DNA of 64,000 bases. Origin: Vicinamibacterales bacterium (lineage in GTDB: Bacteria; Acidobacteriota; Vicinamibacteria; Vicinamibacterales; Fen-181). Positions 1 to 64,000 of this stretch are shown in pieces (within the stretch, counting starts at the first letter, position 1; every line of letters starts with the position of its first letter). The notes under the pieces were generated by a model. It did no database searches. It had not been told where the DNA came from and saw only the letters and a list, made by a program, of their open reading frames with translations. The stretch lies in the NCBI GenBank assembly GCA_036504215.1, contig DASXVO010000016.1, positions 64,001 to 128,000 of the forward strand, given 5' to 3'. The position numbers were made by a program, and so were the translations under genes.

Positions 1-39
1 GGTGGGAGCCGAAGGTCTAGAAGAAGGCGCCGGGGCCGC

Positions 40-1470
40 CTACACGGCCCCGGCGCGCCCGAGCGGGAATCCGAAGTAGTCGCGGGCGTTGAAGAAGCAG
101 ATCTTCTGCACCACTCGTCCGAGCGCCTCGCGATCGTCCGGCAGCAGGCCCCGCCGGACGTCCTCTCCAATCAGGTTGCACAGCAGGCGCCGGAAGTACT
201 CGTGCCGCGAGTACGACAGGAAGCTGCGGGAGTCGGTCACCATCCCGACAAACCGCGCCAGCAGCCCCATGTTCGACAGCGCGTTCATCTGCTGCGTCAT
301 GCCGTCGAGCTGATCGAGGAACCACCATGCCGCCCCGTACTGCATCTTGCCGGGCACGCTGCCGTCCTGGAAGTTGCCGGCCATCGTGGCGACCAGAGCG
401 TTGTCGCGCGGGTTGAGGTTGTACAGGATCGTCTTGGCAAGCTGGTTGGTCTCGTCCAGCCTGTCGAGAAAGCGCGCCAACGGGCGCGCTACTTCGAAGT
501 CGCCGATCGAATCGAAGCCCGTGTCGGGCCCGAGCTGGCGGCGCAACCTCGTGTTGTTGTTCCGCAGCGCGCCCAGATGGAACTGCTGCACCCAGCCCCG
601 AGCGTGGTCGAGGAGCGCCAGTTCGTGCACCAGGGCTGATTTCAGCCTCAGCGCGGCCGCGGGCTCGAGCACCCGCCCGGTGCGCACCCGATCGAACGCC
701 GCAGCCACCTCCTCGCGCGTCCAGGCCTCGGCGAACATCGTCTCGAGGCCGTGGTCCGACGCGCGACAACCCATCGCGTGGAAGAAGTCGTGGCGCACCT
801 TCAGTGCCTCGAGGAGGGAATCGAAGCGGCCGCCAACCGCAACGCCGGACGCCTGCTCCAGGTGGCCGACCCAGGCGTTGAGCGCCTGGGGATCCTCGAC
901 GGCAAAGACCTTGTCGGGCCGCCACGTCGGGTAGACGCGGGTCTCCGGATCCGGGCGGGCCGCCAACCGTCGGTGCGCGTCGAGCGCGTCCACCGGGTCA
1001 TCGGTCGTGCAGACGACCGCCACGCGAAAGCCGCGCAGCAGGCCGAGGGCCGTGAATCCATCCTCCAGCAATCGCTCGTTGCAACGATCGAACACCGCCT
1101 TCGCCGTCGCCGGCGACAGCAACTCGCCGACGCCGAAGGGCCGGCGCAGTTCCATGTGTGCCCAGTGATAGAGCGGGCTGCGCACGGCATCGGGCACGGT
1201 CCGCGCCCATGCCTCGAACTTCTCCCAGTCCGACGCGTCGCCAGTGCAGAAGCGCTCGGGCACGCCGTTGGACCGCATCGCGCGCCACTTGTAGTGATCG
1301 CCGTCCAGCCAGATCTCGGTGATCGACCGGAAACGATGGTCCGCTGCCATCTGGTCTGGCGAGAGGTGGCAGTGGTAATCGATGATCGGCATGCCCTCGG
1401 CAAAGCGGTGGAACAGGTCCACTGCCACGTCGCTCTCGAGCAGGAAGTCCTCGTTCAGAAACGGTTGCAT
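40..1470 (-). CDS. uxaC: Glucuronate isomerase (uronate isomerase)
   Basis: Cytoplasmic isomerase converting D-glucuronate to D-fructuronate and D-galacturonate to D-tagaturonate, the first step of hexuronate breakdown. The 476-residue product has the usual family length. It opens with the expected N-terminal segment and the amidohydrolase-like metal motif DYHCHL (H33, H35), followed by the family's LDGDHYKWRAMR and later RNNNTRLRR, GNFQDG and NMGLL segments. The ATG at 1470 is the natural family start. It is the last gene of a minus-strand hexuronate block (regulator, transporter, isomerase-like enzyme, UxaC), separated from its upstream neighbour by about 150 bp that holds a hairpin. Identification is by family resemblance and is strong. 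Confidence 0.96.
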   Translation of the reverse strand: MQPFLNEDFLLESDVAVDLFHRFAEGMPIIDYHCHLSPDQMAADHRFRSITEIWLDGDHYKWRAMRSNGVPERFCTGDASDWEKFEAWARTVPDAVRSPLYHWAHMELRRPFGVGELLSPATAKAVFDRCNERLLEDGFTALGLLRGFRVAVVCTTDDPVDALDAHRRLAARPDPETRVYPTWRPDKVFAVEDPQALNAWVGHLEQASGVAVGGRFDSLLEALKVRHDFFHAMGCRASDHGLETMFAEAWTREEVAAAFDRVRTGRVLEPAAALRLKSALVHELALLDHARGWVQQFHLGALRNNNTRLRRQLGPDTGFDSIGDFEVARPLARFLDRLDETNQLAKTILYNLNPRDNALVATMAGNFQDGSVPGKMQYGAAWWFLDQLDGMTQQMNALSNMGLLARFVGMVTDSRSFLSYSRHEYFRRLLCNLIGEDVRRGLLPDDREALGRVVQKICFFNARDYFGFPLGRAGAV

Positions 1471-1493
1471 GCTCGCTCCGTCGGACGCCCGTC

Positions 1494-1600
1494 TCAGCGG
1501 ACGACCTCGAATCGGCCCTTGACGCGAATGCCGGCAGCGGAACTGTCCACGCCGAGGACCAGATCCGGGCTGGTGCCCCTCCCGAGCCCGGCGGAAGGCC
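1494..1600 (-). pseudogene. Possible C-terminal coding remnant
   Basis: Between the TIM-barrel gene and uxaC, a minus-strand frame ending in TGA at 1494 reads GTSPDLVLGVDSSAAG and then IRVKGRFEVVR. It looks like a natural protein C-terminus: hydrophobic/charged alternation and nearly every codon ending in G or C. No start codon or ribosome binding site precedes it without running into the neighbouring gene, and a GC hairpin interrupts the upstream part. It may be the tail of a lost gene or chance. I cannot assign a family. Confidence 0.25.
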
Positions 1601-1616
1601 GGACCGACGGAGGGGC
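1575..1616. repeat. Two-tier GC hairpin between isomerase gene and uxaC
   Basis: The outer arms GCCCCTCC (1575-1582) and GGAGGGGC (1609-1616) pair perfectly over 8 bp. Inside the loop CCGGC (1588-1592) pairs with GCCGG (1598-1602). There is no T-tract, so this is not a classical intrinsic terminator. It could attenuate or stabilise the transcript between the TIM-barrel gene and uxaC. Confidence 0.5.
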
Positions 1617-1621
1617 CAGAT

Positions 1622-2623
1622 CTAGAACGCCCGGGCCTCCTGCAACTGGCGCTTCATGCTCGTCCACGCGACGCGCGTCGAGGCCTCCGGAGTGCCGGCG
1701 CCGCGCCAGTGCGTTTCGAGCGTGACCGGGCCGTGGTAACCATCCTTCAGCAGGGCCCGGAACTGCGCCGTCCAGTCGATCAGGCCCGTCCCCATCTCGG
1801 ACCACTCGAATCCGCCGCCGGCCTTGCGAGAAACGTTCTTGCAGTGAACATGACCGATGCGGTCCTTGGGCAGCCGCGCGTAGCCGTCGGGAAAGGCCGC
1901 ATCACCGCGCATGCCGGCGTTGCCGGGATCCCAGTTCAGTTTGAAGGCGCGCGACCGCACGGCGTCGAGCGTACGGATCGACTCGGCCGACGTCGCGGTG
2001 TTGCAGGCGTATTCGTTCTCCAGGACGAGCACGAGGCCCAGCTTCGCCGCCTTGTCCGCCGCCTGTCGGAGCTTGTCGTCCATCGCCGCGCGGTACGGGG
2101 CGGGATCGTCGAGGCGCCAGAAGTCGAAGATCCGGATGTGGTCGGTGCCGAGTCTCCTGGCCAGCTCGAACGATCGTTCGAGCACCTCGTCCTGTTGCGC
2201 GAAGACGAAATCCGCCTTGTACGAGTCGTCCTTGGACCCGAAGGGCGATCTCGGCGCACCGGGCCAATCGACCTTGAAGACCGGCGACGCGATCGCGCTC
2301 ACGCGCAGTTGACGGCCTTCGATCAGGCGCTTCGCCTCGGCAATCTCCTTGTCGTCGAGCCGGGTGATGTTCTTGTTCCACAACTCGCGGAGTTCCACCC
2401 ACCCGAGGCCGAACTCCTGCGTCGCCACCTCGAGCGCGTGGCCGAGGTCCTGGCTGATCTCGTCGGTCAGCACGGAGACCTTGAACGCCGAAGGCGTGGC
2501 GTTGGCTGCCGACCGTATCGAGGCGGCGATCACCGAGCGGCCCGCCGCGAGCGACCCCGACGAGGCCGCAGCCACTGCGCCAAGCGTCGTCAGGAACGCG
2601 CGCCGAGAGTAATCGGATGCCAT
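1622..2623 (-). CDS. Tat-exported sugar phosphate isomerase/epimerase-like TIM-barrel protein
   Basis: A xylose-isomerase-like TIM-barrel (AP endonuclease 2 superfamily) protein of 333 residues. The start at 2623 gives an N-terminus with the twin-arginine motif SRRAFL and a following alanine-rich hydrophobic stretch, so export by Tat is likely. The barrel shows the expected acidic and histidine metal-ligand segments (LVLENEYAC, KLNWDPGNAG, HVHCKN, VTLETHW). GGAGAAGG lies upstream of the ATG, and the transporter stop is only 4 nt before it, so the two are co-translated. Context suggests action on a hexuronate or related sugar acid, perhaps as an epimerase or hydroxypyruvate-isomerase-like enzyme; the exact substrate is unknown. 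Confidence 0.85.
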   Translation of the reverse strand: MASDYSRRAFLTTLGAVAAASSGSLAAGRSVIAASIRSAANATPSAFKVSVLTDEISQDLGHALEVATQEFGLGWVELRELWNKNITRLDDKEIAEAKRLIEGRQLRVSAIASPVFKVDWPGAPRSPFGSKDDSYKADFVFAQQDEVLERSFELARRLGTDHIRIFDFWRLDDPAPYRAAMDDKLRQAADKAAKLGLVLVLENEYACNTATSAESIRTLDAVRSRAFKLNWDPGNAGMRGDAAFPDGYARLPKDRIGHVHCKNVSRKAGGGFEWSEMGTGLIDWTAQFRALLKDGYHGPVTLETHWRGAGTPEASTRVAWTSMKRQLQEARAF

Positions 2624-2627
2624 GGAG

Positions 2628-3989
2628 CTACCCCTTCTCCGCCGGCTCCACAATCGCCAGCGGCTCGAGCTTCGGGACCAGGAGATGGTGGATGACGAAC
2701 GATACGAGGTACGCCGACGCACAGATGGCGAACAGAATTGCGTAGCCGCCGCTCACGTTGCCGGCCGCCTTGAACTGATCGATCAGCCGGCCCGAGAACC
2801 ACGGGAACAGCACGCCGCCGATCGCCCCCGCCATGCCGCCGAGGCCTGTGATCGTCGCCACGTCCTTCTTGGCGAAGACATCGGACGTCGTCGTGAACAG
2901 ATTCGCCGACCAGGCTTGGTGCGCCGCACCGGCGAGACCGATGAGCAACACGGCCGGCCAGTCCCCCACTCTGGTCACGAACAGGATGGGAAGCACGCAC
3001 AGCGCGAAGAGGAACATCCCCGTCTTCCGCGCACGCGTGACGCTCCACCCGCGTGTCTGAAAGTAGCCGGTGAGCCACCCGCCAGCGATGCTCAGCACGG
3101 TGACGATGACGTAGATCGTCACCAGGTGGAGCCAGCTCTTCTTGATGTCCAGGCCGCGGGTCTGGAGGAAGTAGGCGGGCAGCCAGATCAGGAAGAACCA
3201 CCACACCGGGTCCGTCATGAACTTCGCGATGATGAACCCCCACGCCTGGCGGCAGCCCAGGGCCCGCCGCCATCCGATCGGTTTCGCGTTCGCCTCCTCG
3301 CTGTCACGGTCGCTGCTGATGTAGGCGAGTTCTTCCCGCGTCACGCGCGTCTGACGTTCGGGCACGTCGTAGAAGGGTATCCAGAGGAGGAGCCAGGCGA
3401 ACCCCGCCGCGCCGGCGAAGATGAACGCCCAGCGCCAGCCGAGCGTGATGGCGATGGCCGGCACGAGAGCCGGCGCGATGATGGCCCCGACGTTGGTGCC
3501 GGAATTGAAGATGGCGGTGGCAAACGCACGTTCGCGCTTTGGAAACCACAATGCGATCGCCTTGATCGCGGCCGGGAAGTTGCCGCCCTCGCTGGCGCCC
3601 AGGAAGATGCGTGCCGCAAAGAAGCCCGTCACGGAGCCCACGAGCGCGTGGCTCATCGCCGCCACACTCCAGAGCGTGATCGACACGGTGTACCCGATCT
3701 TCGTGCCGTAGCGATCGATGAACCAGCCGAAGACGAACAATCCGACCGCGTACGCGCCCTGAAACGCCGAGTTGACGAGGCCGAACTGCTCGTTGCTCCA
3801 GCCCAACTCCTTGTCCAGGAACTCCTTGATCAGAGCGAGGATCTGCCGGTCGACGTAGTTGACCGTGGTCGCCAGGAATATGAGGGCGCAAATGACCCAT
3901 CGATACGAACCCATCGCCGTCGTCAGGTCGGACGTCCGCGGGTCAGCAGTCTCCCCACCACCGGCATCGCGCGTCGGTTTTCCGGCCAC
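2628..3989 (-). CDS. MFS hexuronate transporter (ACS family, ExuT-like)
   Basis: Inner-membrane major facilitator protein of 453 residues with about 12 hydrophobic segments. The first segment, RWVICALIFLATTVNYVDRQ, carries the NYVDR signature typical of ExuT/GudP-type sugar-acid importers (anion:cation symporter family). I place the start at the GTG at 3989 (VAGKPT...), preceded by AAAGGACGGG; an upstream extension of the frame would run into the regulator gene. It lies between the GntR-type regulator and the TIM-barrel gene, 19 nt after the former and 4 nt before the latter, so the four genes probably form one hexuronate uptake and catabolism unit. Hexuronate specificity is inferred from uxaC in the cluster. 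Confidence 0.88.
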   Translation of the reverse strand: MAGKPTRDAGGGETADPRTSDLTTAMGSYRWVICALIFLATTVNYVDRQILALIKEFLDKELGWSNEQFGLVNSAFQGAYAVGLFVFGWFIDRYGTKIGYTVSITLWSVAAMSHALVGSVTGFFAARIFLGASEGGNFPAAIKAIALWFPKRERAFATAIFNSGTNVGAIIAPALVPAIAITLGWRWAFIFAGAAGFAWLLLWIPFYDVPERQTRVTREELAYISSDRDSEEANAKPIGWRRALGCRQAWGFIIAKFMTDPVWWFFLIWLPAYFLQTRGLDIKKSWLHLVTIYVIVTVLSIAGGWLTGYFQTRGWSVTRARKTGMFLFALCVLPILFVTRVGDWPAVLLIGLAGAAHQAWSANLFTTTSDVFAKKDVATITGLGGMAGAIGGVLFPWFSGRLIDQFKAAGNVSGGYAILFAICASAYLVSFVIHHLLVPKLEPLAIVEPAEKG

Positions 3990-4008
3990 GTTCCCGTCCT
4001 TTCTGGCG

Positions 4009-4704
4009 TTACGTCTCTTCCAGTGCCTGCGTGCGCGCCGCGCGCCGCAGATGGTCTTCCATCGCCCGGCGGGCCCGCTCGGGATCACGCGCGCGGATTG
4101 CCTGGTAGATCGCCCGGTGTTCCTCGGCGGCGATCTTCTTGTCCTGGGCGCGGCCGATCGTCTGACGACGAAGCTCGTAGAACATCTTCGCAATCATCTC
4201 GACCACGGAGGCGAGAATCGGGTTGTCGGACGCCGCCGCCACCGCCTGGTGAAAACGGATGTCGTGTTCGAGGAAGGTCTCCGGTTCGTCCATCGACGCA
4301 AACATCCCGGTCGTCTCGTCGCTCATCGCAATCATCTTGTCCGGCGCGGCGCGCTCGGCCGCGAGCCCGGCCACCGCGACCTCGAGCACCAGACGCGCCT
4401 CGAACATCTGCGACCGGCTGAACCCATGGAGGGCGGCGAGAAAGCTGAGCGGCTCGCTACCCAGCACCGGCGGCCCGCCGGTGATGAACGTGCCCGCGCC
4501 CTGCCGAATCTGCACGACTCCCATGGCGGCGAGACTCTTGAGCCCGGAGCGAACACTGGGCCGGCTCACACCAAGCTGCTGAGCCAGCTCGCGCTCGGGC
4601 GGCAGCCGATCACCGGCCTTGAGCTCTCCCTGCTCGATCGACCCCCGCACTCGACCCACGACCAGTTCCGCAGCGGTCACCTTTTTCGTCGGTCTCGCAG
4701 TCAT
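4009..4704 (-). CDS. GntR/FadR-family (FCD) transcriptional regulator, UxuR/ExuR-like
   Basis: A 231-residue repressor-type regulator with an N-terminal winged helix (GDRLPPERELAQQLGVSRPSVR, about residues 32-53; the segment is characteristic of GntR proteins) and a C-terminal all-helical FCD ligand-binding domain with conserved Arg/His/Asp metal or ligand positions. I choose the ATG at 4704 over a GTG at 4788, because the latter would fall in a probable promoter. It heads the hexuronate block and most likely senses a hexuronate or an intermediate. A palindrome resembling UxuR/ExuR operators overlaps the start region, suggesting autoregulation. Confidence 0.88.
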   Translation of the reverse strand: MTARPTKKVTAAELVVGRVRGSIEQGELKAGDRLPPERELAQQLGVSRPSVRSGLKSLAAMGVVQIRQGAGTFITGGPPVLGSEPLSFLAALHGFSRSQMFEARLVLEVAVAGLAAERAAPDKMIAMSDETTGMFASMDEPETFLEHDIRFHQAVAAASDNPILASVVEMIAKMFYELRRQTIGRAQDKKIAAEEHRAIYQAIRARDPERARRAMEDHLRRAARTQALEET

Positions 4705-4705
4705 A

Positions 4706-4719
4706 CAGGTATTACCAAT
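4706..4719 (-). promoter_or_regulatory. UxuR/ExuR-like operator palindrome
   Basis: GGTATTACC at 4708-4716 is a perfect 9-bp palindrome around one central base. On the minus strand it lies within ATTGGTAATACCTG, close to the ATTGGTATACCAAT type site bound by UxuR/ExuR-group regulators. It lies immediately upstream of the regulator start codon, so binding would block its own transcript and that of the downstream hexuronate genes. Confidence 0.5.
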
Positions 4720-4749
4720 CAATCGACGATCGGCCAATTGGAGAAAGAG

Positions 4750-4778
4750 AGATATCACCAGATCGCCTCGGCTGTCAA
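4750..4778 (-). promoter_or_regulatory. Putative promoter of the hexuronate block
   Basis: The minus strand carries a perfect TTGACA at 4778-4773 followed, at 17 nt spacing, by the AT-rich ATATCT. The -10 match is poor, but the location, about 40 nt upstream of the operator and the chosen regulator start, is sensible. Confidence 0.4.
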
Positions 4779-5050
4779 CTTGAAACACGGCCGTTTTGCC
4801 CCCCTATCGAGCCAGTTGCCCGGCGAGGGACGAGCAGCCGGCGGGCGCCGGCCGAAGCCGGCCGCGGTCTGTCGTTGGATTACTCAGGAATAGATGATGG
4901 TAAGACCACTGAAGGGCTCCGGGAGCACGAGGCGGGCATCGCGCCTTCACGACCCGCCCCATCGCCTGGCGCAAATCATCTGCACGGGCCGCGGCGCGTT
5001 GCAGAACATCGTCGAGGCCTCCGAGACGATGGTGGCGGCTGGCGGTTCGT

Positions 5051-5086
5051 GTCACGCGCCATTGTCACGCGCCATTGCCACGCGCC
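5051..5086. repeat. 13-bp tandem repeat upstream of the S9 peptidase gene
   Basis: GTCACGCGCCATT occurs at 5051-5063 and 5064-5076, followed by a partial copy GCCACGCGCC at 5077-5086. It lies in the 371-bp gap (4789-5159) between the divergent regulator gene and the peptidase gene. I see no convincing gene in the rest of that gap. Confidence 0.7.
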
Positions 5087-5159
5087 CGCAGATCGAGTAC
5101 AAGCAATCGGACTCGCAGGCCGCCAGACGGCCGTTCGTGCCCCGACCAAGGAGATTCGG

Positions 5160-7349
5160 ATGATGATGCAGCGGAACAGGACCCAGGCGATGTGCCTTGC
5201 AGTGGTGGTGATTGCCTCGGTCGGCCTCCTCGGCGCCACCGCGTCGGCGCAGGACCGTCTGAAGTCGATGCCGGGCTACGAGCGATACCAGAAGATGAGC
5301 AAGGAGATCCCGTCAGCCTTCAAATCCGGGGCCGTGACGGTGACCTGGAAGGACGGTGGAGCCGCGCTCGAGTATCCGAAGGACGGCAAGATCTATCGGT
5401 ACGATCTTGCCAGGAAGCAGACCTCCGAGGTCGGACCAGAACCGACGCCGGAGGAAGGTGGCGGACGCGGACGGCCGTCCGGGCCGGAACGCGGCCGGCA
5501 GGTGGCCTCCTCACCCTCTCCAAACGGGAAACTCAAGGCCTTCTACCGCGATCGCAACCTGTGGCTGAGCGATGCCGCTGGCGGCAACGACGCCAGGATC
5601 ACAACCGACGGCAGCGAGCGGGACCGCATCAAATACGGCACTGCCAGTTGGGTGTACGGTGAGGAACTGCGGCAGACGACGGCGATGTGGTGGTCGCCGG
5701 ACAGCACGAAGGTGGCCTACTACCGTTTCGACGAGAAGCAAGTACCCGACTACCACCTCCAGACGGACCAGACGAAACTCTACAGCCGCGACGATGTGGA
5801 GGCCTATCCGAAGGCGGGTCAGCCGAATCCGATCGTCGAGCTGTTCGTCTACGACGTCGCGTCGAAGAAGTCCGTCCGCGTGGACGTGCGCGACGGCAGG
5901 CCGTTCGACAACAACGTGGTCGGGCACTACGTCTACAACGTCGCCTGGTCGCCGGATGGGACCGAACTGCTCTTCAACCGCACCAACCGGCGCCAGAACA
6001 CTCTCGAAGTGATCGCGGCGAACCCGACCACGGGCACCTGCCGAACCGTCATCCACGAGGAATGGCCGACAAGCTGGATCGAGAACAGCCCGACGATGCT
6101 GTTTCTCAAGGACGGCAGGCGGTTCGTCTGGGGATCCGAGCGGAACGGCTGGAAGAACTTCTACCTGTACGACATCACCGGCAAGCTGCTGGTCCCGCTC
6201 ACGACGAGCAGCACCTGCGAGAACGACGCCATCATCAGAATCGATGAGGACGCGAAGCTGATGTTCTACACGGCGCGAGACGGCGACAACTACTTGAAAG
6301 TGCAATTGCACCGTGTTGGACTCGATGGCAAGGGCGATGTGCGGCTGACCGACCCCGCGTTCAATCACGCGATCGGCAGTTGTCTGCCGAGATCAGGCGG
6401 TCGCGCGCGCGCCGTCCCGGGCGCGCCAGCGTGCAGCCTGTCTCCCGACGGAAGGTACTTCATCGACATCGCGCAGACCCACGACGTGCCGCCCACGACC
6501 CGGCTGATGGACATGACCGGCAAGGCCGTCGCCGAACTGGCGGCGAGCGACGTCACGAAGCTGACCGAACTCGGGCTGAGGAAGGCCGAGATGTTCACGT
6601 TCAAGGCGGCGGACGGCAAGACCGTTTTGCGCGGCCTCATCAGCTTTCCGTCGAACTTCGACCCGACGAAGAAGTACCCCGCCCTCGTCTCGGTGTACGG
6701 CGGGCCAGGTTCGTCCGGCAGCACGGCGCGCGAGACGTTCGTCGCACCGAACTTGTCGGCAGAATACGGGTTTCTCATCCTGAACCTCGACTCTCGATCG
6801 GCGCCCGGCATGGGAAAACGCCAGCTCGACACGGTCTACCTGAAGCTCGGACAGGTCGAGATGGACGACATGGCCGAGGGCGTGAAGGCGCTCTGGAGCC
6901 GGCCCTATTTCGACAAGGATCGCGTCGGCATGTACGGGACGTCGTATGGCGGGTACTCCTCCTTGATGTGCGTCCTGCGGCATCCGGAGGTGTTCCGCGT
7001 GGCGTCGGCGTCGTCGCCGCCGACCGCGTGGTACCACTACGATACGATCTATACCGAACGGTTCATGTGGATTCCGGAAGAGAACAAGGCGGGCTACGAG
7101 GCCGGGAGCGCGATGACGTACGCGGACACGCTGAATGGCCGCCTCCTGATCTACTACGGCACCGCGGACAACAATGTCCATCCGACCAATTCCATGCAGC
7201 TGATCGCGGCGCTCCAGAAGGCCAACAAGAGCTTCGAGGTGCAGGTCGGGCCCGATGCCGGCCACTCCGGCGTGCGCACCGACCGGATGATGGAGTTCTT
7301 CATCGAGAACCTCGTCATCAACAAGCCGCCAGCCGCCGGCGAGCGGTGA
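5160..7349 (+). CDS. Exported dipeptidyl peptidase IV (S9B prolyl oligopeptidase family)
   Basis: Serine peptidase removing N-terminal dipeptides, preferring proline at position 2; acts outside the cytoplasm. The 729-residue product has a signal peptide (hydrophobic AMCLAVVVIASVGLLGATASA), a beta-propeller N-terminal half with DPPIV features (YRFDEKQVPDYHLQTD, WSPDGTELLFNRTNR) and a C-terminal alpha/beta hydrolase domain. The catalytic triad is visible: Ser595 in GTSYGGY, Asp670 in GTADNNVHP and His702 in AGHSG. The start follows AAGGAG (5148-5153). A Gly/Arg-rich insertion near residue 100 is not part of the usual core. The downstream gamma-glutamyltransferase gene follows by 37 bp, and together they suggest extracellular peptide and glutathione scavenging. 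Confidence 0.93.
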   Translation: MMMQRNRTQAMCLAVVVIASVGLLGATASAQDRLKSMPGYERYQKMSKEIPSAFKSGAVTVTWKDGGAALEYPKDGKIYRYDLARKQTSEVGPEPTPEEGGGRGRPSGPERGRQVASSPSPNGKLKAFYRDRNLWLSDAAGGNDARITTDGSERDRIKYGTASWVYGEELRQTTAMWWSPDSTKVAYYRFDEKQVPDYHLQTDQTKLYSRDDVEAYPKAGQPNPIVELFVYDVASKKSVRVDVRDGRPFDNNVVGHYVYNVAWSPDGTELLFNRTNRRQNTLEVIAANPTTGTCRTVIHEEWPTSWIENSPTMLFLKDGRRFVWGSERNGWKNFYLYDITGKLLVPLTTSSTCENDAIIRIDEDAKLMFYTARDGDNYLKVQLHRVGLDGKGDVRLTDPAFNHAIGSCLPRSGGRARAVPGAPACSLSPDGRYFIDIAQTHDVPPTTRLMDMTGKAVAELAASDVTKLTELGLRKAEMFTFKAADGKTVLRGLISFPSNFDPTKKYPALVSVYGGPGSSGSTARETFVAPNLSAEYGFLILNLDSRSAPGMGKRQLDTVYLKLGQVEMDDMAEGVKALWSRPYFDKDRVGMYGTSYGGYSSLMCVLRHPEVFRVASASSPPTAWYHYDTIYTERFMWIPEENKAGYEAGSAMTYADTLNGRLLIYYGTADNNVHPTNSMQLIAALQKANKSFEVQVGPDAGHSGVRTDRMMEFFIENLVINKPPAAGER

Positions 7350-7386
7350 GTCGGGATCGAGGCCGTCAAGCAGCAGGATCGAACAT

Positions 7387-9138
7387 ATGCGCTATCTCTC
7401 TGCGACCGTACTCCTCATCGGCCTGATGTTGGTGCCTGCCGGAGACCACCTGCAAGGCCAGACGGGCCAAGCCGCTTCACCGCGTCCGGCAAACGCCGAA
7501 CTGGCAACCTTTCCGTCGGCATGGAGCTACAAGCCCGGCGCTCAGGCGCCCGGCGCGCCGAACGGGATGGTGGTGTCCAACTGCGCGCTGGCTACCGACG
7601 CCGGCGTCGAGATTCTGAAGGCGGGCGGCAACGCGGTGGATGCCGCCGTCGCGGTCGGCTTCGCCCTTGCCGTCGCCTACCCGGAAGCCGGCAACATCGG
7701 GGGTGGTGGCTACTCAGTCGTGCGCTTGGCCGACGGCCGGATGAGCGCGCTCGACTACCGCGAGACGGCTCCGGCCACCTCGTCGCGTGACATGTTCATC
7801 GGCGCGAACGGCAAGCCTACGGATCAGAGTCTGATCGGCCACCGTGCGTCGGGCGTGCCCGGCAGCGTCGCAGGCCTGCTCGCGCTGCTCGAGAAGCACG
7901 GAAGCCTGCCGCGCGCGAAAGCGCTGGCGCCGGCCATTCGCCTGGCCCGCGACGGCTTCATCGTCGACGAAATCTTCCACATGTCGATCCGGCAGAACGC
8001 CACCCTCATCAAGCGTTACGCCGGTGCCGCGCTGTTCCTGCCCGGCGGTCAGCCGCCCGCGATCGGCACGCGGTTCGTCCAGGCCGACCTCGCGCGTACG
8101 CTGGAACACATCGCCTCGGACGGCGCCTCGGGCTTCTACAGCGGTCCGGTGGCGGATGCCGTCGTCGCCGAGATGAAGCGGGGCTCCGGCACCATCACCG
8201 CTGCCGATCTCGCCGGCTATGCGCCCGCCTGGCGCACGCCGCTCGTCGGGAGCTACCGAGGTCACTCCCTGCTCGCGATGCCGCCGTCCTCCTCAGGCGG
8301 CGTCACGGTCGTGGAAACCTTGAACATCTTGGAAACGTGGCCGGACATCGCGCCATGGAACAGCCCAGCCGCTCTCCATCGGCAGGCGGCGGCGTTCCAG
8401 CGGGCGTTCGTCGACCGGAACGGGACGCTCGGCGATCCCGACTTCGTGAAGATGCCGCTCGAGCGCCTGGTGAGCAAGGCATACGCCCGGTCACTGGCGG
8501 CAGGCATCGGCGCACGCCGGGCGACACCAACGAGCCAGCTGCCGGCGGCCGCGAAGGAAGGCACGAACACGACGAACTACTGCGTCGTGGACCGCGTGGG
8601 GAATGCGGTCGTCATCACCACGACCATCAACAGCCTCTACGGCTCGGGCGTCTGGGTACCTGGCGGCGGCTTCTTCCTCAACAACGAGATGGACGACTTC
8701 GCGGTGCAGCCCGGCACGCCGAACCAGTTCGGCCTGGTGCAGGGCGAGGCCAACGCGATTGCGCCGGGCAGGCGGATGCTGTCGGCGATGGCACCGACGA
8801 TCGTGCTCGACCCTGCGGGCCAGGTGCTGATGCTCGTGGGCGGTCGCGGCGGGCCCCGAATCATCACCGCGGTGGTTCAGGCCATCGTCAATCTCATCGA
8901 TCACCACATGCGGCTGGCCGATGCCGTCGGTGCCCCGCGCATCCACCATCAGGCCCTGCCCGACGTGCTGCAGTACGAGAAGGGCGGCGTGCCACCCGAG
9001 GTGGTCGCGGCGCTGACCGCGATGGGCTACAAGACCGAGGCGGGCGCCACGGGCTCGCTCACCGCCATCGCGCGCACGAAAACCGGCTGGGAAGGACTCT
9101 TCGATCCGCGCAAGCACGGCCGCGCGGCCGGTTACTGA
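7387..9138 (+). CDS. ggt: Gamma-glutamyltransferase
   Basis: N-terminal nucleophile hydrolase that cleaves gamma-glutamyl bonds (glutathione, gamma-glutamyl peptides); normally periplasmic and self-processed into two subunits. The 583-residue precursor has a hydrophobic N-terminal signal, the NAVDAAVAVGFALAVAYPEA segment, the GNIGGGGY motif, and the autoprocessing site KEGTNTTNYCVVD, where Thr395 would be the new N-terminus and nucleophile. The PSSSGG and DDF motifs of the family are also present. Its stop overlaps the stop of the convergent glutaminase-like gene by 7 bp. Confidence 0.95.
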   Translation: MRYLSATVLLIGLMLVPAGDHLQGQTGQAASPRPANAELATFPSAWSYKPGAQAPGAPNGMVVSNCALATDAGVEILKAGGNAVDAAVAVGFALAVAYPEAGNIGGGGYSVVRLADGRMSALDYRETAPATSSRDMFIGANGKPTDQSLIGHRASGVPGSVAGLLALLEKHGSLPRAKALAPAIRLARDGFIVDEIFHMSIRQNATLIKRYAGAALFLPGGQPPAIGTRFVQADLARTLEHIASDGASGFYSGPVADAVVAEMKRGSGTITAADLAGYAPAWRTPLVGSYRGHSLLAMPPSSSGGVTVVETLNILETWPDIAPWNSPAALHRQAAAFQRAFVDRNGTLGDPDFVKMPLERLVSKAYARSLAAGIGARRATPTSQLPAAAKEGTNTTNYCVVDRVGNAVVITTTINSLYGSGVWVPGGGFFLNNEMDDFAVQPGTPNQFGLVQGEANAIAPGRRMLSAMAPTIVLDPAGQVLMLVGGRGGPRIITAVVQAIVNLIDHHMRLADAVGAPRIHHQALPDVLQYEKGGVPPEVVAALTAMGYKTEAGATGSLTAIARTKTGWEGLFDPRKHGRAAGY

Positions 9139-11240
9139 CGCCCGCTCCATTTCCGCCATACCGCGGCGTCGTAGAGAAGCCTGAGGAAGACGCCTCCGAC
9201 CACCGACCGAGCCTGGAAGCCGGCCTTCGTCGCGTCGTGCGTCCAGTACCAATCGGTCATCGGCACGCGCTGAGGGGTGGCGTTGAGAAACTCGTAGATC
9301 GGATCGATGAGCGCGTCGAAGTCGGCGCGGTCACCGGTCAGGGTCGCCGTCCACGTGATCCAGTCGAGTTTCGTATAGAGCCGCCGATCGTCCAGGGCGA
9401 GACCGTACCGTCCGATGACGCGCCGGTAGAAGGACATCTCCTTCTTCAGTATCGCGGCCGGAAACAGGTTCAAGCCGAGGACGCGGTCCCACACCAGGTT
9501 GTACTTCTGGCTCCACGAACCCGGACGGTCGAACGCGAGGCGGAAGTGATCGCCATCATCGGCTTCCCTCGCCCAGCGCGCCGCGTACTGCTCGGCCAGC
9601 GCTCGATACGCCGTCGCATTCGCCGCCTCGCCACGCATCTCGCACAGCCGGGCAAAGGCGCCAAGAGCCACGATCGCCTTCGCGGAGAGATTGACGTTGT
9701 GCGCGAGGTGACCGGCGAAGTCGTCGGTGCAGAGCTGGTTTTCGGGGTCGAAACCGCGGTCGCGCAGGTACTCGGCCCACTTGGTGAGAACCGGCCAGTA
9801 CCGGCCGGCAAAGGCCGCGTTACCCTCCATCTGCGCAATGGCCGTCACGAGGATCAGCATGTTGCCGGTCTCCTCCACCGGCATCTGATCCTCCTCGGTC
9901 TTTTCACCGCCACCGTACACCTGCCCGGTCGCGTGCGGATACGTTCCGAGATCGTGCGGCGCGAACGGGAATCGCCACCGCGGCGAGCTCGCATAGTCGA
10001 GGTTCGACACCACGAGTGCCTTGGCGAGTGACGGGCCGAATAGCAGGTACTGCGGGGCCATCGGGTAGATCACGTCCACTGTGGCAATGCATCCGTTGCT
10101 GAAGTTCTCTTTCGGGAAGAGGAGCGGCTGGCCGTTCTCGTCGGCCACGAGCTTGGTGGCCGCCAGCGTTTGCCTGAATGCCAGCGCCCCGAGTTGCGCA
10201 TAGCGTTCGCCGCCGGCACCCGTCAGATCGTGCATCAACTCGTCATCGAACGCCGCCGCCTTGGCGTCCAGTTTGACTCGATCGCGCGCCGCGGCGATCA
10301 GCGCGCCATCGATCGAGGTCCCGTTGCGCCGCCAGTACGCACGCAGATCGCGCGAGAAGTACCGAATCGCCGAGACATCGTCATAGGCGAGCATCGCCCA
10401 CCGCTCGGCAGGCGTGACACCGACGGCGCCGAGTTCCCATGCCACGGCCATCGCCAGTCGGGACTCCGAGACCGGCGCCGGACGCGTGGCGTCAGCGGTT
10501 GACGCGAGGCGACCTTCAGCGACGAAGGTGCGACGCATCCGACCGCCGTTCCCGCCGGCAACCACGGTTCGCGGATCCGCCGGAGCCGCAAGATATCCGT
10601 AGCCCCAGTCGATGCGCACGTCATCGCCCGCCCGGCCCAGGACAGGCTGAGTGACGGTGCCCACCCGCGCCACTGAGAGACCGCTCACAGCCGGGTAGTC
10701 GAGTTGGACGACCTGGTCCGGCGTGTTGACCGCGACCTCCGCGCCGCAATCGAAGTAGACCTGCACCTGGTGAGCGTGGCCGTCAATCGACCGGACGCCC
10801 CACTGGAGATACGTGACTGGGCGGGACAACAGATCGAGATCCGACGGCAGCGACGGCGTGAGGAATGTCAGCGTGACCTCGACCGTGGCGTTCGCGAAGC
10901 GGTAGACGGTGCGGGTTGGCTTCACCGTCAGCGCCTGCTGGAGGAGCGCGGCGGTGTCGGCCGGCGTCGCCCCCATCACGCGAAACGCCTGACCATCGAC
11001 GCGGACCAACGAGGTCAACGGCTGCGCGCGGCCGGTCCAGTGGACGGTGGCTGCGTCGGTGAGGCGGTCGGCCGGTGACCAGATTGAGAAGTACGGATCG
11101 TGCGCGACGAGGGGAACGGCAGGCGGCCGGAAGGCCGGCGCCGCCGGCCCGCCAGCCGCGACGGACGCAGCCGCGGCCTGCCAGACGACAGCCATGATGG
11201 CGCTCGCGAAAAGGAGCAGCGGCGATCTCCGACAGAGCAT
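9132..11240 (-). CDS. Secreted glutaminase-like protein (DUF4964/DUF5127/DUF4965/DUF1793)
   Basis: Exported 702-residue protein resembling fungal GtaA-type glutaminases and their bacterial relatives. The order is signal peptide (LLLFASAIMAVVWQAAAA), short N-terminal segment PLVAHDPYFSIWS, beta-sandwich domain, then an alpha/alpha toroid-like region with GQPLLFPKENFSNGC, VDVIYPMAPQYL and TDDFAGHLAHNVNLSAKAI, typical of the family. The start at 11240 is backed by GAGGAG seven bases upstream. Glutaminase activity is inferred from the family, not from identified catalytic residues. It sits tail-to-tail with ggt, which fits a shared role in glutamine and gamma-glutamyl scavenging. Confidence 0.85.
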   Translation of the reverse strand: MLCRRSPLLLFASAIMAVVWQAAAASVAAGGPAAPAFRPPAVPLVAHDPYFSIWSPADRLTDAATVHWTGRAQPLTSLVRVDGQAFRVMGATPADTAALLQQALTVKPTRTVYRFANATVEVTLTFLTPSLPSDLDLLSRPVTYLQWGVRSIDGHAHQVQVYFDCGAEVAVNTPDQVVQLDYPAVSGLSVARVGTVTQPVLGRAGDDVRIDWGYGYLAAPADPRTVVAGGNGGRMRRTFVAEGRLASTADATRPAPVSESRLAMAVAWELGAVGVTPAERWAMLAYDDVSAIRYFSRDLRAYWRRNGTSIDGALIAAARDRVKLDAKAAAFDDELMHDLTGAGGERYAQLGALAFRQTLAATKLVADENGQPLLFPKENFSNGCIATVDVIYPMAPQYLLFGPSLAKALVVSNLDYASSPRWRFPFAPHDLGTYPHATGQVYGGGEKTEEDQMPVEETGNMLILVTAIAQMEGNAAFAGRYWPVLTKWAEYLRDRGFDPENQLCTDDFAGHLAHNVNLSAKAIVALGAFARLCEMRGEAANATAYRALAEQYAARWAREADDGDHFRLAFDRPGSWSQKYNLVWDRVLGLNLFPAAILKKEMSFYRRVIGRYGLALDDRRLYTKLDWITWTATLTGDRADFDALIDPIYEFLNATPQRVPMTDWYWTHDATKAGFQARSVVGGVFLRLLYDAAVWRKWSGRQ

Positions 11241-11416
11241 GCGAAGTCTCCTCGATGTGGTACCCGACGAGTGGCGCCATCCGGCCGGGCGAAACCCGGC
11301 AACCTGATTGGGGACATTCTGCCGGAAGTGCGGTCTGCACGGAAAGAAAAAGGCGGCTCGGCGGTGGCGGGTGTCAGCCGCTGAAATGACATACACTTCG
11401 AGAGTACGAGGTGTTC

Positions 11417-14400
11417 ATGTCGCTACGTCACCTGCTCGCGTTGACTGCCGCTCTCACCGCCCTGTCCCAGGTCCAGCCGATAGCTCAACGCCCCACCGAA
11501 CCGACGAGCGAGCCGGGGCAGGACGTTCTGACCGCCTGCTGCGGTGCCCTGCGGTACCGGATGATTGGGCCGTTCCGCGGCGGCCGCACGAAGGCGGCAG
11601 CGGGTGTCCCCGACGAGCCGAACGTGTTCTACATCGGCGTCTGCAATGGAGGCGTGTGGAAGACGACTGACTATGGCCGGACATGGGCGCCAATCTTCGA
11701 CGACCAGCCAACCGGCTCCATCGGCGCCATTGCCGTGGCGCCGTCCGATGCGAACATCGTCTACGTCGGGAGCGGTGAAGGGCTGCAGCGCCCCGACCTG
11801 TCGGTTGGCGACGGCATCTACAAGTCCACGGACGCCGGGCGCACGTGGCGACACCTGGGCCTGCGTGACGGCCAGCAGATCCCGCAGATCGTCGTGGATC
11901 CCAGGAATCCAAGCCGGCTCTGGGTGGCCGTGCTCGGGCACCCGTACGGGCCGAACGACGAACGCGGAATCTTCCGGTCGGTCGACGGCGGAGTGACGTT
12001 CCAGAGGGTTCTCTACAAGGACGAGAACACCGGAGGAATCGACGTCGCCATCGACCCGACGAATCCGGAGATCGTCTACGCCGTGCTGTGGGAAGCGCGG
12101 CAGGCACCTTGGGAGAACGGCAGCTTCAGGGGGCCTGGCAGTGGCCTCTACAAGTCCGCCGACGGAGGGACCACGTGGCGCCAGGTGACGGCCGGCCTGC
12201 CAACGTTCGAGCGTGACGGGCTCGGGCGGATCGGCATCGCCGTGGCACCAAGCAAGCCGGCGCGCCTCTTCGCCACGATCCAGGCGGACCGCAACGGCGG
12301 CCTGTATCGCTCCGAGGACGGGGGCGAAACCTGGGGGCGCATCAACGCGAACGAGTTCGTAACCGAACGCGGCGACGATTTCGCGGAGGTGAAAGTCGAT
12401 CCGCGCAATCCCGACATCGTCTACTCCGCCAGCGTGGTCACATGGAAATCCATGGACGGCGGCAAGACGTTCACCGCGCTACGAGGTGCGCCAGGCGGCG
12501 ACGACTACCATCGGCTCTGGATCAACCCCCTCCACCCCGAGATCATACTCCTCGCCTCTGACCAGGGAGCCGTCATCACCGTCAACGGCGGCCAGACGTG
12601 GAGTTCGTGGTACAACCAGCCCACGGCGCAGTTCTACCACGTCAGCACGGACAACTCATTCCCCTACCGCGTCTGCGGCGGCCAGCAGGAGAGCGGCTCC
12701 GCCTGCGTGGCCAGCCGGGGCGACGATGGGCGGATCACGTTCCGCGACTGGCATCCGGTGGGCGTGGACGAGTACGGATACGTGGCGCCGGATCCACTCG
12801 ACCCGGACGTCGTGTACGGCGGCCGCGTGAGCCGCTACGATCGCCGCAACGGCGAGGTGCAAAACGTGGCCCCAGTCGTCCTGCGTGGCGAAGGCGCGGG
12901 CTATCGGGTGCTGCGGACGGCACCGACGCTGTTCTCGCCCATCGATCCAAAGACGCTGTACTTCGCGTCGAACACGGTCTGGAAGACCGCCGACGGCGGA
13001 CGGCACTGGTCGGCGATGAGCCCCGATCTGACACGCCCCTCGTGGGACGTCCCGACCGTCGTGGGCAAGTACCGCGGAACGCCCGGCGCGACGCCGACTG
13101 GTCGAGGCGTCGTGTACACCCTTGCGCCGTCACCACTCGACATCAACACGATGTGGGCCGGCACCGACGACGGGCTGATTCATCTCACGACCGATGGCGG
13201 CAAGACGTGGAACAACGTCACGCCGCCCGACGTGACGGCCTGGGCCAAGGTGTCGCTCATCGACGCGTCGCACTTCGACGCGCACACCGCCTACGCGGCG
13301 GTCAACACCATTCGTTTGGACGACCTCCGTCCTCACATCTTCCGCACGCGCGACGACGGCCGCACGTGGGCTCCTGTCACAACCGGCATCCGAAGCGGTA
13401 CGACGGTGAATGCGGTACGCGAGGATCCGAAGCGGCGCGGCCTCCTGTTCGCCGGCACGGAGCAGGAGGTCTACGTGTCGTTCGACGATGGCGATCACTG
13501 GCGGTCGCTGCGCCTGAACATGCCGGCCTCGTCGATCCGCGACCTCGTCGTGAAGGACGACGACCTCGTCGTCGCAACGCACGGCCGCGCGTTCTGGATT
13601 CTCGACGACATCACACCGCTCCGTCAGGCTGATGCGCAGGCCGTTGCCGCAGACGCCTTTCTCTACAAGCCGCAGGACACGTGGCGCGTCCAGTGGAACA
13701 AGAACACCGACACGCCGTTGCCGCCCGATGAGCCTGCCGGCCAGAATCCGCCCGACGGCGCGATCATCAACTACTGGCTGAAGACCGCGCCGCCAGGGCC
13801 CGTTCTGATCGAGGTACTCGACGGGGCCGGGCGCCGTATTCGCCGCTTCTCGAGCGCGGAACGGGTCGAACCCGTGAAGGACATCGGCAACTGGCCGGCG
13901 TACTGGCTGCGACCGCCGCAGGTACCACCGGCAACGGCAGGGATGCACCGGTTCGTGTGGGACCTGCGCCTCGCGCCGCCGAAGGCCTTCGAGTTCGGCT
14001 ACCCAATCGCCGCGACGCCTCATGACACGGCGCCCGAACCGAAGGGGCCGTGGGTGCTTCCGGGCCGGTACACGGTGAAGCTGACGGCTGGCGCCGCCGC
14101 GCTCTCACAGCCGCTGGTGGTCAGGATGGATCCTCGGGTGAAGACTCCTCAGGAAGACCTCGACCGACAGTTCACGCTGTCGATGCGGCTCTACGACGCG
14201 ATCGCCCGGGTGCACGACGCCATCGTGACGCTCGAACCTTCCGCACCGGCCCACGTCCGCGGCAACGAGGACCCGGAGCGGCCCGACGGGCGCCCCACGA
14301 CGCCGGCCGCGCGTCTCCGCGGACTGCACGATCGTCTGCTCGAGATCTACGGCACCATCCAGGAGGTGGACGCCCCGCCCACCGCGGCCGTTCTCTCCGC

Positions 14401-14458
14401 GGTGGAGACACTGCTGCGGCAGGTGGACGAGTTGGCCGGACCCGCGCCCCGGCAGTAG
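11417..14458 (+). CDS. Exported sortilin/VPS10-like Asp-box beta-propeller protein
   Basis: A 1013-residue protein with a short signal peptide (MSLRHLLALTAALTALSQ) and many BNR/Asp-box repeats of the form S-x-D-x-G-x-T-W (STDAGRTW, SADGGTTW, SEDGGETW, TDGGKTW, TRDDGRTW), which build one or two large propellers over about residues 50-720. A C-terminal beta-rich region and a helical tail with KTPQEDLDRQFTLS follow. Such proteins are abundant in Acidobacteria and Bacteroidetes, and some are annotated as glycosyl hydrolases, but no active site can be recognised. The ATG at 11417 is preceded by GAGG with 5 nt spacing. The gene is divergent from the glutaminase-like gene. Confidence 0.85.
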   Translation: MSLRHLLALTAALTALSQVQPIAQRPTEPTSEPGQDVLTACCGALRYRMIGPFRGGRTKAAAGVPDEPNVFYIGVCNGGVWKTTDYGRTWAPIFDDQPTGSIGAIAVAPSDANIVYVGSGEGLQRPDLSVGDGIYKSTDAGRTWRHLGLRDGQQIPQIVVDPRNPSRLWVAVLGHPYGPNDERGIFRSVDGGVTFQRVLYKDENTGGIDVAIDPTNPEIVYAVLWEARQAPWENGSFRGPGSGLYKSADGGTTWRQVTAGLPTFERDGLGRIGIAVAPSKPARLFATIQADRNGGLYRSEDGGETWGRINANEFVTERGDDFAEVKVDPRNPDIVYSASVVTWKSMDGGKTFTALRGAPGGDDYHRLWINPLHPEIILLASDQGAVITVNGGQTWSSWYNQPTAQFYHVSTDNSFPYRVCGGQQESGSACVASRGDDGRITFRDWHPVGVDEYGYVAPDPLDPDVVYGGRVSRYDRRNGEVQNVAPVVLRGEGAGYRVLRTAPTLFSPIDPKTLYFASNTVWKTADGGRHWSAMSPDLTRPSWDVPTVVGKYRGTPGATPTGRGVVYTLAPSPLDINTMWAGTDDGLIHLTTDGGKTWNNVTPPDVTAWAKVSLIDASHFDAHTAYAAVNTIRLDDLRPHIFRTRDDGRTWAPVTTGIRSGTTVNAVREDPKRRGLLFAGTEQEVYVSFDDGDHWRSLRLNMPASSIRDLVVKDDDLVVATHGRAFWILDDITPLRQADAQAVAADAFLYKPQDTWRVQWNKNTDTPLPPDEPAGQNPPDGAIINYWLKTAPPGPVLIEVLDGAGRRIRRFSSAERVEPVKDIGNWPAYWLRPPQVPPATAGMHRFVWDLRLAPPKAFEFGYPIAATPHDTAPEPKGPWVLPGRYTVKLTAGAAALSQPLVVRMDPRVKTPQEDLDRQFTLSMRLYDAIARVHDAIVTLEPSAPAHVRGNEDPERPDGRPTTPAARLRGLHDRLLEIYGTIQEVDAPPTAAVLSAVETLLRQVDELAGPAPRQ

Positions 14459-14473
14459 CCCGCTGTGGGCTGC

Positions 14474-17179
14474 TCATTCTGCCCGCAAGGCCGTCAGCGG
14501 ATCGACGCTGGTCGCCCGTCTCGCGGGCAGATAGCTTGCGGCCGCCGCGACGACCAGCAGGGTCACTGCGACGGCCGCGTAGGTGGCCGGATCAACGGCG
14601 GTCGTCTGGAACAGCAGCCGACCGAGCAATGATGTCGCTCCGACCGCGAGGGGCAGGCCGACTCCAAGACCCAGCAACGCCAGTCTCACGCCCTGCCGCA
14701 TCACGGTCCGGCGAACGGTGTCCGCCGGCGCGCCGAGTGCCATGCGGATGCCGATCTCGCGGGTCCGCTGCACCACCGAGTAGCTCAGAACCCCGTGCAC
14801 TCCTATCGTCGCCAGCCCAAGCGCGACGAAGGCAAACAGACCGATCAATACCGTGGCGAACCGCCGGTCGGACGTCGTCCGACGAACGGTCTGCTGGAGC
14901 GTCTCGAGGCCGAACACGGCAAGAGCGGAGTCCTGCTCGCGGACGGCCATCCGGATGGCGGCCGCCAACTCGTTCGTGCCCTCGCGGGACGCCGAGCCAG
15001 CCGTCCGCACCAGCAACACTTCCGCCCCTCCGATGGGTGGAGCCTGCGCAATCGGCAAGTACACCGCCAGCGGCGGGTTCTCCGCCAGACCCTGGAAGCG
15101 CTCGTTCGCCACGATGCCAACGATCGTACGCTTCACACCCCAGAACGCGACATGCGCGCCAAGTGGTTCCCGCCGGTCGAAGAACCGTCTCGCCGCCGCC
15201 TCGTTCATCAGGAGCACTGGCGGACCATCGGTCGTGTCCGTCTCGCGGATCACGCGCCCCGACACCACGGGAAGACCCACCGTCCGGAAGTAGCCGGGTG
15301 AGACCATTCGGATTGAGATCTCCGGCCAGGTCCTGGCCTCCGCTTCACGCCCCACGATCGAGAACGAGGTCGTGAAGCCAGGGTCCACTGGATGGCTTCC
15401 CGCCACGGCCGCAGCCACGACGCCGGGCAGGCTCGCGGCGCGATCGAGGAGGCGCTGGTTGAACCGGTGGATTTCGCCGAAGTGCGGCCAGTTCGCCAGG
15501 CTGGCGGGATAGCGAGCGCCCGGCAGCTGGAATTCCGCTTTCGTGACGCCGGGCGTCTGGAAGCCCGCGTCCACGGCTTCGAGACGCCAGTAGCTCTTGG
15601 CCAGGAGTCCAGCGGCCGTGACGAGGACAACGGCCGCGGCAACTTCGACGACCACCAGCGTCGCCCGAAGACGCGAGCCGTCGCGGGTCCCCGACCCCTG
15701 TCGCTTCCCGTCTGTCCGCAGGGCGTCCTGCAGGTTCACACGCCAGGCCTGCAGCGTCGGCAGGGTGCCGAAGACGACACCGACCAACGTCGCGACGACG
15801 AGCGTCAACAGCAGCACCCTGAGATCGAGCGATGCGGCGTCCATCCGGGGCACACCGCCGGGAGCAATCGCCATCAGGCCGCGCAGGGTCAGATACGCGA
15901 CGCCGACGCCAACCGCCGCCGCCCCCAGCGACAGCATCAGGCTCTCACTCAGGAATTGCCGCGCCAGCCGGCTCCATGACGCCCCGAGCGAGGTCCGAAC
16001 CGCGACTTCGTGCACCCGCGTCGCGCCCCGGGCGAGCAGGAGATTCGCCACATTGACGCACGCGACGAGCAACAACAGGCCGACGCCGCCCATGAGCCCG
16101 TACAACGTCGGCCGAATCCGTCCGAACACGACGTCGGTCATCGGCTCGACGAACACCCCTCGACCGGAGTTCACCGGATAGGTTCGCTCCAACCGGGAGG
16201 CGACCGCCGACAGTACCTCTTGAGCACGCGCGGGTGCGACGCCCGGCTCGAGACGACCGAGCACGAGGATGGGATGCGTCGAGCGCGCGAATCGTCGAGG
16301 GTCGGGCCGCAACGGCAACCACACGTCAACACGCGCCGCCGCCTCTCGATCGACGAACGTCCGCCCGTACGCGGCGCCCGCCAGAATCTGCTGCACGCCG
16401 AAGTCCGCTACGTCCGGCACGACGCCGACAATCCCGTACGGCACGGAATCGATCGGCAGGGTGGCGCCGACGATATCCGGCCGGCCGCCAAAGGCGCGTC
16501 TCCACAGCGACTCGCTGATGAGCGCGACGGGCGTCCCGGCCGGTCCGTCGTCCTCCGGGAGGAACGCCCGCCCCATCACCGGTCTCACGGACAAGACCGG
16601 GAAGAGCGTGTGCGTCACGCTGAGGATCGTCAACCGCGTGGCCTCGCCGCCTGGCGGCGTCAGGCTACCCGCACTCCCCATGAAGGCGGCCATTCTCCCC
16701 AGCGAGCCGGTCCGTTCCGCAAAATCGAGGTAGTCGGGGACGGACGCCGGTTCGCGCGTCGTCTTGCTGGTGCGGTCGGTTTCCCAGATCATCACGAGCC
16801 GGTCGAGGCCCGCGATCGGCGATGGGCGAAGCAGCACGCTGTCGACGACACTGAAGATCGCCGTGTTGGCGCCGATGCCCAGAGCGAGGGTGACGACGAT
16901 GACCGACGTCAGGCCCGCGTTGGCTCGCATGCCTCGCCACGCATAGGCGAGATCCTGTCGCAACTGTGCGAGGTGTTCACGCGGCGCGGTGCGCGCGATG
17001 TCACCGATGAGCTGTGTCCAGAGGCGAACGACACCCAGGCGTCCCTCCTCGCCGCGCGCCGCGCGGCGCTGCTCCTCGAACGTCCGCTCCATCTCGGCGC
17101 CGTAGTCCAGTCTGAAGTCGGACGGCAACAGACGGACGAGAATACGGATCGCTGCCCTTGTACGAGATCCCCTCGGCAC
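14474..17179 (-). CDS. ADOP-type ABC transporter permease (MacB/FtsX-like)
   Basis: A 901-residue inner-membrane protein of the family called acidobacterial duplicated orphan permeases. It has an N-terminal soluble segment (LVRLLPSDFRLDYGAEM), then the MacB periplasmic core domain after the first membrane helix (SVIVVTLALGIGANTAIFSV), a first group of FtsX-type helices (LLLVACVNVANLLLARG), a second periplasmic domain and a second FtsX group (LFAFVALGLATIGVHGVL). No ATPase gene lies beside it, which is normal for this family. GTG start with GGAGAG upstream. It follows a PadR regulator gene by 21 bp, the standard arrangement. Substrate unknown; export or envelope roles are only inferred. Confidence 0.92.
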   Translation of the reverse strand: MPRGSRTRAAIRILVRLLPSDFRLDYGAEMERTFEEQRRAARGEEGRLGVVRLWTQLIGDIARTAPREHLAQLRQDLAYAWRGMRANAGLTSVIVVTLALGIGANTAIFSVVDSVLLRPSPIAGLDRLVMIWETDRTSKTTREPASVPDYLDFAERTGSLGRMAAFMGSAGSLTPPGGEATRLTILSVTHTLFPVLSVRPVMGRAFLPEDDGPAGTPVALISESLWRRAFGGRPDIVGATLPIDSVPYGIVGVVPDVADFGVQQILAGAAYGRTFVDREAAARVDVWLPLRPDPRRFARSTHPILVLGRLEPGVAPARAQEVLSAVASRLERTYPVNSGRGVFVEPMTDVVFGRIRPTLYGLMGGVGLLLLVACVNVANLLLARGATRVHEVAVRTSLGASWSRLARQFLSESLMLSLGAAAVGVGVAYLTLRGLMAIAPGGVPRMDAASLDLRVLLLTLVVATLVGVVFGTLPTLQAWRVNLQDALRTDGKRQGSGTRDGSRLRATLVVVEVAAAVVLVTAAGLLAKSYWRLEAVDAGFQTPGVTKAEFQLPGARYPASLANWPHFGEIHRFNQRLLDRAASLPGVVAAAVAGSHPVDPGFTTSFSIVGREAEARTWPEISIRMVSPGYFRTVGLPVVSGRVIRETDTTDGPPVLLMNEAAARRFFDRREPLGAHVAFWGVKRTIVGIVANERFQGLAENPPLAVYLPIAQAPPIGGAEVLLVRTAGSASREGTNELAAAIRMAVREQDSALAVFGLETLQQTVRRTTSDRRFATVLIGLFAFVALGLATIGVHGVLSYSVVQRTREIGIRMALGAPADTVRRTVMRQGVRLALLGLGVGLPLAVGATSLLGRLLFQTTAVDPATYAAVAVTLLVVAAAASYLPARRATSVDPLTALRAE

Positions 17180-17200
17180 GACGCTCTCTCCTTCCTGTTC

Positions 17201-17569
17201 CTATGCGCGCCGCGGCGACGGCACGAGTTGCTTGGCTCTGGCCATGCCGATCAACTGCTCGAGCCGATCGGCCTCCGCGCGAGCCACGTCTCGACCGAAG
17301 TCCGTCAGGCGGTAGTACCGCCGGCGCTCATCGTCCAGCGAGGGCGCGGGCCGAATGTCCGACTCCTCGACCACGCCCTCGGCGACGAAGCGCCTGATCA
17401 GGGCGTAGAGCGTGCCCGCGCTCAAGCGGAGACGCCCGTCGGTTCGACGGCTGATGTCCTTGATGACCGCGTATCCGTGCATCTCACCGTCGGCCAGCGC
17501 AATCAGCACGTGGAACATCGCCGGCGTGAGGGGCAGCAGGGTCTCGGGATCGCGTCGTTTCGATCGCAT
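17201..17569 (-). CDS. PadR-family transcriptional regulator
   Basis: A 122-residue winged-helix regulator: TPAMFHVLIALADGEMHGYAVIKDI, then the recognition helix region LSAGTLYALIRRF and the beta wing DDERRRYYRLTDFG, all diagnostic of PadR proteins. It controls the adjacent ADOP permease in all likelihood, as these two families are habitually paired. No Shine-Dalgarno sequence is visible before the ATG at 17569, while a good -10 box lies 8 nt upstream, so the transcript may be leaderless. Confidence 0.92.
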   Translation of the reverse strand: MRSKRRDPETLLPLTPAMFHVLIALADGEMHGYAVIKDISRRTDGRLRLSAGTLYALIRRFVAEGVVEESDIRPAPSLDDERRRYYRLTDFGRDVARAEADRLEQLIGMARAKQLVPSPRRA

Positions 17570-17605
17570 GACGTCATACTATACCGTTTGTCGATATACT
17601 ACAAC
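17570..17605 (-). promoter_or_regulatory. AT-rich promoter/probable PadR operator region
   Basis: Minus-strand TATAGT at 17583-17578 matches 5 of 6 positions of a -10 box and ends 8 nt before the ATG of the padR-type gene. The island also holds two direct copies of ATACTA about 20 bp apart (plus strand, in the blocks at 17571-17580 and 17591-17600), in a stretch much more AT-rich than its surroundings. Spaced half-sites of this kind are what an autoregulating PadR protein would be expected to bind. Confidence 0.45.
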
Positions 17606-17658
17606 GTCCGCCGTCCGATACCGCCAACCGCCTCGATTCGTCCCGCCGACCGCGCCAG

Positions 17659-17795
17659 TGCCTGAGATCACCTCAGCCGACCACTTCCGGCAAGGCAGAT
17701 CTCGACGACGATCGACGAGTATCTCTAGCAGGAAGGTGCCGCGGCCTGATCGTAGAGCGCCCGACCTCGTGCCTGTGATAGCCTCAGCCGATCAC
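17659..17795 (+). repeat. Imperfect direct repeat upstream of the first M14 gene
   Basis: Two 27-bp segments, 17659-17685 and 17769-17795, share 23 positions including the block CCTCAGCCGA and the start GTGCCTG. The first copy contains the dyad CTGAG-5 nt-CTCAG. They lie in the 334-bp gap between the PadR gene and the M14 gene; the rest of that gap shows no gene. Confidence 0.55.
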
Positions 17796-17903
17796 CGGAC
17801 GCTCAGGTCGCTCGGCCGGCCGCTCCCGCCGCGCCTTTCTCCAACGAAGCGCCCGTCGCCACCGGACTGCCCGCACCCCCCAGTTCGAATCAGAGGAGGA
17901 GCC

Positions 17904-19907
17904 GTGTCGATTCCAATCAGGCGGGTGCGCGCGCGATGGACGTGCGCCGCCGCGTTGACCGCCATCCTCGGCTGGCTGGCCGTGCCAGCCGCAGCCGCCA
18001 CCGACTTCTCGAGGTACCACGACTATCAGCGGCTCACCGCCGAGTTGAAGGCGCTCGTGGCCGCGCACCCGGCGATCGCGAAGATCGTCTCGATCGGCAA
18101 GACGCACGACGGACGAGACCTCTGGGCGATTGAGATTGCCAACCCGGCCGGCGTGTCGGTGGATCAGCGGCCGGCGCTGCTCGTGGCCGCCAACCTCGAG
18201 GGCGATCACGTCATCGGCAGCGAGTTGGCCCTCTACCTGGTGGACTTCCTGCTGAACGGCTATCCGACGGATGCGGCCATCAGGCAGCGCCTCGACCAGC
18301 ACGTCATCTACGTGATTCCGCGCGTGAATCCCGATGGCGCCGAGGACATGTTCGCGGCCGTGAAGACCGGGCGGCGTACCAACGCCACGCCATTCGACTC
18401 CGACAACGACGGTCGTGTGGATGAAGACGGACCGGAGGATCTGAACAAGGACGGATTCATCACCGTGATGCGGGCGAAGGATCCGAGTGGTGGGTTCATC
18501 GTCAGCCCGGACGACCCGCGGCTGATGAGGAGAGCCGATCCGGCCAGGGGCGAGTCGGGCACCTACGCGTTGTACTGGGAGGGCCTCGACAAGGACCAGG
18601 ACGGGTTCATCGCTGAAGATGGTCCCGGCGGCGTCGACATCAACCGCAACTTCATGCACCAGTATCCGTATTTCGAGCCCGACGCGGGGCGATACATGGC
18701 CAGCGAGGCAGAGACCCGGGCGGTGCTCGAATACGTGGTGAAGCACCGGAACATCGCTGCCATCCTCACCTTCGGCGAGAGCGACAACCTCATCGTTCCG
18801 CCGAACCGGCGCGGCGAGATCGCCGCCGCGAACCCGGTCAATCTCCTGGAATTCGCGGGCAAAGGCCTGGCCGATGCCCGCAAGGCCGGCATCTTCGCGG
18901 ATCTCGTCCCGACCGGACGCGGTTTCGGCGGAGGGCGTCCCTTCATGATGGACGACGAGGGCGGGCCAATGGGACGCCCCGGCGGCGCGTCGGCGCAACC
19001 CCTCACCGGCCGCGCGGCCATGCCTGCGAGGCGGCCCAATACAACGGTTCAGCCGGGCGACATCGACTACTTCCGCGCAATCAGCGACAAGTACCACGAG
19101 GTGACCGGCCTTCGGAGCGCTGGCGTGACCCGCACGCCGGCCGGCGCCTTCTTCGAGTACGGCTACTACCAGTACGGTGTGCCCTCCTTCTCGACTCCGG
19201 GCTGGGGCCTCCCGGGCCCCGCGCGTAGTAGCAACCCAACAGCCGGCCCTCCCGCCGACGCCCCGCGCGGAGCGGGCGCGGCGATCGGCGCGGCCATGGG
19301 CCAGCGCGGTCGCGGCGTGCAGGGACAGACTGGAGACGACGCCCAACCGGGTGGAGACGCGAGTGCAGAGGGCATCGACCGTCGCCTGCTGCAGTGGATG
19401 GACGCGGAGAAGATCGACGGGTTCGTGCAGTGGACGCCGTTCACCCACCCGACCCTCGGCCAGGTGGAGATCGGCGGCTTCAAGCCATATGCGACGACCA
19501 ACCCGCCTGCGGCCAAGATCGCGGAACTCGGCGCGTCGCACGCGAAGTTCGCCCTCTACCTCTCCTCGTTGTTCTCGAAGGTCCGCATCGCGAAGGCCGA
19601 GGTCACGAGCCTGGGCGCCGGGGTCTACCGCGTCAAGGCGGAGGTCGAGAACAGCGGCTACCTGCCAACGGCTCTCGCCCAGGGCGCGGCCGCGCGCGCG
19701 GTGAAGCCCGTCATGGTGCAGCTCGGCGTGGCGCCCGACACGATCATCGCGGGCAACGAGAAGACCAATCACATTGCGGCGCTTGCCGGATCCGGAACCA
19801 GGCAGGCGTTCGAGTGGGTGATCAAGGGAAAGCCCGGGTCCACGATTGCGCTCAAGGCCGTGTCGCAGAAGAGCGGCTCGGACACCGCCACGCTGACGCT
19901 TCAGTAG
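17904..19907 (+). CDS. M14-family zinc carboxypeptidase homologue, probably inactive
   Basis: Exported 667-residue protein (signal peptide ending near AAAAT) with a carboxypeptidase-A-like fold. The GTG start at 17904 follows AGAGGAGGA. Compared with the neighbouring intact paralogue, the zinc motif HGNE is replaced by E99-G-D-H102, the third zinc ligand His is Gly291, and the catalytic Glu is Pro432 (SFSTPGW against SFSNELW). All metal and catalytic positions are therefore altered, while flanking residues are kept. Three EF-hand-like acidic loops occur (D165-G176, D179-G184, D229-G234), plus a glycine/proline-rich low-complexity stretch around residues 340-380 and 440-490. Likely a secreted binding or scaffold protein; it could alternatively use a different metal arrangement. 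Confidence 0.85.
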   Translation: MSIPIRRVRARWTCAAALTAILGWLAVPAAAATDFSRYHDYQRLTAELKALVAAHPAIAKIVSIGKTHDGRDLWAIEIANPAGVSVDQRPALLVAANLEGDHVIGSELALYLVDFLLNGYPTDAAIRQRLDQHVIYVIPRVNPDGAEDMFAAVKTGRRTNATPFDSDNDGRVDEDGPEDLNKDGFITVMRAKDPSGGFIVSPDDPRLMRRADPARGESGTYALYWEGLDKDQDGFIAEDGPGGVDINRNFMHQYPYFEPDAGRYMASEAETRAVLEYVVKHRNIAAILTFGESDNLIVPPNRRGEIAAANPVNLLEFAGKGLADARKAGIFADLVPTGRGFGGGRPFMMDDEGGPMGRPGGASAQPLTGRAAMPARRPNTTVQPGDIDYFRAISDKYHEVTGLRSAGVTRTPAGAFFEYGYYQYGVPSFSTPGWGLPGPARSSNPTAGPPADAPRGAGAAIGAAMGQRGRGVQGQTGDDAQPGGDASAEGIDRRLLQWMDAEKIDGFVQWTPFTHPTLGQVEIGGFKPYATTNPPAAKIAELGASHAKFALYLSSLFSKVRIAKAEVTSLGAGVYRVKAEVENSGYLPTALAQGAAARAVKPVMVQLGVAPDTIIAGNEKTNHIAALAGSGTRQAFEWVIKGKPGSTIALKAVSQKSGSDTATLTLQ

Positions 19908-19921
19908 GCAGGAGGATCATC

Positions 19922-21754
19922 ATGAACACGATGCACAGACTCATGACGACCGCTGCCCTCCTGGTGGTGGCGGCGGCATTGCCCGCATGGTCGGGCCAGA
20001 CCCGAACCACTTCGCCGACCAAGCCGGCGAAGACGGCCGCAACCGCACCGACACCAACGGCGGGCGCGGAACGGACCTTCACCCTTCGCCTCGATTTCGA
20101 TCGCTGGCACGACGTCGCCGAACTCCAGGCCGACATGCGTGCACTCGAGAAGGCCTATCCGAAGTTCCTGAAGTACATCTCGCTCGGCAAGAGCTACGGC
20201 GGCCGCGACATCGCGGCGATGATCGTCAACAACCCGGACACGGGCACAGACACCTCCAAGCCGGCGATGTACATCGAAGCCAACATCCACGGCAACGAAA
20301 TCCAGGGCGGTGAGATCTGCATCTACACCCTGTGGTACTTGATGGAGAACTACGGCAAGATCGACCGCATCACGAGGCTCGTCAACGAGCGCGCCTTCTA
20401 CATCGTCCCCACGGTGAATCCCGACGGCCGCGACTACTTCATGCACGGCACCGGTCAGGGCGCCCGCACCGGCCACATGCCGGTGGACGACGACAACGAT
20501 TACCAGTTCGACGAGGACGGCCCGGAGGATCTGAACGGCAACGGCGTCATCGAGCAGATTCGCAAGTATGTGCCCGGGCAGGGCACGCACAAGAAGAGCG
20601 CTCTCGATCCGCGGATCCTCGAACCCGTCAAGCCGGGCGAGGTTGGCGATTACGTGCTGCTCGGCATGGAAGGCATCGACCACGATGGCGACGGCCGCGT
20701 GGGTGAGGACGGCCCTGGCAGCTACGACCCGAACCGCAACTTCGCCGCCGACTGGCAGCCGAACTACATCCAGAGCGGCGCGATGGACTACCCGTTCGAG
20801 TTGCCGGAGGCGAAGGCCGTCAACGACTTCCTCCTCGCGCACCCGAACATCGCAGGCCTCCAGACCTACCACAACAACGGCGGCATGATCCTCAGGAGCC
20901 CCGGTGCCGAGTGGACCGGCGAGTACCCGGCGAGCGACGTCCGCGCCTACGACGAACTCGGCCGCAACGCGGAACGGATCCTGCCCTTCTACAAGTACAT
21001 GGTCATCTGGAGCGGCCTCTACACGGTGCACGGCGGCGTCACCGACTGGGGCAACGACGGCCTGGGCATCGTCTCGTTCTCGAACGAACTCTGGAACAAC
21101 GGCCAGTACTTCACGAGTCCGGAGCTCAAGGATCAGCAGAAGGATCCGAACAGCCCCATCGCTCCGAGGGTCGCCAACTACTTCTTCAACGACTTCGTCG
21201 AGTTTGGCGACGAACTGACCGAGTGGAAGGAATTCGACCACCCGCAGTTCGGCAAAGTAGAAATCGGCGGCGCGTTCAAGAAGACGTTCGGCCGGGTACC
21301 GCCGCGATTCATGAACGAGGAACTGTGCCACCGCAACATGGCGTGGACGCTGTATCAGGCCGACGAGATGCCGAAGATGCGCGTCGGCGAGACCAAGGTC
21401 GAGAAGATCGGGGACGGCGTCTATCGCGTGCTGATCGATCTCGTCAACGAGAAGGCCGCGCCGACCGTCCTCGCCAAGGCCGCGACCAACAACGTCGTGC
21501 CGCCCGACATCCTGAGCGTGAACGGCAAGGCGGTCGATGTCCTCTCAGCCAGCTGGGTGCCGAGCAAGTGGCGCCCGGCAGTCGCGCAGGCGATCGATCA
21601 GAGAGACCTGAAGCGGATCCTCGTCCGCAACGGGATTGGCGGCCACACGACCAAGACGGTGCAGTACCTGGTGAAAGGCAGCGGCAGCCTGACCGTGACC
21701 TACGCGAGCCTGAAGGGCGGCACGGTGACGAAGGAGATCCCACTCCGGCAGTGA
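19922..21754 (+). CDS. Exported M14-family zinc carboxypeptidase
   Basis: A 610-residue secreted metallopeptidase with signal peptide (LMTTAALLVVAAALPAWS). The M14 catalytic set is complete by motif: zinc ligands H123 and E126 in ANIHGNE, H317 in TYHNNGG and catalytic E389 in SFSNELW. The domain contains acidic EF-hand-like loops (D189 onwards, and DHDGDGRVGED from D253) that probably bind calcium. GGAGG precedes the ATG, 14 bp after the stop of the degenerate paralogue, so both are one transcript. It probably trims C-terminal residues from extracellular peptides; the exact specificity is not deducible. Confidence 0.92.
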   Translation: MNTMHRLMTTAALLVVAAALPAWSGQTRTTSPTKPAKTAATAPTPTAGAERTFTLRLDFDRWHDVAELQADMRALEKAYPKFLKYISLGKSYGGRDIAAMIVNNPDTGTDTSKPAMYIEANIHGNEIQGGEICIYTLWYLMENYGKIDRITRLVNERAFYIVPTVNPDGRDYFMHGTGQGARTGHMPVDDDNDYQFDEDGPEDLNGNGVIEQIRKYVPGQGTHKKSALDPRILEPVKPGEVGDYVLLGMEGIDHDGDGRVGEDGPGSYDPNRNFAADWQPNYIQSGAMDYPFELPEAKAVNDFLLAHPNIAGLQTYHNNGGMILRSPGAEWTGEYPASDVRAYDELGRNAERILPFYKYMVIWSGLYTVHGGVTDWGNDGLGIVSFSNELWNNGQYFTSPELKDQQKDPNSPIAPRVANYFFNDFVEFGDELTEWKEFDHPQFGKVEIGGAFKKTFGRVPPRFMNEELCHRNMAWTLYQADEMPKMRVGETKVEKIGDGVYRVLIDLVNEKAAPTVLAKAATNNVVPPDILSVNGKAVDVLSASWVPSKWRPAVAQAIDQRDLKRILVRNGIGGHTTKTVQYLVKGSGSLTVTYASLKGGTVTKEIPLRQ

Positions 21755-21796
21755 TTCCGGAAAGCGCGCTCGCCAGTCAGCGGTCGGCCCGATCCG

Positions 21797-23110
21797 TTAC
21801 CTGGCCCGCGGTGCGGCCGTCGGCGCCACCGGCACCGGGCCGACGATCGCCTGGTAGACCAGGTAGCGGAACTTGTCCTGAAGGTCGAGTCCACCTGTCG
21901 GAGCGAGTTGCGTCAGGAAGACCGCCACGAGCTTCTCCTGCGGATCGACCCAGTACTTCGAGTAGTAGGCGCTGCCCCATCCATAGGCGCCGCGCGAGTC
22001 CGGCCGGCCTGCACCGCCAACGTCCTCGGTCGTCTCGAAGCCGAGGCCGAAGCCAAGCGTGCCATCTTCACGGTACAGCTTGCCAATCTGGTTCGACGTC
22101 ATCATCTCGATCGATTTCGGCCCCAGCACGCGCACGCCGTCCAGTTCGCCGCCGTTGAGCAGCATCTGCAGGAACCGCGCATAGTCGGTGGCGGTCGAGA
22201 GGAGGCCCGCCCCGCCGCCGAAACAGGCGCGCGGACCGTCCACGAAATCGCCCTGTCCCGTTCCACCCTCGGCAGACCGGCCGATCTTCCCCTCGGCGCC
22301 CGTCGAGTAGACCGTCGCCAGCCGATCCCGCTTCTCCTTCGGCAAAAAGAAGCCGCTATCGACCATCTTCAACGGCTCGAAGATCTTCGTTCGGAAGAAC
22401 TGGTCGAGCGGCATACCGGACGCCTTCTCGATCACCGCGCCGAGGATGTCGGTGTTGTAGCCGTAGATATACTTCTCGCCCGGCTGCCCGTCGAACGGCA
22501 GCGACGCGAGGCGCTCCATCAGCGGCGCGATCGGCTCTTTCTTGTCCGCCAGGTACCAGCCCGACAGCCCGGCCGCTTTGTACTGATCGGCAGCCGGCCC
22601 ACCGCCATAGGAGATGCCCGACGTGTGCGTCAGCAGGTCCCGGATGGTGATCTCGCGCCTCGCCGGAATGGTTCCATAGCGGCTGCCGGGGCCTGGCGCC
22701 GCCACAGCAACGGTCGTCTGACGAAACGCGGGCAGGTACTTCGAGACCGGCTCCGAGAGGCGCAACCGGCCCTCCTCCATGAGGATGACGGCCGCCACTG
22801 AGGTAACCGCCTTGCTCATCGATGCCATCCGGAAGATCGTGTCTTTCCGCATGGCGACCTTCTTCTCGACATCCATCTGCCCGATGGGCTCGAAGTACGC
22901 CACTTTGCCGGCCCGAAGCACCAGCACGGTGACGCCCGCGATCGTGCCGCGGTCCACGTAGTCGCGCACGACGGACTTCAGTCGGTCGAGGCGGGCGGCA
23001 GACAGGCCCACCAACTCGGGCGAGGTCACGGGCAGTGTCTGAGACTGCACGAGCGGGGCGAGGCAGACCACGAGCAGGACGACGGCAAGCCAGGAACGAC
23101 GGAGTGTCAT
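21797..23110 (-). CDS. Exported serine hydrolase, class C beta-lactamase/EstB family
   Basis: A 437-residue protein with signal peptide ([17 protein letters not shown]) and the penicillin-binding-protein/beta-lactamase fold. The nucleophile motif S97-M-S-K100 is clear, a Y-x-N element occurs in IYGYNTDIL, and the third region reads [14 protein letters not shown]. This subgroup is more often an esterase or D-aminopeptidase than a true beta-lactamase. The ATG at 23110 has GAGGA just upstream and a TAGAAT box about 50 bp further. The gene converges on the M14 pair and is separated from its stop by 42 bp. Confidence 0.88.
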
Positions 23111-23161
23111 AGGATCCTCGAGGAAACAACCGTGCAGTCACAGACGGTCAGAAGCGCAGCC

Positions 23162-23167
23162 ATTCTA
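23162..23167 (-). promoter_or_regulatory. Putative -10 box (GTAGAATGG type) of the serine hydrolase gene
   Basis: TAGAAT on the minus strand, in the context GTAGAATGG, about 50 nt upstream of the start codon. The same 9-mer precedes two other genes in the window. No good -35 box is seen. Confidence 0.4.
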
Positions 23168-23178
23168 CAGCGAACGGA

Positions 23179-24759
23179 TCATGGACGACGGTGCAGGCTC
23201 AGGGCGCTCGGCGTAATGGCCAGGCCGCCCCGCGCGGTGCAGCGGAGTTCGGGCGGCATCATCCGACCGACGTCGTAGACGGCATCGATCGTCTCGTCCA
23301 GGCCGATCGGGTTCTGATACCCACCCACGATCAAGTCCGCGCACACGAAGGCCGATGAGGCGCCAACCGCGTTTCGGGTGTGGCAGGGGATTTCCACCAC
23401 GCCCTGCACGAGGTCGCACACCGAGCCCATCGTGTTCTGGAAGGCAATCGCGGCGGCATCTGCCGCCTGGCGCGGTGTGCCGCCGGCTGTCTCGACGACG
23501 GCCGCCGCGGCCATGGCGCCTGCTGCGCCAATTTCAACCTGGCAGCCCGCCACCTCCGCCGCGAACGTGGCCCGGGCCGCGACGATGAGCCCGACTGCTG
23601 ACGCCGCGAACAAGGCGTACGCGGCCGCCTCGAGCGTCACCCGGCGGTCCTCGACGAGTGATACGAGGACACCGGGCAACACGCCGGCGGAACCGCCGGT
23701 CGGCGCCGCGCAGACCACCCCCATCGCCCCGTTGACGTGCATCACGGCCATGGCTCTCGCGGCCGCTCGAGCGTGAAGTCCCCCAACGGGCAGCCGGCCG
23801 CCCTGGTCGGCCTCCATCACGTGGCGCGCGGTGGGCGCCAGCAACTGCATCGGCGCGGCCGTTGGGCTCAATCCCTGATTGACCGCGGCACGCATGATTT
23901 CGAAGCGCTGCCGCATCTCGGCGACGAGCCGGTCCTCGGGCAGCTCGAGCAACTGCGCCTCGTACGCCAGGGCAGTCCGACCGAGCGACCAGCCCCGCGT
24001 CTCGGCCAAACCGACCATCTCGGCAGCGCTCGAGAACAGCGGGCGGCCGCGTTTGGCGAACGCCGTTGGCGGCGCCTCCCGAAGACCGCAGACGCCTTCG
24101 ACCCCAAGCACGGCGGTCCGCATCGCCTCTGGCAACGCGTCGTGTCGAATGAGGAGGACGAATCGGCTGGACCGGGCGGCGGCCTCGGCTGCGGGCTGCG
24201 ACTCGACGCGCTCCACCGCCACGCCATCCCCGCCAAGGATCGCGCCGGCGCGTTCGGCGGAGCCCACCTCCACCTCGACGAGCGTGCAGGGCATCTGTCC
24301 GGTCAGTCGAACTGGCCAATCCCCGACCCGCGTGATGACGACCGCTCCGCCTCCAACCGATTTCGCGCGGAGGCGCAGTGCACGTCCGTCGCCGGTCGCC
24401 ACCACGATCTCGACTGTGTTGGGGTGGTCGGCGCCGGAGAGCGGCGCCACGGTGAAGCACAGATCGAGCCCGGCGTCGGGCGCCTGGTCGAGCACTGTCA
24501 TGAAGCGACCGTCGGTGAGCGGCCATCCGAGCAGGCCCATCGCAAAGGCGCGATCCACACCCTGCTGTCTGTACACCCGCGCGTAGGAACCATCCGGATC
24601 GAACGTCAGCTGCGCCCGTGCGACGGCACCTCCTGCGAGCGCGCGCACCAGCGTGGCGATGTGAAACGACCCGGCCGTGTGTGAGCTCGACGGCCCGCGC
24701 ATGACAGGCCCGAGGATGTCGTTGAAGATTCCGGGAGCGTCCGAGTGACTGTGTGACAT
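23179..24759 (-). CDS. sdaA: L-serine ammonia-lyase (iron-sulfur L-serine dehydratase)
   Basis: Cytoplasmic enzyme converting L-serine to pyruvate and ammonia. The 526-residue single chain fuses beta (about 1-240) and alpha (about 270-525) domains, as in the one-polypeptide form. Diagnostic pieces are GPVMRGPSSSHTAG near the N-terminus, and in the alpha domain NGAMGVVCAAPTGGSAGVLPG and GCQVEIGAAGAMAAAAVVE. C350, C406, C448 and C459 are candidate ligands of the 4Fe-4S cluster. It is divergent from a symporter and FAD amine oxidase gene pair, which fits amino-acid uptake and catabolism. The middle part (about 155-235) may be an ACT-like regulatory piece. Confidence 0.94.
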   Translation of the reverse strand: MSHSHSDAPGIFNDILGPVMRGPSSSHTAGSFHIATLVRALAGGAVARAQLTFDPDGSYARVYRQQGVDRAFAMGLLGWPLTDGRFMTVLDQAPDAGLDLCFTVAPLSGADHPNTVEIVVATGDGRALRLRAKSVGGGAVVITRVGDWPVRLTGQMPCTLVEVEVGSAERAGAILGGDGVAVERVESQPAAEAAARSSRFVLLIRHDALPEAMRTAVLGVEGVCGLREAPPTAFAKRGRPLFSSAAEMVGLAETRGWSLGRTALAYEAQLLELPEDRLVAEMRQRFEIMRAAVNQGLSPTAAPMQLLAPTARHVMEADQGGRLPVGGLHARAAARAMAVMHVNGAMGVVCAAPTGGSAGVLPGVLVSLVEDRRVTLEAAAYALFAASAVGLIVAARATFAAEVAGCQVEIGAAGAMAAAAVVETAGGTPRQAADAAAIAFQNTMGSVCDLVQGVVEIPCHTRNAVGASSAFVCADLIVGGYQNPIGLDETIDAVYDVGRMMPPELRCTARGGLAITPSALSLHRRP

Positions 24760-24770
24760 TCGTGTCCCGC

Positions 24771-24794
24771 CTATCCGCCTATCCGCCTATCCGC
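24771..24794 (+). repeat. 8-bp tandem repeat between sdaA and the symporter gene
   Basis: Three exact copies of CTATCCGC in tandem, followed by a decayed copy CTTCCTAT. The repeat lies in the divergent promoter gap; copy-number change would alter promoter spacing without touching coding sequence. Confidence 0.85.
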
Positions 24795-24847
24795 CTTCCT
24801 ATGCTATCGTGGGCGGCCAGAAACCAGATCGCGCCGGAGCCGCATCC

Positions 24848-26668
24848 ATGCACCTACAGCTCATCGACTGGGTGATCGTTGTCGTCTCGCTGCTCATCTG
24901 CTTCGTGCCTGCGCTGTTCTTCGGCAAGCGCGCCGGCAAGAGCACGTCCGAGTTCTTCGTGTCGGGCCGGGCGGTCCCCTGGTGGCTGGCCGGGCTGTCG
25001 ATGGTGGCCACGACGTTCAGCAGCGATACGCCCAACCTCGTCACCGATATAGTCCGCCGAAATGGCGTCGCGGGCAACTGGGTGTGGTGGGCGTTTGTGC
25101 TGACCGGCGTCGCAACGGTCTTCTTCTACGCGCGGCTGTGGCGGCGATCCGGTGTCATGACCGACCTCGAGTTCTACGAGATCCGTTACTCGGGAGCCGC
25201 GGCCGGCGTGGTGCGCGGGTTCCGGTCCGTATACCTCGGCCTGCTGTTCAACTGCATGATCATGGCGACGGTGAACCTCGCGGCCTGCAAGATCGCGGGG
25301 GTCCTCTTCGGCCTGCCGCGGTGGCAGACGCTGGCGTTCGTCGGCGGCCTGAACGTGATCTTCGCCACGCACTCCGGCCTGTGGGGCGTGCTCGTCATCG
25401 ACATGATTCAATTCTTCATCAAGATGACGGCCGTTATCGCCGCCGCGTATTTTGCGGTGGCGCACGTCGGCGGCCTCGGCGTCCTGGTCCAGAAGCTGTC
25501 TCAGCCGCACATCGCACCGGACGGCTCCACGATCCACTACCTGAACGTCCTGCCCGACTTCACCAACAACTGGGATATGGCGATCGCGGTCTTCGTGATG
25601 CCGATCGCCGTGCAGTGGTGGGCGGTCTGGTATCCGGGCGCCGAGCCCGGCGGCGGCAGCTACATCGCACAGCGGATGCTCGCATCCAAGTCCGAGCGGG
25701 ATTCGCTCGGTGCGGTGCTGTTCTTCAACGTGGCGCACTACGTGTTGCGCCCGTGGCCATGGATTCTGGTCGGCCTCTGCTCGATTCTGGTCTACCCGGA
25801 ACTGTCCGACATCCAGAAGGCGTTCCCACACCTCGATCCGAGCCTGATCGGTCATGACATCGCGTATCCGGCGATGCTCAAGTTCCTGCCCGTCGGGTTC
25901 ATCGGCCTGATGGTGGGTGGCCTCATCGCGGCCAACTCCTCGACGATTCTCACGCACCTGAACTGGGGCGCCTCCTACCTGGTCCACGACTTCTATCGCC
26001 GGTTCATTCGCAAGGACGCCAGCGAGAAGCACTACGTTGCCGCGGGGAGGGTGGTCACCGTCATTCTGTTCTTCTGCTCGTCGGGCCTCGTGTTCGTTCT
26101 CGACACGGCAAAGGACGCATTCGACGTGATCCTCCAGGTTGGCGCCGGAACCGGACTCCTCTACCTGGTCCGCTGGTTCTGGTGGCGTGTCAACGCGTGG
26201 TGCGAGGTCGTCGCGATGGTCAGCTCATTCGCCGTCTCCATCACGCTGCTCGTGCTCGCCAAGTACCACGTGCACCTCAGCACCCACCATGCGCTGCTCC
26301 TGACGATCGCGGTCACGACGATCTGCTGGGTGACGACGGCCTACATCGGTCCCGAGACGGACCGGCCGACGCTCATCTCGTTCTATACCAAGGTCCGGCC
26401 CTTCGGACCGGGCTGGAACCGGATTCGCCTGGAGGCCGGCCTCGGTCCGCGCCGAAGCGACGAAGCAGGCGACAACATTCCGCTCGCGCTGCTCGGCTGG
26501 GTATCGGGATGCACGGTCATCTGGGCGGCGCTCTTCACTGTCGGCAACTTCCTCTACGGCCGGACGGGATACGCCCTCGGTCTGCTCGGCGTCTTCGCCG
26601 TCAGCAGCGCGGCGCTTCTCTACGTCGTCCAACGGCTGTGGTCCGACAAGGGCGCACCGGCATCATGA
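24848..26668 (+). CDS. Sodium:solute symporter (SSS family)
   Basis: A 606-residue inner-membrane transporter with around 13 to 14 hydrophobic helices. The N-terminal pattern (WVIVVVSLLICFVPALFFGKR, then GKSTSEFFVSGRAVPWWLAG and ATTFSSDTPNLVTD) is characteristic of the sodium/solute symporter family. The ATG at 24848 is preceded by GGAG. Its TGA overlaps the ATG of the FAD oxidoreductase gene (ATGA), indicating translational coupling. The partner and the divergent serine dehydratase suggest an amino-acid or amine substrate, but solute identity cannot be read from the sequence. Confidence 0.93.
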   Translation: MHLQLIDWVIVVVSLLICFVPALFFGKRAGKSTSEFFVSGRAVPWWLAGLSMVATTFSSDTPNLVTDIVRRNGVAGNWVWWAFVLTGVATVFFYARLWRRSGVMTDLEFYEIRYSGAAAGVVRGFRSVYLGLLFNCMIMATVNLAACKIAGVLFGLPRWQTLAFVGGLNVIFATHSGLWGVLVIDMIQFFIKMTAVIAAAYFAVAHVGGLGVLVQKLSQPHIAPDGSTIHYLNVLPDFTNNWDMAIAVFVMPIAVQWWAVWYPGAEPGGGSYIAQRMLASKSERDSLGAVLFFNVAHYVLRPWPWILVGLCSILVYPELSDIQKAFPHLDPSLIGHDIAYPAMLKFLPVGFIGLMVGGLIAANSSTILTHLNWGASYLVHDFYRRFIRKDASEKHYVAAGRVVTVILFFCSSGLVFVLDTAKDAFDVILQVGAGTGLLYLVRWFWWRVNAWCEVVAMVSSFAVSITLLVLAKYHVHLSTHHALLLTIAVTTICWVTTAYIGPETDRPTLISFYTKVRPFGPGWNRIRLEAGLGPRRSDEAGDNIPLALLGWVSGCTVIWAALFTVGNFLYGRTGYALGLLGVFAVSSAALLYVVQRLWSDKGAPAS

Positions 26669-27777
26669 AACCGCCGCCTTCCCATACCCGCGTTGTCATC
26701 GTGGGGGCCGGCTATGCCGGCGCCGCCACCGCGTGGGCGATCGGCCGGATCGGTCTCGGCCCGGGTGTCATCCTCGAGCAGGAATCGAGCTACGGTTACC
26801 ACGCATCGGGACGAAACGCCGCGATCTTTCGCGTGGCCGAAGAGGACCCGACGATTCTCACGCTCGCCCTCAGGTCTCTCGATCACATCCGCCGGCTGGA
26901 GTCGTCAGGCGGCCCGTTGCTGAACCCAACCGGGGGGCTGACGCTGGCGGGTGCCGGCGCTGCCGGGGAATTGCACCAACTGGCTTCGAAGCTGAACCAG
27001 CGCGGGCTCCACGTCGAACTCCTGACTCTCCCAGTGGCGCGCGACCGCTTTCCACTGCTGAGGCTCGTGCGCTTTCACGAGGCGCTGTGGTGTGAAGAGG
27101 AGGCGATCGCCGACATCCACGCGCTGCTCACCTTCTACATTCAGCAGGCCCGGGCCACGGGGTTCGAGCTGCACACGAACTGCCGGGCCGATGACTTGAT
27201 CGTCAGCCAGGGCCGGGTGACCGGCGTGCGGACGTCCGCGGGCGACATCGCGGCCGACGCGGTGATCGACGCGTCCGGCGCATGGGCTGGACGCCTCGGC
27301 CGGGGCGCGGCGCCGCTTCCGCTCCGCGCGCTGCGACGCCACCTGTTCGTGTTCGGGCCGCCGACTGGTGGCCATCACGACTCGCCATTTGCATGGGTGC
27401 AGGATGCGGGCTTCTACTTCAGGCCTGAGGGGGACGGCCTGCTCATGTCTCCGTGCGATGAGACGCTGATGGTTCCCTGCGAACCGCCGACCGATCCGGC
27501 CGCGGCAGAACTCCTTGCCGAGAAGCTCTCTGCGCACGCTCCGGCCTTCACCGATCTCCCACTCCGTCGCTCCTGGGCCTGCCTGCGAACATTCTCGCCC
27601 GACCGGCATCCGTTCATCGGCGCCGACCCGGCACGGCCCGGGCTGTATCACCTCTCAGGGCTGGGAGGCTTCGGTATGACGACGAGCGCGGCTGTCGGGG
27701 AGCTGATGGCGGAGATTCTTGCAGGTCGGACACCGGACTGGATCGACGTCGCGCAGATGGCCGTCGGACGGTTCTGA
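26665..27777 (+). CDS. FAD-dependent oxidoreductase (DadA/glycine oxidase family)
   Basis: A 370-residue flavoprotein of the D-amino-acid/sarcosine oxidase type. The N-terminal Rossmann motif VVIVGAGYAGAATAWAIG binds FAD, and the C-terminal part has SGLGGFGMTTSAAVGELMAEI, the second FAD-contact segment. It likely oxidises an amine or D-amino acid imported by the coupled symporter. The ATG lies inside the symporter stop codon region. No signal peptide or membrane helix is seen, so it is cytoplasmic or loosely membrane-bound. Confidence 0.9.
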   Translation: MKPPPSHTRVVIVGAGYAGAATAWAIGRIGLGPGVILEQESSYGYHASGRNAAIFRVAEEDPTILTLALRSLDHIRRLESSGGPLLNPTGGLTLAGAGAAGELHQLASKLNQRGLHVELLTLPVARDRFPLLRLVRFHEALWCEEEAIADIHALLTFYIQQARATGFELHTNCRADDLIVSQGRVTGVRTSAGDIAADAVIDASGAWAGRLGRGAAPLPLRALRRHLFVFGPPTGGHHDSPFAWVQDAGFYFRPEGDGLLMSPCDETLMVPCEPPTDPAAAELLAEKLSAHAPAFTDLPLRRSWACLRTFSPDRHPFIGADPARPGLYHLSGLGGFGMTTSAAVGELMAEILAGRTPDWIDVAQMAVGRF

Positions 27778-27813
27778 AGCAGGAGCCAAGAGCCAGGAGT
27801 CCGGAGCCAGGAG
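27778..27813. repeat. GAGCCAGGAGTC-type low-complexity tract between convergent genes
   Basis: Two exact copies of GAGCCAGGAGTC (27790-27801 and 27804-27815) in a purine-rich spacer; on the minus strand it is pyrimidine-rich and lies directly behind the P-loop kinase gene. The same 12-mer recurs at 45256-45267. Confidence 0.7.
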
Positions 27814-28362
27814 TCAGATGAGCCTGGTGTTGAGTTCCGGGTGCTTCAGCACCACGTTCTTCACGACGTCGATCCACGTGTCACGCTGTCCCTCGGGCAG
27901 TTGCTCGAAGGGGTACTTCTTCTCGGCGAGCAGCGTGTCCACGAGCTGGTCGATCGAGCGCATGAAGAACTCGTCGGTGTCCCGCACCCCGTCGGCGGCT
28001 GCCTGCCCGAAGATCGGCACCTTGAACAACAGCGTGTAGCTCTTCATCCAGTAGTCCACGAAGCGTTCGATCGCCTTCTGTCGGCCGCAGGCAAACATCA
28101 GGTACGCGTAATTGTCCAGCACGCTGCGGTCGCACACCACCACTTCGTGGTGCGCTGCGGAACGGATCTCCTCGGCCACCTGAGTGGTCAGGATCCACGT
28201 CTGGGCGTCGAGCGAGGTCTTGCGGTTGATCGGCAGCGGCGACAGCCTCGCCACTTCCTTGACCATGTCCACATTGATGCCCTGGCGCTTCAGCGCGGCA
28301 GCCAAGTCGTAGCAGAGCGTGGTCTTTCCAACACCATGGGTTCCGATGAAGGCGAGTTTCAT
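27814..28362 (-). CDS. P-loop ATPase/kinase (AAA_28, NadR/Ttd14-like)
   Basis: A 182-residue cytoplasmic protein beginning with a Walker A motif, AFIGTHGVGKTTL (residues 4-16), followed by EVVVCDRSVLDNYAY, a Walker B/lid-like segment seen in nucleoside-kinase-like AAA_28 proteins. Its substrate is unknown; relatives include NadR-type ribosylnicotinamide kinases and phosphoinositide-binding eukaryotic proteins. It lies 14 bp downstream of the RluA gene and is probably co-transcribed with it. Confidence 0.82.
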   Translation of the reverse strand: MKLAFIGTHGVGKTTLCYDLAAALKRQGINVDMVKEVARLSPLPINRKTSLDAQTWILTTQVAEEIRSAAHHEVVVCDRSVLDNYAYLMFACGRQKAIERFVDYWMKSYTLLFKVPIFGQAAADGVRDTDEFFMRSIDQLVDTLLAEKKYPFEQLPEGQRDTWIDVVKNVVLKHPELNTRLI

Positions 28363-28376
28363 GAGTGGTCGGGAGC

Positions 28377-29342
28377 CTATCGGCTCGGCTTCGTGGTGTC
28401 AAGCCGACCGCCGAGTTGTCGAAGCAGCGACGCGAAATCCTCGGGATATGGACACTCGATGCGCAGCGAACGACCGGAGACTGGATGCGGCAGGGTCAAC
28501 CGTACGGCGTGCAACATCGCCCGGACGACGCGCGCCCCACCGACTGCGGTCGGCCCGCCATAGCGGCGGTCGCCGAGAATCGGCAGGCCGCACTCGGCCA
28601 GGTGCGCGCGGATCTGGTGCTTGCGGCCAGTCAGCGGTCGCGCCTCGACCACGCAGGCGCGCGGCAGTCGCTGTCGCACCACGAAAGACGTCTCGGCCCG
28701 CTTCCCTCCGGCTGCCACGCGCGTCATCCGTGCCCGCAGGCCACTTCCGCTCAGCGCCAGCAGGCCCTCGACCCGCCAGGGTCGGCCCGGCACGCGGGCG
28801 CCAGGCGTGGTCAGCGCGTGGTACACCTTGTCGACCGCGCGGTCGGCGAATGCCGCCGCGAGTCCTGCATTGGCCGCCGGATCGAGGCTGAAGAGCACCA
28901 CGCCGGACGTATCCCGGTCGAGGCGGTGATGGACGCCGAGGTACGGCACATTCAGCAGGCGCCTGGTGGCGGAGACGAGGTCGTCGAGACGCGTGTCGGC
29001 GGCGGCGTGTGTCTGGAGCCCGGCGGGCTTTGCCACCGACACCAACCATTCGTCGCGGTACAAGACGTGGATCACCGGTGCCAGCGGGCCGGAGCGTGCG
29101 GCGGCCTGGGGCCTGAGACGCTCGACATCGACCTGCACGTCCAGCCGCATGCCGCGGGTCAGTCGCAGCCCGGGCCGTCGGGCGACGCGAGCGTCCACGC
29201 ACACCGCCCCCGCCATGATGAGCCGGCGTACAGCGGACTTCGACAGTGAGTGCCCCACGGCAGCAGGAAGCCAGTGACCGATCAGATCGTCCAGACGTGT
29301 ACCGGCTTCGCCGTCGGTGGCCGTGCAAGTCAGACGCCGCAT
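28377..29342 (-). CDS. RluA-family pseudouridine synthase
   Basis: A 321-residue RNA-modifying enzyme converting uridine to pseudouridine in rRNA or tRNA. It has an N-terminal S4-like RNA-binding part (about residues 14-75: RLDDLIGHWLP, SKSAVRRLIMAGAVCVD) and the catalytic domain with HRLDRDTSGVVLF, where D142 is the catalytic aspartate. ARPLTGRKHQIRAHLAECGLPILGD is the second signature block. The target position cannot be deduced. The ribosome binding site is weak, and 177 bp separate it from the divergent lipoprotein gene; that gap holds nothing else I can recognise. Confidence 0.93.
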   Translation of the reverse strand: MRRLTCTATDGEAGTRLDDLIGHWLPAAVGHSLSKSAVRRLIMAGAVCVDARVARRPGLRLTRGMRLDVQVDVERLRPQAAARSGPLAPVIHVLYRDEWLVSVAKPAGLQTHAAADTRLDDLVSATRRLLNVPYLGVHHRLDRDTSGVVLFSLDPAANAGLAAAFADRAVDKVYHALTTPGARVPGRPWRVEGLLALSGSGLRARMTRVAAGGKRAETSFVVRQRLPRACVVEARPLTGRKHQIRAHLAECGLPILGDRRYGGPTAVGGARVVRAMLHAVRLTLPHPVSGRSLRIECPYPEDFASLLRQLGGRLDTTKPSR

Positions 29343-29519
29343 GAATGCCCAGATGTCACCGACCGATTATCGCTCAGGGCTTCGACTCGCCACTACGCCA
29401 TTTGTGCATCGAACGACCCAGCCGTGCCGCTCGCCAGCGCAAGACGACAACCGCCCGCTGGACTTCGATCGAGGTCCCGGCTAGGATGACTCATCCTCTG
29501 TTGAAAGGCTCGAATCCCC

Positions 29520-30707
29520 ATGCCCAGTCTGGCGTTTCGTCTGTTGCTGGTTCTGCTGGTCACGTCCTCGTCCATCGCGTCCGCCGCATGCCGCCAGCAG
29601 CCCCAGGCGGCCACGGCGTCGACCGCCGTGCCCGCCCAGTCCGAGCCGGCACACGACCGCGGCCTGACCGACACGGCGCGGCTGCTGGCTGGACTCGCGC
29701 CCGACGCCGCTGGCCGACTGGCCCCGGTCGCCGCGCGGCCTGAGTGGCAGGCCTGGCAGAGCGAGTTCGACGCTGAATGGACAAAGGCGACGCGCGAGCG
29801 ATTCGTCCAGATGACCGAGTGGCGCAACCGCGAACTGAACGCCGCGCAGACCCGCGCGTGCGCCACGTTGATGTACCCATTCAGCGGCCCGGACATCCTG
29901 AACGCCTGGCTCCTCTTCCCCGACTGCCAGCGCTACGTGCTGTTCGGCCTCGAGCAGCCGGGCTCGCTGCCGCCCCTCGACCGCCTGACCGCCGAGCGCT
30001 CGGCCACACTGCTCGACGAAACACGCCACGCGATGAACGACCTGCTTGCGAGGAACTATTTCATCACCCGCCACATGCTGAAGGATACGGCCGCCCCCGA
30101 ACTGCACGGCACGCTTCCGCTCATGGCCATCTTCCTGGTACGGCTCGATGCCCGCATCGTCAGCGTGCGCGACGTCGAAATCGCGGAGGATGGTCAGCTT
30201 CGAGACCGCTCGGCAGCCGTTCGCGAACACAAGGCCGCACCGGCCGTCGAGGTGGCATTCGTTCGCCCGGGACATCAGCCCCAGTCGCTGGTCTACTTCC
30301 GCGCGCAGGCCGAAGACCGCGCGATCTCACAGCGCCCCGGGGTCGTCCCCTTCCTGCGGAATCAGGCTCCGTTCGCAACGTTTCTGAAGTCGGCGTCCTA
30401 TCTCCTCCACGGGACCCAGTTCACGTCCGTGCGCCAGTTGCTCCTGACGCACTCGACGCTGATCCTCGAGGACGACTCGGGCATCCCGCTCCGGTTCCTC
30501 AAGCCGGCCGACTGGCAAGTCACGCTGTACGGGCGCTACCAGAAGCCCGTCAAGGACTTCAACTACGGCTACCAGTCCGATCTGGCAAGGGCGTACGCCG
30601 TGGAGCGCGGCGTGAAACCGCTCACCTTCTCGTTCGGCTATCACTGGGAAGCCGGCAGCGCGGCCGTGCTCCTCGCGGTGCGCCGGACTCCACCGGCGAG
30701 TCACTGA
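29520..30707 (+). CDS. Exported protein of unknown function, possible lipoprotein
   Basis: A 395-residue protein with a clear signal peptide (AFRLLLVLLVTSSSIASAAC). C24 could be lipidated, although the preceding SAA is a weak lipobox. The mature part has an Ala/Pro-rich linker and then a compact domain with TRACATLMYPFSGPDILNAW and FPDCQRYVLFGLEQPGSLPP. I do not recognise a characterised family. It is followed by the tandem repeat and the toxin gene, so a shared transcript is possible but not shown. Confidence 0.75.
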   Translation: MPSLAFRLLLVLLVTSSSIASAACRQQPQAATASTAVPAQSEPAHDRGLTDTARLLAGLAPDAAGRLAPVAARPEWQAWQSEFDAEWTKATRERFVQMTEWRNRELNAAQTRACATLMYPFSGPDILNAWLLFPDCQRYVLFGLEQPGSLPPLDRLTAERSATLLDETRHAMNDLLARNYFITRHMLKDTAAPELHGTLPLMAIFLVRLDARIVSVRDVEIAEDGQLRDRSAAVREHKAAPAVEVAFVRPGHQPQSLVYFRAQAEDRAISQRPGVVPFLRNQAPFATFLKSASYLLHGTQFTSVRQLLLTHSTLILEDDSGIPLRFLKPADWQVTLYGRYQKPVKDFNYGYQSDLARAYAVERGVKPLTFSFGYHWEAGSAAVLLAVRRTPPASH

Positions 30708-30748
30708 GGCCGGTCCAGTGGGGGCAGGTATTTGTGCCTGCCTGGGAC

Positions 30749-30767
30749 CACGGGCGGGACGCCCGTG
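30749..30767. repeat. GRDARAT-type hairpin element
   Basis: CACGGGCG-GGA-CGCCCGTG forms a perfect 8-bp stem with a 3-base loop. When translated, the surrounding sequence gives the HGRDARAT phrase. I recall this from dispersed intergenic repeats in Acidobacteria, Planctomycetes and Verrucomicrobia. The right arm is the apparent source of the adjoining tandem repeat. Confidence 0.7.
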
Positions 30768-30956
30768 CCACTCTGCCTGTGCCACTCTGCCTGTGGCACT
30801 CTGCCTGTGGCACTCTGCCTGTGCCACTCTGCCTGTGGCACTCTGCCTGTGGCACTCTGCCTGTGGCACTCTGCCTGTGGCACTCTGCCTGTGGCACTCC
30901 GCCCGTGGCACTCCGCCCGTGGCACTCCGCCCGTGGCACTTCGCCCGTGCCACTCG
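30761..30956 (+). repeat. 14-bp tandem repeat, 14 copies
   Basis: Fourteen head-to-tail 14-bp units (196 bp) with consensus GCCTGTGGCACTCT. The central copies are nearly identical. The first unit equals the right arm of the hairpin (GCCCGTGCCACTCT), and the last five drift to GCCCGTGGCACTCC and similar. The unit length is not a multiple of three and carries no stop, so all frames stay open across it; the apparent proteins there are artefacts. It ends 45 bp before the toxin start codon. Confidence 0.95.
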
Positions 30957-30986
30957 GTCCGTGTCGACGATCGGCGGGCCACAAGG

Positions 30987-30992
30987 TAGAAT
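30987..30992 (+). promoter_or_regulatory. Putative -10 box of the toxin/immunity operon
   Basis: TAGAAT within GTAGAATGG, 9 nt before the toxin ATG. No ribosome binding site of good spacing is visible, so transcription may begin at or just before the start codon. The tandem repeat lies directly upstream, where a -35 or activator site would be. Confidence 0.35.
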
Positions 30993-31001
30993 GGCGACCG
31001 G

Positions 31002-31451
31002 ATGCGACAAGCCTTTGCCCTGCTCGTCTGCTGGCTCTGTGCCTTGACCTGGCTCGGCGCCGCTCGCGATCTGAGCCGCGACGAATCAATGGGCGGCCAC
31101 ACGCTCGCCCGGCACGTCGGGCGAACCGACACCCAACTGCAGGACCGTCTCCAGCGCGAACGTCAGATTTCGGCGGCGTCCACGTACGAAGACCGGGCCA
31201 CCGCAGAGCGGGTCGTGTCCGACGCACTGGCGCAGTCGAAGGGCCGCCTGGATTCCTGGCTGGCACGCAGCGGCAATCGCCCGAACCTCGCCCTCCACTA
31301 CCGCGGTCCGCGCGATCGCCCCATCGGTCGCTCGCTCGAACGCGGAACACGCGCGCCGCAGCCGTGTCACGACGCAGTCGTCGTGCTCCGCTGGGACGAA
31401 CGTCGTCGCGACTACTACGTGCTCACCTCGTACCCGGAGGCACGCCGATGA
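31002..31451 (+). CDS. Exported RNase A-like toxin (CdiA-CT RNase A-type domain)
   Basis: A 149-residue protein: signal peptide (AFALLVCWLCALTWLGA) followed by a single toxin domain. The domain has GGHTLARHVGRTDTQL, ISAASTYEDRATAERVV, a central GR motif and the C-terminal YYVLTSYP, matching the bacterial RNase A-like domain of CdiA toxins described from Yersinia kristensenii. H38, R49, T142 and Y144 reproduce the spacing of that toxin's active-site set (His-11-Arg, Thr-x-Tyr, as I recall it). It should be an RNA-cleaving toxin exported by Sec. It is not attached to a CdiA filament, YD-repeat or other delivery module. The immunity gene overlaps its stop by ATGA. Enzyme activity and delivery route are inferred. 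Confidence 0.85.
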   Translation: MRQAFALLVCWLCALTWLGAARDLSRDESMGGHTLARHVGRTDTQLQDRLQRERQISAASTYEDRATAERVVSDALAQSKGRLDSWLARSGNRPNLALHYRGPRDRPIGRSLERGTRAPQPCHDAVVVLRWDERRRDYYVLTSYPEARR

Positions 31452-31780
31452 CATCCCGCCCGACACAGAGCGGCCCCGCGCCCGAGCTCCGCGCTGCGGC
31501 CTACCCGACGCTCGAGTCGTTCTTCAGCGGATATCTCCACGAGGACTTCGTGTCGGAGCACGGGACGCCGGAGGGCGCGCTGCGGATGTGGCGCATGGAC
31601 GCGAATGCCAAGGAGAAATCGCGCCTGGGTGCGGAGGCCGCGGCGTTTCTCTCGGTCGCCAGTCAACTGCCGTTCGAGACCGTCGCCGGCTTCGTCCGCC
31701 GCGAACTCGGCAGCGCCTGGCGTCCCTCCAGCCTGAAGCGCCTCGAAGATTTGTTCACACCCTCACCGCGCCGGACCTGA
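31448..31780 (+). CDS. Immunity protein, CdiI family, for the RNase toxin
   Basis: A 110-residue cytoplasmic protein with no signal peptide. AAYPTLESFFSGYLHEDF (residues 17-34) and the following acidic segment EHGTPEGALRMW are the signature of the CDI immunity family that partners RNase A-like and related toxins; the rest is helical. Its ATG overlaps the toxin stop (ATGA), the typical toxin-then-immunity order. It would protect the producer and its siblings by blocking the nuclease. Its stop is followed directly by the ATG of the next gene at 31781. Confidence 0.85.
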   Translation: MTSRPTQSGPAPELRAAAYPTLESFFSGYLHEDFVSEHGTPEGALRMWRMDANAKEKSRLGAEAAAFLSVASQLPFETVAGFVRRELGSAWRPSSLKRLEDLFTPSPRRT

Positions 31781-33142
31781 ATGAACAGCCTCCGGCTCCG
31801 CGCGCTCATCGTCGGTCTCGCTGCTGCCTGCGCGATCGGCGTCCCCGCCCTCAGGGGACAGCCGGCGGCCGGTCAACTGGCGTCCGGCCTCGCAAAGGAG
31901 GATTCGCTCGGCCGCCTGGCCGACGAAGTGGCTCGCGAGGTCGAGCAGCTGCGTGGCTGGACGTTCAAACGGCGGGTCGACAAGATGCACACGTCGCTCC
32001 CCGAGGCGAGATCCGACCTGGAGCGATCGATCCGAAGGGAGTTGCCGCCCGATCGTCTCGCGATGAAGCAGGCTTTTCTCCGTACCGCAGGACTCATTCC
32101 CTCCGACTGCGACCTGGTCGCCGCGCAACTCGATGTTCTCGAACAGCAGGTGGCCGGCTACTACGACACCGACAGCCACGTGCTCCATCTGGTCGATCGC
32201 CCCGGCACGACGCCCGCGTTCGTCGACCGCATGATTCTCTCGCACGAGCTCACCCACGCACTCGACGACCAATACCTGGACATCACGAGCCTGACGCACC
32301 GCGTCCCGCAGACCGAGGATTCGGCTTTTGTCGTCACCGCGCTCGTCGAAGGCTCCGCGACGGCGCTCATGCTCCAGGACATGACGGTGGCACAGAAATC
32401 CGGGCGGCTGGATCTCGCCGACCTGGGACCGTACCTGCAGCAGGAGCTGGCGCGGGCCAGGAAGCTCGAGCAACTCCCGCGCTACTTCTCGGCGATGTTC
32501 GGCTCGTACATCGTCGGCGCCGCGTTTCTGGCCAAGGGAGACCTCAGCACCGTGTTCAGCATGCCCGACGACCGGCCGATTGGGGAGAACCTCCTGGCTG
32601 CGGCGAAGGCGCCGCCGCGGTCCGGTGAACAGGTACTCCACCCCGAGAAGTACTGGAACGCCCAGCGGCCCGATGAACCGATCCTCATCGATGACCGGGC
32701 GATCGAACGGTGGCTGGCGCACGACGGCCGATGGATTGTCCACCGCGACACGCTCGGTGAGATGCTGACGGCCGTGTTCACCGAGCCGCACGAGGCTCCG
32801 AAGGACATGGCCAAGTTCCAGTCGGCGGCCGCCTGGACCAATCCCGGCGCAATCGGGTGGGGCGGCGATCGCTTCTACCTCCTCGCATCCGGGGCAACGC
32901 AGGAAGAGGCCGCCCACCGTCTCGCGGATCTTCAAGGGGTGTGGATCACCGTGTGGGACTCGGCCAAAGAGCGCGAAGAGTTCCTCCGCGCGATCGAGAA
33001 GGGCACGCCGCCGCCCCGCTCCCAGACGGCGGCGGTGGGCCGCACGATGGCGGTCGTGTTCATCGGGTTCGAGGACGGGGAACGCCAGGTCCTCCTCTCG
33101 CGCCTGAGGGAACTGCCCCTGCCCGTGATCGGGAGTCGTTGA
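31781..33142 (+). CDS. Exported HExxH metallopeptidase-like protein
   Basis: A 453-residue protein with a signal peptide (LIVGLAAACAIGVPALRG). It carries a zinc-peptidase motif H155-E-L-T-H159 in ILSHELTHALDDQYL and a downstream glutamate E190 in ALVEGSAT, the gluzincin-type third ligand position. The C-terminal half is predicted mixed alpha/beta without a family I recognise. It starts at the base after the immunity stop, so it is probably in the toxin operon; whether it plays a part in toxin release is unknown. Confidence 0.75.
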   Translation: MNSLRLRALIVGLAAACAIGVPALRGQPAAGQLASGLAKEDSLGRLADEVAREVEQLRGWTFKRRVDKMHTSLPEARSDLERSIRRELPPDRLAMKQAFLRTAGLIPSDCDLVAAQLDVLEQQVAGYYDTDSHVLHLVDRPGTTPAFVDRMILSHELTHALDDQYLDITSLTHRVPQTEDSAFVVTALVEGSATALMLQDMTVAQKSGRLDLADLGPYLQQELARARKLEQLPRYFSAMFGSYIVGAAFLAKGDLSTVFSMPDDRPIGENLLAAAKAPPRSGEQVLHPEKYWNAQRPDEPILIDDRAIERWLAHDGRWIVHRDTLGEMLTAVFTEPHEAPKDMAKFQSAAAWTNPGAIGWGGDRFYLLASGATQEEAAHRLADLQGVWITVWDSAKEREEFLRAIEKGTPPPRSQTAAVGRTMAVVFIGFEDGERQVLLSRLRELPLPVIGSR

Positions 33143-33214
33143 CAGCGCCGTCGTCCTGGGATATCTCTGCCATCGAATCTATCCCGCTCCCTGGCAGGAT
33201 CGGACAATCTCAAC

Positions 33215-36200
33215 ATGCGCACTTACCTTCTCTTCGCCAGCATCGTCGTGTTGACCGTTACGATGGCCGGTGAGACTTCGCTCGGACAGCGAGCGCCCGC
33301 CGCGCCCCGGCTCGAGTCGTTGGCCGGCGTCTTCAGCGGCAGTGCGGCCGCCGTGCGCGACACCAACGGGGACAATCTCCCCGATGCCGTCGTCGCGCGC
33401 ATCATCGTGCCGGCGAGCCCGACGGCCGATGACATCGAGGCGGCGACCAACATCGCCGGTCGCCTCGGGTACGAGACGACGGCACTGTCGATGCCCCTGG
33501 TGCTGCGCGACAACGAGGTCCGCGCGCCGGCAGACATCGGCCTGCCCATCCTCGTCGGCAGAACCAACGCCTTCGTCAAGCAACTGATCGATCGGGGCGC
33601 GCTCGACGTCCGGTCCGTGCAGGCCGGACAGGGCCTCCTGACGCTCGTCCGCTCGCCGCTCGGAGGCCCCGACGGTGTCGTCGTGGTCGGCGGAGACGAT
33701 GCGGGAACGCTGGCCGCCGGGGTGGAACTCGCAGCCCGGGTGCCGCGGTTGTGGAACATGACCGGCATCACGCTGGGCGGGATCGAGCAGCAGGTGACCC
33801 GCTGCCTGGCGGACAAGGGCATGACCGCCTCGGACACCCACGTGACGTCCCTCCTGGTCGATGCCGAACGGCGCGGCATCGCCGTCGTCGGCGTTCGGAC
33901 GCACCTCGCCAGACAGGACGCCACTCGCGCGGCGGCGGCGCTCGAACAAGTCGACGCCGCCCATCGCCATGGCCTCGAGGAACGGACGCTGAACTTCGCC
34001 GAGGCCGCGGCAACGCGCGTGGAGATGCTCACCGACGGGGGACCGCAGACCACGGCCGTGGTCCACAGGGGCGGCATGAACGGCCGAACCCTCACGCCGC
34101 CCGTCGATCCAGACGAGTTCGCGCCGGAGCCGAATGCGAGCGGTGTGATCGAGCCGCGACTCGCCCCGGCCAAACCGTTCGATCTCACCAACGCGTATTC
34201 CATCGAAGGCTGGTTCGGCGACGCCTACCAGGACCTGATCCCGGACCGTACCGAGACGGCCGTCGTGGTCGGGAGCGCGGACGATTCACTTGGCGCAGCG
34301 CACATTGCGGCCCGTCTCGGACTCGAGACGACCGGCATCAGCCTGCCGATCACCAAGCGCGACGACAAGGTCAAGGAGCCCGGCAACGAGGCCAGCCCCA
34401 TCCTCGTCGGCCGCACGAACGCGCTCGTCCTCCAATTGATCAAGATCGGCAAGACACGTCTGGACGACCTTCACCCTGGCGAAGGTGCCGTGCAGATCGT
34501 CCCGCGCGCGTTCGGCAACGCCACCGCGACCGTCGTGGCCGGGGCGGATCCGGCTGGCACGATGGCGGCGAGCCTCTATCTGGCACGCCGCGCACCGTAC
34601 GTCTGGGATGTCGCCCGCGGCGCCGCGTCGATGGAAGACGTTTCCACAGAAGTGACGCGTTTCCTCGCAGCCAAGAGCAGCGCCGGCCAAGCCGGGCAAG
34701 CCGTCCAGGAACTCAAGAGCGTGCTGGACGATCTCAAGGACAAGACGATCGAGTCGTTCGACGCCAAGTTGTTCATCGAGCACGGCGACAAGGCGCTCGA
34801 CGCGCACGTGGGCTCGCAGATCCGAGCGGCAGTCGGACAGGCCGCGACCGTCACCGTCTCCAGCCAGGGAATCACGGATCCCGCCACGGTGTTCGAAGAC
34901 AAGATAGACGTGCCGTGGGAGGTCGACGAGTTCTGGGCGAAGCTCCGGTCGGACGTCATCCCGAAGGTCAAACCGGGATCGGCGGTCGAAGTCGAGGCGC
35001 GCCTCAGTGAGCCAGACGAGGTCAGGACGGGCCTCGTCGAGCAGGCACGCGCGGAGTTGACGAAGGCGGGCGCTGCGACCGTTCGGGTGCGAGTGCTCTG
35101 CGCCTACAAGCAGGGCTACTCGTGGCTGACCGACGAGGTCATCCCCGCGCTCCGCGGCAAGAACGCTCGCGCCGTCCGGATCCGCGTGGCCACGCACAAG
35201 CCGGATCTGTCGAAGAAGTTCAAGTTCTACTCCGTTCCGACTCGGTGGCTGCACGAACTCTATCCGGTTGACGAGATCTTCCAGCGCGACCTGGGCATTC
35301 CGACGAGCGCCTTCAAGATGGAGCTGACCGACGATGCGAAGGACATCTACGCGCTCGACGCGCTCGATGCCGCAGGCCGCGTCGTGTATCACGGCACGTT
35401 CAGCCCGAAGTTCACCGAGCGCGAGTATCTCGACAAGTTCCCCGGCTGGTCGCGGGTCGAGGTGACGACCGGCTGGCTGAGCGCGCGGGTCAACGGCGAG
35501 ACGGTCGCCGACCTGCGGATCCAAACGGATCCCGAACGCTTTTGGGACTACTACCAGAGCAAGGTGCTTCCGCGGATCTACGACAACGTGATGAAAGTGA
35601 CCGGCGGGAAGCCGACGGCCGACAAGCAGCCATTCCATCGCGACCTCGACATCGAGGTGTGGATGAGCGAGCCCGACCAGCGAATTGGCATCGACGAGGA
35701 ACTGGTGTCGTCGCTCGAGGCCCTGCACGAGGACCTGTACTTCGTCACGCTCGACTTCTTCTCGGCCATGGGGCGCACGCTGACGAAGAACCGGCTGAAC
35801 GCGCCCGGCAAGGTCTTTCCCATCATCCATCCGAGCCGCCCCGGGAAACCCGGACAGGCACGCATCCTCTACGCCGGCAATGCGTCCACCAAGGCGCGCC
35901 TCGACGTCACCTACAAGGAGAAGGGCAGCGACAAGCCGACGCAGGTGTCGCGCGATCTGCCGCGCATCGACACCACCGCGCCCAGCGTCGTGCGGGCCGT
36001 CGTTCGCGACGATCGCGTGAGCGAGATCGAACTGCAGGTCGACGCGAAGGATGACAAGGAGGCGACGCGGGCCGTGGACGCGGTGGACGGCCTAGTGGCG
36101 CTGCAGGCCGCTGGGCTCTTCAGAACGGCCCTCGTCTTCGACCATGTCGATCGCGTCGCGCTGACCGTCGGCCTCAAGGACGCGCGGACGAGGCGCGTCG

Positions 36201-37396
36201 TGCCGAACACGGGCGTGGCGCGGCCTTCGGCCGTGCGACTGGCGGCCGATCGTCCGAAGGGCCCGATCGTGACGTGGGATCACATCATCGGCCCCGATGA
36301 AGCCGAGCAGATCGTCACGAAGCTCGCCGCTTTCCCCGAGGTCCACAGCTACAAGGTCGGCGAGTCGTACCGGGGGCGCCCGATCTCCGCGATGGAGCTG
36401 ACGCTGCCGACGTCGAGCGAGCTGATCTCGCTGGCGAAGTACACGGCACTCAAGCCGACGATGCTGATGATGGGCCGTCAGCACGCGAACGAGGTGTCCT
36501 CGACCAGCCACATTCTGCGACTCGCGGAACTGGTGGCGACCGACCCGGCATACAAGAAGATCCTCGAGAAGGTGAACCTGGTCCTCTGCCCGGTGATGAA
36601 TCCGGACGGCGCGCAGATGGCCTACGAGCTGCAGAAGCTCACGCCCACCTACATGCTTCACGCCGGGCGCTACAGCGCGCTGGGGATGGACATCACCTCG
36701 CGCGCGATCGGCCTGCTGCCGGAAGCGGAGGTCGAGGGCAAGTTGTGGCGGCAGTGGCTGCCGGACATCTACCTGAATCCCCACGGCTATCCGTCACACG
36801 AGTGGGTGCAGCCGTTCTCCGGGTACGTCGCGCCCGGTTTCCGTGCCTACTTGAGTTCGCGCGGTTGGTACACGATGCTGAGCGGCCTGCGGGACCCGCG
36901 GTACCCGGACCATCCGGTGGCCGTGGCCGCGCTGCGGGAGGCGATCGTGCGGGAAATCAACCGGAACCCGGACGTGCACGCGATGAGCACGCGGCACCAG
37001 GAGCGGTATCGCCGCTGGGCATCGGGCTTTGGCCCGCACATCTACGGCGTCGAGATCTACAAGGACACGATGATCTACTACTCGGATCCCGAAACCGGGG
37101 AGCCGCGCGGCAGCCGGCGGGCCAGCCCGCCGCCAACAGGGGCCGCCGGCCGACGGGCCGCCATCAGCGCCTGGCCGCAGGTGACCTTCATGAGCGGCAT
37201 GACCGAGGCGCCCGACGAGACCGCGCAAGGTGAATGGCTGAGCCTCGTGACCAAGGCGGGCTTCTCCTTCCTTATGGCTCACGTGAAGTACCTCGAGGAG
37301 GGTCAGTACCGGGTGGAGAGGATCGAGGAAGGCGGCCTGCGCGACGGGGCGGTGCTGACGATGGTGCGGGTGCGGCCGGTGAGGCCGGGCAAGTAG
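33215..37396 (+). CDS. Very large exported M14-family carboxypeptidase with duplicated N-terminal domain
   Basis: A 1393-residue protein with signal peptide (YLLFASIVVLTVTMAG). Two homologous domains occur at about residues 32-182 and 327-470; both have a Gly/Asp start, a long segment ending ILVGRTNA, and a closing AGTLAA or AGTMAA element. A beta-rich middle follows (about 500-1050), then a C-terminal M14 peptidase domain with zinc ligands H1090 and E1093 (GRQHANEV) and H1190 (NPHGYPSHEW). The ribosome binding site is weak. Family members of this size are seen in Acidobacteria; function is presumably extracellular protein degradation or wall processing. The role of the duplicated domain is unknown. 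Confidence 0.82.
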   Translation: MRTYLLFASIVVLTVTMAGETSLGQRAPAAPRLESLAGVFSGSAAAVRDTNGDNLPDAVVARIIVPASPTADDIEAATNIAGRLGYETTALSMPLVLRDNEVRAPADIGLPILVGRTNAFVKQLIDRGALDVRSVQAGQGLLTLVRSPLGGPDGVVVVGGDDAGTLAAGVELAARVPRLWNMTGITLGGIEQQVTRCLADKGMTASDTHVTSLLVDAERRGIAVVGVRTHLARQDATRAAAALEQVDAAHRHGLEERTLNFAEAAATRVEMLTDGGPQTTAVVHRGGMNGRTLTPPVDPDEFAPEPNASGVIEPRLAPAKPFDLTNAYSIEGWFGDAYQDLIPDRTETAVVVGSADDSLGAAHIAARLGLETTGISLPITKRDDKVKEPGNEASPILVGRTNALVLQLIKIGKTRLDDLHPGEGAVQIVPRAFGNATATVVAGADPAGTMAASLYLARRAPYVWDVARGAASMEDVSTEVTRFLAAKSSAGQAGQAVQELKSVLDDLKDKTIESFDAKLFIEHGDKALDAHVGSQIRAAVGQAATVTVSSQGITDPATVFEDKIDVPWEVDEFWAKLRSDVIPKVKPGSAVEVEARLSEPDEVRTGLVEQARAELTKAGAATVRVRVLCAYKQGYSWLTDEVIPALRGKNARAVRIRVATHKPDLSKKFKFYSVPTRWLHELYPVDEIFQRDLGIPTSAFKMELTDDAKDIYALDALDAAGRVVYHGTFSPKFTEREYLDKFPGWSRVEVTTGWLSARVNGETVADLRIQTDPERFWDYYQSKVLPRIYDNVMKVTGGKPTADKQPFHRDLDIEVWMSEPDQRIGIDEELVSSLEALHEDLYFVTLDFFSAMGRTLTKNRLNAPGKVFPIIHPSRPGKPGQARILYAGNASTKARLDVTYKEKGSDKPTQVSRDLPRIDTTAPSVVRAVVRDDRVSEIELQVDAKDDKEATRAVDAVDGLVALQAAGLFRTALVFDHVDRVALTVGLKDARTRRVVPNTGVARPSAVRLAADRPKGPIVTWDHIIGPDEAEQIVTKLAAFPEVHSYKVGESYRGRPISAMELTLPTSSELISLAKYTALKPTMLMMGRQHANEVSSTSHILRLAELVATDPAYKKILEKVNLVLCPVMNPDGAQMAYELQKLTPTYMLHAGRYSALGMDITSRAIGLLPEAEVEGKLWRQWLPDIYLNPHGYPSHEWVQPFSGYVAPGFRAYLSSRGWYTMLSGLRDPRYPDHPVAVAALREAIVREINRNPDVHAMSTRHQERYRRWASGFGPHIYGVEIYKDTMIYYSDPETGEPRGSRRASPPPTGAAGRRAAISAWPQVTFMSGMTEAPDETAQGEWLSLVTKAGFSFLMAHVKYLEEGQYRVERIEEGGLRDGAVLTMVRVRPVRPGK

Positions 37397-37486
37397 CACG
37401 GCCCAAGGGGTGCGGCGGCGTGGCGATCTCGGCACAACTCGATACCTGCGGACTCTGCTGGAGTGGCCTTGAGGAGAGTGATTAGG

Positions 37487-37565
37487 TTCTCACTTCTCGG
37501 CTCCGTCCAGTGGCCCCTGACCCCAATTCTCCGAATCCCGAATCCTGCCCCCTGCCCCCCGCATT
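37487..37565 (+). repeat. Pyrimidine-rich low-complexity tract
   Basis: The plus strand is dominated by C and T, with repeats of the GAATCC/CCCCTG type (for example CCGAATCCCGAATCC and CCCCCTGCCCCCC). It lies downstream of the large M14 gene and overlaps the 3' end of the GH5-like gene on the minus strand. Confidence 0.6.
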
Positions 37566-38461
37566 CTGTCACCATCCGACCACTGGTCCCCGGCCTCCGC
37601 CGACCACCCCAGCGCGCACGCATAGCCCGCGCTCTGAGCCGTCTCGAGGATCTCTGGAACCGTCCGAGCGGAACCGGCCGTCGGAAACTCGCCGAGCCAC
37701 AGTGGACGGTCGAGCGTCGCGGCAATCGGCGCATCGAGCGGCGCACGTCGCTCGCGGCGGTCGTACCAGTGTACCTGGTAGACGTCGAGCCCGAGCCCCT
37801 CGACCAGGATCAAGCCGCGGGTCGAGGCCAGTCCAACCGTGGCGAGATGATTCGTCTCGGCATGGACGCGTGCCGCACATCGCTCGATGAAGGCACGCAT
37901 GGAGCGGCGGCTGACCGACGTGCACGGGTTCCAGCCGCTGACGCCGAGGGTGACCCACTCCGGCTCGTTGACCACGTCCCACGCCGAGATGGCAGGCTCC
38001 CGTCGGCAGCGCTCGAGGATCGGCGTGACCACACCCTCGAGGAGCGCCTCGCGTCGCGCGGCGCTGGTGGTGGCGCGCCGATGTCCACCGCAGGCCACGC
38101 CCTCGACCCATCTCCGGCGCTTCCACCACGTGAAGTCGAACAGGACGAACACGACGGAAAGGCCGTGGCGGCCCGCTTCCTCGACACCGACCTCGAGGTC
38201 GCGCCAGAAACAGTCGTCGAGCCCGACGGCGGTACCATCGCCGGCAAACCGCACCCCCGCCCGGCCGTCGCACAGCATGAACCAGCGCACCGCGGTCAGG
38301 CCGCGGTCGGCAAGCCGCGCAAAGACCTCGGTGAGGCGCCTGCGCCGTTCGGGCTGCGCCACTCCCCCGTCGGCCTGCCACGCATTCGCACCAAAGTCGC
38401 AGCCGTACTGCAGCCAGGGCAGGTTGACGCCGACGACAAAGCCCCCGTCCTTCTCCCGCAT
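37490..38461 (-). CDS. GH5-like glycoside hydrolase (clan GH-A)
   Basis: A 323-residue TIM-barrel protein without signal peptide. It starts FVVGVNLPWLQYGCDFGANAW and has the clan GH-A acid/base in AWDVVNEPEW and the nucleophile candidate in RPLWLGEFPT. VNLPW-type starts occur in mannanase/cellulase-like enzymes. The last 20 or so residues are encoded by an intergenic-type low-complexity tract, so the original stop may have been lost. The start codon region overlaps the DUF190 remnant on the other strand, leaving little room for a promoter. Substrate unknown. Confidence 0.78.
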   Translation of the reverse strand: MREKDGGFVVGVNLPWLQYGCDFGANAWQADGGVAQPERRRRLTEVFARLADRGLTAVRWFMLCDGRAGVRFAGDGTAVGLDDCFWRDLEVGVEEAGRHGLSVVFVLFDFTWWKRRRWVEGVACGGHRRATTSAARREALLEGVVTPILERCRREPAISAWDVVNEPEWVTLGVSGWNPCTSVSRRSMRAFIERCAARVHAETNHLATVGLASTRGLILVEGLGLDVYQVHWYDRRERRAPLDAPIAATLDRPLWLGEFPTAGSARTVPEILETAQSAGYACALGWSAEAGDQWSDGDRMRGAGGRIRDSENWGQGPLDGAEK

Positions 38462-38471
38462 TCAGACCTGA

Positions 38472-38645
38472 TGGTACACCGCGACGAGTCGCGGAGCATT
38501 CCGGAGTGCGATTCCGTTCCAAGTTGAGATCGTGGACGCAGCCAAGCAGATCGAGGCGTTCCTACCGGTGCTCGACCGCATGGTGCACGAAGGGCTCGTC
38601 ACGCTGGAACGGGCCGAGGTGCTGATGTATCGCGCCTCGAAATAG
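38472..38645 (+). pseudogene. Remnant of a DUF190 family gene (3' part)
   Basis: The frame after the TGA at 38469 reads, near its middle, IPFQVEIVDAAKQIEAFLP and then VLDRMVHEGLVTLERAEVLMY before TAG at 38645. This is the conserved C-terminal half of DUF190 proteins, which are often next to CrcB fluoride channels. The N-terminal half, including any start codon with ribosome binding site, is missing; a stop precedes it. About 57 codons survive of a family usually near 110 residues. It lies between the GH5-like and HemQ genes. Confidence 0.7.
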
Positions 38646-38653
38646 GGCCGGAA

Positions 38654-39430
38654 TCAGCCGATCTGGCTCTGCCAGATCGCACGGCCGACCAAGAACGGCC
38701 CGAGCCGATCCAGGTAGAGCGCGGTCTGCTGCGTCTTGCGCATCGCCTGGACGACGGCCGAGAGCGGGTGCAGGTCCTTCCCGACCAACCCCACCACGAA
38801 GTCGTTGTCGTTCGTGTCGAGGCCGTGACACGCCAGCCGGACGTCGTGCGCGAGGTCCGCGGCGCCGAACGACATGCCGATGGCGCCGTGTTCCGCGAGG
38901 ATCACTCGCTGCTCCTCGGGCGGCAGTTGCGCGAACCGGCCATTGCGGCGCAGCGGGTACCAGACGGCCCAGCGCCAGGCGGGATTCAGCACGGTGCGCG
39001 TCGGCCGGTGAAAGAGGACGTCCGCGAGATCGGGCTCGTAGCCGAGCGCGTACGTGCGCCCGATCATCGTGAACTCGGGCTTCCGCACGAGCGGCGCAAA
39101 CGGCCCGGCGTTGAGCGCCGGCCGCAGCGTGTCCACGAAGAACGAAGGGTCCTTGCTGAGCGACAGGACGGCCACTCCCCGCGGGTCGTTGAGATCCTCG
39201 TAGAGGACACCCGTGACACCCGATGCGGCCAGGTGGGCAACGAGAGGCGCCGTATCGAAGCAGCCGCCGAACGCCAGCAACTGCACGAACAGCCGCTCGT
39301 CGGACCGCTGGGGCTGGCCACCCTTCAGACCGCCCGTCTCGCTGATATCCGGCGGTTCCGGTCCGCGCCGCGTGGCCCCGGCTGCGCCGGGCGAGACCGG
39401 CACCGGACGCTGTCCGTGTGGCTCGCTCAT
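38654..39430 (-). CDS. Chlorite dismutase-family heme protein (HemQ-like)
   Basis: A 258-residue protein of the chlorite dismutase/coproheme decarboxylase family. Its first 40 residues are a Pro/Gly-rich extension not found in the core. The ferredoxin-like core has FTMIGRTYALGYEPDLADVLF, the predicted heme-ligand segment AEHGAIGM (H181), the GLDTNDNDFVVGLVGKDL block and GPFLVGR near the end. HemQ makes heme b from coproheme in many Gram-positive and acidobacterial-type pathways, which is the likely role. It overlaps the upstream gene by ATGA and is therefore translationally coupled to it. No other heme genes are nearby. Confidence 0.87.
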   Translation of the reverse strand: MSEPHGQRPVPVSPGAAGATRRGPEPPDISETGGLKGGQPQRSDERLFVQLLAFGGCFDTAPLVAHLAASGVTGVLYEDLNDPRGVAVLSLSKDPSFFVDTLRPALNAGPFAPLVRKPEFTMIGRTYALGYEPDLADVLFHRPTRTVLNPAWRWAVWYPLRRNGRFAQLPPEEQRVILAEHGAIGMSFGAADLAHDVRLACHGLDTNDNDFVVGLVGKDLHPLSAVVQAMRKTQQTALYLDRLGPFLVGRAIWQSQIG

Positions 39431-39984
39431 CGCATGTCCCCGGTCGGCACCTCGGCGGCCGGCTCGAGGAGATCGACCAGGCCACCCCAGGTGTCGGAAT
39501 CCTGCACGATCAACGTCTGGAAGTACAGCTCGACGTCTTCCTTCGGATAGGCCTTCCGAAGCGTCTCCGCAGCCGCGGCGAGCGCCTTCGGCTCGGGTGC
39601 CTTCAACTCCTCGACGGTCAGCACGCCGTTGTCGTGCGCAATCCCGACGGCGTCGAGGAAGGCCCCGAGCATCGGACGCTGGTGGGCGAGGTGATAGGCC
39701 ACGAGCACGCGGCCCGCGATGGTGTCGGATACACCGGGCAGCGCCGCCAGGTAGTGCACCCTCTTTTCGAGCGGTAGCGATCGCACGGTCTTGACGCGAA
39801 AGCGGTAGTGCGCGGCGATGGCGAGCAGAGCTTCGGCCTGCTGCTCCATCGACTCCTCTTCGTCCTGCCAGAACGCGGTTGCCGCCTCGATGCGGCGTTC
39901 TTGAGGGATGCGCTTCCACAGTCTTCCCGGACCGGCGGGGATGTCCTTGCGACCGGCGACGGGCGGGTGGTACGGATATGCCAT
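39427..39984 (-). CDS. Unknown protein translationally coupled to the HemQ-like gene
   Basis: A 185-residue cytoplasmic, mainly helical protein. It begins YPYHPPVAGRKDIPAGPGRLW; a HhH-like segment (ALPGVSDTIAGRVLVAYHLA) follows and the C-terminus is acidic. AGGAGT precedes the ATG at 39984 with proper spacing, and its TGA overlaps the HemQ-like ATG. I recognise no characterised family. Coupling suggests a function with the heme protein, perhaps assembly or regulation. Confidence 0.75.
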   Translation of the reverse strand: MAYPYHPPVAGRKDIPAGPGRLWKRIPQERRIEAATAFWQDEEESMEQQAEALLAIAAHYRFRVKTVRSLPLEKRVHYLAALPGVSDTIAGRVLVAYHLAHQRPMLGAFLDAVGIAHDNGVLTVEELKAPEPKALAAAAETLRKAYPKEDVELYFQTLIVQDSDTWGGLVDLLEPAAEVPTGDMR

Positions 39985-40128
39985 CGGTGACTCCTGATGA
40001 GACGCGGGAACTTCTGATCGTAGCACAGGCGGCCGCCAGGGGCGCACCACGCTGGCGCAGCTCGTTCATGTCGCGGGCGGAACTCCCCACGTGCGGGCGC
40101 GGTGAATCCTGCGATAACATGCGGCAGC

Positions 40129-43100
40129 ATGAGGCCACATCGCTCGCTGCCCGCCGCCCTGTCGCTGCTGCTCCTCCTGCCGCTTGCCGCACCGGCCGAG
40201 GAAATCCCGTACACGACCGGCTCCTGGGATGCCGACACGCTGGGCAACCACCGAGTGGTGCTCGAGGTCCGCGCCCAGGCGGGGGCCGTCTGGGCACACG
40301 TGCCGTGGAGACGGCGTGACACGAATCCCGAGGCCAAGCACCTCCTCGTCGTGGATGGGCAGACCGGCGCCCGCGTCCTGAACGTCGTCCGTATCGCCGT
40401 CGGACGCGAGGCGGGGGACATCGCGTTCCAACCGACATCCGGCGCGGGCCGGTATTTCCTCTACCACCTCCCGAACATCGGCTCAGGCCGATCGAACTAC
40501 CCGAAGGTCGTCTACCCGGCCCCGGAGGACACCGCGCAGGGCGCGTGGCTGGCGGCAAACCACCTGGCGCCGCAGGATCTCCCAGGCAACGGCTGGAAGT
40601 CACTGCCGCAGGTGGCCGTCGTCGAGTTCCAGGCGATCGATGAACTGAACTCCTTCTACCCGATGGAGGTCATCGCCACCGCCGCCGAGACGAGCGCGCT
40701 CGTCGGGCAGCATGCGAGCAGCGGATATCTCGTGTTCCCGGAAGACCGGCGCTTCCCGATCCGGATGACGGCCGATCTACCGCACCGGTGGATTGCCGCG
40801 GGCGCGAACCGGCCGTTCCGCGGCGAGGCCGCTCGCGGCGAGTTCTACGCGTTCCAGGTCGGACTCTTCGCTGCACGCTCGGCAATCGACGGCCTCGACG
40901 TCCGCTTGGGCGACCTGAAGTCGGCAGGACACCTCATCCCCGCGTCCGCGATCCGCTGCTTCAATCTTGGCGGGCGTGACTGGACGAGCAGGACCTTCAC
41001 CAAGCGCGTGACAGTGGAACAAGGCAGGGTGCAGGCGCTGTGGTTCGGGGTCCAAGTGCCCGAAGACGCAGCGCCGGGCGAATACCAGGGCACCGTGACC
41101 ATCGCACCGGCCAACGCGCCGCCGACCGGCGTCTCGGTGACACTCGTCGTCACGTCGGCCACCATTCCGGCATCCGGCGACGACGAACCGTGGCGGCACT
41201 CGCGGCTTCGCTGGCTCGATTCGACGCTGGCGTTCGATGACGAGATCGTCTCGCCCTACACGCCGGTCGAGGTCAAGGACCGCACCATCAGCATCCTCGG
41301 CCGCAGCGTCTCGATCGGCGCCACCGGCTTTCCCGAACAGATCCGAAGCCGCTTCTCGCCCGAGATGACCGGACTCTCCGACCGGCCGCGCGACCTCTTC
41401 ACCCGACCAGTCAGTCTCGTCGTCGAAAGTCCGGATGCCTCGGTCGGTCGATGGAGCGGCCAGGGTCCACGGTTCACCATGCAGGCCGCGGGCGCGGCCG
41501 CGTGGGAGGCGACGAGCACGTCCGGCCCGCTGACCATGAAGACGCGGGCCCGGATGGAGTTCGACGGCACAATCGAGTTCGAGGTCGAGCTGCGCGCAGC
41601 GGCTGACGCGGTGCTGAACGACGTGAGGCTCGAGATCCCATTTGCCCGCGACGTCGCCCGATACATGATGGGAATGGGCGTGAAGGGCGGCACCAGGCCG
41701 CCAGCGTATCAGTGGGAGTGGAACGTCGAGCACAACCAGGATTCGGCGTGGATCGGCGACGTCAACGCCGGCCTGCAGTTCACCCTCAAGGACGACAAGT
41801 ACTCGCGGCCGCTCAACACCAACTTCTATCACTCGAAGCCGCTCGTCATGCCGGCGTCGTGGTCGAACGGCGGCCGCGGCGGCTGCCGCTTCTCCGAGTC
41901 CGGCCCCACGTTCCTCGTCGGCTGCTACAGCGGGCCGCGCGTGATGCATCAGGGCGAAGCGCAGCGATACGACTTCCGGCTGCTGCTGACGCCTTTCCAC
42001 CCGATTGACACCAAGGCGCAGTTCACGACCCGGTTCTTCCACGCCTACAAGCCGGTGGCGGAAGCGGCCGCGACCGGCGCGAACACGCTGAACATCCACC
42101 ACGCGAACGACATCAACCCGTACATCAACTACCCGTTCCTGCGGCCGGCGCAGATGAAGGCGTACATCGACGAGGCACACGCCAGGAACCTGAAGGTGAA
42201 GATCTACTACACCGTCCGCGAACTGACGAACCGTGCGCCTGAGCTCTTCGCGCTGCGCAGCCTCGGAGACGAGGTCCTGTCGAACGGGCCAGGCGGCGGC
42301 TTTTCGTGGCTGCAGGAGCACCTCGGGTCGGACTACATCGCCGCCTGGTTCGTCCCCGAACTGAAGGATGCCGCCGTCATCAACACCGGTGTCTCCAGGT
42401 GGCACAACTACTATGTCGAAGGCCTCAACTGGCTGGCGCGCAATATCGACATCGACGGTCTCTATATCGACGACGTGGCGTTCGACCGGACGACGATGAA
42501 GCGCGTGCGGAAGGTGCTCGACCGGGGGCGTCCCGGCGCGTTGATCGACCTCCACTCCGCAAATCAGTTCAACGTGCGCGACGGATTCGCGAGCAGCGCG
42601 AACCTCTACCTCGAGCACTTCCCGTTCCTGAACCGCCTGTGGTTCGGGGAGTACTTCGACTACAACTCGTCGCCCGACTACTGGCTCGTGGAAATCTCGG
42701 GCATTCCGTTCGGCCTGATGGGCGAGATGCTCCAGGACAACGGCAATCCCTGGCGCGGCATGGTCTTCGGCATGACGGGGCGGCTCCCGTGGGCCGGAGA
42801 CCCGCGTCCCTTGTGGAAGGTCTGGGACGGTTTTGGCATCGCGGACAGCCGGATGGTGGGTTTCTGGGTGGACAATCGACCGGTGAAGACGGATCGCGCC
42901 GACGTGCTCTCGACGAGCTACGTGAAGGACGGAAAGACGATGGTGGCACTGGCGAGCTGGGCCAGGGAGCGGGCGGCAGTCGAGCTGACGATCGACTGGA
43001 AGGCGCTCGGCCTCGACCCGACGAGAGCGCGACTGACCGCACCGGCGATCGAAGGGTTCCAGGAGGCGCGGGCGTTCAAGCCCGGCGACCCGATCCCCGT

Positions 43101-43137
43101 GGAACCCGGAAAGGGCTGGCTGGTGATCATCCAGTAG
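40129..43137 (+). CDS. Exported glycoside hydrolase-like protein (DUF6067)
   Basis: A 1002-residue secreted protein with signal peptide (LPAALSLLLLLPLAAPAE). N-terminal beta-sandwich domains occupy about 20-620, followed by a TIM-barrel-like region with INYPFLRPAQMKAYIDEAH, NIDIDGLYIDDVAFDRTT and DLHSANQFNVRDG, the pattern of the DUF6067 group of glycosidase-like proteins. The start at 40129 is taken because it gives the signal peptide directly. The 144-bp gap upstream shows no gene. It converges with the GH20 gene, with a hairpin at the junction. Substrate unknown. Confidence 0.82.
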   Translation: MRPHRSLPAALSLLLLLPLAAPAEEIPYTTGSWDADTLGNHRVVLEVRAQAGAVWAHVPWRRRDTNPEAKHLLVVDGQTGARVLNVVRIAVGREAGDIAFQPTSGAGRYFLYHLPNIGSGRSNYPKVVYPAPEDTAQGAWLAANHLAPQDLPGNGWKSLPQVAVVEFQAIDELNSFYPMEVIATAAETSALVGQHASSGYLVFPEDRRFPIRMTADLPHRWIAAGANRPFRGEAARGEFYAFQVGLFAARSAIDGLDVRLGDLKSAGHLIPASAIRCFNLGGRDWTSRTFTKRVTVEQGRVQALWFGVQVPEDAAPGEYQGTVTIAPANAPPTGVSVTLVVTSATIPASGDDEPWRHSRLRWLDSTLAFDDEIVSPYTPVEVKDRTISILGRSVSIGATGFPEQIRSRFSPEMTGLSDRPRDLFTRPVSLVVESPDASVGRWSGQGPRFTMQAAGAAAWEATSTSGPLTMKTRARMEFDGTIEFEVELRAAADAVLNDVRLEIPFARDVARYMMGMGVKGGTRPPAYQWEWNVEHNQDSAWIGDVNAGLQFTLKDDKYSRPLNTNFYHSKPLVMPASWSNGGRGGCRFSESGPTFLVGCYSGPRVMHQGEAQRYDFRLLLTPFHPIDTKAQFTTRFFHAYKPVAEAAATGANTLNIHHANDINPYINYPFLRPAQMKAYIDEAHARNLKVKIYYTVRELTNRAPELFALRSLGDEVLSNGPGGGFSWLQEHLGSDYIAAWFVPELKDAAVINTGVSRWHNYYVEGLNWLARNIDIDGLYIDDVAFDRTTMKRVRKVLDRGRPGALIDLHSANQFNVRDGFASSANLYLEHFPFLNRLWFGEYFDYNSSPDYWLVEISGIPFGLMGEMLQDNGNPWRGMVFGMTGRLPWAGDPRPLWKVWDGFGIADSRMVGFWVDNRPVKTDRADVLSTSYVKDGKTMVALASWARERAAVELTIDWKALGLDPTRARLTAPAIEGFQEARAFKPGDPIPVEPGKGWLVIIQ

Positions 43138-43181
43138 GCCCCGACGGCCAATTCAACGTGCCGCACTCGGGCCGGGCGGCG

Positions 43182-45218
43182 TCAGCGGCCGGCCTGGCCG
43201 GCCGCGGCGTCCACCAGTTTCTTGATCGGCGGCGCAATCATCAGATGCACCTCGGCGGTCGGCTTGAGACTCCGCTCCAGCGCCTCGCGGTCATCTGCGC
43301 CGTAGGCGAGCGGCGCCTTCTTGTCGAGGGCGTCGAGCGCCCGCAGGCCGAGGGCGCACACGGCCTCGATGTTCTTCACGACGGGCCCGGCGTCCTGCAG
43401 CAGCGCGCTATCGAGAACGGCCTGGGCGCCCTGTGCCTGCTGTCGCCACACCTGCAGCCACGTCGCAATCACCTCACGATTCGACTGCCTCGCCGGATCT
43501 GCCAGTAGCCCGGTCACCAGTTGGGCGAAGTCCCGCGCCTTGTCACTCTCGGGTCTGGCCGCGTCCACCAGGCGGTTCAGCGGCGAGAGGCTCGTATAGG
43601 CGACCGCGCGACCGCGATTGTAGTCGCGGACGGGCTCCAGGATGTCCACCACGCCCTCGAGCGCCCCGGTGGGCCGATGATCGGCCAGCCGGTCGAGCAT
43701 GGGGCCGTAGTTGGCGCGATGTCTGACCCCGGTCGGCTCCAGCCAGCGGCTGATGACCGCCAGCCGCCGGTACATGTCCGGCACGTCCGTCACGGTGGCG
43801 GGCGACCAGAGGCGCTCCGCGATGGCGGCCATGCGCGGCCAGATGCGTGAATCGACGGTCTCTGGCGTCACCCACTCGGCCCAGATGCACGCTTCGCCGC
43901 CCAGGATTCGAGCCTTCGCCTCGGACGGCAAATCCGCCGCCCTCTTGCCCATCGGGTCCACGAGATAGTGCCGCGAGGCCGGCCAGATCAGGTCGAGGTA
44001 GTAGCCATTCGACAGGATGCCGCTGTACCCGCCGAGCGCTGCCTGCGCGAGCGAGTCAGGCCCGCGCCATGAGTGGATCACCGCACTGTTCGGCAGGTTC
44101 CCGTGAAGAATCTCGTCCCAGCCGATCACCCGCTTGCCGTGCTTCTTGAGGATCGCCACGACGCGGGTGTTGAAGTGCGCCTGCAGATCTTCGGGCGTCT
44201 TCAAGCCGTGCCGCTGCATGAACGCCTGGATCTTCGGGTTGGCCTTCCACTGCACCCCGTTCACTTCGTCGCCGCCGATGTGGAAGTACTCGTCGGGGAA
44301 CAGCGCCGCCATCTCGCCGAAGAACTTGTCCAGGAACCTGTAGACCTGCTCGTTGGTCGGATCCATCACGGGGTCGAACACGCCCCATTTCCGCTGGATT
44401 TCGAAGGGACCAGGCCCCGCCGCCAGTTCCGGATACCCGACGAGCCACGACGAGGAATGCCCGGGCACGTCGAACTCGGGGATGACACGGATTCCGCGTG
44501 CCGCCGCGTAGCGGACAATGTCCCGGATCTCTGCCTGAGTGAAGAACAAGCCGTCCGAGCCCATCCCCTGAAGACGCGGAAAGAGCCGGCTCTCGACGCG
44601 GAACCCCTGATCCTCCGACAGGTGCCAATGGAAGACGTTCAGTTTCATCGCCGCCATGGCGTCGAGGTTGCGCTTGACGACTTCGGCAGGAATCCAGTGG
44701 CGGCAGACGTCGATCATCAGGCCGCGCCAGGGGAATCGCGGGCGGTCCTCGATCGTCGCCGCACGCACGACGAACCCCGAAGGCGACTGCTCGACGAGTT
44801 GGAGAAACGTCTCGAGACCGCGCAGGATGCCGTACGGCGTCGGGGCATTCAGCGTGGCGCCATCAGGCGCGACCCTCAGCGCGTAGCTCTCGTCCTCCAC
44901 CGCTCCCTGGATGCGGTTCACCCCGTGATCGCAGGCGACAACCAGCCGTGGCGTGGCACCGGTCCTGACCAGGAGGACGCCCGTCATGGTCGTGATGCGC
45001 TGCAGCGTGCGTTCGACGGCCGCGTCGATCCGCGGGTCCCTGTGCCCCTTGAGCGCCACACCGAATCGCGCGTCGAGCGCCAGGCCGCCGGGCTGCAGCG
45101 ACACGCTCGACGGCACGGGCATCAGGTTGTGGGGCGAAACGGCTTGTGCGGTCAGCGACGTGGCGACGAGGAGGACCGAGATGACGAGGATGAGTGCACG
45201 CACCGATCGCCAGGCCAT
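43182..45218 (-). CDS. Exported beta-N-acetylhexosaminidase (GH20)
   Basis: A 678-residue secreted glycosidase releasing terminal GlcNAc/GalNAc. It has a signal peptide (ALILVISVLLVATSLTAQA), then a GH20b domain (about 35-155) and the catalytic TIM barrel starting FPWRGLMIDVCRHW. The catalytic Asp-Glu pair is D317-E318 in HIGGDEVNG, and the FHWHLSEDQGFR, EFDVPGHSSSW and WAEWV motifs are complete. A helical C-terminal extension of about 170 residues follows. GGAGG precedes the ATG. It can release amino sugars that feed the amino-sugar enzymes of the neighbouring block, but no link is shown. Confidence 0.95.
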   Translation of the reverse strand: MAWRSVRALILVISVLLVATSLTAQAVSPHNLMPVPSSVSLQPGGLALDARFGVALKGHRDPRIDAAVERTLQRITTMTGVLLVRTGATPRLVVACDHGVNRIQGAVEDESYALRVAPDGATLNAPTPYGILRGLETFLQLVEQSPSGFVVRAATIEDRPRFPWRGLMIDVCRHWIPAEVVKRNLDAMAAMKLNVFHWHLSEDQGFRVESRLFPRLQGMGSDGLFFTQAEIRDIVRYAAARGIRVIPEFDVPGHSSSWLVGYPELAAGPGPFEIQRKWGVFDPVMDPTNEQVYRFLDKFFGEMAALFPDEYFHIGGDEVNGVQWKANPKIQAFMQRHGLKTPEDLQAHFNTRVVAILKKHGKRVIGWDEILHGNLPNSAVIHSWRGPDSLAQAALGGYSGILSNGYYLDLIWPASRHYLVDPMGKRAADLPSEAKARILGGEACIWAEWVTPETVDSRIWPRMAAIAERLWSPATVTDVPDMYRRLAVISRWLEPTGVRHRANYGPMLDRLADHRPTGALEGVVDILEPVRDYNRGRAVAYTSLSPLNRLVDAARPESDKARDFAQLVTGLLADPARQSNREVIATWLQVWRQQAQGAQAVLDSALLQDAGPVVKNIEAVCALGLRALDALDKKAPLAYGADDREALERSLKPTAEVHLMIAPPIKKLVDAAAGQAGR
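43186..43204. terminator. Inverted repeat at the DUF6067/GH20 convergent junction
   Basis: CGGCCGGCC-T-GGCCGGCCG is a 9-bp perfect inverted repeat around one base. It lies at the last codons of the GH20 gene, 49 bp past the stop of the facing gene. There is no T-tract; it could act as a bidirectional pause or terminator. Confidence 0.45.
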
Positions 45219-45280
45219 GTGTCGCCTCCGGGGGGACGGGGAGTTGATGAGTCAGGAGCCAGGAGTCAGGAGCCCAGAGT
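45219..45280. repeat. GAGTCAGGAGCC-type low-complexity tract
   Basis: Spacer between the glmM-like gene and the GH20 gene, made of GTCAGGAGCC/AGGAGTCAGG units (45250-45280 approximately) with one exact GAGCCAGGAGTC at 45256-45267. Pyrimidine-rich on the minus strand, that is, downstream of the glmM-like gene. Confidence 0.65.
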
Positions 45281-46636
45281 CTAGAGCCACCCCGAAATCT
45301 TGTCACGGATCGTTTCCGCCAGTTCGCGGGCCGCGGTTTCACTCGTCGACTCGGCCACCACCCGCATCACGGGCTCGGTATTCGAGCCGCGCAGCAGGAA
45401 CCAGGCGTCAGGAAGCATCACCTTGACACCGTCGCGCAGATCCATCGGGCGGTCGCCGAACTCGCGACGCGCCTTCCGGAGGATCTCACCGAGGCGTTGC
45501 GACGGGAACGGAAACTGGATCTTGGCGATCTCGAACGCCGGGAGGCTGGCCACGAGGTCCGATACGGTCCGCCCGGAGTCGGTGAGCCTGTGCAGGATCA
45601 GGCCCATGCCGACCAGGCTGTCGCGCGCGAAGTTGATCCGCGGATAGATGACGCCGCCGTTACCTTCGCCGCCAACGACGGCGCGATGCCGTTGCATGCC
45701 TTCGGTGACATTGGCTTCGCCGACCGGCGTGCGAAACACGGAACAGCCGAAGCGCTGCGCCACCGGCTCGAGCGCATGCGTGGTCGCAAGATTCGCGACG
45801 ACCGGACCAGGCGTTCGCCCCAACACATGCTCGACGGCCAGCACCAGCGTTCGTTCCTCGCCGATCGGCTCACCGCGTTCGGAGACGATCGCGAGGCGGT
45901 CGGCGTCCATATCCTGGGCGAAGCCGATGTCCGCCCGATGCTCCCGGACCGCCGCGCAAAGCGCCTCCAGGTTCTCGGGGGTCGGTTCGGCAGGCCTCGG
46001 GAACCGTCCATCCGGCGTCACGTTGATGCCGATGACATCGACGCCCAGCGCCTCCAGCAGGCGAGGCCCGACGAGCGACCCGGCGCCATTGCACGAGTCC
46101 AGCACCACCCGCAGGCGACGGCCCGTCTGCGGCAGCGGCCCAACCGCGTCCATCACGGCCTCGATGTGCACGTCCAGGGCCCCGGGCATGGGCTCCACCG
46201 CACGCAGTCTCATCGCGCGAGCCTTCGTGTACTCACCCTGATGGTAGATGCCCAGCAACTCGCGGCCGCGGGCCCCGCTGAGGAACAGCGCATCCGGCCC
46301 GATGAACTTCAGCGCGTTCCACTCGGGCGGGTTGTGGCTGGCCGTGATCGCGATGCCGCCCTGCGCGCGGAGCCGGCGCACCAGCAACTGCACGGTCGGC
46401 GTCGGACAGACGCCGGCATCCACGATCCGGCACCCGGAGGACAACAGTCCGGACACGACGGCCTGCCGAACCATTTCTCCCGACGTCCGCGTGTCGCGGC
46501 CAACAACCACGCGGCCGGATCCCATGTAGGTGCCGAACGCCTGGGCAAACCGCGTGAGCAGGTCCGGCGTCAGTGAGTCGCCGATCACGCCCCGCACGCC
46601 AGAAATGCTGATCTTCAGCGTTGGAATCGCTCGCAT
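45281..46636 (-). CDS. glmM: Phosphoglucosamine mutase/phosphomannomutase (GlmM-like)
   Basis: A 451-residue phosphohexomutase of four domains. The start at 46636 gives the family opening ISISGVRGVIGDSLTPD. It has the phosphoserine loop TASHNPPEWN with S100, the magnesium loop DMDADR, the sugar-binding GGEGNGG and the phosphate-binding RGSNTEPVMRV at the C-terminus, so all catalytic elements are intact. GlmM interconverts glucosamine-6-P and glucosamine-1-P for peptidoglycan; phosphomannomutase or phosphoglucomutase activity is an alternative. It lies 17 bp after a close paralogue in the same operon. Confidence 0.85.
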   Translation of the reverse strand: MRAIPTLKISISGVRGVIGDSLTPDLLTRFAQAFGTYMGSGRVVVGRDTRTSGEMVRQAVVSGLLSSGCRIVDAGVCPTPTVQLLVRRLRAQGGIAITASHNPPEWNALKFIGPDALFLSGARGRELLGIYHQGEYTKARAMRLRAVEPMPGALDVHIEAVMDAVGPLPQTGRRLRVVLDSCNGAGSLVGPRLLEALGVDVIGINVTPDGRFPRPAEPTPENLEALCAAVREHRADIGFAQDMDADRLAIVSERGEPIGEERTLVLAVEHVLGRTPGPVVANLATTHALEPVAQRFGCSVFRTPVGEANVTEGMQRHRAVVGGEGNGGVIYPRINFARDSLVGMGLILHRLTDSGRTVSDLVASLPAFEIAKIQFPFPSQRLGEILRKARREFGDRPMDLRDGVKVMLPDAWFLLRGSNTEPVMRVVAESTSETAARELAETIRDKISGWL

Positions 46637-46653
46637 AGCGGGTTTCTCGCGTG

Positions 46654-48003
46654 CTACCGCCTCAGGCGGTCCCTCGCCCAGTCCATCAGGTCGCCGGCCC
46701 GGCCGGCCGCGTCGGCCTCCACGATCACGCGGATCATCGACTCGGTGTTCGATGCGCGCACGTGCACCCACCCGTCCGGGAAACAGACCTTCACGCCATC
46801 CGACAGATCGATCTCGGTGCCGGGTTCGTCCTGGACACTGTCGCGGAACTCCTGCAGGGCCGTGTAGATCACGCTCGGCTCGATCGCGACGTGCTCCTTG
46901 ATCATCGCCAACTGCGGGAGGTCGGCCATCAGCGCCGACAGTGGCGAGGACGACTCGGCGAGATACGACAGGATGAGGCCTGTCGCCGCCGCACTGTCGT
47001 GCGACGCCTGCACGCGGGGCACTGCCACGGCGCCGTTTCCTTCGCCGCCGATCACCGCACCGTGTTCGACGATCGCCTCGGAGATGTGCGCCTGCCCGAC
47101 CGGAGTGCGGATGACCTGCGCCCGGTAGCGCGCGGCAATCCGGTCGACCGCCATGGTGGTCGAGACGTTCGTCACGACCGGCCCGACGCGCTGTCGTAGG
47201 GCGATGTCGGTCGCCAGCACCAGCGTCAGTTCCTCGGACAGTGCGCGCCCGGTCTCGTCCACCAGGCCGAGCCGTTCTCCGTCGGCGTCGTACACGAGCC
47301 CCAGGTCGGCGTGCCCCGCCTTCACCAGCGCACGCACCTGCCCCATCGTATCCGGCCGCGGTTCCGGCGTGTGCGGGAACGGACTGGCGGGATCATCGTT
47401 GATCGCCAGCACCTCGCAACCCATGTCGGCCAGCCACCTCGGCGCGAGCAGCGAGCACGAGCCGTTGCAGCAATCGACGGCCACCCTGAGCCGTCGCGCT
47501 CGGAGTGTTGCCAGGTTGAAGCTCGCCGTTAACACGTCCAGATGATGCTGGACCGCTTCGCCGGACTCGACACGCGTCCGGATCTGGTCCCACGTGGCCT
47601 TCTCGAAGCGGCCCTGATGGTAGATGTCGAGCAACTCCTCCGCCTGGCCGGGCATGAGGTAGAGCCCGTCGCGGCGGACGAACTTGAGCGCGTTCCATTG
47701 GGCGGGGTTGTGGCCGGCGGTGATCGAGATCCCGCCCTGCGCCTCGAGCCACGTGATCGCCAACTGGAGGCTTGGCGTCGGACACACACCGAGATCGATT
47801 ACGTCGCAGCCGGTGGCCAGCAGGCCGGCCATCACGGCCGACGCCACCATCGGGCCGGACGGCCGGGTATCGCGGCAGACGAGGATGCGGCCCGGGCCGA
47901 GGTAGGTACCGAAGGCCTGCGCGAATCCGACGACGAGATCGGGGGTGAGCGTCTCGCCGACGACGCCGCGCACGCCGCTGACGCCTATCTTGAGTGGCTT
48001 CAT
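46654..48003 (-). CDS. Phosphohexomutase paralogue with Ser-to-Gly in the catalytic loop
   Basis: A 449-residue protein homologous throughout to the downstream GlmM-like protein (KIGVSGVRGVVGETLTPD at the start, RASNTESMIRV at the end). The catalytic phosphoserine loop reads TAGHNPAQWN, so the nucleophile position is G97; the codon is clearly GGC. The metal loop DADGERLG and sugar loop GGEGNGA are kept. Either it has lost mutase activity or works differently, for example as a sugar-phosphate-binding regulator. Related GHNP-type proteins may exist elsewhere. It follows the SYLF gene by 10 bp. Confidence 0.85.
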   Translation of the reverse strand: MKPLKIGVSGVRGVVGETLTPDLVVGFAQAFGTYLGPGRILVCRDTRPSGPMVASAVMAGLLATGCDVIDLGVCPTPSLQLAITWLEAQGGISITAGHNPAQWNALKFVRRDGLYLMPGQAEELLDIYHQGRFEKATWDQIRTRVESGEAVQHHLDVLTASFNLATLRARRLRVAVDCCNGSCSLLAPRWLADMGCEVLAINDDPASPFPHTPEPRPDTMGQVRALVKAGHADLGLVYDADGERLGLVDETGRALSEELTLVLATDIALRQRVGPVVTNVSTTMAVDRIAARYRAQVIRTPVGQAHISEAIVEHGAVIGGEGNGAVAVPRVQASHDSAAATGLILSYLAESSSPLSALMADLPQLAMIKEHVAIEPSVIYTALQEFRDSVQDEPGTEIDLSDGVKVCFPDGWVHVRASNTESMIRVIVEADAAGRAGDLMDWARDRLRR

Positions 48004-48013
48004 CACCCTGCTG

Positions 48014-48715
48014 CTATCCGCCGTAGTCGGCGAGCACCTTGCGCAGACGGGCCACCGACGCGGGGAGGTCGGGCTTCGACGACAACTGGTCGATGACTTC
48101 CCGGCTCCCGAGCCGCTCGCCGTAGAACCGTTCGTTGGCGTCGCGGTCGGCCCCGAGGTTCGAACCATTGATCGCCACGCCCGCGAACAGGCCGCGGCTG
48201 CGCGAATAGCTGAGAATCTTCGCGCGCATCTGGATGTCGGTTGCCGCCTCCAGTGACCGCCCTACCGGGCCGGCCGCCACCGACGCCTCGCCACCAATCT
48301 TGAACTCGTTGCTCAGCAGTCGCTGCAGTCCGACACGGTCGATGACGATGAGCACGAGGTCGATCGACTGCGCACCGACCTGCGCGCCGAAGCTCCCTCC
48401 TGCAATCGTGATGAAGGCCGGCGCCGACCAAGTGTTGGTCTTGCGGTCGCGGGCCGAGATGACCCCGCGGCCCCACTGCCCGCCGACGGCGAAGCTCGCC
48501 CTGAGCACGCCGGGGAAAATGACGACCGCTTCCGCCTTCTGGAGCACGCCTTGCGGAATGCCGCCATCGGGAGCCTGCATGATCTCGGTGAACACCGTCG
48601 CCGCGTCTTCCACCCGCGCCTGCTCAGACCGTTGCGCCGAGACGAGCGGACTGATGGCCAGGAGCAGCAACGCAGCAACGATTCCGACTAGCACCACATG
48701 CGACTGGGTACGCAC
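48014..48715 (-). CDS. Exported SYLF-domain (YSC84-like) protein
   Basis: A 233-residue protein with signal peptide (VVLVGIVAALLLLAISPLVSA) and an SYLF lipid-binding domain: AEAVVIFPGVLRASFAVGGQWGRGV, SAPAFITIAGGSFGAQVGAQSIDLVLIV (long block; the central GGSFG is diagnostic), then SYSRSRGLFAGVAINGS. Likely periplasmic and membrane-associated. Start is GTG with AAAGGAGGG upstream. It heads the operon that continues with the two phosphohexomutases. Confidence 0.9.
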   Translation of the reverse strand: MRTQSHVVLVGIVAALLLLAISPLVSAQRSEQARVEDAATVFTEIMQAPDGGIPQGVLQKAEAVVIFPGVLRASFAVGGQWGRGVISARDRKTNTWSAPAFITIAGGSFGAQVGAQSIDLVLIVIDRVGLQRLLSNEFKIGGEASVAAGPVGRSLEAATDIQMRAKILSYSRSRGLFAGVAINGSNLGADRDANERFYGERLGSREVIDQLSSKPDLPASVARLRKVLADYGG

Positions 48716-48764
48716 GGTGCCCTCCTTTCGGGTGATCGGTGAACCGGGTTAACGACCCGCGACC

Positions 48765-48770
48765 ATTCTA
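48765..48770 (-). promoter_or_regulatory. Putative -10 box (GTAGAATGG type) of the SYLF operon
   Basis: Minus-strand TAGAAT in the context GTAGAATGG, about 50 nt upstream of the SYLF start. A small hairpin (CGGGT-5 nt-ACCCG) lies between box and gene. No convincing -35. Confidence 0.4.
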
Positions 48771-48835
48771 CTGCAACCGGGTCGACCGGGATGGCGAAGC
48801 GAACAGGGAGACATTCGCCTGCCCACGGGCCCATC

Positions 48836-50170
48836 TCAATGCGACAACGGCATGGCTGCGGGACCAGGGCGAGTCGTCAGGAACGCAGCCCGTGCGGATG
48901 ACTCGGGGAACGCGGCACGGTGGCCGCTCTCCCATCGACGGGCGAAGTCGGCAACCAGGCCCTCGGCGACGAGCGCCCAGACGCTCCCGCCAAACCCGGC
49001 GCCGAATGCCGAGGCCGCCACGGCGCCCAACTCGCGCGCCGACCGCGCCAGCGCGATGGTCTCCGGTACCTGGTTGCGCAGCGCACGCTCGGCCAGATCC
49101 TGGGACCGATCGACGAGCGCACCGAAACGGTCGAGGTCGCCGGCGTCGAGCGCTTCGGTGGCGGCAGGGATGATCTGTTCGCTCTCCGCGACGAACTGAT
49201 CGAGGCGATCGACCAGCGCGTCGGTCGAGAAGCCGTCCACGGAGGTCCGTCGAAGCACGTCACGCACCGCCTCGGCCCCGGCCACCCTGACCGCGTCCGC
49301 CAGCGATGCATCCTGGCGGCCGGATGCCGAGCGCCACACATCGAGAACGGCGCGGACAGCGAGTGACGCACGGTTGTACGCGTCGCGCGCGCCCCCGGTC
49401 TTCTCCGCCATCACGCCACTCATCGCCACGACGAATCGATGCCTCGCAGGCCACTCAATCTGGCGTTCGTGCCGAACGGGACAGAATGCGTAGACGCTCA
49501 GTTGGTCGGCACGGCAGCAGAGCATCGCGGTGTGATCCTCACTCCCACCGAACGTGCCCACACCGCGATCTCCGGTCAACGCCCCGAAGCTCTGACCGTT
49601 TTCCACAGTAGCCAGATAGCCAGACAGGGCCTCGGCGCCGTGCACCTCGCGGACAAAGGAGTCCGCCGACCAGAGGTCGTTGATCTCGGCGATCGCCAGG
49701 AACATCGCCACCATGAAGGCACTCGAACTGCTCATGCCGGACGCGAGCGGGAGGTTGCTGAGAAACGCGATGTCCGCGCCCTGGCGGGCGTCCGGAAAAT
49801 TTCGGGACAGCCGGCGCAGCACCGTCCACGGGTAGCGCGCCCACGACTCGGCGGGCTGGCCCAGCTGTTCATCCAGGCTCAGACGCGCCTCCCGTCCGCG
49901 CGCCACGTCGAACACTCGCACGCCACTGTCGCGGCGCGGCGCCGCCGCGACGACGAAGCCCTGCTCCACCGCGCAGACCAGGCTGCGTCCTCCCGCGTAG
50001 TCCGTGTGCTTCCCGAGCACCTCGATCCGCCCGGGCACCCAGAAGGCCGCCGCCGGCTTGCCCGCGCCAGCGTCCACGAGTGCTGCCCGCACCAGCCGCG
50101 CCTGGCCGTCGACCACCCGGCCGTGTGCCGCCTGCAGACGGCCAGGGGCCAGACGGAATGCCCTCGTCAC
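48836..50170 (-). CDS. GHMP sugar kinase, galactokinase-like
   Basis: A 444-residue cytoplasmic kinase. VPGRIEVLGKHTDYAGG (from about residue 45) is the galactokinase-type substrate motif, but with Lys where classical galactokinases have Glu (GEHTDY). The ATP-binding loop is PLASGMSSSSAF, and GTFGGSEDHTAML is the downstream family block. It phosphorylates a hexose, probably galactose, at C1; the Lys variant leaves room for another sugar. The GTG start overlaps the stop of the nucleotidyltransferase gene (GTGA), so the sugar-1-phosphate it makes may be that enzyme's substrate. Confidence 0.85.
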   Translation of the reverse strand: MTRAFRLAPGRLQAAHGRVVDGQARLVRAALVDAGAGKPAAAFWVPGRIEVLGKHTDYAGGRSLVCAVEQGFVVAAAPRRDSGVRVFDVARGREARLSLDEQLGQPAESWARYPWTVLRRLSRNFPDARQGADIAFLSNLPLASGMSSSSAFMVAMFLAIAEINDLWSADSFVREVHGAEALSGYLATVENGQSFGALTGDRGVGTFGGSEDHTAMLCCRADQLSVYAFCPVRHERQIEWPARHRFVVAMSGVMAEKTGGARDAYNRASLAVRAVLDVWRSASGRQDASLADAVRVAGAEAVRDVLRRTSVDGFSTDALVDRLDQFVAESEQIIPAATEALDAGDLDRFGALVDRSQDLAERALRNQVPETIALARSARELGAVAASAFGAGFGGSVWALVAEGLVADFARRWESGHRAAFPESSARAAFLTTRPGPAAMPLSH

Positions 50171-51000
50171 AACCGCACCTCCACCCGCTCGAGCCGGCTG
50201 GCCACCGACAAAATGTCGCCGCGCGTCGACAGGTCGAGCACGCCTGCCCTGACAGGCACGACACGAAACGCCGCCCCCAGACGCGTCATCGCGTATTTCA
50301 CGGCGTCGGCCAGCTCGAACTCGCCCCGCGGTGATCGCTCGATGCGTCGCGCCGCCTCGAAGATGACCGGGCCGAAGCGCCAGCAGTTCATGCTGATGAG
50401 CGCGTCCGGGCCGACGCGCGACCAGGTGTCGGCGTCCGGCTTCTCGATGATGCCGCAGAGCATCCCGCCCGCGTCCACGTCGAGGACCGCATACTTCGCC
50501 ACCCGTGCGTCATCGACATTGCCATCGCGCACGAGCGCCGCGCGGTTGAAGCCGGCAAGCCCGGTGTGTCCCAGTCGGCGCACGGCGTCGAAGACGGACA
50601 CCGGATAGTAGTTGTCCGAGTTGATGACGAGGAACTGATCGCGCGCAGCAAACGATTCGGCCGCCGCCACGGCATTCGCCGTCCCAAGCGGCAGTTCCTG
50701 GATGGCGAAGTGCACGCGGATGCGCGTCGGCGTGACCTGGCGGGTGTAGTAGTCCCGAACGGTGTCGTGCTCGGGACCGATCACGAGGCATGCATCCGTG
50801 AATCCCGCGTCCGCCAACGCGCTCAACACATAGTCGAGAAACGGCCGACCGACCGGAATCATCGCTTTCATGCCGGCGTCCGCGGCCACGGCCTGGTTCT
50901 CGTCGATCACGGCGTCCTGCGCCGCGCGGCGCATGCGGGTGCCCAGCCCGCGCGCGAGGACGACCGCCTTGTCGATCACGTCCGCCGTTTCGTAGCCCAT
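50167..51000 (-). CDS. Sugar-1-phosphate nucleotidyltransferase
   Basis: A 277-residue Rossmann-like enzyme of the NTP_transferase family. Its start ALARGLGTRM-type loop (VVLARGLGTRMRR) binds the nucleotide, LVINSDNYYP holds the metal-binding Asp, and EKPDADTW is the second substrate-binding block. It makes an NDP-sugar from a sugar-1-phosphate. It is sandwiched between the histidine kinase gene, whose stop overlaps its ATG as TGATG, and the galactokinase-like gene. NTP and sugar identity cannot be read. Confidence 0.85.
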   Translation of the reverse strand: MGYETADVIDKAVVLARGLGTRMRRAAQDAVIDENQAVAADAGMKAMIPVGRPFLDYVLSALADAGFTDACLVIGPEHDTVRDYYTRQVTPTRIRVHFAIQELPLGTANAVAAAESFAARDQFLVINSDNYYPVSVFDAVRRLGHTGLAGFNRAALVRDGNVDDARVAKYAVLDVDAGGMLCGIIEKPDADTWSRVGPDALISMNCWRFGPVIFEAARRIERSPRGEFELADAVKYAMTRLGAAFRVVPVRAGVLDLSTRGDILSVASRLERVEVRL

Positions 51001-53258
51001 CACTCCGCACCCGTCACGGCCTCGACCTGCGCAGCCCCGTCGTCGGGTTCCGGGCCGCCGAATCCTGCGCCGGGGGCCGACACGAGCTGTCGCACGACCT
51101 CGACCAGGTCGCGCATCGCAAACGGCTTCTGCAGCAGGACCGGGTCGGCGTCCGCGACCTTCAAGTCGCCCAGCGTATCCGGCGCGTAGCCCGAGATGAA
51201 GAGCACGCGCATCTCCGGACGCTCGGGCAGGAGCCGGATGGCCAGTTCACGGCCATTGAGGCCCGGCATGACGACGTCGGTCAGGAGCACATCAATCCGC
51301 CCATCGTGCCGGGCAGCCATGTCCAACGCCGCGCGCCCGTCGGCTGCCTCGAGGACGACGAAACCGTCCCGTTCCAGGCACGACTTGATGAGTCGCCGCA
51401 GTCCGCGCTCGTCTTCCGCAAGGAGCACGGTCGCGCTCCGCTCCACCGCTGCCGCCGGACGCAGGGGCTCGACGGCAGTCGGCGCGTCCCGGCGTGGGAA
51501 CAACAGGTGAACGGTCGTGCCTCTCCCCTTCTCACTCTCCACGTGCACATGACCCTCAGACCGCATGGCAATCCCGTACACCAGCGAGAGTCCGAGACCG
51601 CGATGCTGGTCGCGCGAGCGGGTCGTGAAGAACGGCTCGAACAGATGCGCCTGCACCTCGTCGTCCATCCCAGTGCCAGTATCGGCCACTCGGATCTCGA
51701 CGTACGACCCAGGAGGCGCGGTCCCGATCCGCTCGGATCCACCGGCACCGATCTCCACCGCGCGAGTCATGATCGTGAGGACGCCACCCTCGGGCATCGC
51801 CTCCTTCGCGTTGGCCGCGAGATTGATGAGGGCGCGCTCCAACTGGTTCGGGTCGGCCATCAGCCACGCGTCTGGCGCGCCGGGCACCACCTTCACCGTG
51901 ACGTGGCTTCCGGCCAGGCGCCGCAGCAGCGGTTCGCTGCCGGCGATCGCGCGGTCGAGATCGAGCAAGCGACCCCGGTTCGCCTGCCGTTGACTGAATA
52001 TGGTGAGCTGACGCGTCACGGCCGCCGCACGCTCGCCGGCCTGCCGGATCTGCTCCACGGCGTCCGAGACACCCTCGTCCAGCGTTCGCTGCCCCATCAG
52101 CAACTCCGCGTAGCCGAGGATCACCGACAGCAGATTGTTGAAGTCGTGCGCCACTCCGCCGGCCAGCCGGCCGAGCGCTTCCATCTTGCGTGACTGCTGG
52201 AGCTGGTCCCGGGCGACGTTCAGGTCCGTTCGCACTTCGCGGTACCGGCGGTCCAGGAGCAGGTGGTGCCCAATCGCGAGCGCACCCAGCACCAGCATCG
52301 ATCCGAGCACAACCGCTTCGCGGTAGCGATCCGCCGCCGGGTCCAGCAGACCAGCCAGACGGCCCGCCAGGTGCAGCACCGGCAGTGCAAACGCGTACGG
52401 CAGCAGTGATGCGAGAATATTTCGACCCCGAAGGCGGTCGGAATCGTCGCCGGACAGGTGGAGATTGTGACGAGAGCCGACCTCGTCGGGCGGGCCGCCG
52501 GGCAGCCGTGCGACAATCACATACAGCACGAACTGCGCCGCCCAGACGATGTCCGAGATGTCTCCGGACTGCGGCTTGACGCCGCGGAAGTACGAGAACC
52601 ACTCGATCCCGTCGGACACGAGCGTGATGGCGAACGACGCGACGACCGTCGCGTAGATCACGCGCCAGGGTCCGCGCCCGGCCGTGCGAACGAGCCAGCC
52701 AAATCTCGCCAGCAGCACGACGTCGAGCGTCACGAACAGGGCCAGCGACGGCACCGACGTCGCGTAGACGCTCGGAATCACACGGGCCGGAATCAGGATG
52801 AAATACGCGAGGAGACCAAACGCAAACACCGCCGCGCCCGCCCACTCGACCGCCACCCGCCACGACACGGGCTCGGTTTCTGCCGCCGCATGAGCCCTCA
52901 GGTCGCTTGCGAGAATGAAGGCGAGATAGAAGAGCAGGAATGCGCAGTCGGTGACCAGAACGAGGCCCCCGCTCCAACTGGATTCGGGGACCGACACGTT
53001 GAGCAGCACGACCGCGCCCCAGGACGAGAGGCCGGCGGCGATGAGCGTGCGAAAGCGGCGCCCAGCTACCGTGGACTCTCGCCCGACCGCCCGCCAGGCG
53101 GCGTAGAGCGCGAGGCCCATTGTGGGAACGTCGGACCAGGTCGCGAGAAACGCCTTCAGCGGGTCCGACGACGACGCGATCAGGTACACACCCGCAATGC
53201 ACAGGAAGCACGCGACGGAGAGAATGCAGATGGGATCTCGGCGAAGGGACGCTGGCAT
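51000..53258 (-). CDS. Hybrid membrane histidine kinase with C-terminal receiver domain
   Basis: A 752-residue sensor protein. The N-terminal third has about 7 to 8 hydrophobic helices (IAGVYLIASS onwards), then a dimerisation/phosphoacceptor helix with RKMEALGRLAGGVAHDFNNL, the HATPase region (NLAANAKEAMPEGG, DTGTGMDDEV, GLGLSLVYGI) and a receiver domain beginning VLLAEDERGLRR, with the phosphoryl Asp in VLLTDVVMPG and Lys in LQKPF. I put the start at 53258; the open frame further upstream is antisense to the histone-like gene. The signal is unknown. It is translationally coupled to the nucleotidyltransferase. Confidence 0.88.
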   Translation of the reverse strand: MPASLRRDPICILSVACFLCIAGVYLIASSSDPLKAFLATWSDVPTMGLALYAAWRAVGRESTVAGRRFRTLIAAGLSSWGAVVLLNVSVPESSWSGGLVLVTDCAFLLFYLAFILASDLRAHAAAETEPVSWRVAVEWAGAAVFAFGLLAYFILIPARVIPSVYATSVPSLALFVTLDVVLLARFGWLVRTAGRGPWRVIYATVVASFAITLVSDGIEWFSYFRGVKPQSGDISDIVWAAQFVLYVIVARLPGGPPDEVGSRHNLHLSGDDSDRLRGRNILASLLPYAFALPVLHLAGRLAGLLDPAADRYREAVVLGSMLVLGALAIGHHLLLDRRYREVRTDLNVARDQLQQSRKMEALGRLAGGVAHDFNNLLSVILGYAELLMGQRTLDEGVSDAVEQIRQAGERAAAVTRQLTIFSQRQANRGRLLDLDRAIAGSEPLLRRLAGSHVTVKVVPGAPDAWLMADPNQLERALINLAANAKEAMPEGGVLTIMTRAVEIGAGGSERIGTAPPGSYVEIRVADTGTGMDDEVQAHLFEPFFTTRSRDQHRGLGLSLVYGIAMRSEGHVHVESEKGRGTTVHLLFPRRDAPTAVEPLRPAAAVERSATVLLAEDERGLRRLIKSCLERDGFVVLEAADGRAALDMAARHDGRIDVLLTDVVMPGLNGRELAIRLLPERPEMRVLFISGYAPDTLGDLKVADADPVLLQKPFAMRDLVEVVRQLVSAPGAGFGGPEPDDGAAQVEAVTGAE

Positions 53259-53323
53259 CGGCCCCGCAGCATAGCACAGCCGGCCAGTGTCGGTGTTGAA
53301 GTCGATTCGCATCGGTTTTGCGC

Positions 53324-53329
53324 TATAAT
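53324..53329 (+). promoter_or_regulatory. Perfect TATAAT -10 box of the histone-like gene
   Basis: TATAAT about 50 nt upstream of the ATG at 53380, with AAGGAGG (53368-53374) as ribosome binding site. It lies in the divergent region with the histidine kinase gene. No clear -35 at the correct distance. Confidence 0.6.
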
Positions 53330-53379
53330 CGCGCCGGCCACGCGGCCATGACACATCTTCGGCGTTGAAGGAGGCACAG

Positions 53380-53763
53380 ATGGCGAAGAAGGCGACAGGG
53401 AAGTCATCCGGGACCCCGAAACGGCGAGCCCCCAAGAAGAAGGCGGCCCCCAAGAAGGCGGCTCCCAAGAAGGTCACGAAGAAGCCGGCCGTCAAGAGGG
53501 TGGCCAAGAAGGCATCTCCCAAGAAGGCGGCCAAGAAGGCCGTGAAGAAGGCGGTCGCGAAGAAGCCGGCCGTGAAGAAGCCGGCGCCGAAGAAGCCGGT
53601 CGCGAAGAAGCCGGCGCCGAAGAAGAAGGTCCAGCGCAAGGCCGCTCCGAGTCCCGTTCCCCCGGCTCCGGTCGTCGAGGTGGCAGCACCCGCGCCGGCC
53701 CCGGCACCCGAACCGGCAGCCGTCGTCGCGGAACCCGCGGCACCTCCGGCGGTCGTCAGCTAG
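53380..53763 (+). CDS. Lysine/alanine/proline-rich histone H1-like DNA-binding protein
   Basis: A 127-residue basic protein composed of KKPA/KKAA-type repeats (for example AVKKAVAKKPAVKKPAPKKP) from about residue 14 to 85, then an acid/proline-rich tail (VPPAPVVEVAAPAPAPAPEP). The composition matches H1-like and AlgP-like bacterial proteins that bind and compact DNA non-specifically. Lysine is encoded almost only by AAG, so the DNA is itself repetitive. The protein is likely nucleoid-associated. It has its own strong promoter and ribosome binding site. Confidence 0.88.
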   Translation: MAKKATGKSSGTPKRRAPKKKAAPKKAAPKKVTKKPAVKRVAKKASPKKAAKKAVKKAVAKKPAVKKPAPKKPVAKKPAPKKKVQRKAAPSPVPPAPVVEVAAPAPAPAPEPAAVVAEPAAPPAVVS

Positions 53764-53806
53764 TCCCTCCGGTCCGGAGCCCGGAGCCCCCGCATCGATT
53801 GCCGCT

Positions 53807-53834
53807 GCATCCCGGCGACCGACCTCCGGGATGC
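53807..53834. terminator. Hairpin between histone-like gene and meaB
   Basis: GCATCCCGG (53807-53815) pairs with CCGGGATGC (53826-53834) across a 10-base loop, a perfect 9-bp stem. No U-tract follows. It is placed 43 bp after the histone-like stop, fitting a terminator or pause. Confidence 0.5.
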
Positions 53835-53868
53835 GGCGCGTCCTCGTTCCTGTACACTTCACGGTGGC

Positions 53869-54933
53869 ATGCCCACCTCACTGGCTTCGCTCGTCCGCCT
53901 GGCGCTCTCCGGCGGCCCCGGTTCGGTCCGCGCCGCCGCGCGCCTGATGTCGGTTGTGGCCGATCAGCCGCAGCGCCTGCCGGAGGTGTACCAGGCCACG
54001 GCCGGCCTCGACGGCGGCGAGGCCGCCAGCGTCGGACTCCTCCCCCGCCTGCTCGTCGGCATCACCGGAGCCCCAGGGGCCGGCAAGAGCACCCTGACCG
54101 ATGCCCTGATCCGTGAGTACCGTTCCCGCCTGCCCGACCGGCGCATTGGCGTGGTCGCCGTGGACCCGTCGTCACCGTTCACCGGGGGAGCCGTGCTGGG
54201 TGACCGCGTTCGCATGATGCGCCATGCCATCGACCCGATGGTATTCGTCCGCTCGATGGCCTCCCGAGGCCACCTGGGCGGTCTGGCGCTCGGCGTCAAG
54301 GGCGTCGTCAGAATCATGGCGCTCCTCGGATGCGACGTCGTGATCATCGAGACGGTCGGCGTGGGCCAGAGCGAGGTCGAGGTCGCGGGCGTGGCCGATG
54401 TCGTCATGATCGTGCTCGCCCCGGGCCAGGGCGACAGCATCCAACTCCTCAAGGCCGGGCTGATGGAAATCGGCGACGTGTTCGTGGTGAACAAGGCGGA
54501 CCGACCGGACGCGCACCGCCTGCACACGGAACTCCTGGCCACGCTGCGCATCGTGCAGGACACCGCTTCTCCACGGCTCACCCGGCGCCCCGGCCTGGGG
54601 ACCGATCCGCCGACGTTCCTGGTCAGCGCGGAGGTCGGTCGAGGCGTCGAGGAACTGGTCGATGGGCTGGAGCGCCTCGCCGCCGAACACTCCCCGGCCT
54701 GGCAGCAACACCGCCTGGACACGGTTGCGCAGGACGTTCGGGATGCTGTCCTCGAAGAGGCGACGCGTCGCATCCAAGGGACGCTCGGCCGCCTCGACGA
54801 CGAGGGCCACGCCGTGGCGTCGATTCTGGCGGGAGACCTCACCGTCGGCCAGTTGACCGATCGGCTCCTGGCGGAGACGGTGAGGCGGAGACAGGTGGAA
54901 ACCGACGCCGCGCGCGAACCGCCGCGCGACTAG
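53869..54933 (+). CDS. meaB: Methylmalonyl-CoA mutase-associated GTPase MeaB
   Basis: A 354-residue G3E-type GTPase that loads and protects the B12 cofactor of methylmalonyl-CoA mutase. Walker A GAPGAGKST, switch regions (VDPSSPFTGGAVLGDRVRM is the family block), ETVGVGQSEVEV and NKAD are all present. The helical C-terminal dimerisation arm follows. The mutase itself is not in the window, but the gene faces a carboxylase gene that may make methylmalonyl-CoA, supporting a propionate pathway. Confidence 0.94.
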   Translation: MPTSLASLVRLALSGGPGSVRAAARLMSVVADQPQRLPEVYQATAGLDGGEAASVGLLPRLLVGITGAPGAGKSTLTDALIREYRSRLPDRRIGVVAVDPSSPFTGGAVLGDRVRMMRHAIDPMVFVRSMASRGHLGGLALGVKGVVRIMALLGCDVVIIETVGVGQSEVEVAGVADVVMIVLAPGQGDSIQLLKAGLMEIGDVFVVNKADRPDAHRLHTELLATLRIVQDTASPRLTRRPGLGTDPPTFLVSAEVGRGVEELVDGLERLAAEHSPAWQQHRLDTVAQDVRDAVLEEATRRIQGTLGRLDDEGHAVASILAGDLTVGQLTDRLLAETVRRRQVETDAAREPPRD

Positions 54934-54955
54934 AAGTGGGCGGTCCGGGTCGGAA

Positions 54956-57900
54956 CTACTTTCTTTCGAGCTCCTTGGCCATGCCGCGCTCAATTGCGTC
55001 GATGAGGTAAGGTCGAAGATCTGCGGCCCGGATAATCCGGTCGAGCGAGCCGACCTGCAGCGCGCGGTGTACGGAGTGGACGGCGTCGAACTCGTCGGCC
55101 ACCTGTCCCAGCTTTTCCGACCGCACCGAGCGGGTCACTTCGGACAGCTTCGATCGGATGGCAGCCTTGGCCGAATCCGACGCCTGCTCCAGTTCGCGCT
55201 GCAGCCCCTGCACGCGGGGGTCCTTCCGCGTCCGCGCATCGACCTCACGCGCGAACACGACGGCCGCAGCCGGCGCGCCCCCGATGACAGACGCGTACGT
55301 GCCCTCCAGCGCCACCACTTCCATGTTCTCGTTCAGGGTCTTCGAGAAGACGACGAACGCCCCGCCGTGATAGCGCGAGATGACGCAGAAGATGATCGGC
55401 CCCTTGAAGTTGACCACCGCGCGGCCGATCTCGGCACCCCATTCGAGCTGGCGTCGCCGCATCGACTCGGGCGACCCGTCGAAGCCGGAGAGATTCGCGA
55501 GGATGACCAGCGGTCGGACTCCGCTCGCGGTGTTGACGAACCGCGCGACCTTCTTCGAGGCCATCGGGAACAGCGTACCGGACGTGAATTGCTCCGGACC
55601 ATCCGGCGGAACGATGCCGACGCGCGGCACCGCGCGCGACTCGAACCCGAGCAGGGCGACCGGGTACCCCCCGATGTGCGCGTCCCATGTCACGGCGTTC
55701 TCGGCGTCGCGCATGTGTGGCCAGCGCTCGAGCGGTTCGTGGTCCTGATCGCTCGCCGCCCGCATCACCTTGCGGATGTCGAACGGCTTCTTGCGGCCCC
55801 GGTTCTTCTCGTCCGAGAAGATGTCGCCCACCGTCTCGAACCCGGTGCCCTGCACGTCACCGTGCGGATAGCTTCGGACATCGCGGGCAATTGGATCGCG
55901 CGTCACGGCCCGGCGCGGAAAGCGCTCGCCCGGTGCGACGTAGGTGTGGTCGTAGTGTCGCAGCAGGATCTGGCACGCCTCGCCGAGATCGCGGGCCCAG
56001 TACTGCGCCTGTCCGTTCGGGCCCATGATGTGCTCGTAGCCGCCGATGCCCTGGTTGTCCTCGGCCGACACCGACCCCGAATAGTCGAGCGCGGTCTTGC
56101 CCGTCAGCACCATCGCCCCCTCGGGCGTCATGATGAGGATCCCGCGCGTGTGCAGCAGCATCGTCGCCTCGGCGTTCCAGTAGGGCTGGCCGCCGACGTT
56201 GATGCCAATCACGATGATGTTGATCTCGTGGCCGGCCTGCGTGAACTCGATCAGGCGCCGCAGGACCATGGCGATCCAATCCATGTTCTCGGTGCCGCTC
56301 TCCATCGAGATCTTCGCGCCGGCCGACAGGGCGAACCATTCGAGCGGCACGCGCATCCGCTCCGCCATGTCGAGGGCCGCCAGGATGCGCGCGCACTCGG
56401 GTTCGGCCAGCGACCCGACTTCCTTGCTCGGGTCGCCCAGGATGATGACGCGGGTCATCCCATCCGGGTACTTTTCGGTCACGTTCTCGATCAGTCCGAC
56501 GACGACGTTCGCGGTGTTCTTGCCGTACGGCCGGTCGACCGGGACGAGCTGGCCGGTGGCGTCGAGGTCGTGTTCGACGAACTCACCCGGTGGCAGGTCC
56601 GCCTGCATCGCCTCGCGCGACGGCGTCAGCATGCGGATCAACTCGTACGGATACGTCAGGCCGCGCTGACGCATCCTCACGACCTTCTGGGCGTACTCGG
56701 TGAGCGGTCGAATCGGTTCTGCCGACGGCTCGTTGAACTGCAGCGCCATGGCCTGGCCCGCCGAGACCGACACCCGCAGCACGGTGTCGTGCGGCGTCCC
56801 GCCCTCGTCCGGAATCTGGGCGCGTACCACGACCTTCTGCAACCCCAACCCCTCGGCCTCGGATCCCATCCGACGCACGACCGCCTCGAGTTCCTCCTTC
56901 TTCAGCTGCAATGTCGGACGAACGTACAGCAGCACGCGGTTCCACTGCAGGCGGTCACCCGGCGCGCGCCGCAACTGCACGCGACGAAGCGCGTTCAACG
57001 CCTCCATCATCATCCGCTCGAGGTGCGGCACCTGCACCAGCCCGCCGTTGCCATCCCGGATGGCCGTGACATCACGCACTTCGGCAAGGGCGAAGAGTCG
57101 CTCGTCCTTCGGATTGTCGCGTGCGACGCCGTGGAAGAGGTACACGTCCTCGACCGACGGCAGCCGATCGACGAAGAAGTTGCGGAGTCTCCAGAGCTCG
57201 AGGCGCTTGGCCATCATCGGGTGCATGCCGCGGTAGAGCTTCTGCTCGCGGAAGCCCGCGGGGCCCGGGCGGAACGTGAAGTACTGCGTCTGGCCCGTGG
57301 CCGCCTGGACGCCGGGGCCGGACACCATGACGACCACGCGACGTACCGGGCGGTCGAACCGGGCCTGGTCGAGCAGCCCACGCAGTTCTTCGGACGCCGC
57401 GTCCGGATTGTCGAGAGCACCGCGGGTCCAGACATGCAGATCCACCACCACGTCGTGATCGCGCGGGAACGACAGCGCGACGCGCTGCACGGTCTCGAGC
57501 GCCCTCCGGGCGTCCGGGTCCACCGCGTGGGTCGCGATGACGTGGACCTGCTTGTGCTCGTGCGCATACTCCGCGACCGCCACGCTCCGCTCGCCCGTCT
57601 CGAGCGCCGTGAAGCTGGTGAATTCGCGGATGCGGTAGAAGCGCCGCGTCAGCACCTCGAGCATGACCTCGCGCACGACCGGCGGGGCTGCCTCGAACCG
57701 CACGGCAAACAACTCCTTCAGCGGCTGCGGACACTCGACGAGCGCCGCAATCCGCGCGCGCCGATCGGCTCCGAACGGATCCCGCGCCATCGTCGCCAGG
57801 TGCGCTTCCATCGTCGCGTAGATCGAACGGCGCGACTCCTCGAAGCCGGGGCGGTCGAACGCCCGGTAGCGGACATCGCGCGCGATATCGCTGACGCTCG

Positions 57901-60586
57901 GGTACCGCTGACGCGACACGGCAATCAGTCGATCGAGCAATCCGAGGAACCCCGGCACATCTGACGCGTCACTGCGCGCGAGGCGCTGCTCCAGCAGCGC
58001 GACGACGGCGTCGACCTGCAGGTCGACACGCCGGTGCGACTTGAACATCCACAGCAGACTCTCGCGAAGCGCAGGTGTGGGATCGAGCGAATCGATCCCG
58101 TAGTGCGCCAGCGCTCGCTGGAGCTTCTCGAGGAAGGACTTCGGCAGGTCCCCCCCGCGCGTCTCGAGCGTCCGCAAGTAGGTGAACAGATACTCCTCGG
58201 CGCTCAGCGAGCCGCCGGACTCGTTACGTTCGGGAGCGGTGTGCCGCGCGAACACGGCCGAGATGTCCACGAAGATCCGCAGCAGATCGTCCTCGGCCCG
58301 CCGGCGCCCCGGCTCGATGTCGTCGAGTGCCTGACACGCGCGGACGTACTCGCTGACCAGTCGCTTGGATTCGGCCGGATCCACGTCGAAGCCCAGCATC
58401 AGGCGGCGCAGGTTCTGCAGCGCGATTGGGGCCCGGTGAGCGGGTCCGCGCTTCAACTCGCCGAGGCCCGCCTTCACTCCCCGCAGGATGGCGCGGGTCC
58501 GGGACACGCGGCGCTCCTGCCGGTCGCGCGACAGCGCCACGCCTTCAAACGTCACCCGTGCACCGGCCCCATCCCCCGTCTTGGCGGCAGTCGCCGCATC
58601 CACGTGGACGAGCGGCCCGCCTGCGCCCACCTGCGCGTTGGCCATTACGAGCACCTGTCGGACCACGCCCGAAAACGGTGCGGTGACCGCCAACTCCATC
58701 TTCATCGACTCGAGCACGGCGAGCCGATCGCCGGCCGACACGTGGTCCCCCGGCTGCACGCTGACGGACACGACCATCGCCGGCCCCGGCGCCCGCACGA
58801 TCCCGGCGTCAGCACGTGAGATCCGGTGCGGCACACCATCCACCTCGACCAGGTGCGTGTAACCCTGCGCCACCGACAGCACGCGGTAGCGATGTTCGCC
58901 GTGCGTGATCCAGCGCTCACACGGACCGAGGCGTTCGACGTTCAGGTCGATGCGGGTGCCCGCCACGTCGATCCGATACTCCTGCACGCCCTGCCGGTAC
59001 ACCTTGAACTGGTAGCGGTGCCCGAGATACCCGACCTCCACCTGGCGGCCAACGTCCGGCCGGCAGCTCGGACGCATCTTCGCGGCACCGGAGAAGAACT
59101 CCTCCAACTCGCCACTCGCCTCGGTGTCGTAGACCTCGATGGCAGCCTGCAGCAGCGCGATCCCGGCGTTCTCCCCCGGTTCGAAGTCGGGGCGCGCGCT
59201 CGCACGATCGAGCCATCCCACGTCCACCCGTCCCGCCCGCACTTCCTCCCTGTCCAGCAGTTGCAGCATGAACGTGCGGTTCGTCGTCCCGCCCTTGATG
59301 GCAATGGCGCTCTCGGCCAGTGCGCGCTTCAACCGGCCCAGCGCTTCCTCGCGTGTATGGCCGACGGCCGAGAGCTTGGCGAACATCGAACCGAACTCGG
59401 CCGGAATGACATCGCCTTCGGCGACGCCCGAATCGACGCGGAGACCAGGGCCGGTCGGCAGGCGGAACAGCTCGATTTCGCCCGGCGCCGCCGCAAAGCC
59501 GGAGTCCACGTTCTCGGCGTTCAGACGCACCTCGATCGCGTGCCCTGTCGTCACCGGGGCCTGGCCTTCGAGATGGCCGCCGCGCGCCACGTGCAGCGAC
59601 AGCTTCACCAGATCCACGCCGGTCGTGTGCTCGGTCACCGGATGCTCGACCTGGAGCCGCGGGTTGACCTCCATCATGAAGAACTGTCGGGTGGACGGAT
59701 CGAAGAGGAATTCGACAGTCGCGGCGTCCTGGTAGTCGGCGGCACGGCAGAAGCGGATGGCCGCTTCCTTGATCGCCTCGTCCTCGCCGGGCAGCAGCGC
59801 CGGCGAGGGGGCCTCGGCCATCAGTTTCTGGAATCGCCGCTGGATGGTGCAGTCCCGCACGCCCACCGCCCAGATGGCACCGTATTGGTCGGCCTGGATC
59901 TGGACTTCGACGTGCCGGACGCCCTCCAGCCACCGCTCGACGAATACCGTCGAGTCGCCAAAGGTGCGACCGGCCTCCCGCCGCGCGCTGTCGAATGCCG
60001 CCGCCAGTCCCGCCTCGCTCCAGGCGCGCCTGATTCCCCGGCCGCCGGCACCCGCCGACGCCTTCACCACCACCGGGTACCCGAGCCGTTGCGCGTGCAC
60101 CCAGGCCACATCGAGCGTGGACGCGGCTTCCCCACCCCACGGCGTCACACGAAGACCCGCCTGCTCGGCCAGCCGTTTCCCGGAGATCTTGTCGCCCACC
60201 CGCCTGATGGCCAGGGCCGTCGGGCCGATGAACGTGATGCCGAGCCGATCGCAGAGCTCCACGAAATCGGCGCGCTCGGCCACGAATCCCCAGCCGGCCC
60301 ATACCGCGTCGGCCTGCACCGACACGAGGGCCTGCTCGAGCCGGGCGTAGTCGAGGTAGGTCGGCTTGCGCTGGCCGTCGGCCTCGTCCACGAACGTGGC
60401 GGGCCCCAGGTCGAACGACTCGTCCGCCTCGCGGACGAAACGCGCGCGTCGGTCGGGTTCGGTGAACAGGGCGATGGTGCTGATGCCCGTGCCCCGTTCC
60501 AGGTTGAACTCGCGGATCGCGTGGATGACGCGCATCGCCGGTTCGCCTCGATTGACAATGGCGACGCGCTGGAAGTCTGCGGACAT
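54956..60586 (-). CDS. Fused single-chain biotin-dependent acyl-CoA carboxylase of eukaryotic ACC type
   Basis: An 1876-residue enzyme joining all parts of an acyl-CoA carboxylase: biotin carboxylase (about 1-470; ASAGAGGRGIRRAWSE ATP loop, MEVNPRLQVEHPVTEH), biotinyl domain with ESMKM and biotinyl lysine K629, a helical central region (about 670-1290) as in eukaryotic ACC, and a carboxyltransferase with N and C lobes (about 1300-1876; GQPYWNAEATML, SVSAEDNQGIGGYEHI, SRYHGGAFVVFSK). It carboxylates acetyl-CoA or, given MeaB opposite, propionyl-CoA. The start at 60586 has GAGG six bases upstream. It is shorter than the roughly 2300-residue eukaryotic proteins. Confidence 0.88.
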   Translation of the reverse strand: MSADFQRVAIVNRGEPAMRVIHAIREFNLERGTGISTIALFTEPDRRARFVREADESFDLGPATFVDEADGQRKPTYLDYARLEQALVSVQADAVWAGWGFVAERADFVELCDRLGITFIGPTALAIRRVGDKISGKRLAEQAGLRVTPWGGEAASTLDVAWVHAQRLGYPVVVKASAGAGGRGIRRAWSEAGLAAAFDSARREAGRTFGDSTVFVERWLEGVRHVEVQIQADQYGAIWAVGVRDCTIQRRFQKLMAEAPSPALLPGEDEAIKEAAIRFCRAADYQDAATVEFLFDPSTRQFFMMEVNPRLQVEHPVTEHTTGVDLVKLSLHVARGGHLEGQAPVTTGHAIEVRLNAENVDSGFAAAPGEIELFRLPTGPGLRVDSGVAEGDVIPAEFGSMFAKLSAVGHTREEALGRLKRALAESAIAIKGGTTNRTFMLQLLDREEVRAGRVDVGWLDRASARPDFEPGENAGIALLQAAIEVYDTEASGELEEFFSGAAKMRPSCRPDVGRQVEVGYLGHRYQFKVYRQGVQEYRIDVAGTRIDLNVERLGPCERWITHGEHRYRVLSVAQGYTHLVEVDGVPHRISRADAGIVRAPGPAMVVSVSVQPGDHVSAGDRLAVLESMKMELAVTAPFSGVVRQVLVMANAQVGAGGPLVHVDAATAAKTGDGAGARVTFEGVALSRDRQERRVSRTRAILRGVKAGLGELKRGPAHRAPIALQNLRRLMLGFDVDPAESKRLVSEYVRACQALDDIEPGRRRAEDDLLRIFVDISAVFARHTAPERNESGGSLSAEEYLFTYLRTLETRGGDLPKSFLEKLQRALAHYGIDSLDPTPALRESLLWMFKSHRRVDLQVDAVVALLEQRLARSDASDVPGFLGLLDRLIAVSRQRYPSVSDIARDVRYRAFDRPGFEESRRSIYATMEAHLATMARDPFGADRRARIAALVECPQPLKELFAVRFEAAPPVVREVMLEVLTRRFYRIREFTSFTALETGERSVAVAEYAHEHKQVHVIATHAVDPDARRALETVQRVALSFPRDHDVVVDLHVWTRGALDNPDAASEELRGLLDQARFDRPVRRVVVMVSGPGVQAATGQTQYFTFRPGPAGFREQKLYRGMHPMMAKRLELWRLRNFFVDRLPSVEDVYLFHGVARDNPKDERLFALAEVRDVTAIRDGNGGLVQVPHLERMMMEALNALRRVQLRRAPGDRLQWNRVLLYVRPTLQLKKEELEAVVRRMGSEAEGLGLQKVVVRAQIPDEGGTPHDTVLRVSVSAGQAMALQFNEPSAEPIRPLTEYAQKVVRMRQRGLTYPYELIRMLTPSREAMQADLPPGEFVEHDLDATGQLVPVDRPYGKNTANVVVGLIENVTEKYPDGMTRVIILGDPSKEVGSLAEPECARILAALDMAERMRVPLEWFALSAGAKISMESGTENMDWIAMVLRRLIEFTQAGHEINIIVIGINVGGQPYWNAEATMLLHTRGILIMTPEGAMVLTGKTALDYSGSVSAEDNQGIGGYEHIMGPNGQAQYWARDLGEACQILLRHYDHTYVAPGERFPRRAVTRDPIARDVRSYPHGDVQGTGFETVGDIFSDEKNRGRKKPFDIRKVMRAASDQDHEPLERWPHMRDAENAVTWDAHIGGYPVALLGFESRAVPRVGIVPPDGPEQFTSGTLFPMASKKVARFVNTASGVRPLVILANLSGFDGSPESMRRRQLEWGAEIGRAVVNFKGPIIFCVISRYHGGAFVVFSKTLNENMEVVALEGTYASVIGGAPAAAVVFAREVDARTRKDPRVQGLQRELEQASDSAKAAIRSKLSEVTRSVRSEKLGQVADEFDAVHSVHRALQVGSLDRIIRAADLRPYLIDAIERGMAKELERK

Positions 60587-60949
60587 GAGGACCTCTGTAG
60601 GTATCAAGGTGATGACGGGTGCGGTCCCGCCCATCGTCTCGGCGCCACGCCGACGGCCCGACAAAGCCGTCAATTGTACCTCATTGAACGGTGAGACCGA
60701 CGCGGACGGCGAACACATGGCGAAGGCGTGGCGGACGGCCGCATCGGACCGGCGCAGGCCGTGGTGAGGATCGCCGGGCCGTGGAAACAGGCAGGCCCAC
60801 GACGCGTGCGCCACCATGCGCATTTCACGAGGCTGTCGCTACCTCATCTGTTCCGCACTTTGCACCTTCGCGAATCGGGCGGGCTGCGTTAGGATGAGGG
60901 TCGGCTCACGTCGAGCCCGGTCCAAGCCCAACACGCCGAGGATGGTTTC
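60587..60949. other. Divergent intergenic region, no gene seen
   Basis: This 363-bp spacer separates the carboxylase and UshA-like genes. A minus-strand TACAAT (60678-60673) could be the carboxylase -10 box, roughly 90 nt upstream of the start. No repeat, RNA gene or open reading frame with coding character was recognised. Confidence 0.6.
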
Positions 60950-62467
60950 GTGAAAATACCGACCCGTCGTCTCTGTCTTCTCGCCGCCAGCCTGTTACTG
61001 GCCGCCGGCACCGCCGTCGCACAGCCGGTGACGTTGACGATTCTCCACACCAATGACACCCACGGGCATCTCCAGCCGTTCAGCTACCCTGATGCCGCAG
61101 CGTCCGGGCGCGAACTACAGGGCCTCCGTCTCTACAAGGACATCGGTGGCATCGCCCGCCGCGCGAGCATCGTGAAGGCAATCCGGTCCGGACTCGCCGG
61201 TCAGAAGAGCGAGGCGTGGCTGGTGGACGTCGGGGACTACTCGGACGGCACGCCGTTCTCCATCGAGTATCACGGGGAGGCGGATGTGGCGGCCATGAAT
61301 GCGACTGGCTACGACTTCGGTACGCTGGGGAACCACGAGTTCAACAACCCGGTTGCGCAGGTCCGCAAGCTGATCGGCATGGCGAAGTATCAGCTGGTCT
61401 GCGCCAACGTGACCGATCGGACCACCGGGAAGCCCGCCATGACCCCGTACGTGATCAGGAACGTTGGCCCCGTACGGATTGGCGTCTTCGGTCTGATGAC
61501 GCGCGAAGCTGCAACCTACCCTGCCGGGAAGGAGGCGTTCGACGTCGCCGACGAGATCGAAAGTGCGCGCAAGACGGTTGCCGCGCTTCGTCCGCAGGCG
61601 GACATCATCGTGCTGTTCTCCCACTCGGGCGAAGACGTGGACCAGCGCCTGGCCGAGGCCGTTCCGGAGATCGACGTGATCGTCGGCGGACATTCCCACT
61701 CCCGTCTCGCGTCCGGAGAGATGGTGTGGCACTCGGAGGACCTGAAGGCGACCTCGGTGGGCGGCACCGTCATCGTGCAGGCGCATCAATGGGGCGGCGA
61801 ACTCGGACGCCTCGACCTGCTGTTCCAGAAGGATGGGAAGGGCGTCTGGCAGGTGGAGCGGTACCGGGCCCGGCTCATCCCGGTGACCTCCAACATCAAG
61901 GAGGACGCCGGCGTCGCCGCGGTGGTGAACCAGTTCTGGCAGCCCATCGCGCCGCGCTACGGCGAGGTCGTCGGCCAGGCTGACGGAGAATTCAGCGGCC
62001 GCGGTGACGACATGGCCGAGTACAACCTGATGGCCGACGCGATCCGCGAGATGTTCAAGACCGACTTTGCCGTGGAGAACCTGGGCGGCGTCAGGGCGCC
62101 TCTCCTGCGCGGCGCGGTCACCCGGGGCGACTTGATCACGCTCGATCCGTTCAACAACACCGTGGTGCTCTTCAAGGCGACGGGACGTGAACTTCGGCAG
62201 TTGCTCGAGCGCCACGCACCCGCGGTGTCCGGCATCCGCTACAGGCTCCAGAACCGGACGCTGGCCGAAGTGACCATTGGCGGCCGCCCGCTCGAGGACG
62301 ACCGGACGTACACGGGCGTGACGAATTCCTACTTCGCAAGCGTCGCGCTGAAGGGAATCACCGTTCAGGACACCGGCAAGCCGCGCGTGGACACGCTGAT
62401 CGAGTACGTCCGGCAGAAGGGGACGATTACGCCAGCCTACGACAGCCGCCGAATCGTCGTCCGGTAG
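60950..62467 (+). CDS. Exported 5'-nucleotidase/UshA-like metallophosphatase
   Basis: A 505-residue periplasmic phosphoesterase. It has a signal peptide (LCLLAASLLLAAGTAVAQ), then the calcineurin-like catalytic domain with ILHTNDTHGH (D36, H38 metal ligands), LGNHEF and GGHSHSRL. The C-terminal 5_nucleotid_C domain (about 330-500; YNLMADAIREMF, GGVRAPLLRGAVTRGDL) binds the nucleotide base. It hydrolyses nucleotides or UDP-sugars for phosphate and nucleoside recovery. The GTG start is preceded by GAGGA. A strong hairpin follows the stop. Confidence 0.92.
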   Translation: MKIPTRRLCLLAASLLLAAGTAVAQPVTLTILHTNDTHGHLQPFSYPDAAASGRELQGLRLYKDIGGIARRASIVKAIRSGLAGQKSEAWLVDVGDYSDGTPFSIEYHGEADVAAMNATGYDFGTLGNHEFNNPVAQVRKLIGMAKYQLVCANVTDRTTGKPAMTPYVIRNVGPVRIGVFGLMTREAATYPAGKEAFDVADEIESARKTVAALRPQADIIVLFSHSGEDVDQRLAEAVPEIDVIVGGHSHSRLASGEMVWHSEDLKATSVGGTVIVQAHQWGGELGRLDLLFQKDGKGVWQVERYRARLIPVTSNIKEDAGVAAVVNQFWQPIAPRYGEVVGQADGEFSGRGDDMAEYNLMADAIREMFKTDFAVENLGGVRAPLLRGAVTRGDLITLDPFNNTVVLFKATGRELRQLLERHAPAVSGIRYRLQNRTLAEVTIGGRPLEDDRTYTGVTNSYFASVALKGITVQDTGKPRVDTLIEYVRQKGTITPAYDSRRIVVR

Positions 62468-62487
62468 GGGGCCGCCGAGGCGGCCCC
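62468..62487 (+). terminator. GC-rich terminator hairpin after the nucleotidase gene
   Basis: GGGGCCGC pairs with GCGGCCCC across a CGAG loop directly after the stop codon, followed by a C/T-rich stretch rather than a clean U-tract. Confidence 0.7.
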
Positions 62488-62625
62488 GCCCCCCTTTCCT
62501 CCTTCATCCTTCCTCCTTCATCCTTCCTCCTTCCTCCTTCCGTCTTCATCCTTCCTTCTTCCGTCTTCCTCCTTCCTCCTTCATCCTTCATCCTTCCTTC
62601 TTCCCCCTTCCTCCTTCATCCTTGC
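62488..62625 (+). repeat. Pyrimidine-rich repeat tract (CCTTCATCCTTCCTC-type)
   Basis: About 135 bp consisting almost wholly of C and T, with irregular 5- to 15-bp units such as CCTTCATCCTTCCTCCTT and CTTCCGTCTTC. The rest of the gap to the POT gene (62626-62702) contains a TATGAT box at about 62639 but no gene. Confidence 0.85.
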
Positions 62626-62702
62626 CGTGGTAACGCGGTATGATCCCCGCGCTACCGAATCCCGCTACAGGCGAGCGACCTCGCCCGTTCCCAAGGAGTG
62701 AT

Positions 62703-64000
62703 ATGTCCGGCGTTGTTGACACGCACGCCCCGGCCCGCAGCGGCTTCCCGTCCACGTTCTGGACGGCGAACGTCATGGAGTTGTTCGAGCGGGCCGCGTA
62801 CTACGGCCTGAACTCCGTCCTGGCGATCTACCTGACGAGCAGCGTCGCGAGCGGAGGGTTGGGGGCCTCGGTTGAGGCAGTCGGCTTCCTGCAGGGCATC
62901 GTCTACGCGGCGACCTACGTGCTGCCCATCCTGGGCGGCGCACTCGCCGACCGCTACGGCTACCGGCGGATGTTGCTCGTCGCGTTCTCGCTGCTCGCCA
63001 CGGGGTACTTTGCCGCCGGCAACATGTCGAGCTACGCGATGGTGTTCCTGGCGCTGCTCGTCATGGCCACGGGCTCCGGCCTGTTCAAGCCCATCATCTC
63101 CGGCACCATCGCCCGAACGACCGACGAAACCAACTCGGCGTTCGGATTCGGCATCTACTACTGGATGATCAACGTGGGCGCGTTCCTCGCGCCCTTGATC
63201 GTCTCGGTGCTGCGCGGATTCTCGTGGCGGTACGTCTTCATGGCGTCGTCGCTCTACACCGGCCTGATGTTGCTCCCGACGCTGTTCGTCTACAAGGACC
63301 CGCCGCGGCCGGAGAACAGCAAGAAACTGAGGGACGTGCTCGTTGGCGCCGTCGAGGTGCTGCGCGACGCGCGCTTCATGTTGATGATCGTCGTGTATTC
63401 GGGCTTCTGGATTCTCTACTTCCAGAACTTCGGGACGGTGCTCTACTACCTGCGCGATTTCGTGGACAGAGGGCCGGTCAGCGCGGCCCTCACCTCCTTC
63501 TTCCGGTCGATCGGGTTGTCCTGGACGTTCAGTTTCGACGCCGAGCACGTCACGGTCATCAACGCCGGCACGATCATCCTGCTCCAGGTCGTCGTCAGCC
63601 GCATCGTCAAGAACCGGCCGGCGCTCGGCACCATGGTCACGGGGATGCTGATTGGCGCGCTCGGGTTCGTGTGCCTGGCGGCCTCGCAGAACCCGTGGGT
63701 GTTCATCCTCGGCATCGCCGTGTTCTCGGTCGGCGAGATGACCGCCCACCCGAAGTACTACAGCTTCGTCGGCCTGGTCGCTCCTCCGGACCGCAAGGCC
63801 GTCTACATGGGCTACGCCTTCCTGTACGGCGTGTTCGGATCGCTGCTCGGCGCCAACATCGGGTCGTTCCTGTATGCGCGGCTGATGACGCCCGTGATCA
63901 ACTCGGCGATGGCACCGGCGCGGGCCCGCCTGTTCTGGCTTCTCTTCGCGGCATTGGACATCGTCGCGGCCGCAGGCCTGGTCGTGTTCTCCCGCAAGTT
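62703..64000 (+). CDS. Proton-dependent peptide transporter, POT family (partial at window end)
   Basis: Inner-membrane importer of di- and tripeptides; 432 codons are visible and the frame continues past the window. AAGGAG (62693-62698) precedes the ATG. The first helix carries the POT signature E26-L-F-E29-R30 in MELFERAAYYGL. Later features are GGALADRYGYRR in the first cytoplasmic loop, GSGLFKPIISG and FGIYYWMINVGA. It is the sink for the peptides released by the secreted peptidases of this window. A long hydrophilic loop between helices 8 and 9 is typical of some subfamilies. Confidence 0.92.
   Translation, partial: MSGVVDTHAPARSGFPSTFWTANVMELFERAAYYGLNSVLAIYLTSSVASGGLGASVEAVGFLQGIVYAATYVLPILGGALADRYGYRRMLLVAFSLLATGYFAAGNMSSYAMVFLALLVMATGSGLFKPIISGTIARTTDETNSAFGFGIYYWMINVGAFLAPLIVSVLRGFSWRYVFMASSLYTGLMLLPTLFVYKDPPRPENSKKLRDVLVGAVEVLRDARFMLMIVVYSGFWILYFQNFGTVLYYLRDFVDRGPVSAALTSFFRSIGLSWTFSFDAEHVTVINAGTIILLQVVVSRIVKNRPALGTMVTGMLIGALGFVCLAASQNPWVFILGIAVFSVGEMTAHPKYYSFVGLVAPPDRKAVYMGYAFLYGVFGSLLGANIGSFLYARLMTPVINSAMAPARARLFWLLFAALDIVAAAGLVVFSRK

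What the first reader, a model, noticed from the sequence alone, without database searches (positions are those of the whole stretch)
53869..60586. Eukaryote-type single-chain acyl-CoA carboxylase facing meaB
The 1876-residue protein has the order biotin carboxylase, biotinyl domain (K629), long central helical region and carboxyltransferase, the layout of eukaryotic cytosolic acetyl-CoA carboxylase, whereas most bacteria split these parts. MeaB opposite suggests a propionyl/methylmalonyl-CoA setting. It is a candidate for tracing the origin of the fused eukaryotic enzyme or for an independent fusion.
Basis: partly seen in the sequence, partly recalled or inferred. Interest (0 to 1): 0.55.

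Follow-up and report, generated by a model that had tools for sequence, protein, structure and literature searches.

The report
Eukaryote-type single-chain acyl-CoA carboxylase in Acidobacteriota
This bacterium carries a one-piece fat-building enzyme of the same design as the eukaryotic one, a kind already described in actinobacteria, and its relatives often sit beside large fat-making enzymes and sometimes lose their own CO2-loading part.

Summary
Window 54956-60586 (-) encodes an 1876-aa biotin carboxylase (BC) - BT - biotinyl (K629) - central - carboxyltransferase (CT) protein. Its central region is homologous to that of eukaryotic acetyl-CoA carboxylase (ACC) over its length: profile matches, and a predicted fold with Z 33.8 to human ACC1. 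The kind is in print: SACE_4237 of Saccharopolyspora erythraea is a homodimeric ACC with acetyl- and propionyl-CoA activity. The window protein is a new member from another phylum, and an extra enzyme: the genome also holds AccA, AccD-like and AccC-like proteins. The meaB neighbour is a weak clue: tail to tail, 22 bp between stops, pairing seen only in close kin, and the genome's mutase operon has its own MeaB. In trees the bacterial fused proteins form one clade and fungal ACC attaches outside it, so common ancestry is likelier than independent fusion; direction stays open (nesting with actinobacterial copies, AU p 0.062). New here: nine relatives abut a PfaA-like type I synthase, six of these with a phosphopantetheinyl transferase; one plasmid copy follows fungal-type FAS I and AcpS; five synthase-linked relatives lost most or all of BC (three losses by parsimony) but keep biotinyl domain and CT.

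The parts
54956..60586 (-). Single-chain acyl-CoA carboxylase, 1876 aa
   Evidence: ORF and translation; Pfam domains; relatives
60592..60596 (-). Likely ribosome binding site AGAGG, 5 bases before the ATG
   Evidence: sequence; inference
59207..60574 (-). Biotin carboxylase domain (residues 5-460), catalytic residues kept (position of E. coli H236 is F)
58817..59206 (-). BT-like linker (about residues 461-590); Pfam ACCA_BT only at E 0.086, below its cut-off
   Evidence: position by inference
58604..58789 (-). Biotinyl carrier domain (residues 600-661); K629 codon at 58700-58702
56552..58576 (-). Central domain region (residues 671-1345), eukaryotic ACC central-domain fold; Pfam ACC_central match at 56861-57355
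54974..56464 (-). Carboxyltransferase domain (residues 1375-1871)
53869..54933 (+). Second MeaB-type GTPase, convergent neighbour, 22 bp between stop codons; probably not part of the same function

Best explanation
It is a working homodimeric single-chain acyl-CoA carboxylase. BC uses ATP and bicarbonate to carboxylate biotin on K629; the biotinyl domain swings to CT, which passes the CO2 to acetyl-CoA (and probably propionyl-CoA), giving malonyl-CoA (methylmalonyl-CoA). The central domain is the non-catalytic scaffold that holds the two halves of the dimer. It belongs to the SACE_4237 family and is a second, extra carboxylase beside the usual split ACC of this genome. Shown here: domain order, conserved catalytic residues, homology and predicted fold of the central domain, other ACC subunits in the genome. 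Inferred: activity, substrates, dimer, and that it feeds a specialised lipid or polyketide demand rather than housekeeping synthesis.
For: Domains in order, above Pfam cut-offs except BT. BC positions equal to E. coli K116, K159, H209, K238, E276, E288, N290, R292 and R338 kept (numbering recalled); H236 is F, but the M. smegmatis AccA3 chain printed also has F. K629 kept in all relatives that show the site in frame. Profile of 33 central+CT sequences: the 23 best PDB rows are all acetyl-CoA carboxylases. Predicted central domain, pLDDT 86.2, pTM 0.81: Foldseek ranks 1-31 are eukaryotic ACC; VIA-align Z 33.8 over 526 residues to human ACC1, 17 of 17 best rows ACC, next row Z 8.9. SACE_4237 is an active dimer on acetyl- and propionyl-CoA and inactive on palmitoyl-CoA (PMC6491548, parts 1-3 of 5 read). 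AccA at C27, AccD-like at C43, AccC-like at C6 in the own genome.
Against: No assay. Redundancy with the split ACC leaves the role open. No type I synthase of the kind found beside relatives is in the own genome at E<=1e-40, so the demand it would serve is not identified. BCCP (AccB) and biotin ligase were not searched for. The CT pocket was not modelled; the residue after the GGA[FY] motif is V here and C or L in two own PccB-like proteins, so it does not settle substrate.
Confidence: 0.82

Rival explanations
1. It is the propionyl-CoA carboxylase of a methylmalonyl-CoA pathway, tied to the neighbouring meaB.
For: MeaB is adjacent in the window, G1192 and G1194 and about 3.7 kb away in G1196; SACE_4237 takes propionyl-CoA.
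Against: Genes are tail to tail; in the own genome PccB, both mutase subunits and the better-scoring MeaB (350 against 231 bits) lie together on C86; no meaB turned up near the fused gene outside family f1 in the loci held.
Confidence: 0.12
2. The eukaryote-like layout arose by an independent fusion in bacteria and only resembles eukaryotic ACC.
For: Fungal ACC sits on very long branches (1.91 in BC, 10 in CT), so its placement is fragile.
Against: A homologous central domain with no known split homologue, end to end by fold; BC shares AVWAGWG and PW[GS]G with the two fungal ACCs where four or more other BCs printed have H-PGYG and PG; C-lobe of CT is closer to yeast (29.1%) than to own PccB-like proteins (22.3 and 25.5%).
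Confidence: 0.08
3. Eukaryotic ACC came from an actinobacterial member (Livieri et al. 2019).
For: Actinomycetota have the most members in the samples: 29 of 396 genomes, the centre included, against 10 of 396 in the own phylum. Holding euk + actinobacterial rows together is not rejected (p-AU 0.062, lnL 24.5 lower).
Against: In free trees fungal ACC attaches outside the bacterial clade (BC 100/98; CT 94/89); Acidobacteriota hold deep members too.
Confidence: 0.2

Closest known systems
SACE_4237 of Saccharopolyspora erythraea (homodimeric multidomain acyl-CoA carboxylase; PMC6491548)
   Same: Single chain, BC-BCCP-central-CT, about 200 kDa, homologous central region
   Different: Other phylum; here the split ACC is also present, whereas SACE_4237 is essential. 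SACE_4237's own sequence was not fetched; compared through actinobacterial relatives (44-51% identity over most of the chain)
Eukaryotic cytosolic ACC (yeast 5csk/5csl, human 8xkz)
   Same: Domain order and central-domain fold
   Different: 1876 against about 2200-2400 aa; low identity (about 16-21% in the fold alignments)
Type R secondary lipid synthase cluster of Koribacter versatilis (PMC3098273)
   Same: PfaA homologue - ACC part - PPTase order, as in relatives of the window protein
   Different: Paper reports one genome and calls the gene part of the ACC complex; window gene has no such synthase beside it
[quoted passage not shown]
   Same: All three activities on one chain
   Different: No central region; domain order as told in PMC6491548 puts CT at the N side; homohexamer

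Membership tests
Homodimeric multidomain ACC (SACE_4237 type) | BC-BCCP-central-CT on one chain of about 200 kDa | tested here: met
Homodimeric multidomain ACC (SACE_4237 type) | CT and BC group with other bacterial fused proteins | tested here: met
Homodimeric multidomain ACC (SACE_4237 type) | Homodimer, active on acetyl- and propionyl-CoA | not testable with these tools
   needs purified protein
Eukaryotic cytosolic ACC | Central domain (Pfam ACC_central) between BCCP and CT | tested here: met
Eukaryotic cytosolic ACC | Branches among eukaryotic ACCs | tested here: not met
   sister position only, with two fungal rows
[quoted passage not shown]
   central region present
Split propionyl-CoA carboxylase | Separate alpha and beta subunits | tested here: not met
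   one 1876-aa chain; own split copies lie elsewhere

The most novel reading that the evidence does not exclude
Bacterial eukaryote-type ACCs are the malonyl-CoA modules of type I lipid megasynthases (PfaA-like type R synthases, once FAS I). In synthase-linked loci the BC half is dispensable and has been lost repeatedly, the biotinyl-central-CT remainder being loaded by a BC in trans or running the reverse or a transfer reaction. Eukaryotic ACC and type I FAS would then reflect an old bacterial partnership, and the window gene a copy freed from it (its family member G1197 still carries a frameshifted piece of the synthase upstream).
Probability: 0.25. Interest if true: 0.72.

Novelty: new member of a known kind. 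Interest (0 to 1): 0.42.

Why it matters
The origin of the eukaryotic one-chain ACC was left open in 2011 (PMC3199775, passages seen) and credited to Actinobacteria in 2019 (PMC6491548). Members with intact domains in Acidobacteriota, some as plasmid copies in Actinomycetota, widen the set for testing it. The link with type I synthases and the repeated loss of BC give a concrete, testable biochemical question: how does a carboxyltransferase with biotin but no biotin carboxylase work?

Tried and rejected
Checked and set aside. (1) MeaB as functional partner: convergent, kin-limited, better MeaB elsewhere. (2) A TAL-effector row (3ugm) topping the PDB search with the central region: weak scattered repeat matches of 1-7 bits, chance. 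(3) The D422-type residue as a substrate marker: own PccB-like proteins have C and L there, so it does not discriminate. (4) Synthase in the own genome: none at E<=1e-40 with the ACP-KR-DH query; 2 of 100 relatives (G054, G1205), both holding the fused gene, have a close one, 5 others only distant ones at 32-34%. (5) FAS I as a general neighbour: the Tsukamurella FAS I query found no close copy in the other loci held, only 26-34% matches in 4. (6) Phylogenetically independent pairs for synthase linkage against BC damage: only 3 pairs on supported branches, b agreeing in 1-2 and opposing in 0, so the sign test cannot reach significance. (7) Euk + actinobacterial nesting: not rejected, p-AU 0.062. 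(8) G397's phylum sample (20 of 296) overlaps the actinobacterial sample and is not counted again. (9) Papers: searches; I found no report of BC-less members or of the synthase link beyond Koribacter in those, which is no proof of absence (open-licence library only).

Rows dropped: from the 45-locus linkage table I left out loci with under 2.3 kb upstream or unreadable BC (L026, L060, L061, L063, L111, L120, L132), L147 (relic only, BC intact), L154 (G1202, broken into two frames, BC intact) and L155 (fragment, BC intact). The BC tree used 44 fused rows with at least 440 residues in the BC region, so the BC-deleted members are not in it.

Full report
What is there. Window 54956-60586 (-) is one open frame of 1876 residues with an ATG at 60586 and AGAGG five bases ahead. 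Pfam gives BC at 5-460, a biotinyl domain at 600-661, ACC_central at 1078-1242 (82.2 bits, cut-off 23.2) and carboxyltransferase at 1375-1871; the BT stretch is below threshold (E 0.086). K629 lies in ESMKMELA. The convergent meaB ends 22 bp from the carboxylase stop.

Is the central region really ACC-like? A single-sequence search of the PDB with residues 680-1330 gives eukaryotic ACC at E 1e-5 and weaker, below a chance TAL-effector row. A profile of 33 relatives over the later central part and CT gives 23 best rows, all acetyl-CoA carboxylase, best E 2.3e-40. For residues 671-1345 I predicted the fold from 46 relatives: pLDDT 86.2, pTM 0.81, a helical first half and an alpha/beta second half. 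Foldseek ranks 1-31 are eukaryotic ACC. VIA-align gives Z 33.8 over 526 residues (rmsd 4.8) to human ACC1, model range 32-642; the 17 best rows are ACC and the next row has Z 8.9. So the homology covers the whole central domain, not only the Pfam match.

What is known. Livieri et al. 2019 (PMC6491548; parts 1-3 of 5 of the text read) described SACE_4237 as the first bacterial homodimeric multidomain ACC: active as a dimer on acetyl- and propionyl-CoA, not on palmitoyl-CoA, essential for growth, with a eukaryote-like central region, and orthologues in many actinobacterial families. Lombard and Moreira 2011 (PMC3199775, passages) had left the origin of the eukaryotic enzyme open because its sequences are so divergent. 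The window protein is therefore a new member of a known kind.

Distribution. ACC_central was found in 10 of 396 genomes of the own phylum, the own genome included; in 29 of 396 of the phylum of Solirubrobacter soli, centre included; over the cut-off in 1 of 398 of the phylum of a Xanthomonadales MAG, that one being the centre itself; in none of the 14 control genomes. Searched with the whole protein, 14 of 100 relatives have a match beyond the BC domain (counted from best E-values). Among plasmid records, 5 of 1225 with a match cover at least 80% of the query, all Actinomycetota.

The own genome. AccA (E 1.1e-123), an AccD-like 297-aa frame and an AccC-like frame on C6 are present, so the single-chain enzyme is an extra ACC. 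AccB was not searched for. On C86, PccB, two mutase subunits and MeaB (350 bits) follow one another, with a PYC_OADA carboxylase domain protein ahead. The window meaB is a second copy (231 bits).

Phylogeny. BC tree, 67 rows: 44 fused rows one clade (100/98), 21 other BCs one side (100/95), yeast and Chaetomium ACC between them on a 1.91 branch; the root is not inferred, so sisterhood to the fused clade follows only if the root lies among the other BCs. Shared letters point the same way: AVWAGWG and PW[GS]G in P0001 and both fungal ACCs, PGYG and PG in the other printed BCs. CT lobes, 34 rows: fused plus fungal apart from three own CTs (100/99), fused one clade at 94/89; branch lengths are extreme, so this is weak. 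Holding fungal ACC with 26 actinobacterial rows costs 24.5 log units, p-AU 0.062: not rejected. Within the fused family (52 rows, central+CT) P0001 groups with its genus (100/97), family and neighbours of the order (100/99, 99/95), and the Actinomycetota part is set apart at 96/95.

Synthase link in relatives. Nine loci (L027, L028, L055, L056, L057, L059, L121, L129, L131) have a PfaA-like type I synthase beside the carboxylase, at 48-56% or more to the L027 copy (L027 is the query itself). Domains in L027: KS, AT, ACP, KR, DH, best NCBIfam match omega_3_PfaA below its cut-off. A PPTase-like gene is found in six (L027, L028, L055, L057, L059, L121; Pfam ACPS shown for three). In G1197, of the window's own family, two pieces of the synthase's dehydratase lie upstream in different frames, a relic. 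The own genome lacks the synthase at 1e-40. Shulse and Allen 2011 (PMC3098273, passages) reported PfaA - ACC part - PPTase in Koribacter versatilis and its absence in four other type R clusters. In Tsukamurella tyrosinosolvens plasmid 10 the carboxylase follows a fungal-type FAS I (PF08354, E 8.7e-101) and a holo-ACP synthase. In Gordonia plasmid p174 there is no such neighbour.

Loss of BC. In L056, L057, L129 and L131 most of residues 146-223 (ATP-grasp) is deleted and the E-N-R motif is gone; L121 has no BC, its frame starting right behind the synthase. L059 has K116R, K238R, E276V and R292G; L055, L152 and L153 have R292W (E. coli numbering recalled). The biotinyl lysine and CT motifs are kept in all of these. 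Of 45 loci with enough flank and readable BC, gross loss is in 5 of 9 synthase-linked and 0 of 36 others (Fisher 1.0e-4); any catalytic change in 7 of 9 and 2 of 36 (2.6e-5). These rows are not independent: parsimony needs 3 losses, and a pair test has too few pairs to be significant.

Reading. The window protein is most likely a functional acetyl/propionyl-CoA carboxylase whose ancestors may have served a type I lipid synthase. How BC-less relatives get carboxybiotin is unknown; loading by AccC in trans is my first guess (inference).

Noticed in passing
L056 5527-11007 (-), L057 6864-12284, L129 2334-8333, L131 4207-9840 (-), L121 6943-11196: Single-chain carboxylases that have lost most or all of the biotin carboxylase domain but keep biotinyl lysine and carboxyltransferase, all next to a PfaA-like type I synthase.
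   Followed up: yes
L167 1-13451 (Tsukamurella tyrosinosolvens plasmid 10): FAS I - holo-ACP synthase - single-chain ACC in a row on a plasmid, resembling the eukaryotic cytosolic set.
   Followed up: partly
L147 7194-7882: Two pieces of a synthase dehydratase domain in different frames upstream of the carboxylase in the window's own family: relic of a lost synthase.
   Followed up: partly
L152 and L153 (both G1208): One genome holds two copies of the single-chain gene, both with R292W in the BC motif.
   Followed up: no
L154 (G1202): The single-chain gene reads in two frames (BC half and later part), a frameshift, sequencing error or split.
   Followed up: no
window 53365-53763 (+): 132-aa lysine/alanine/proline-rich repeat protein (KKAAPKKAAPKK...), histone H1-like in look, just ahead of meaB.
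   Followed up: no
window 45284-48168 (-): Two phosphoglucomutase/phosphomannomutase-type genes in a row, then a galactokinase-signature protein and a nucleotidyl transferase at 48839-51003: a sugar-nucleotide run.
   Followed up: no
PDB 9kkm_A (row 35): Title names an acetyl-CoA carboxyltransferase holoenzyme dimer of Shewanella oneidensis, perhaps another bacterial one-chain ACC; only the title was seen.
   Followed up: no
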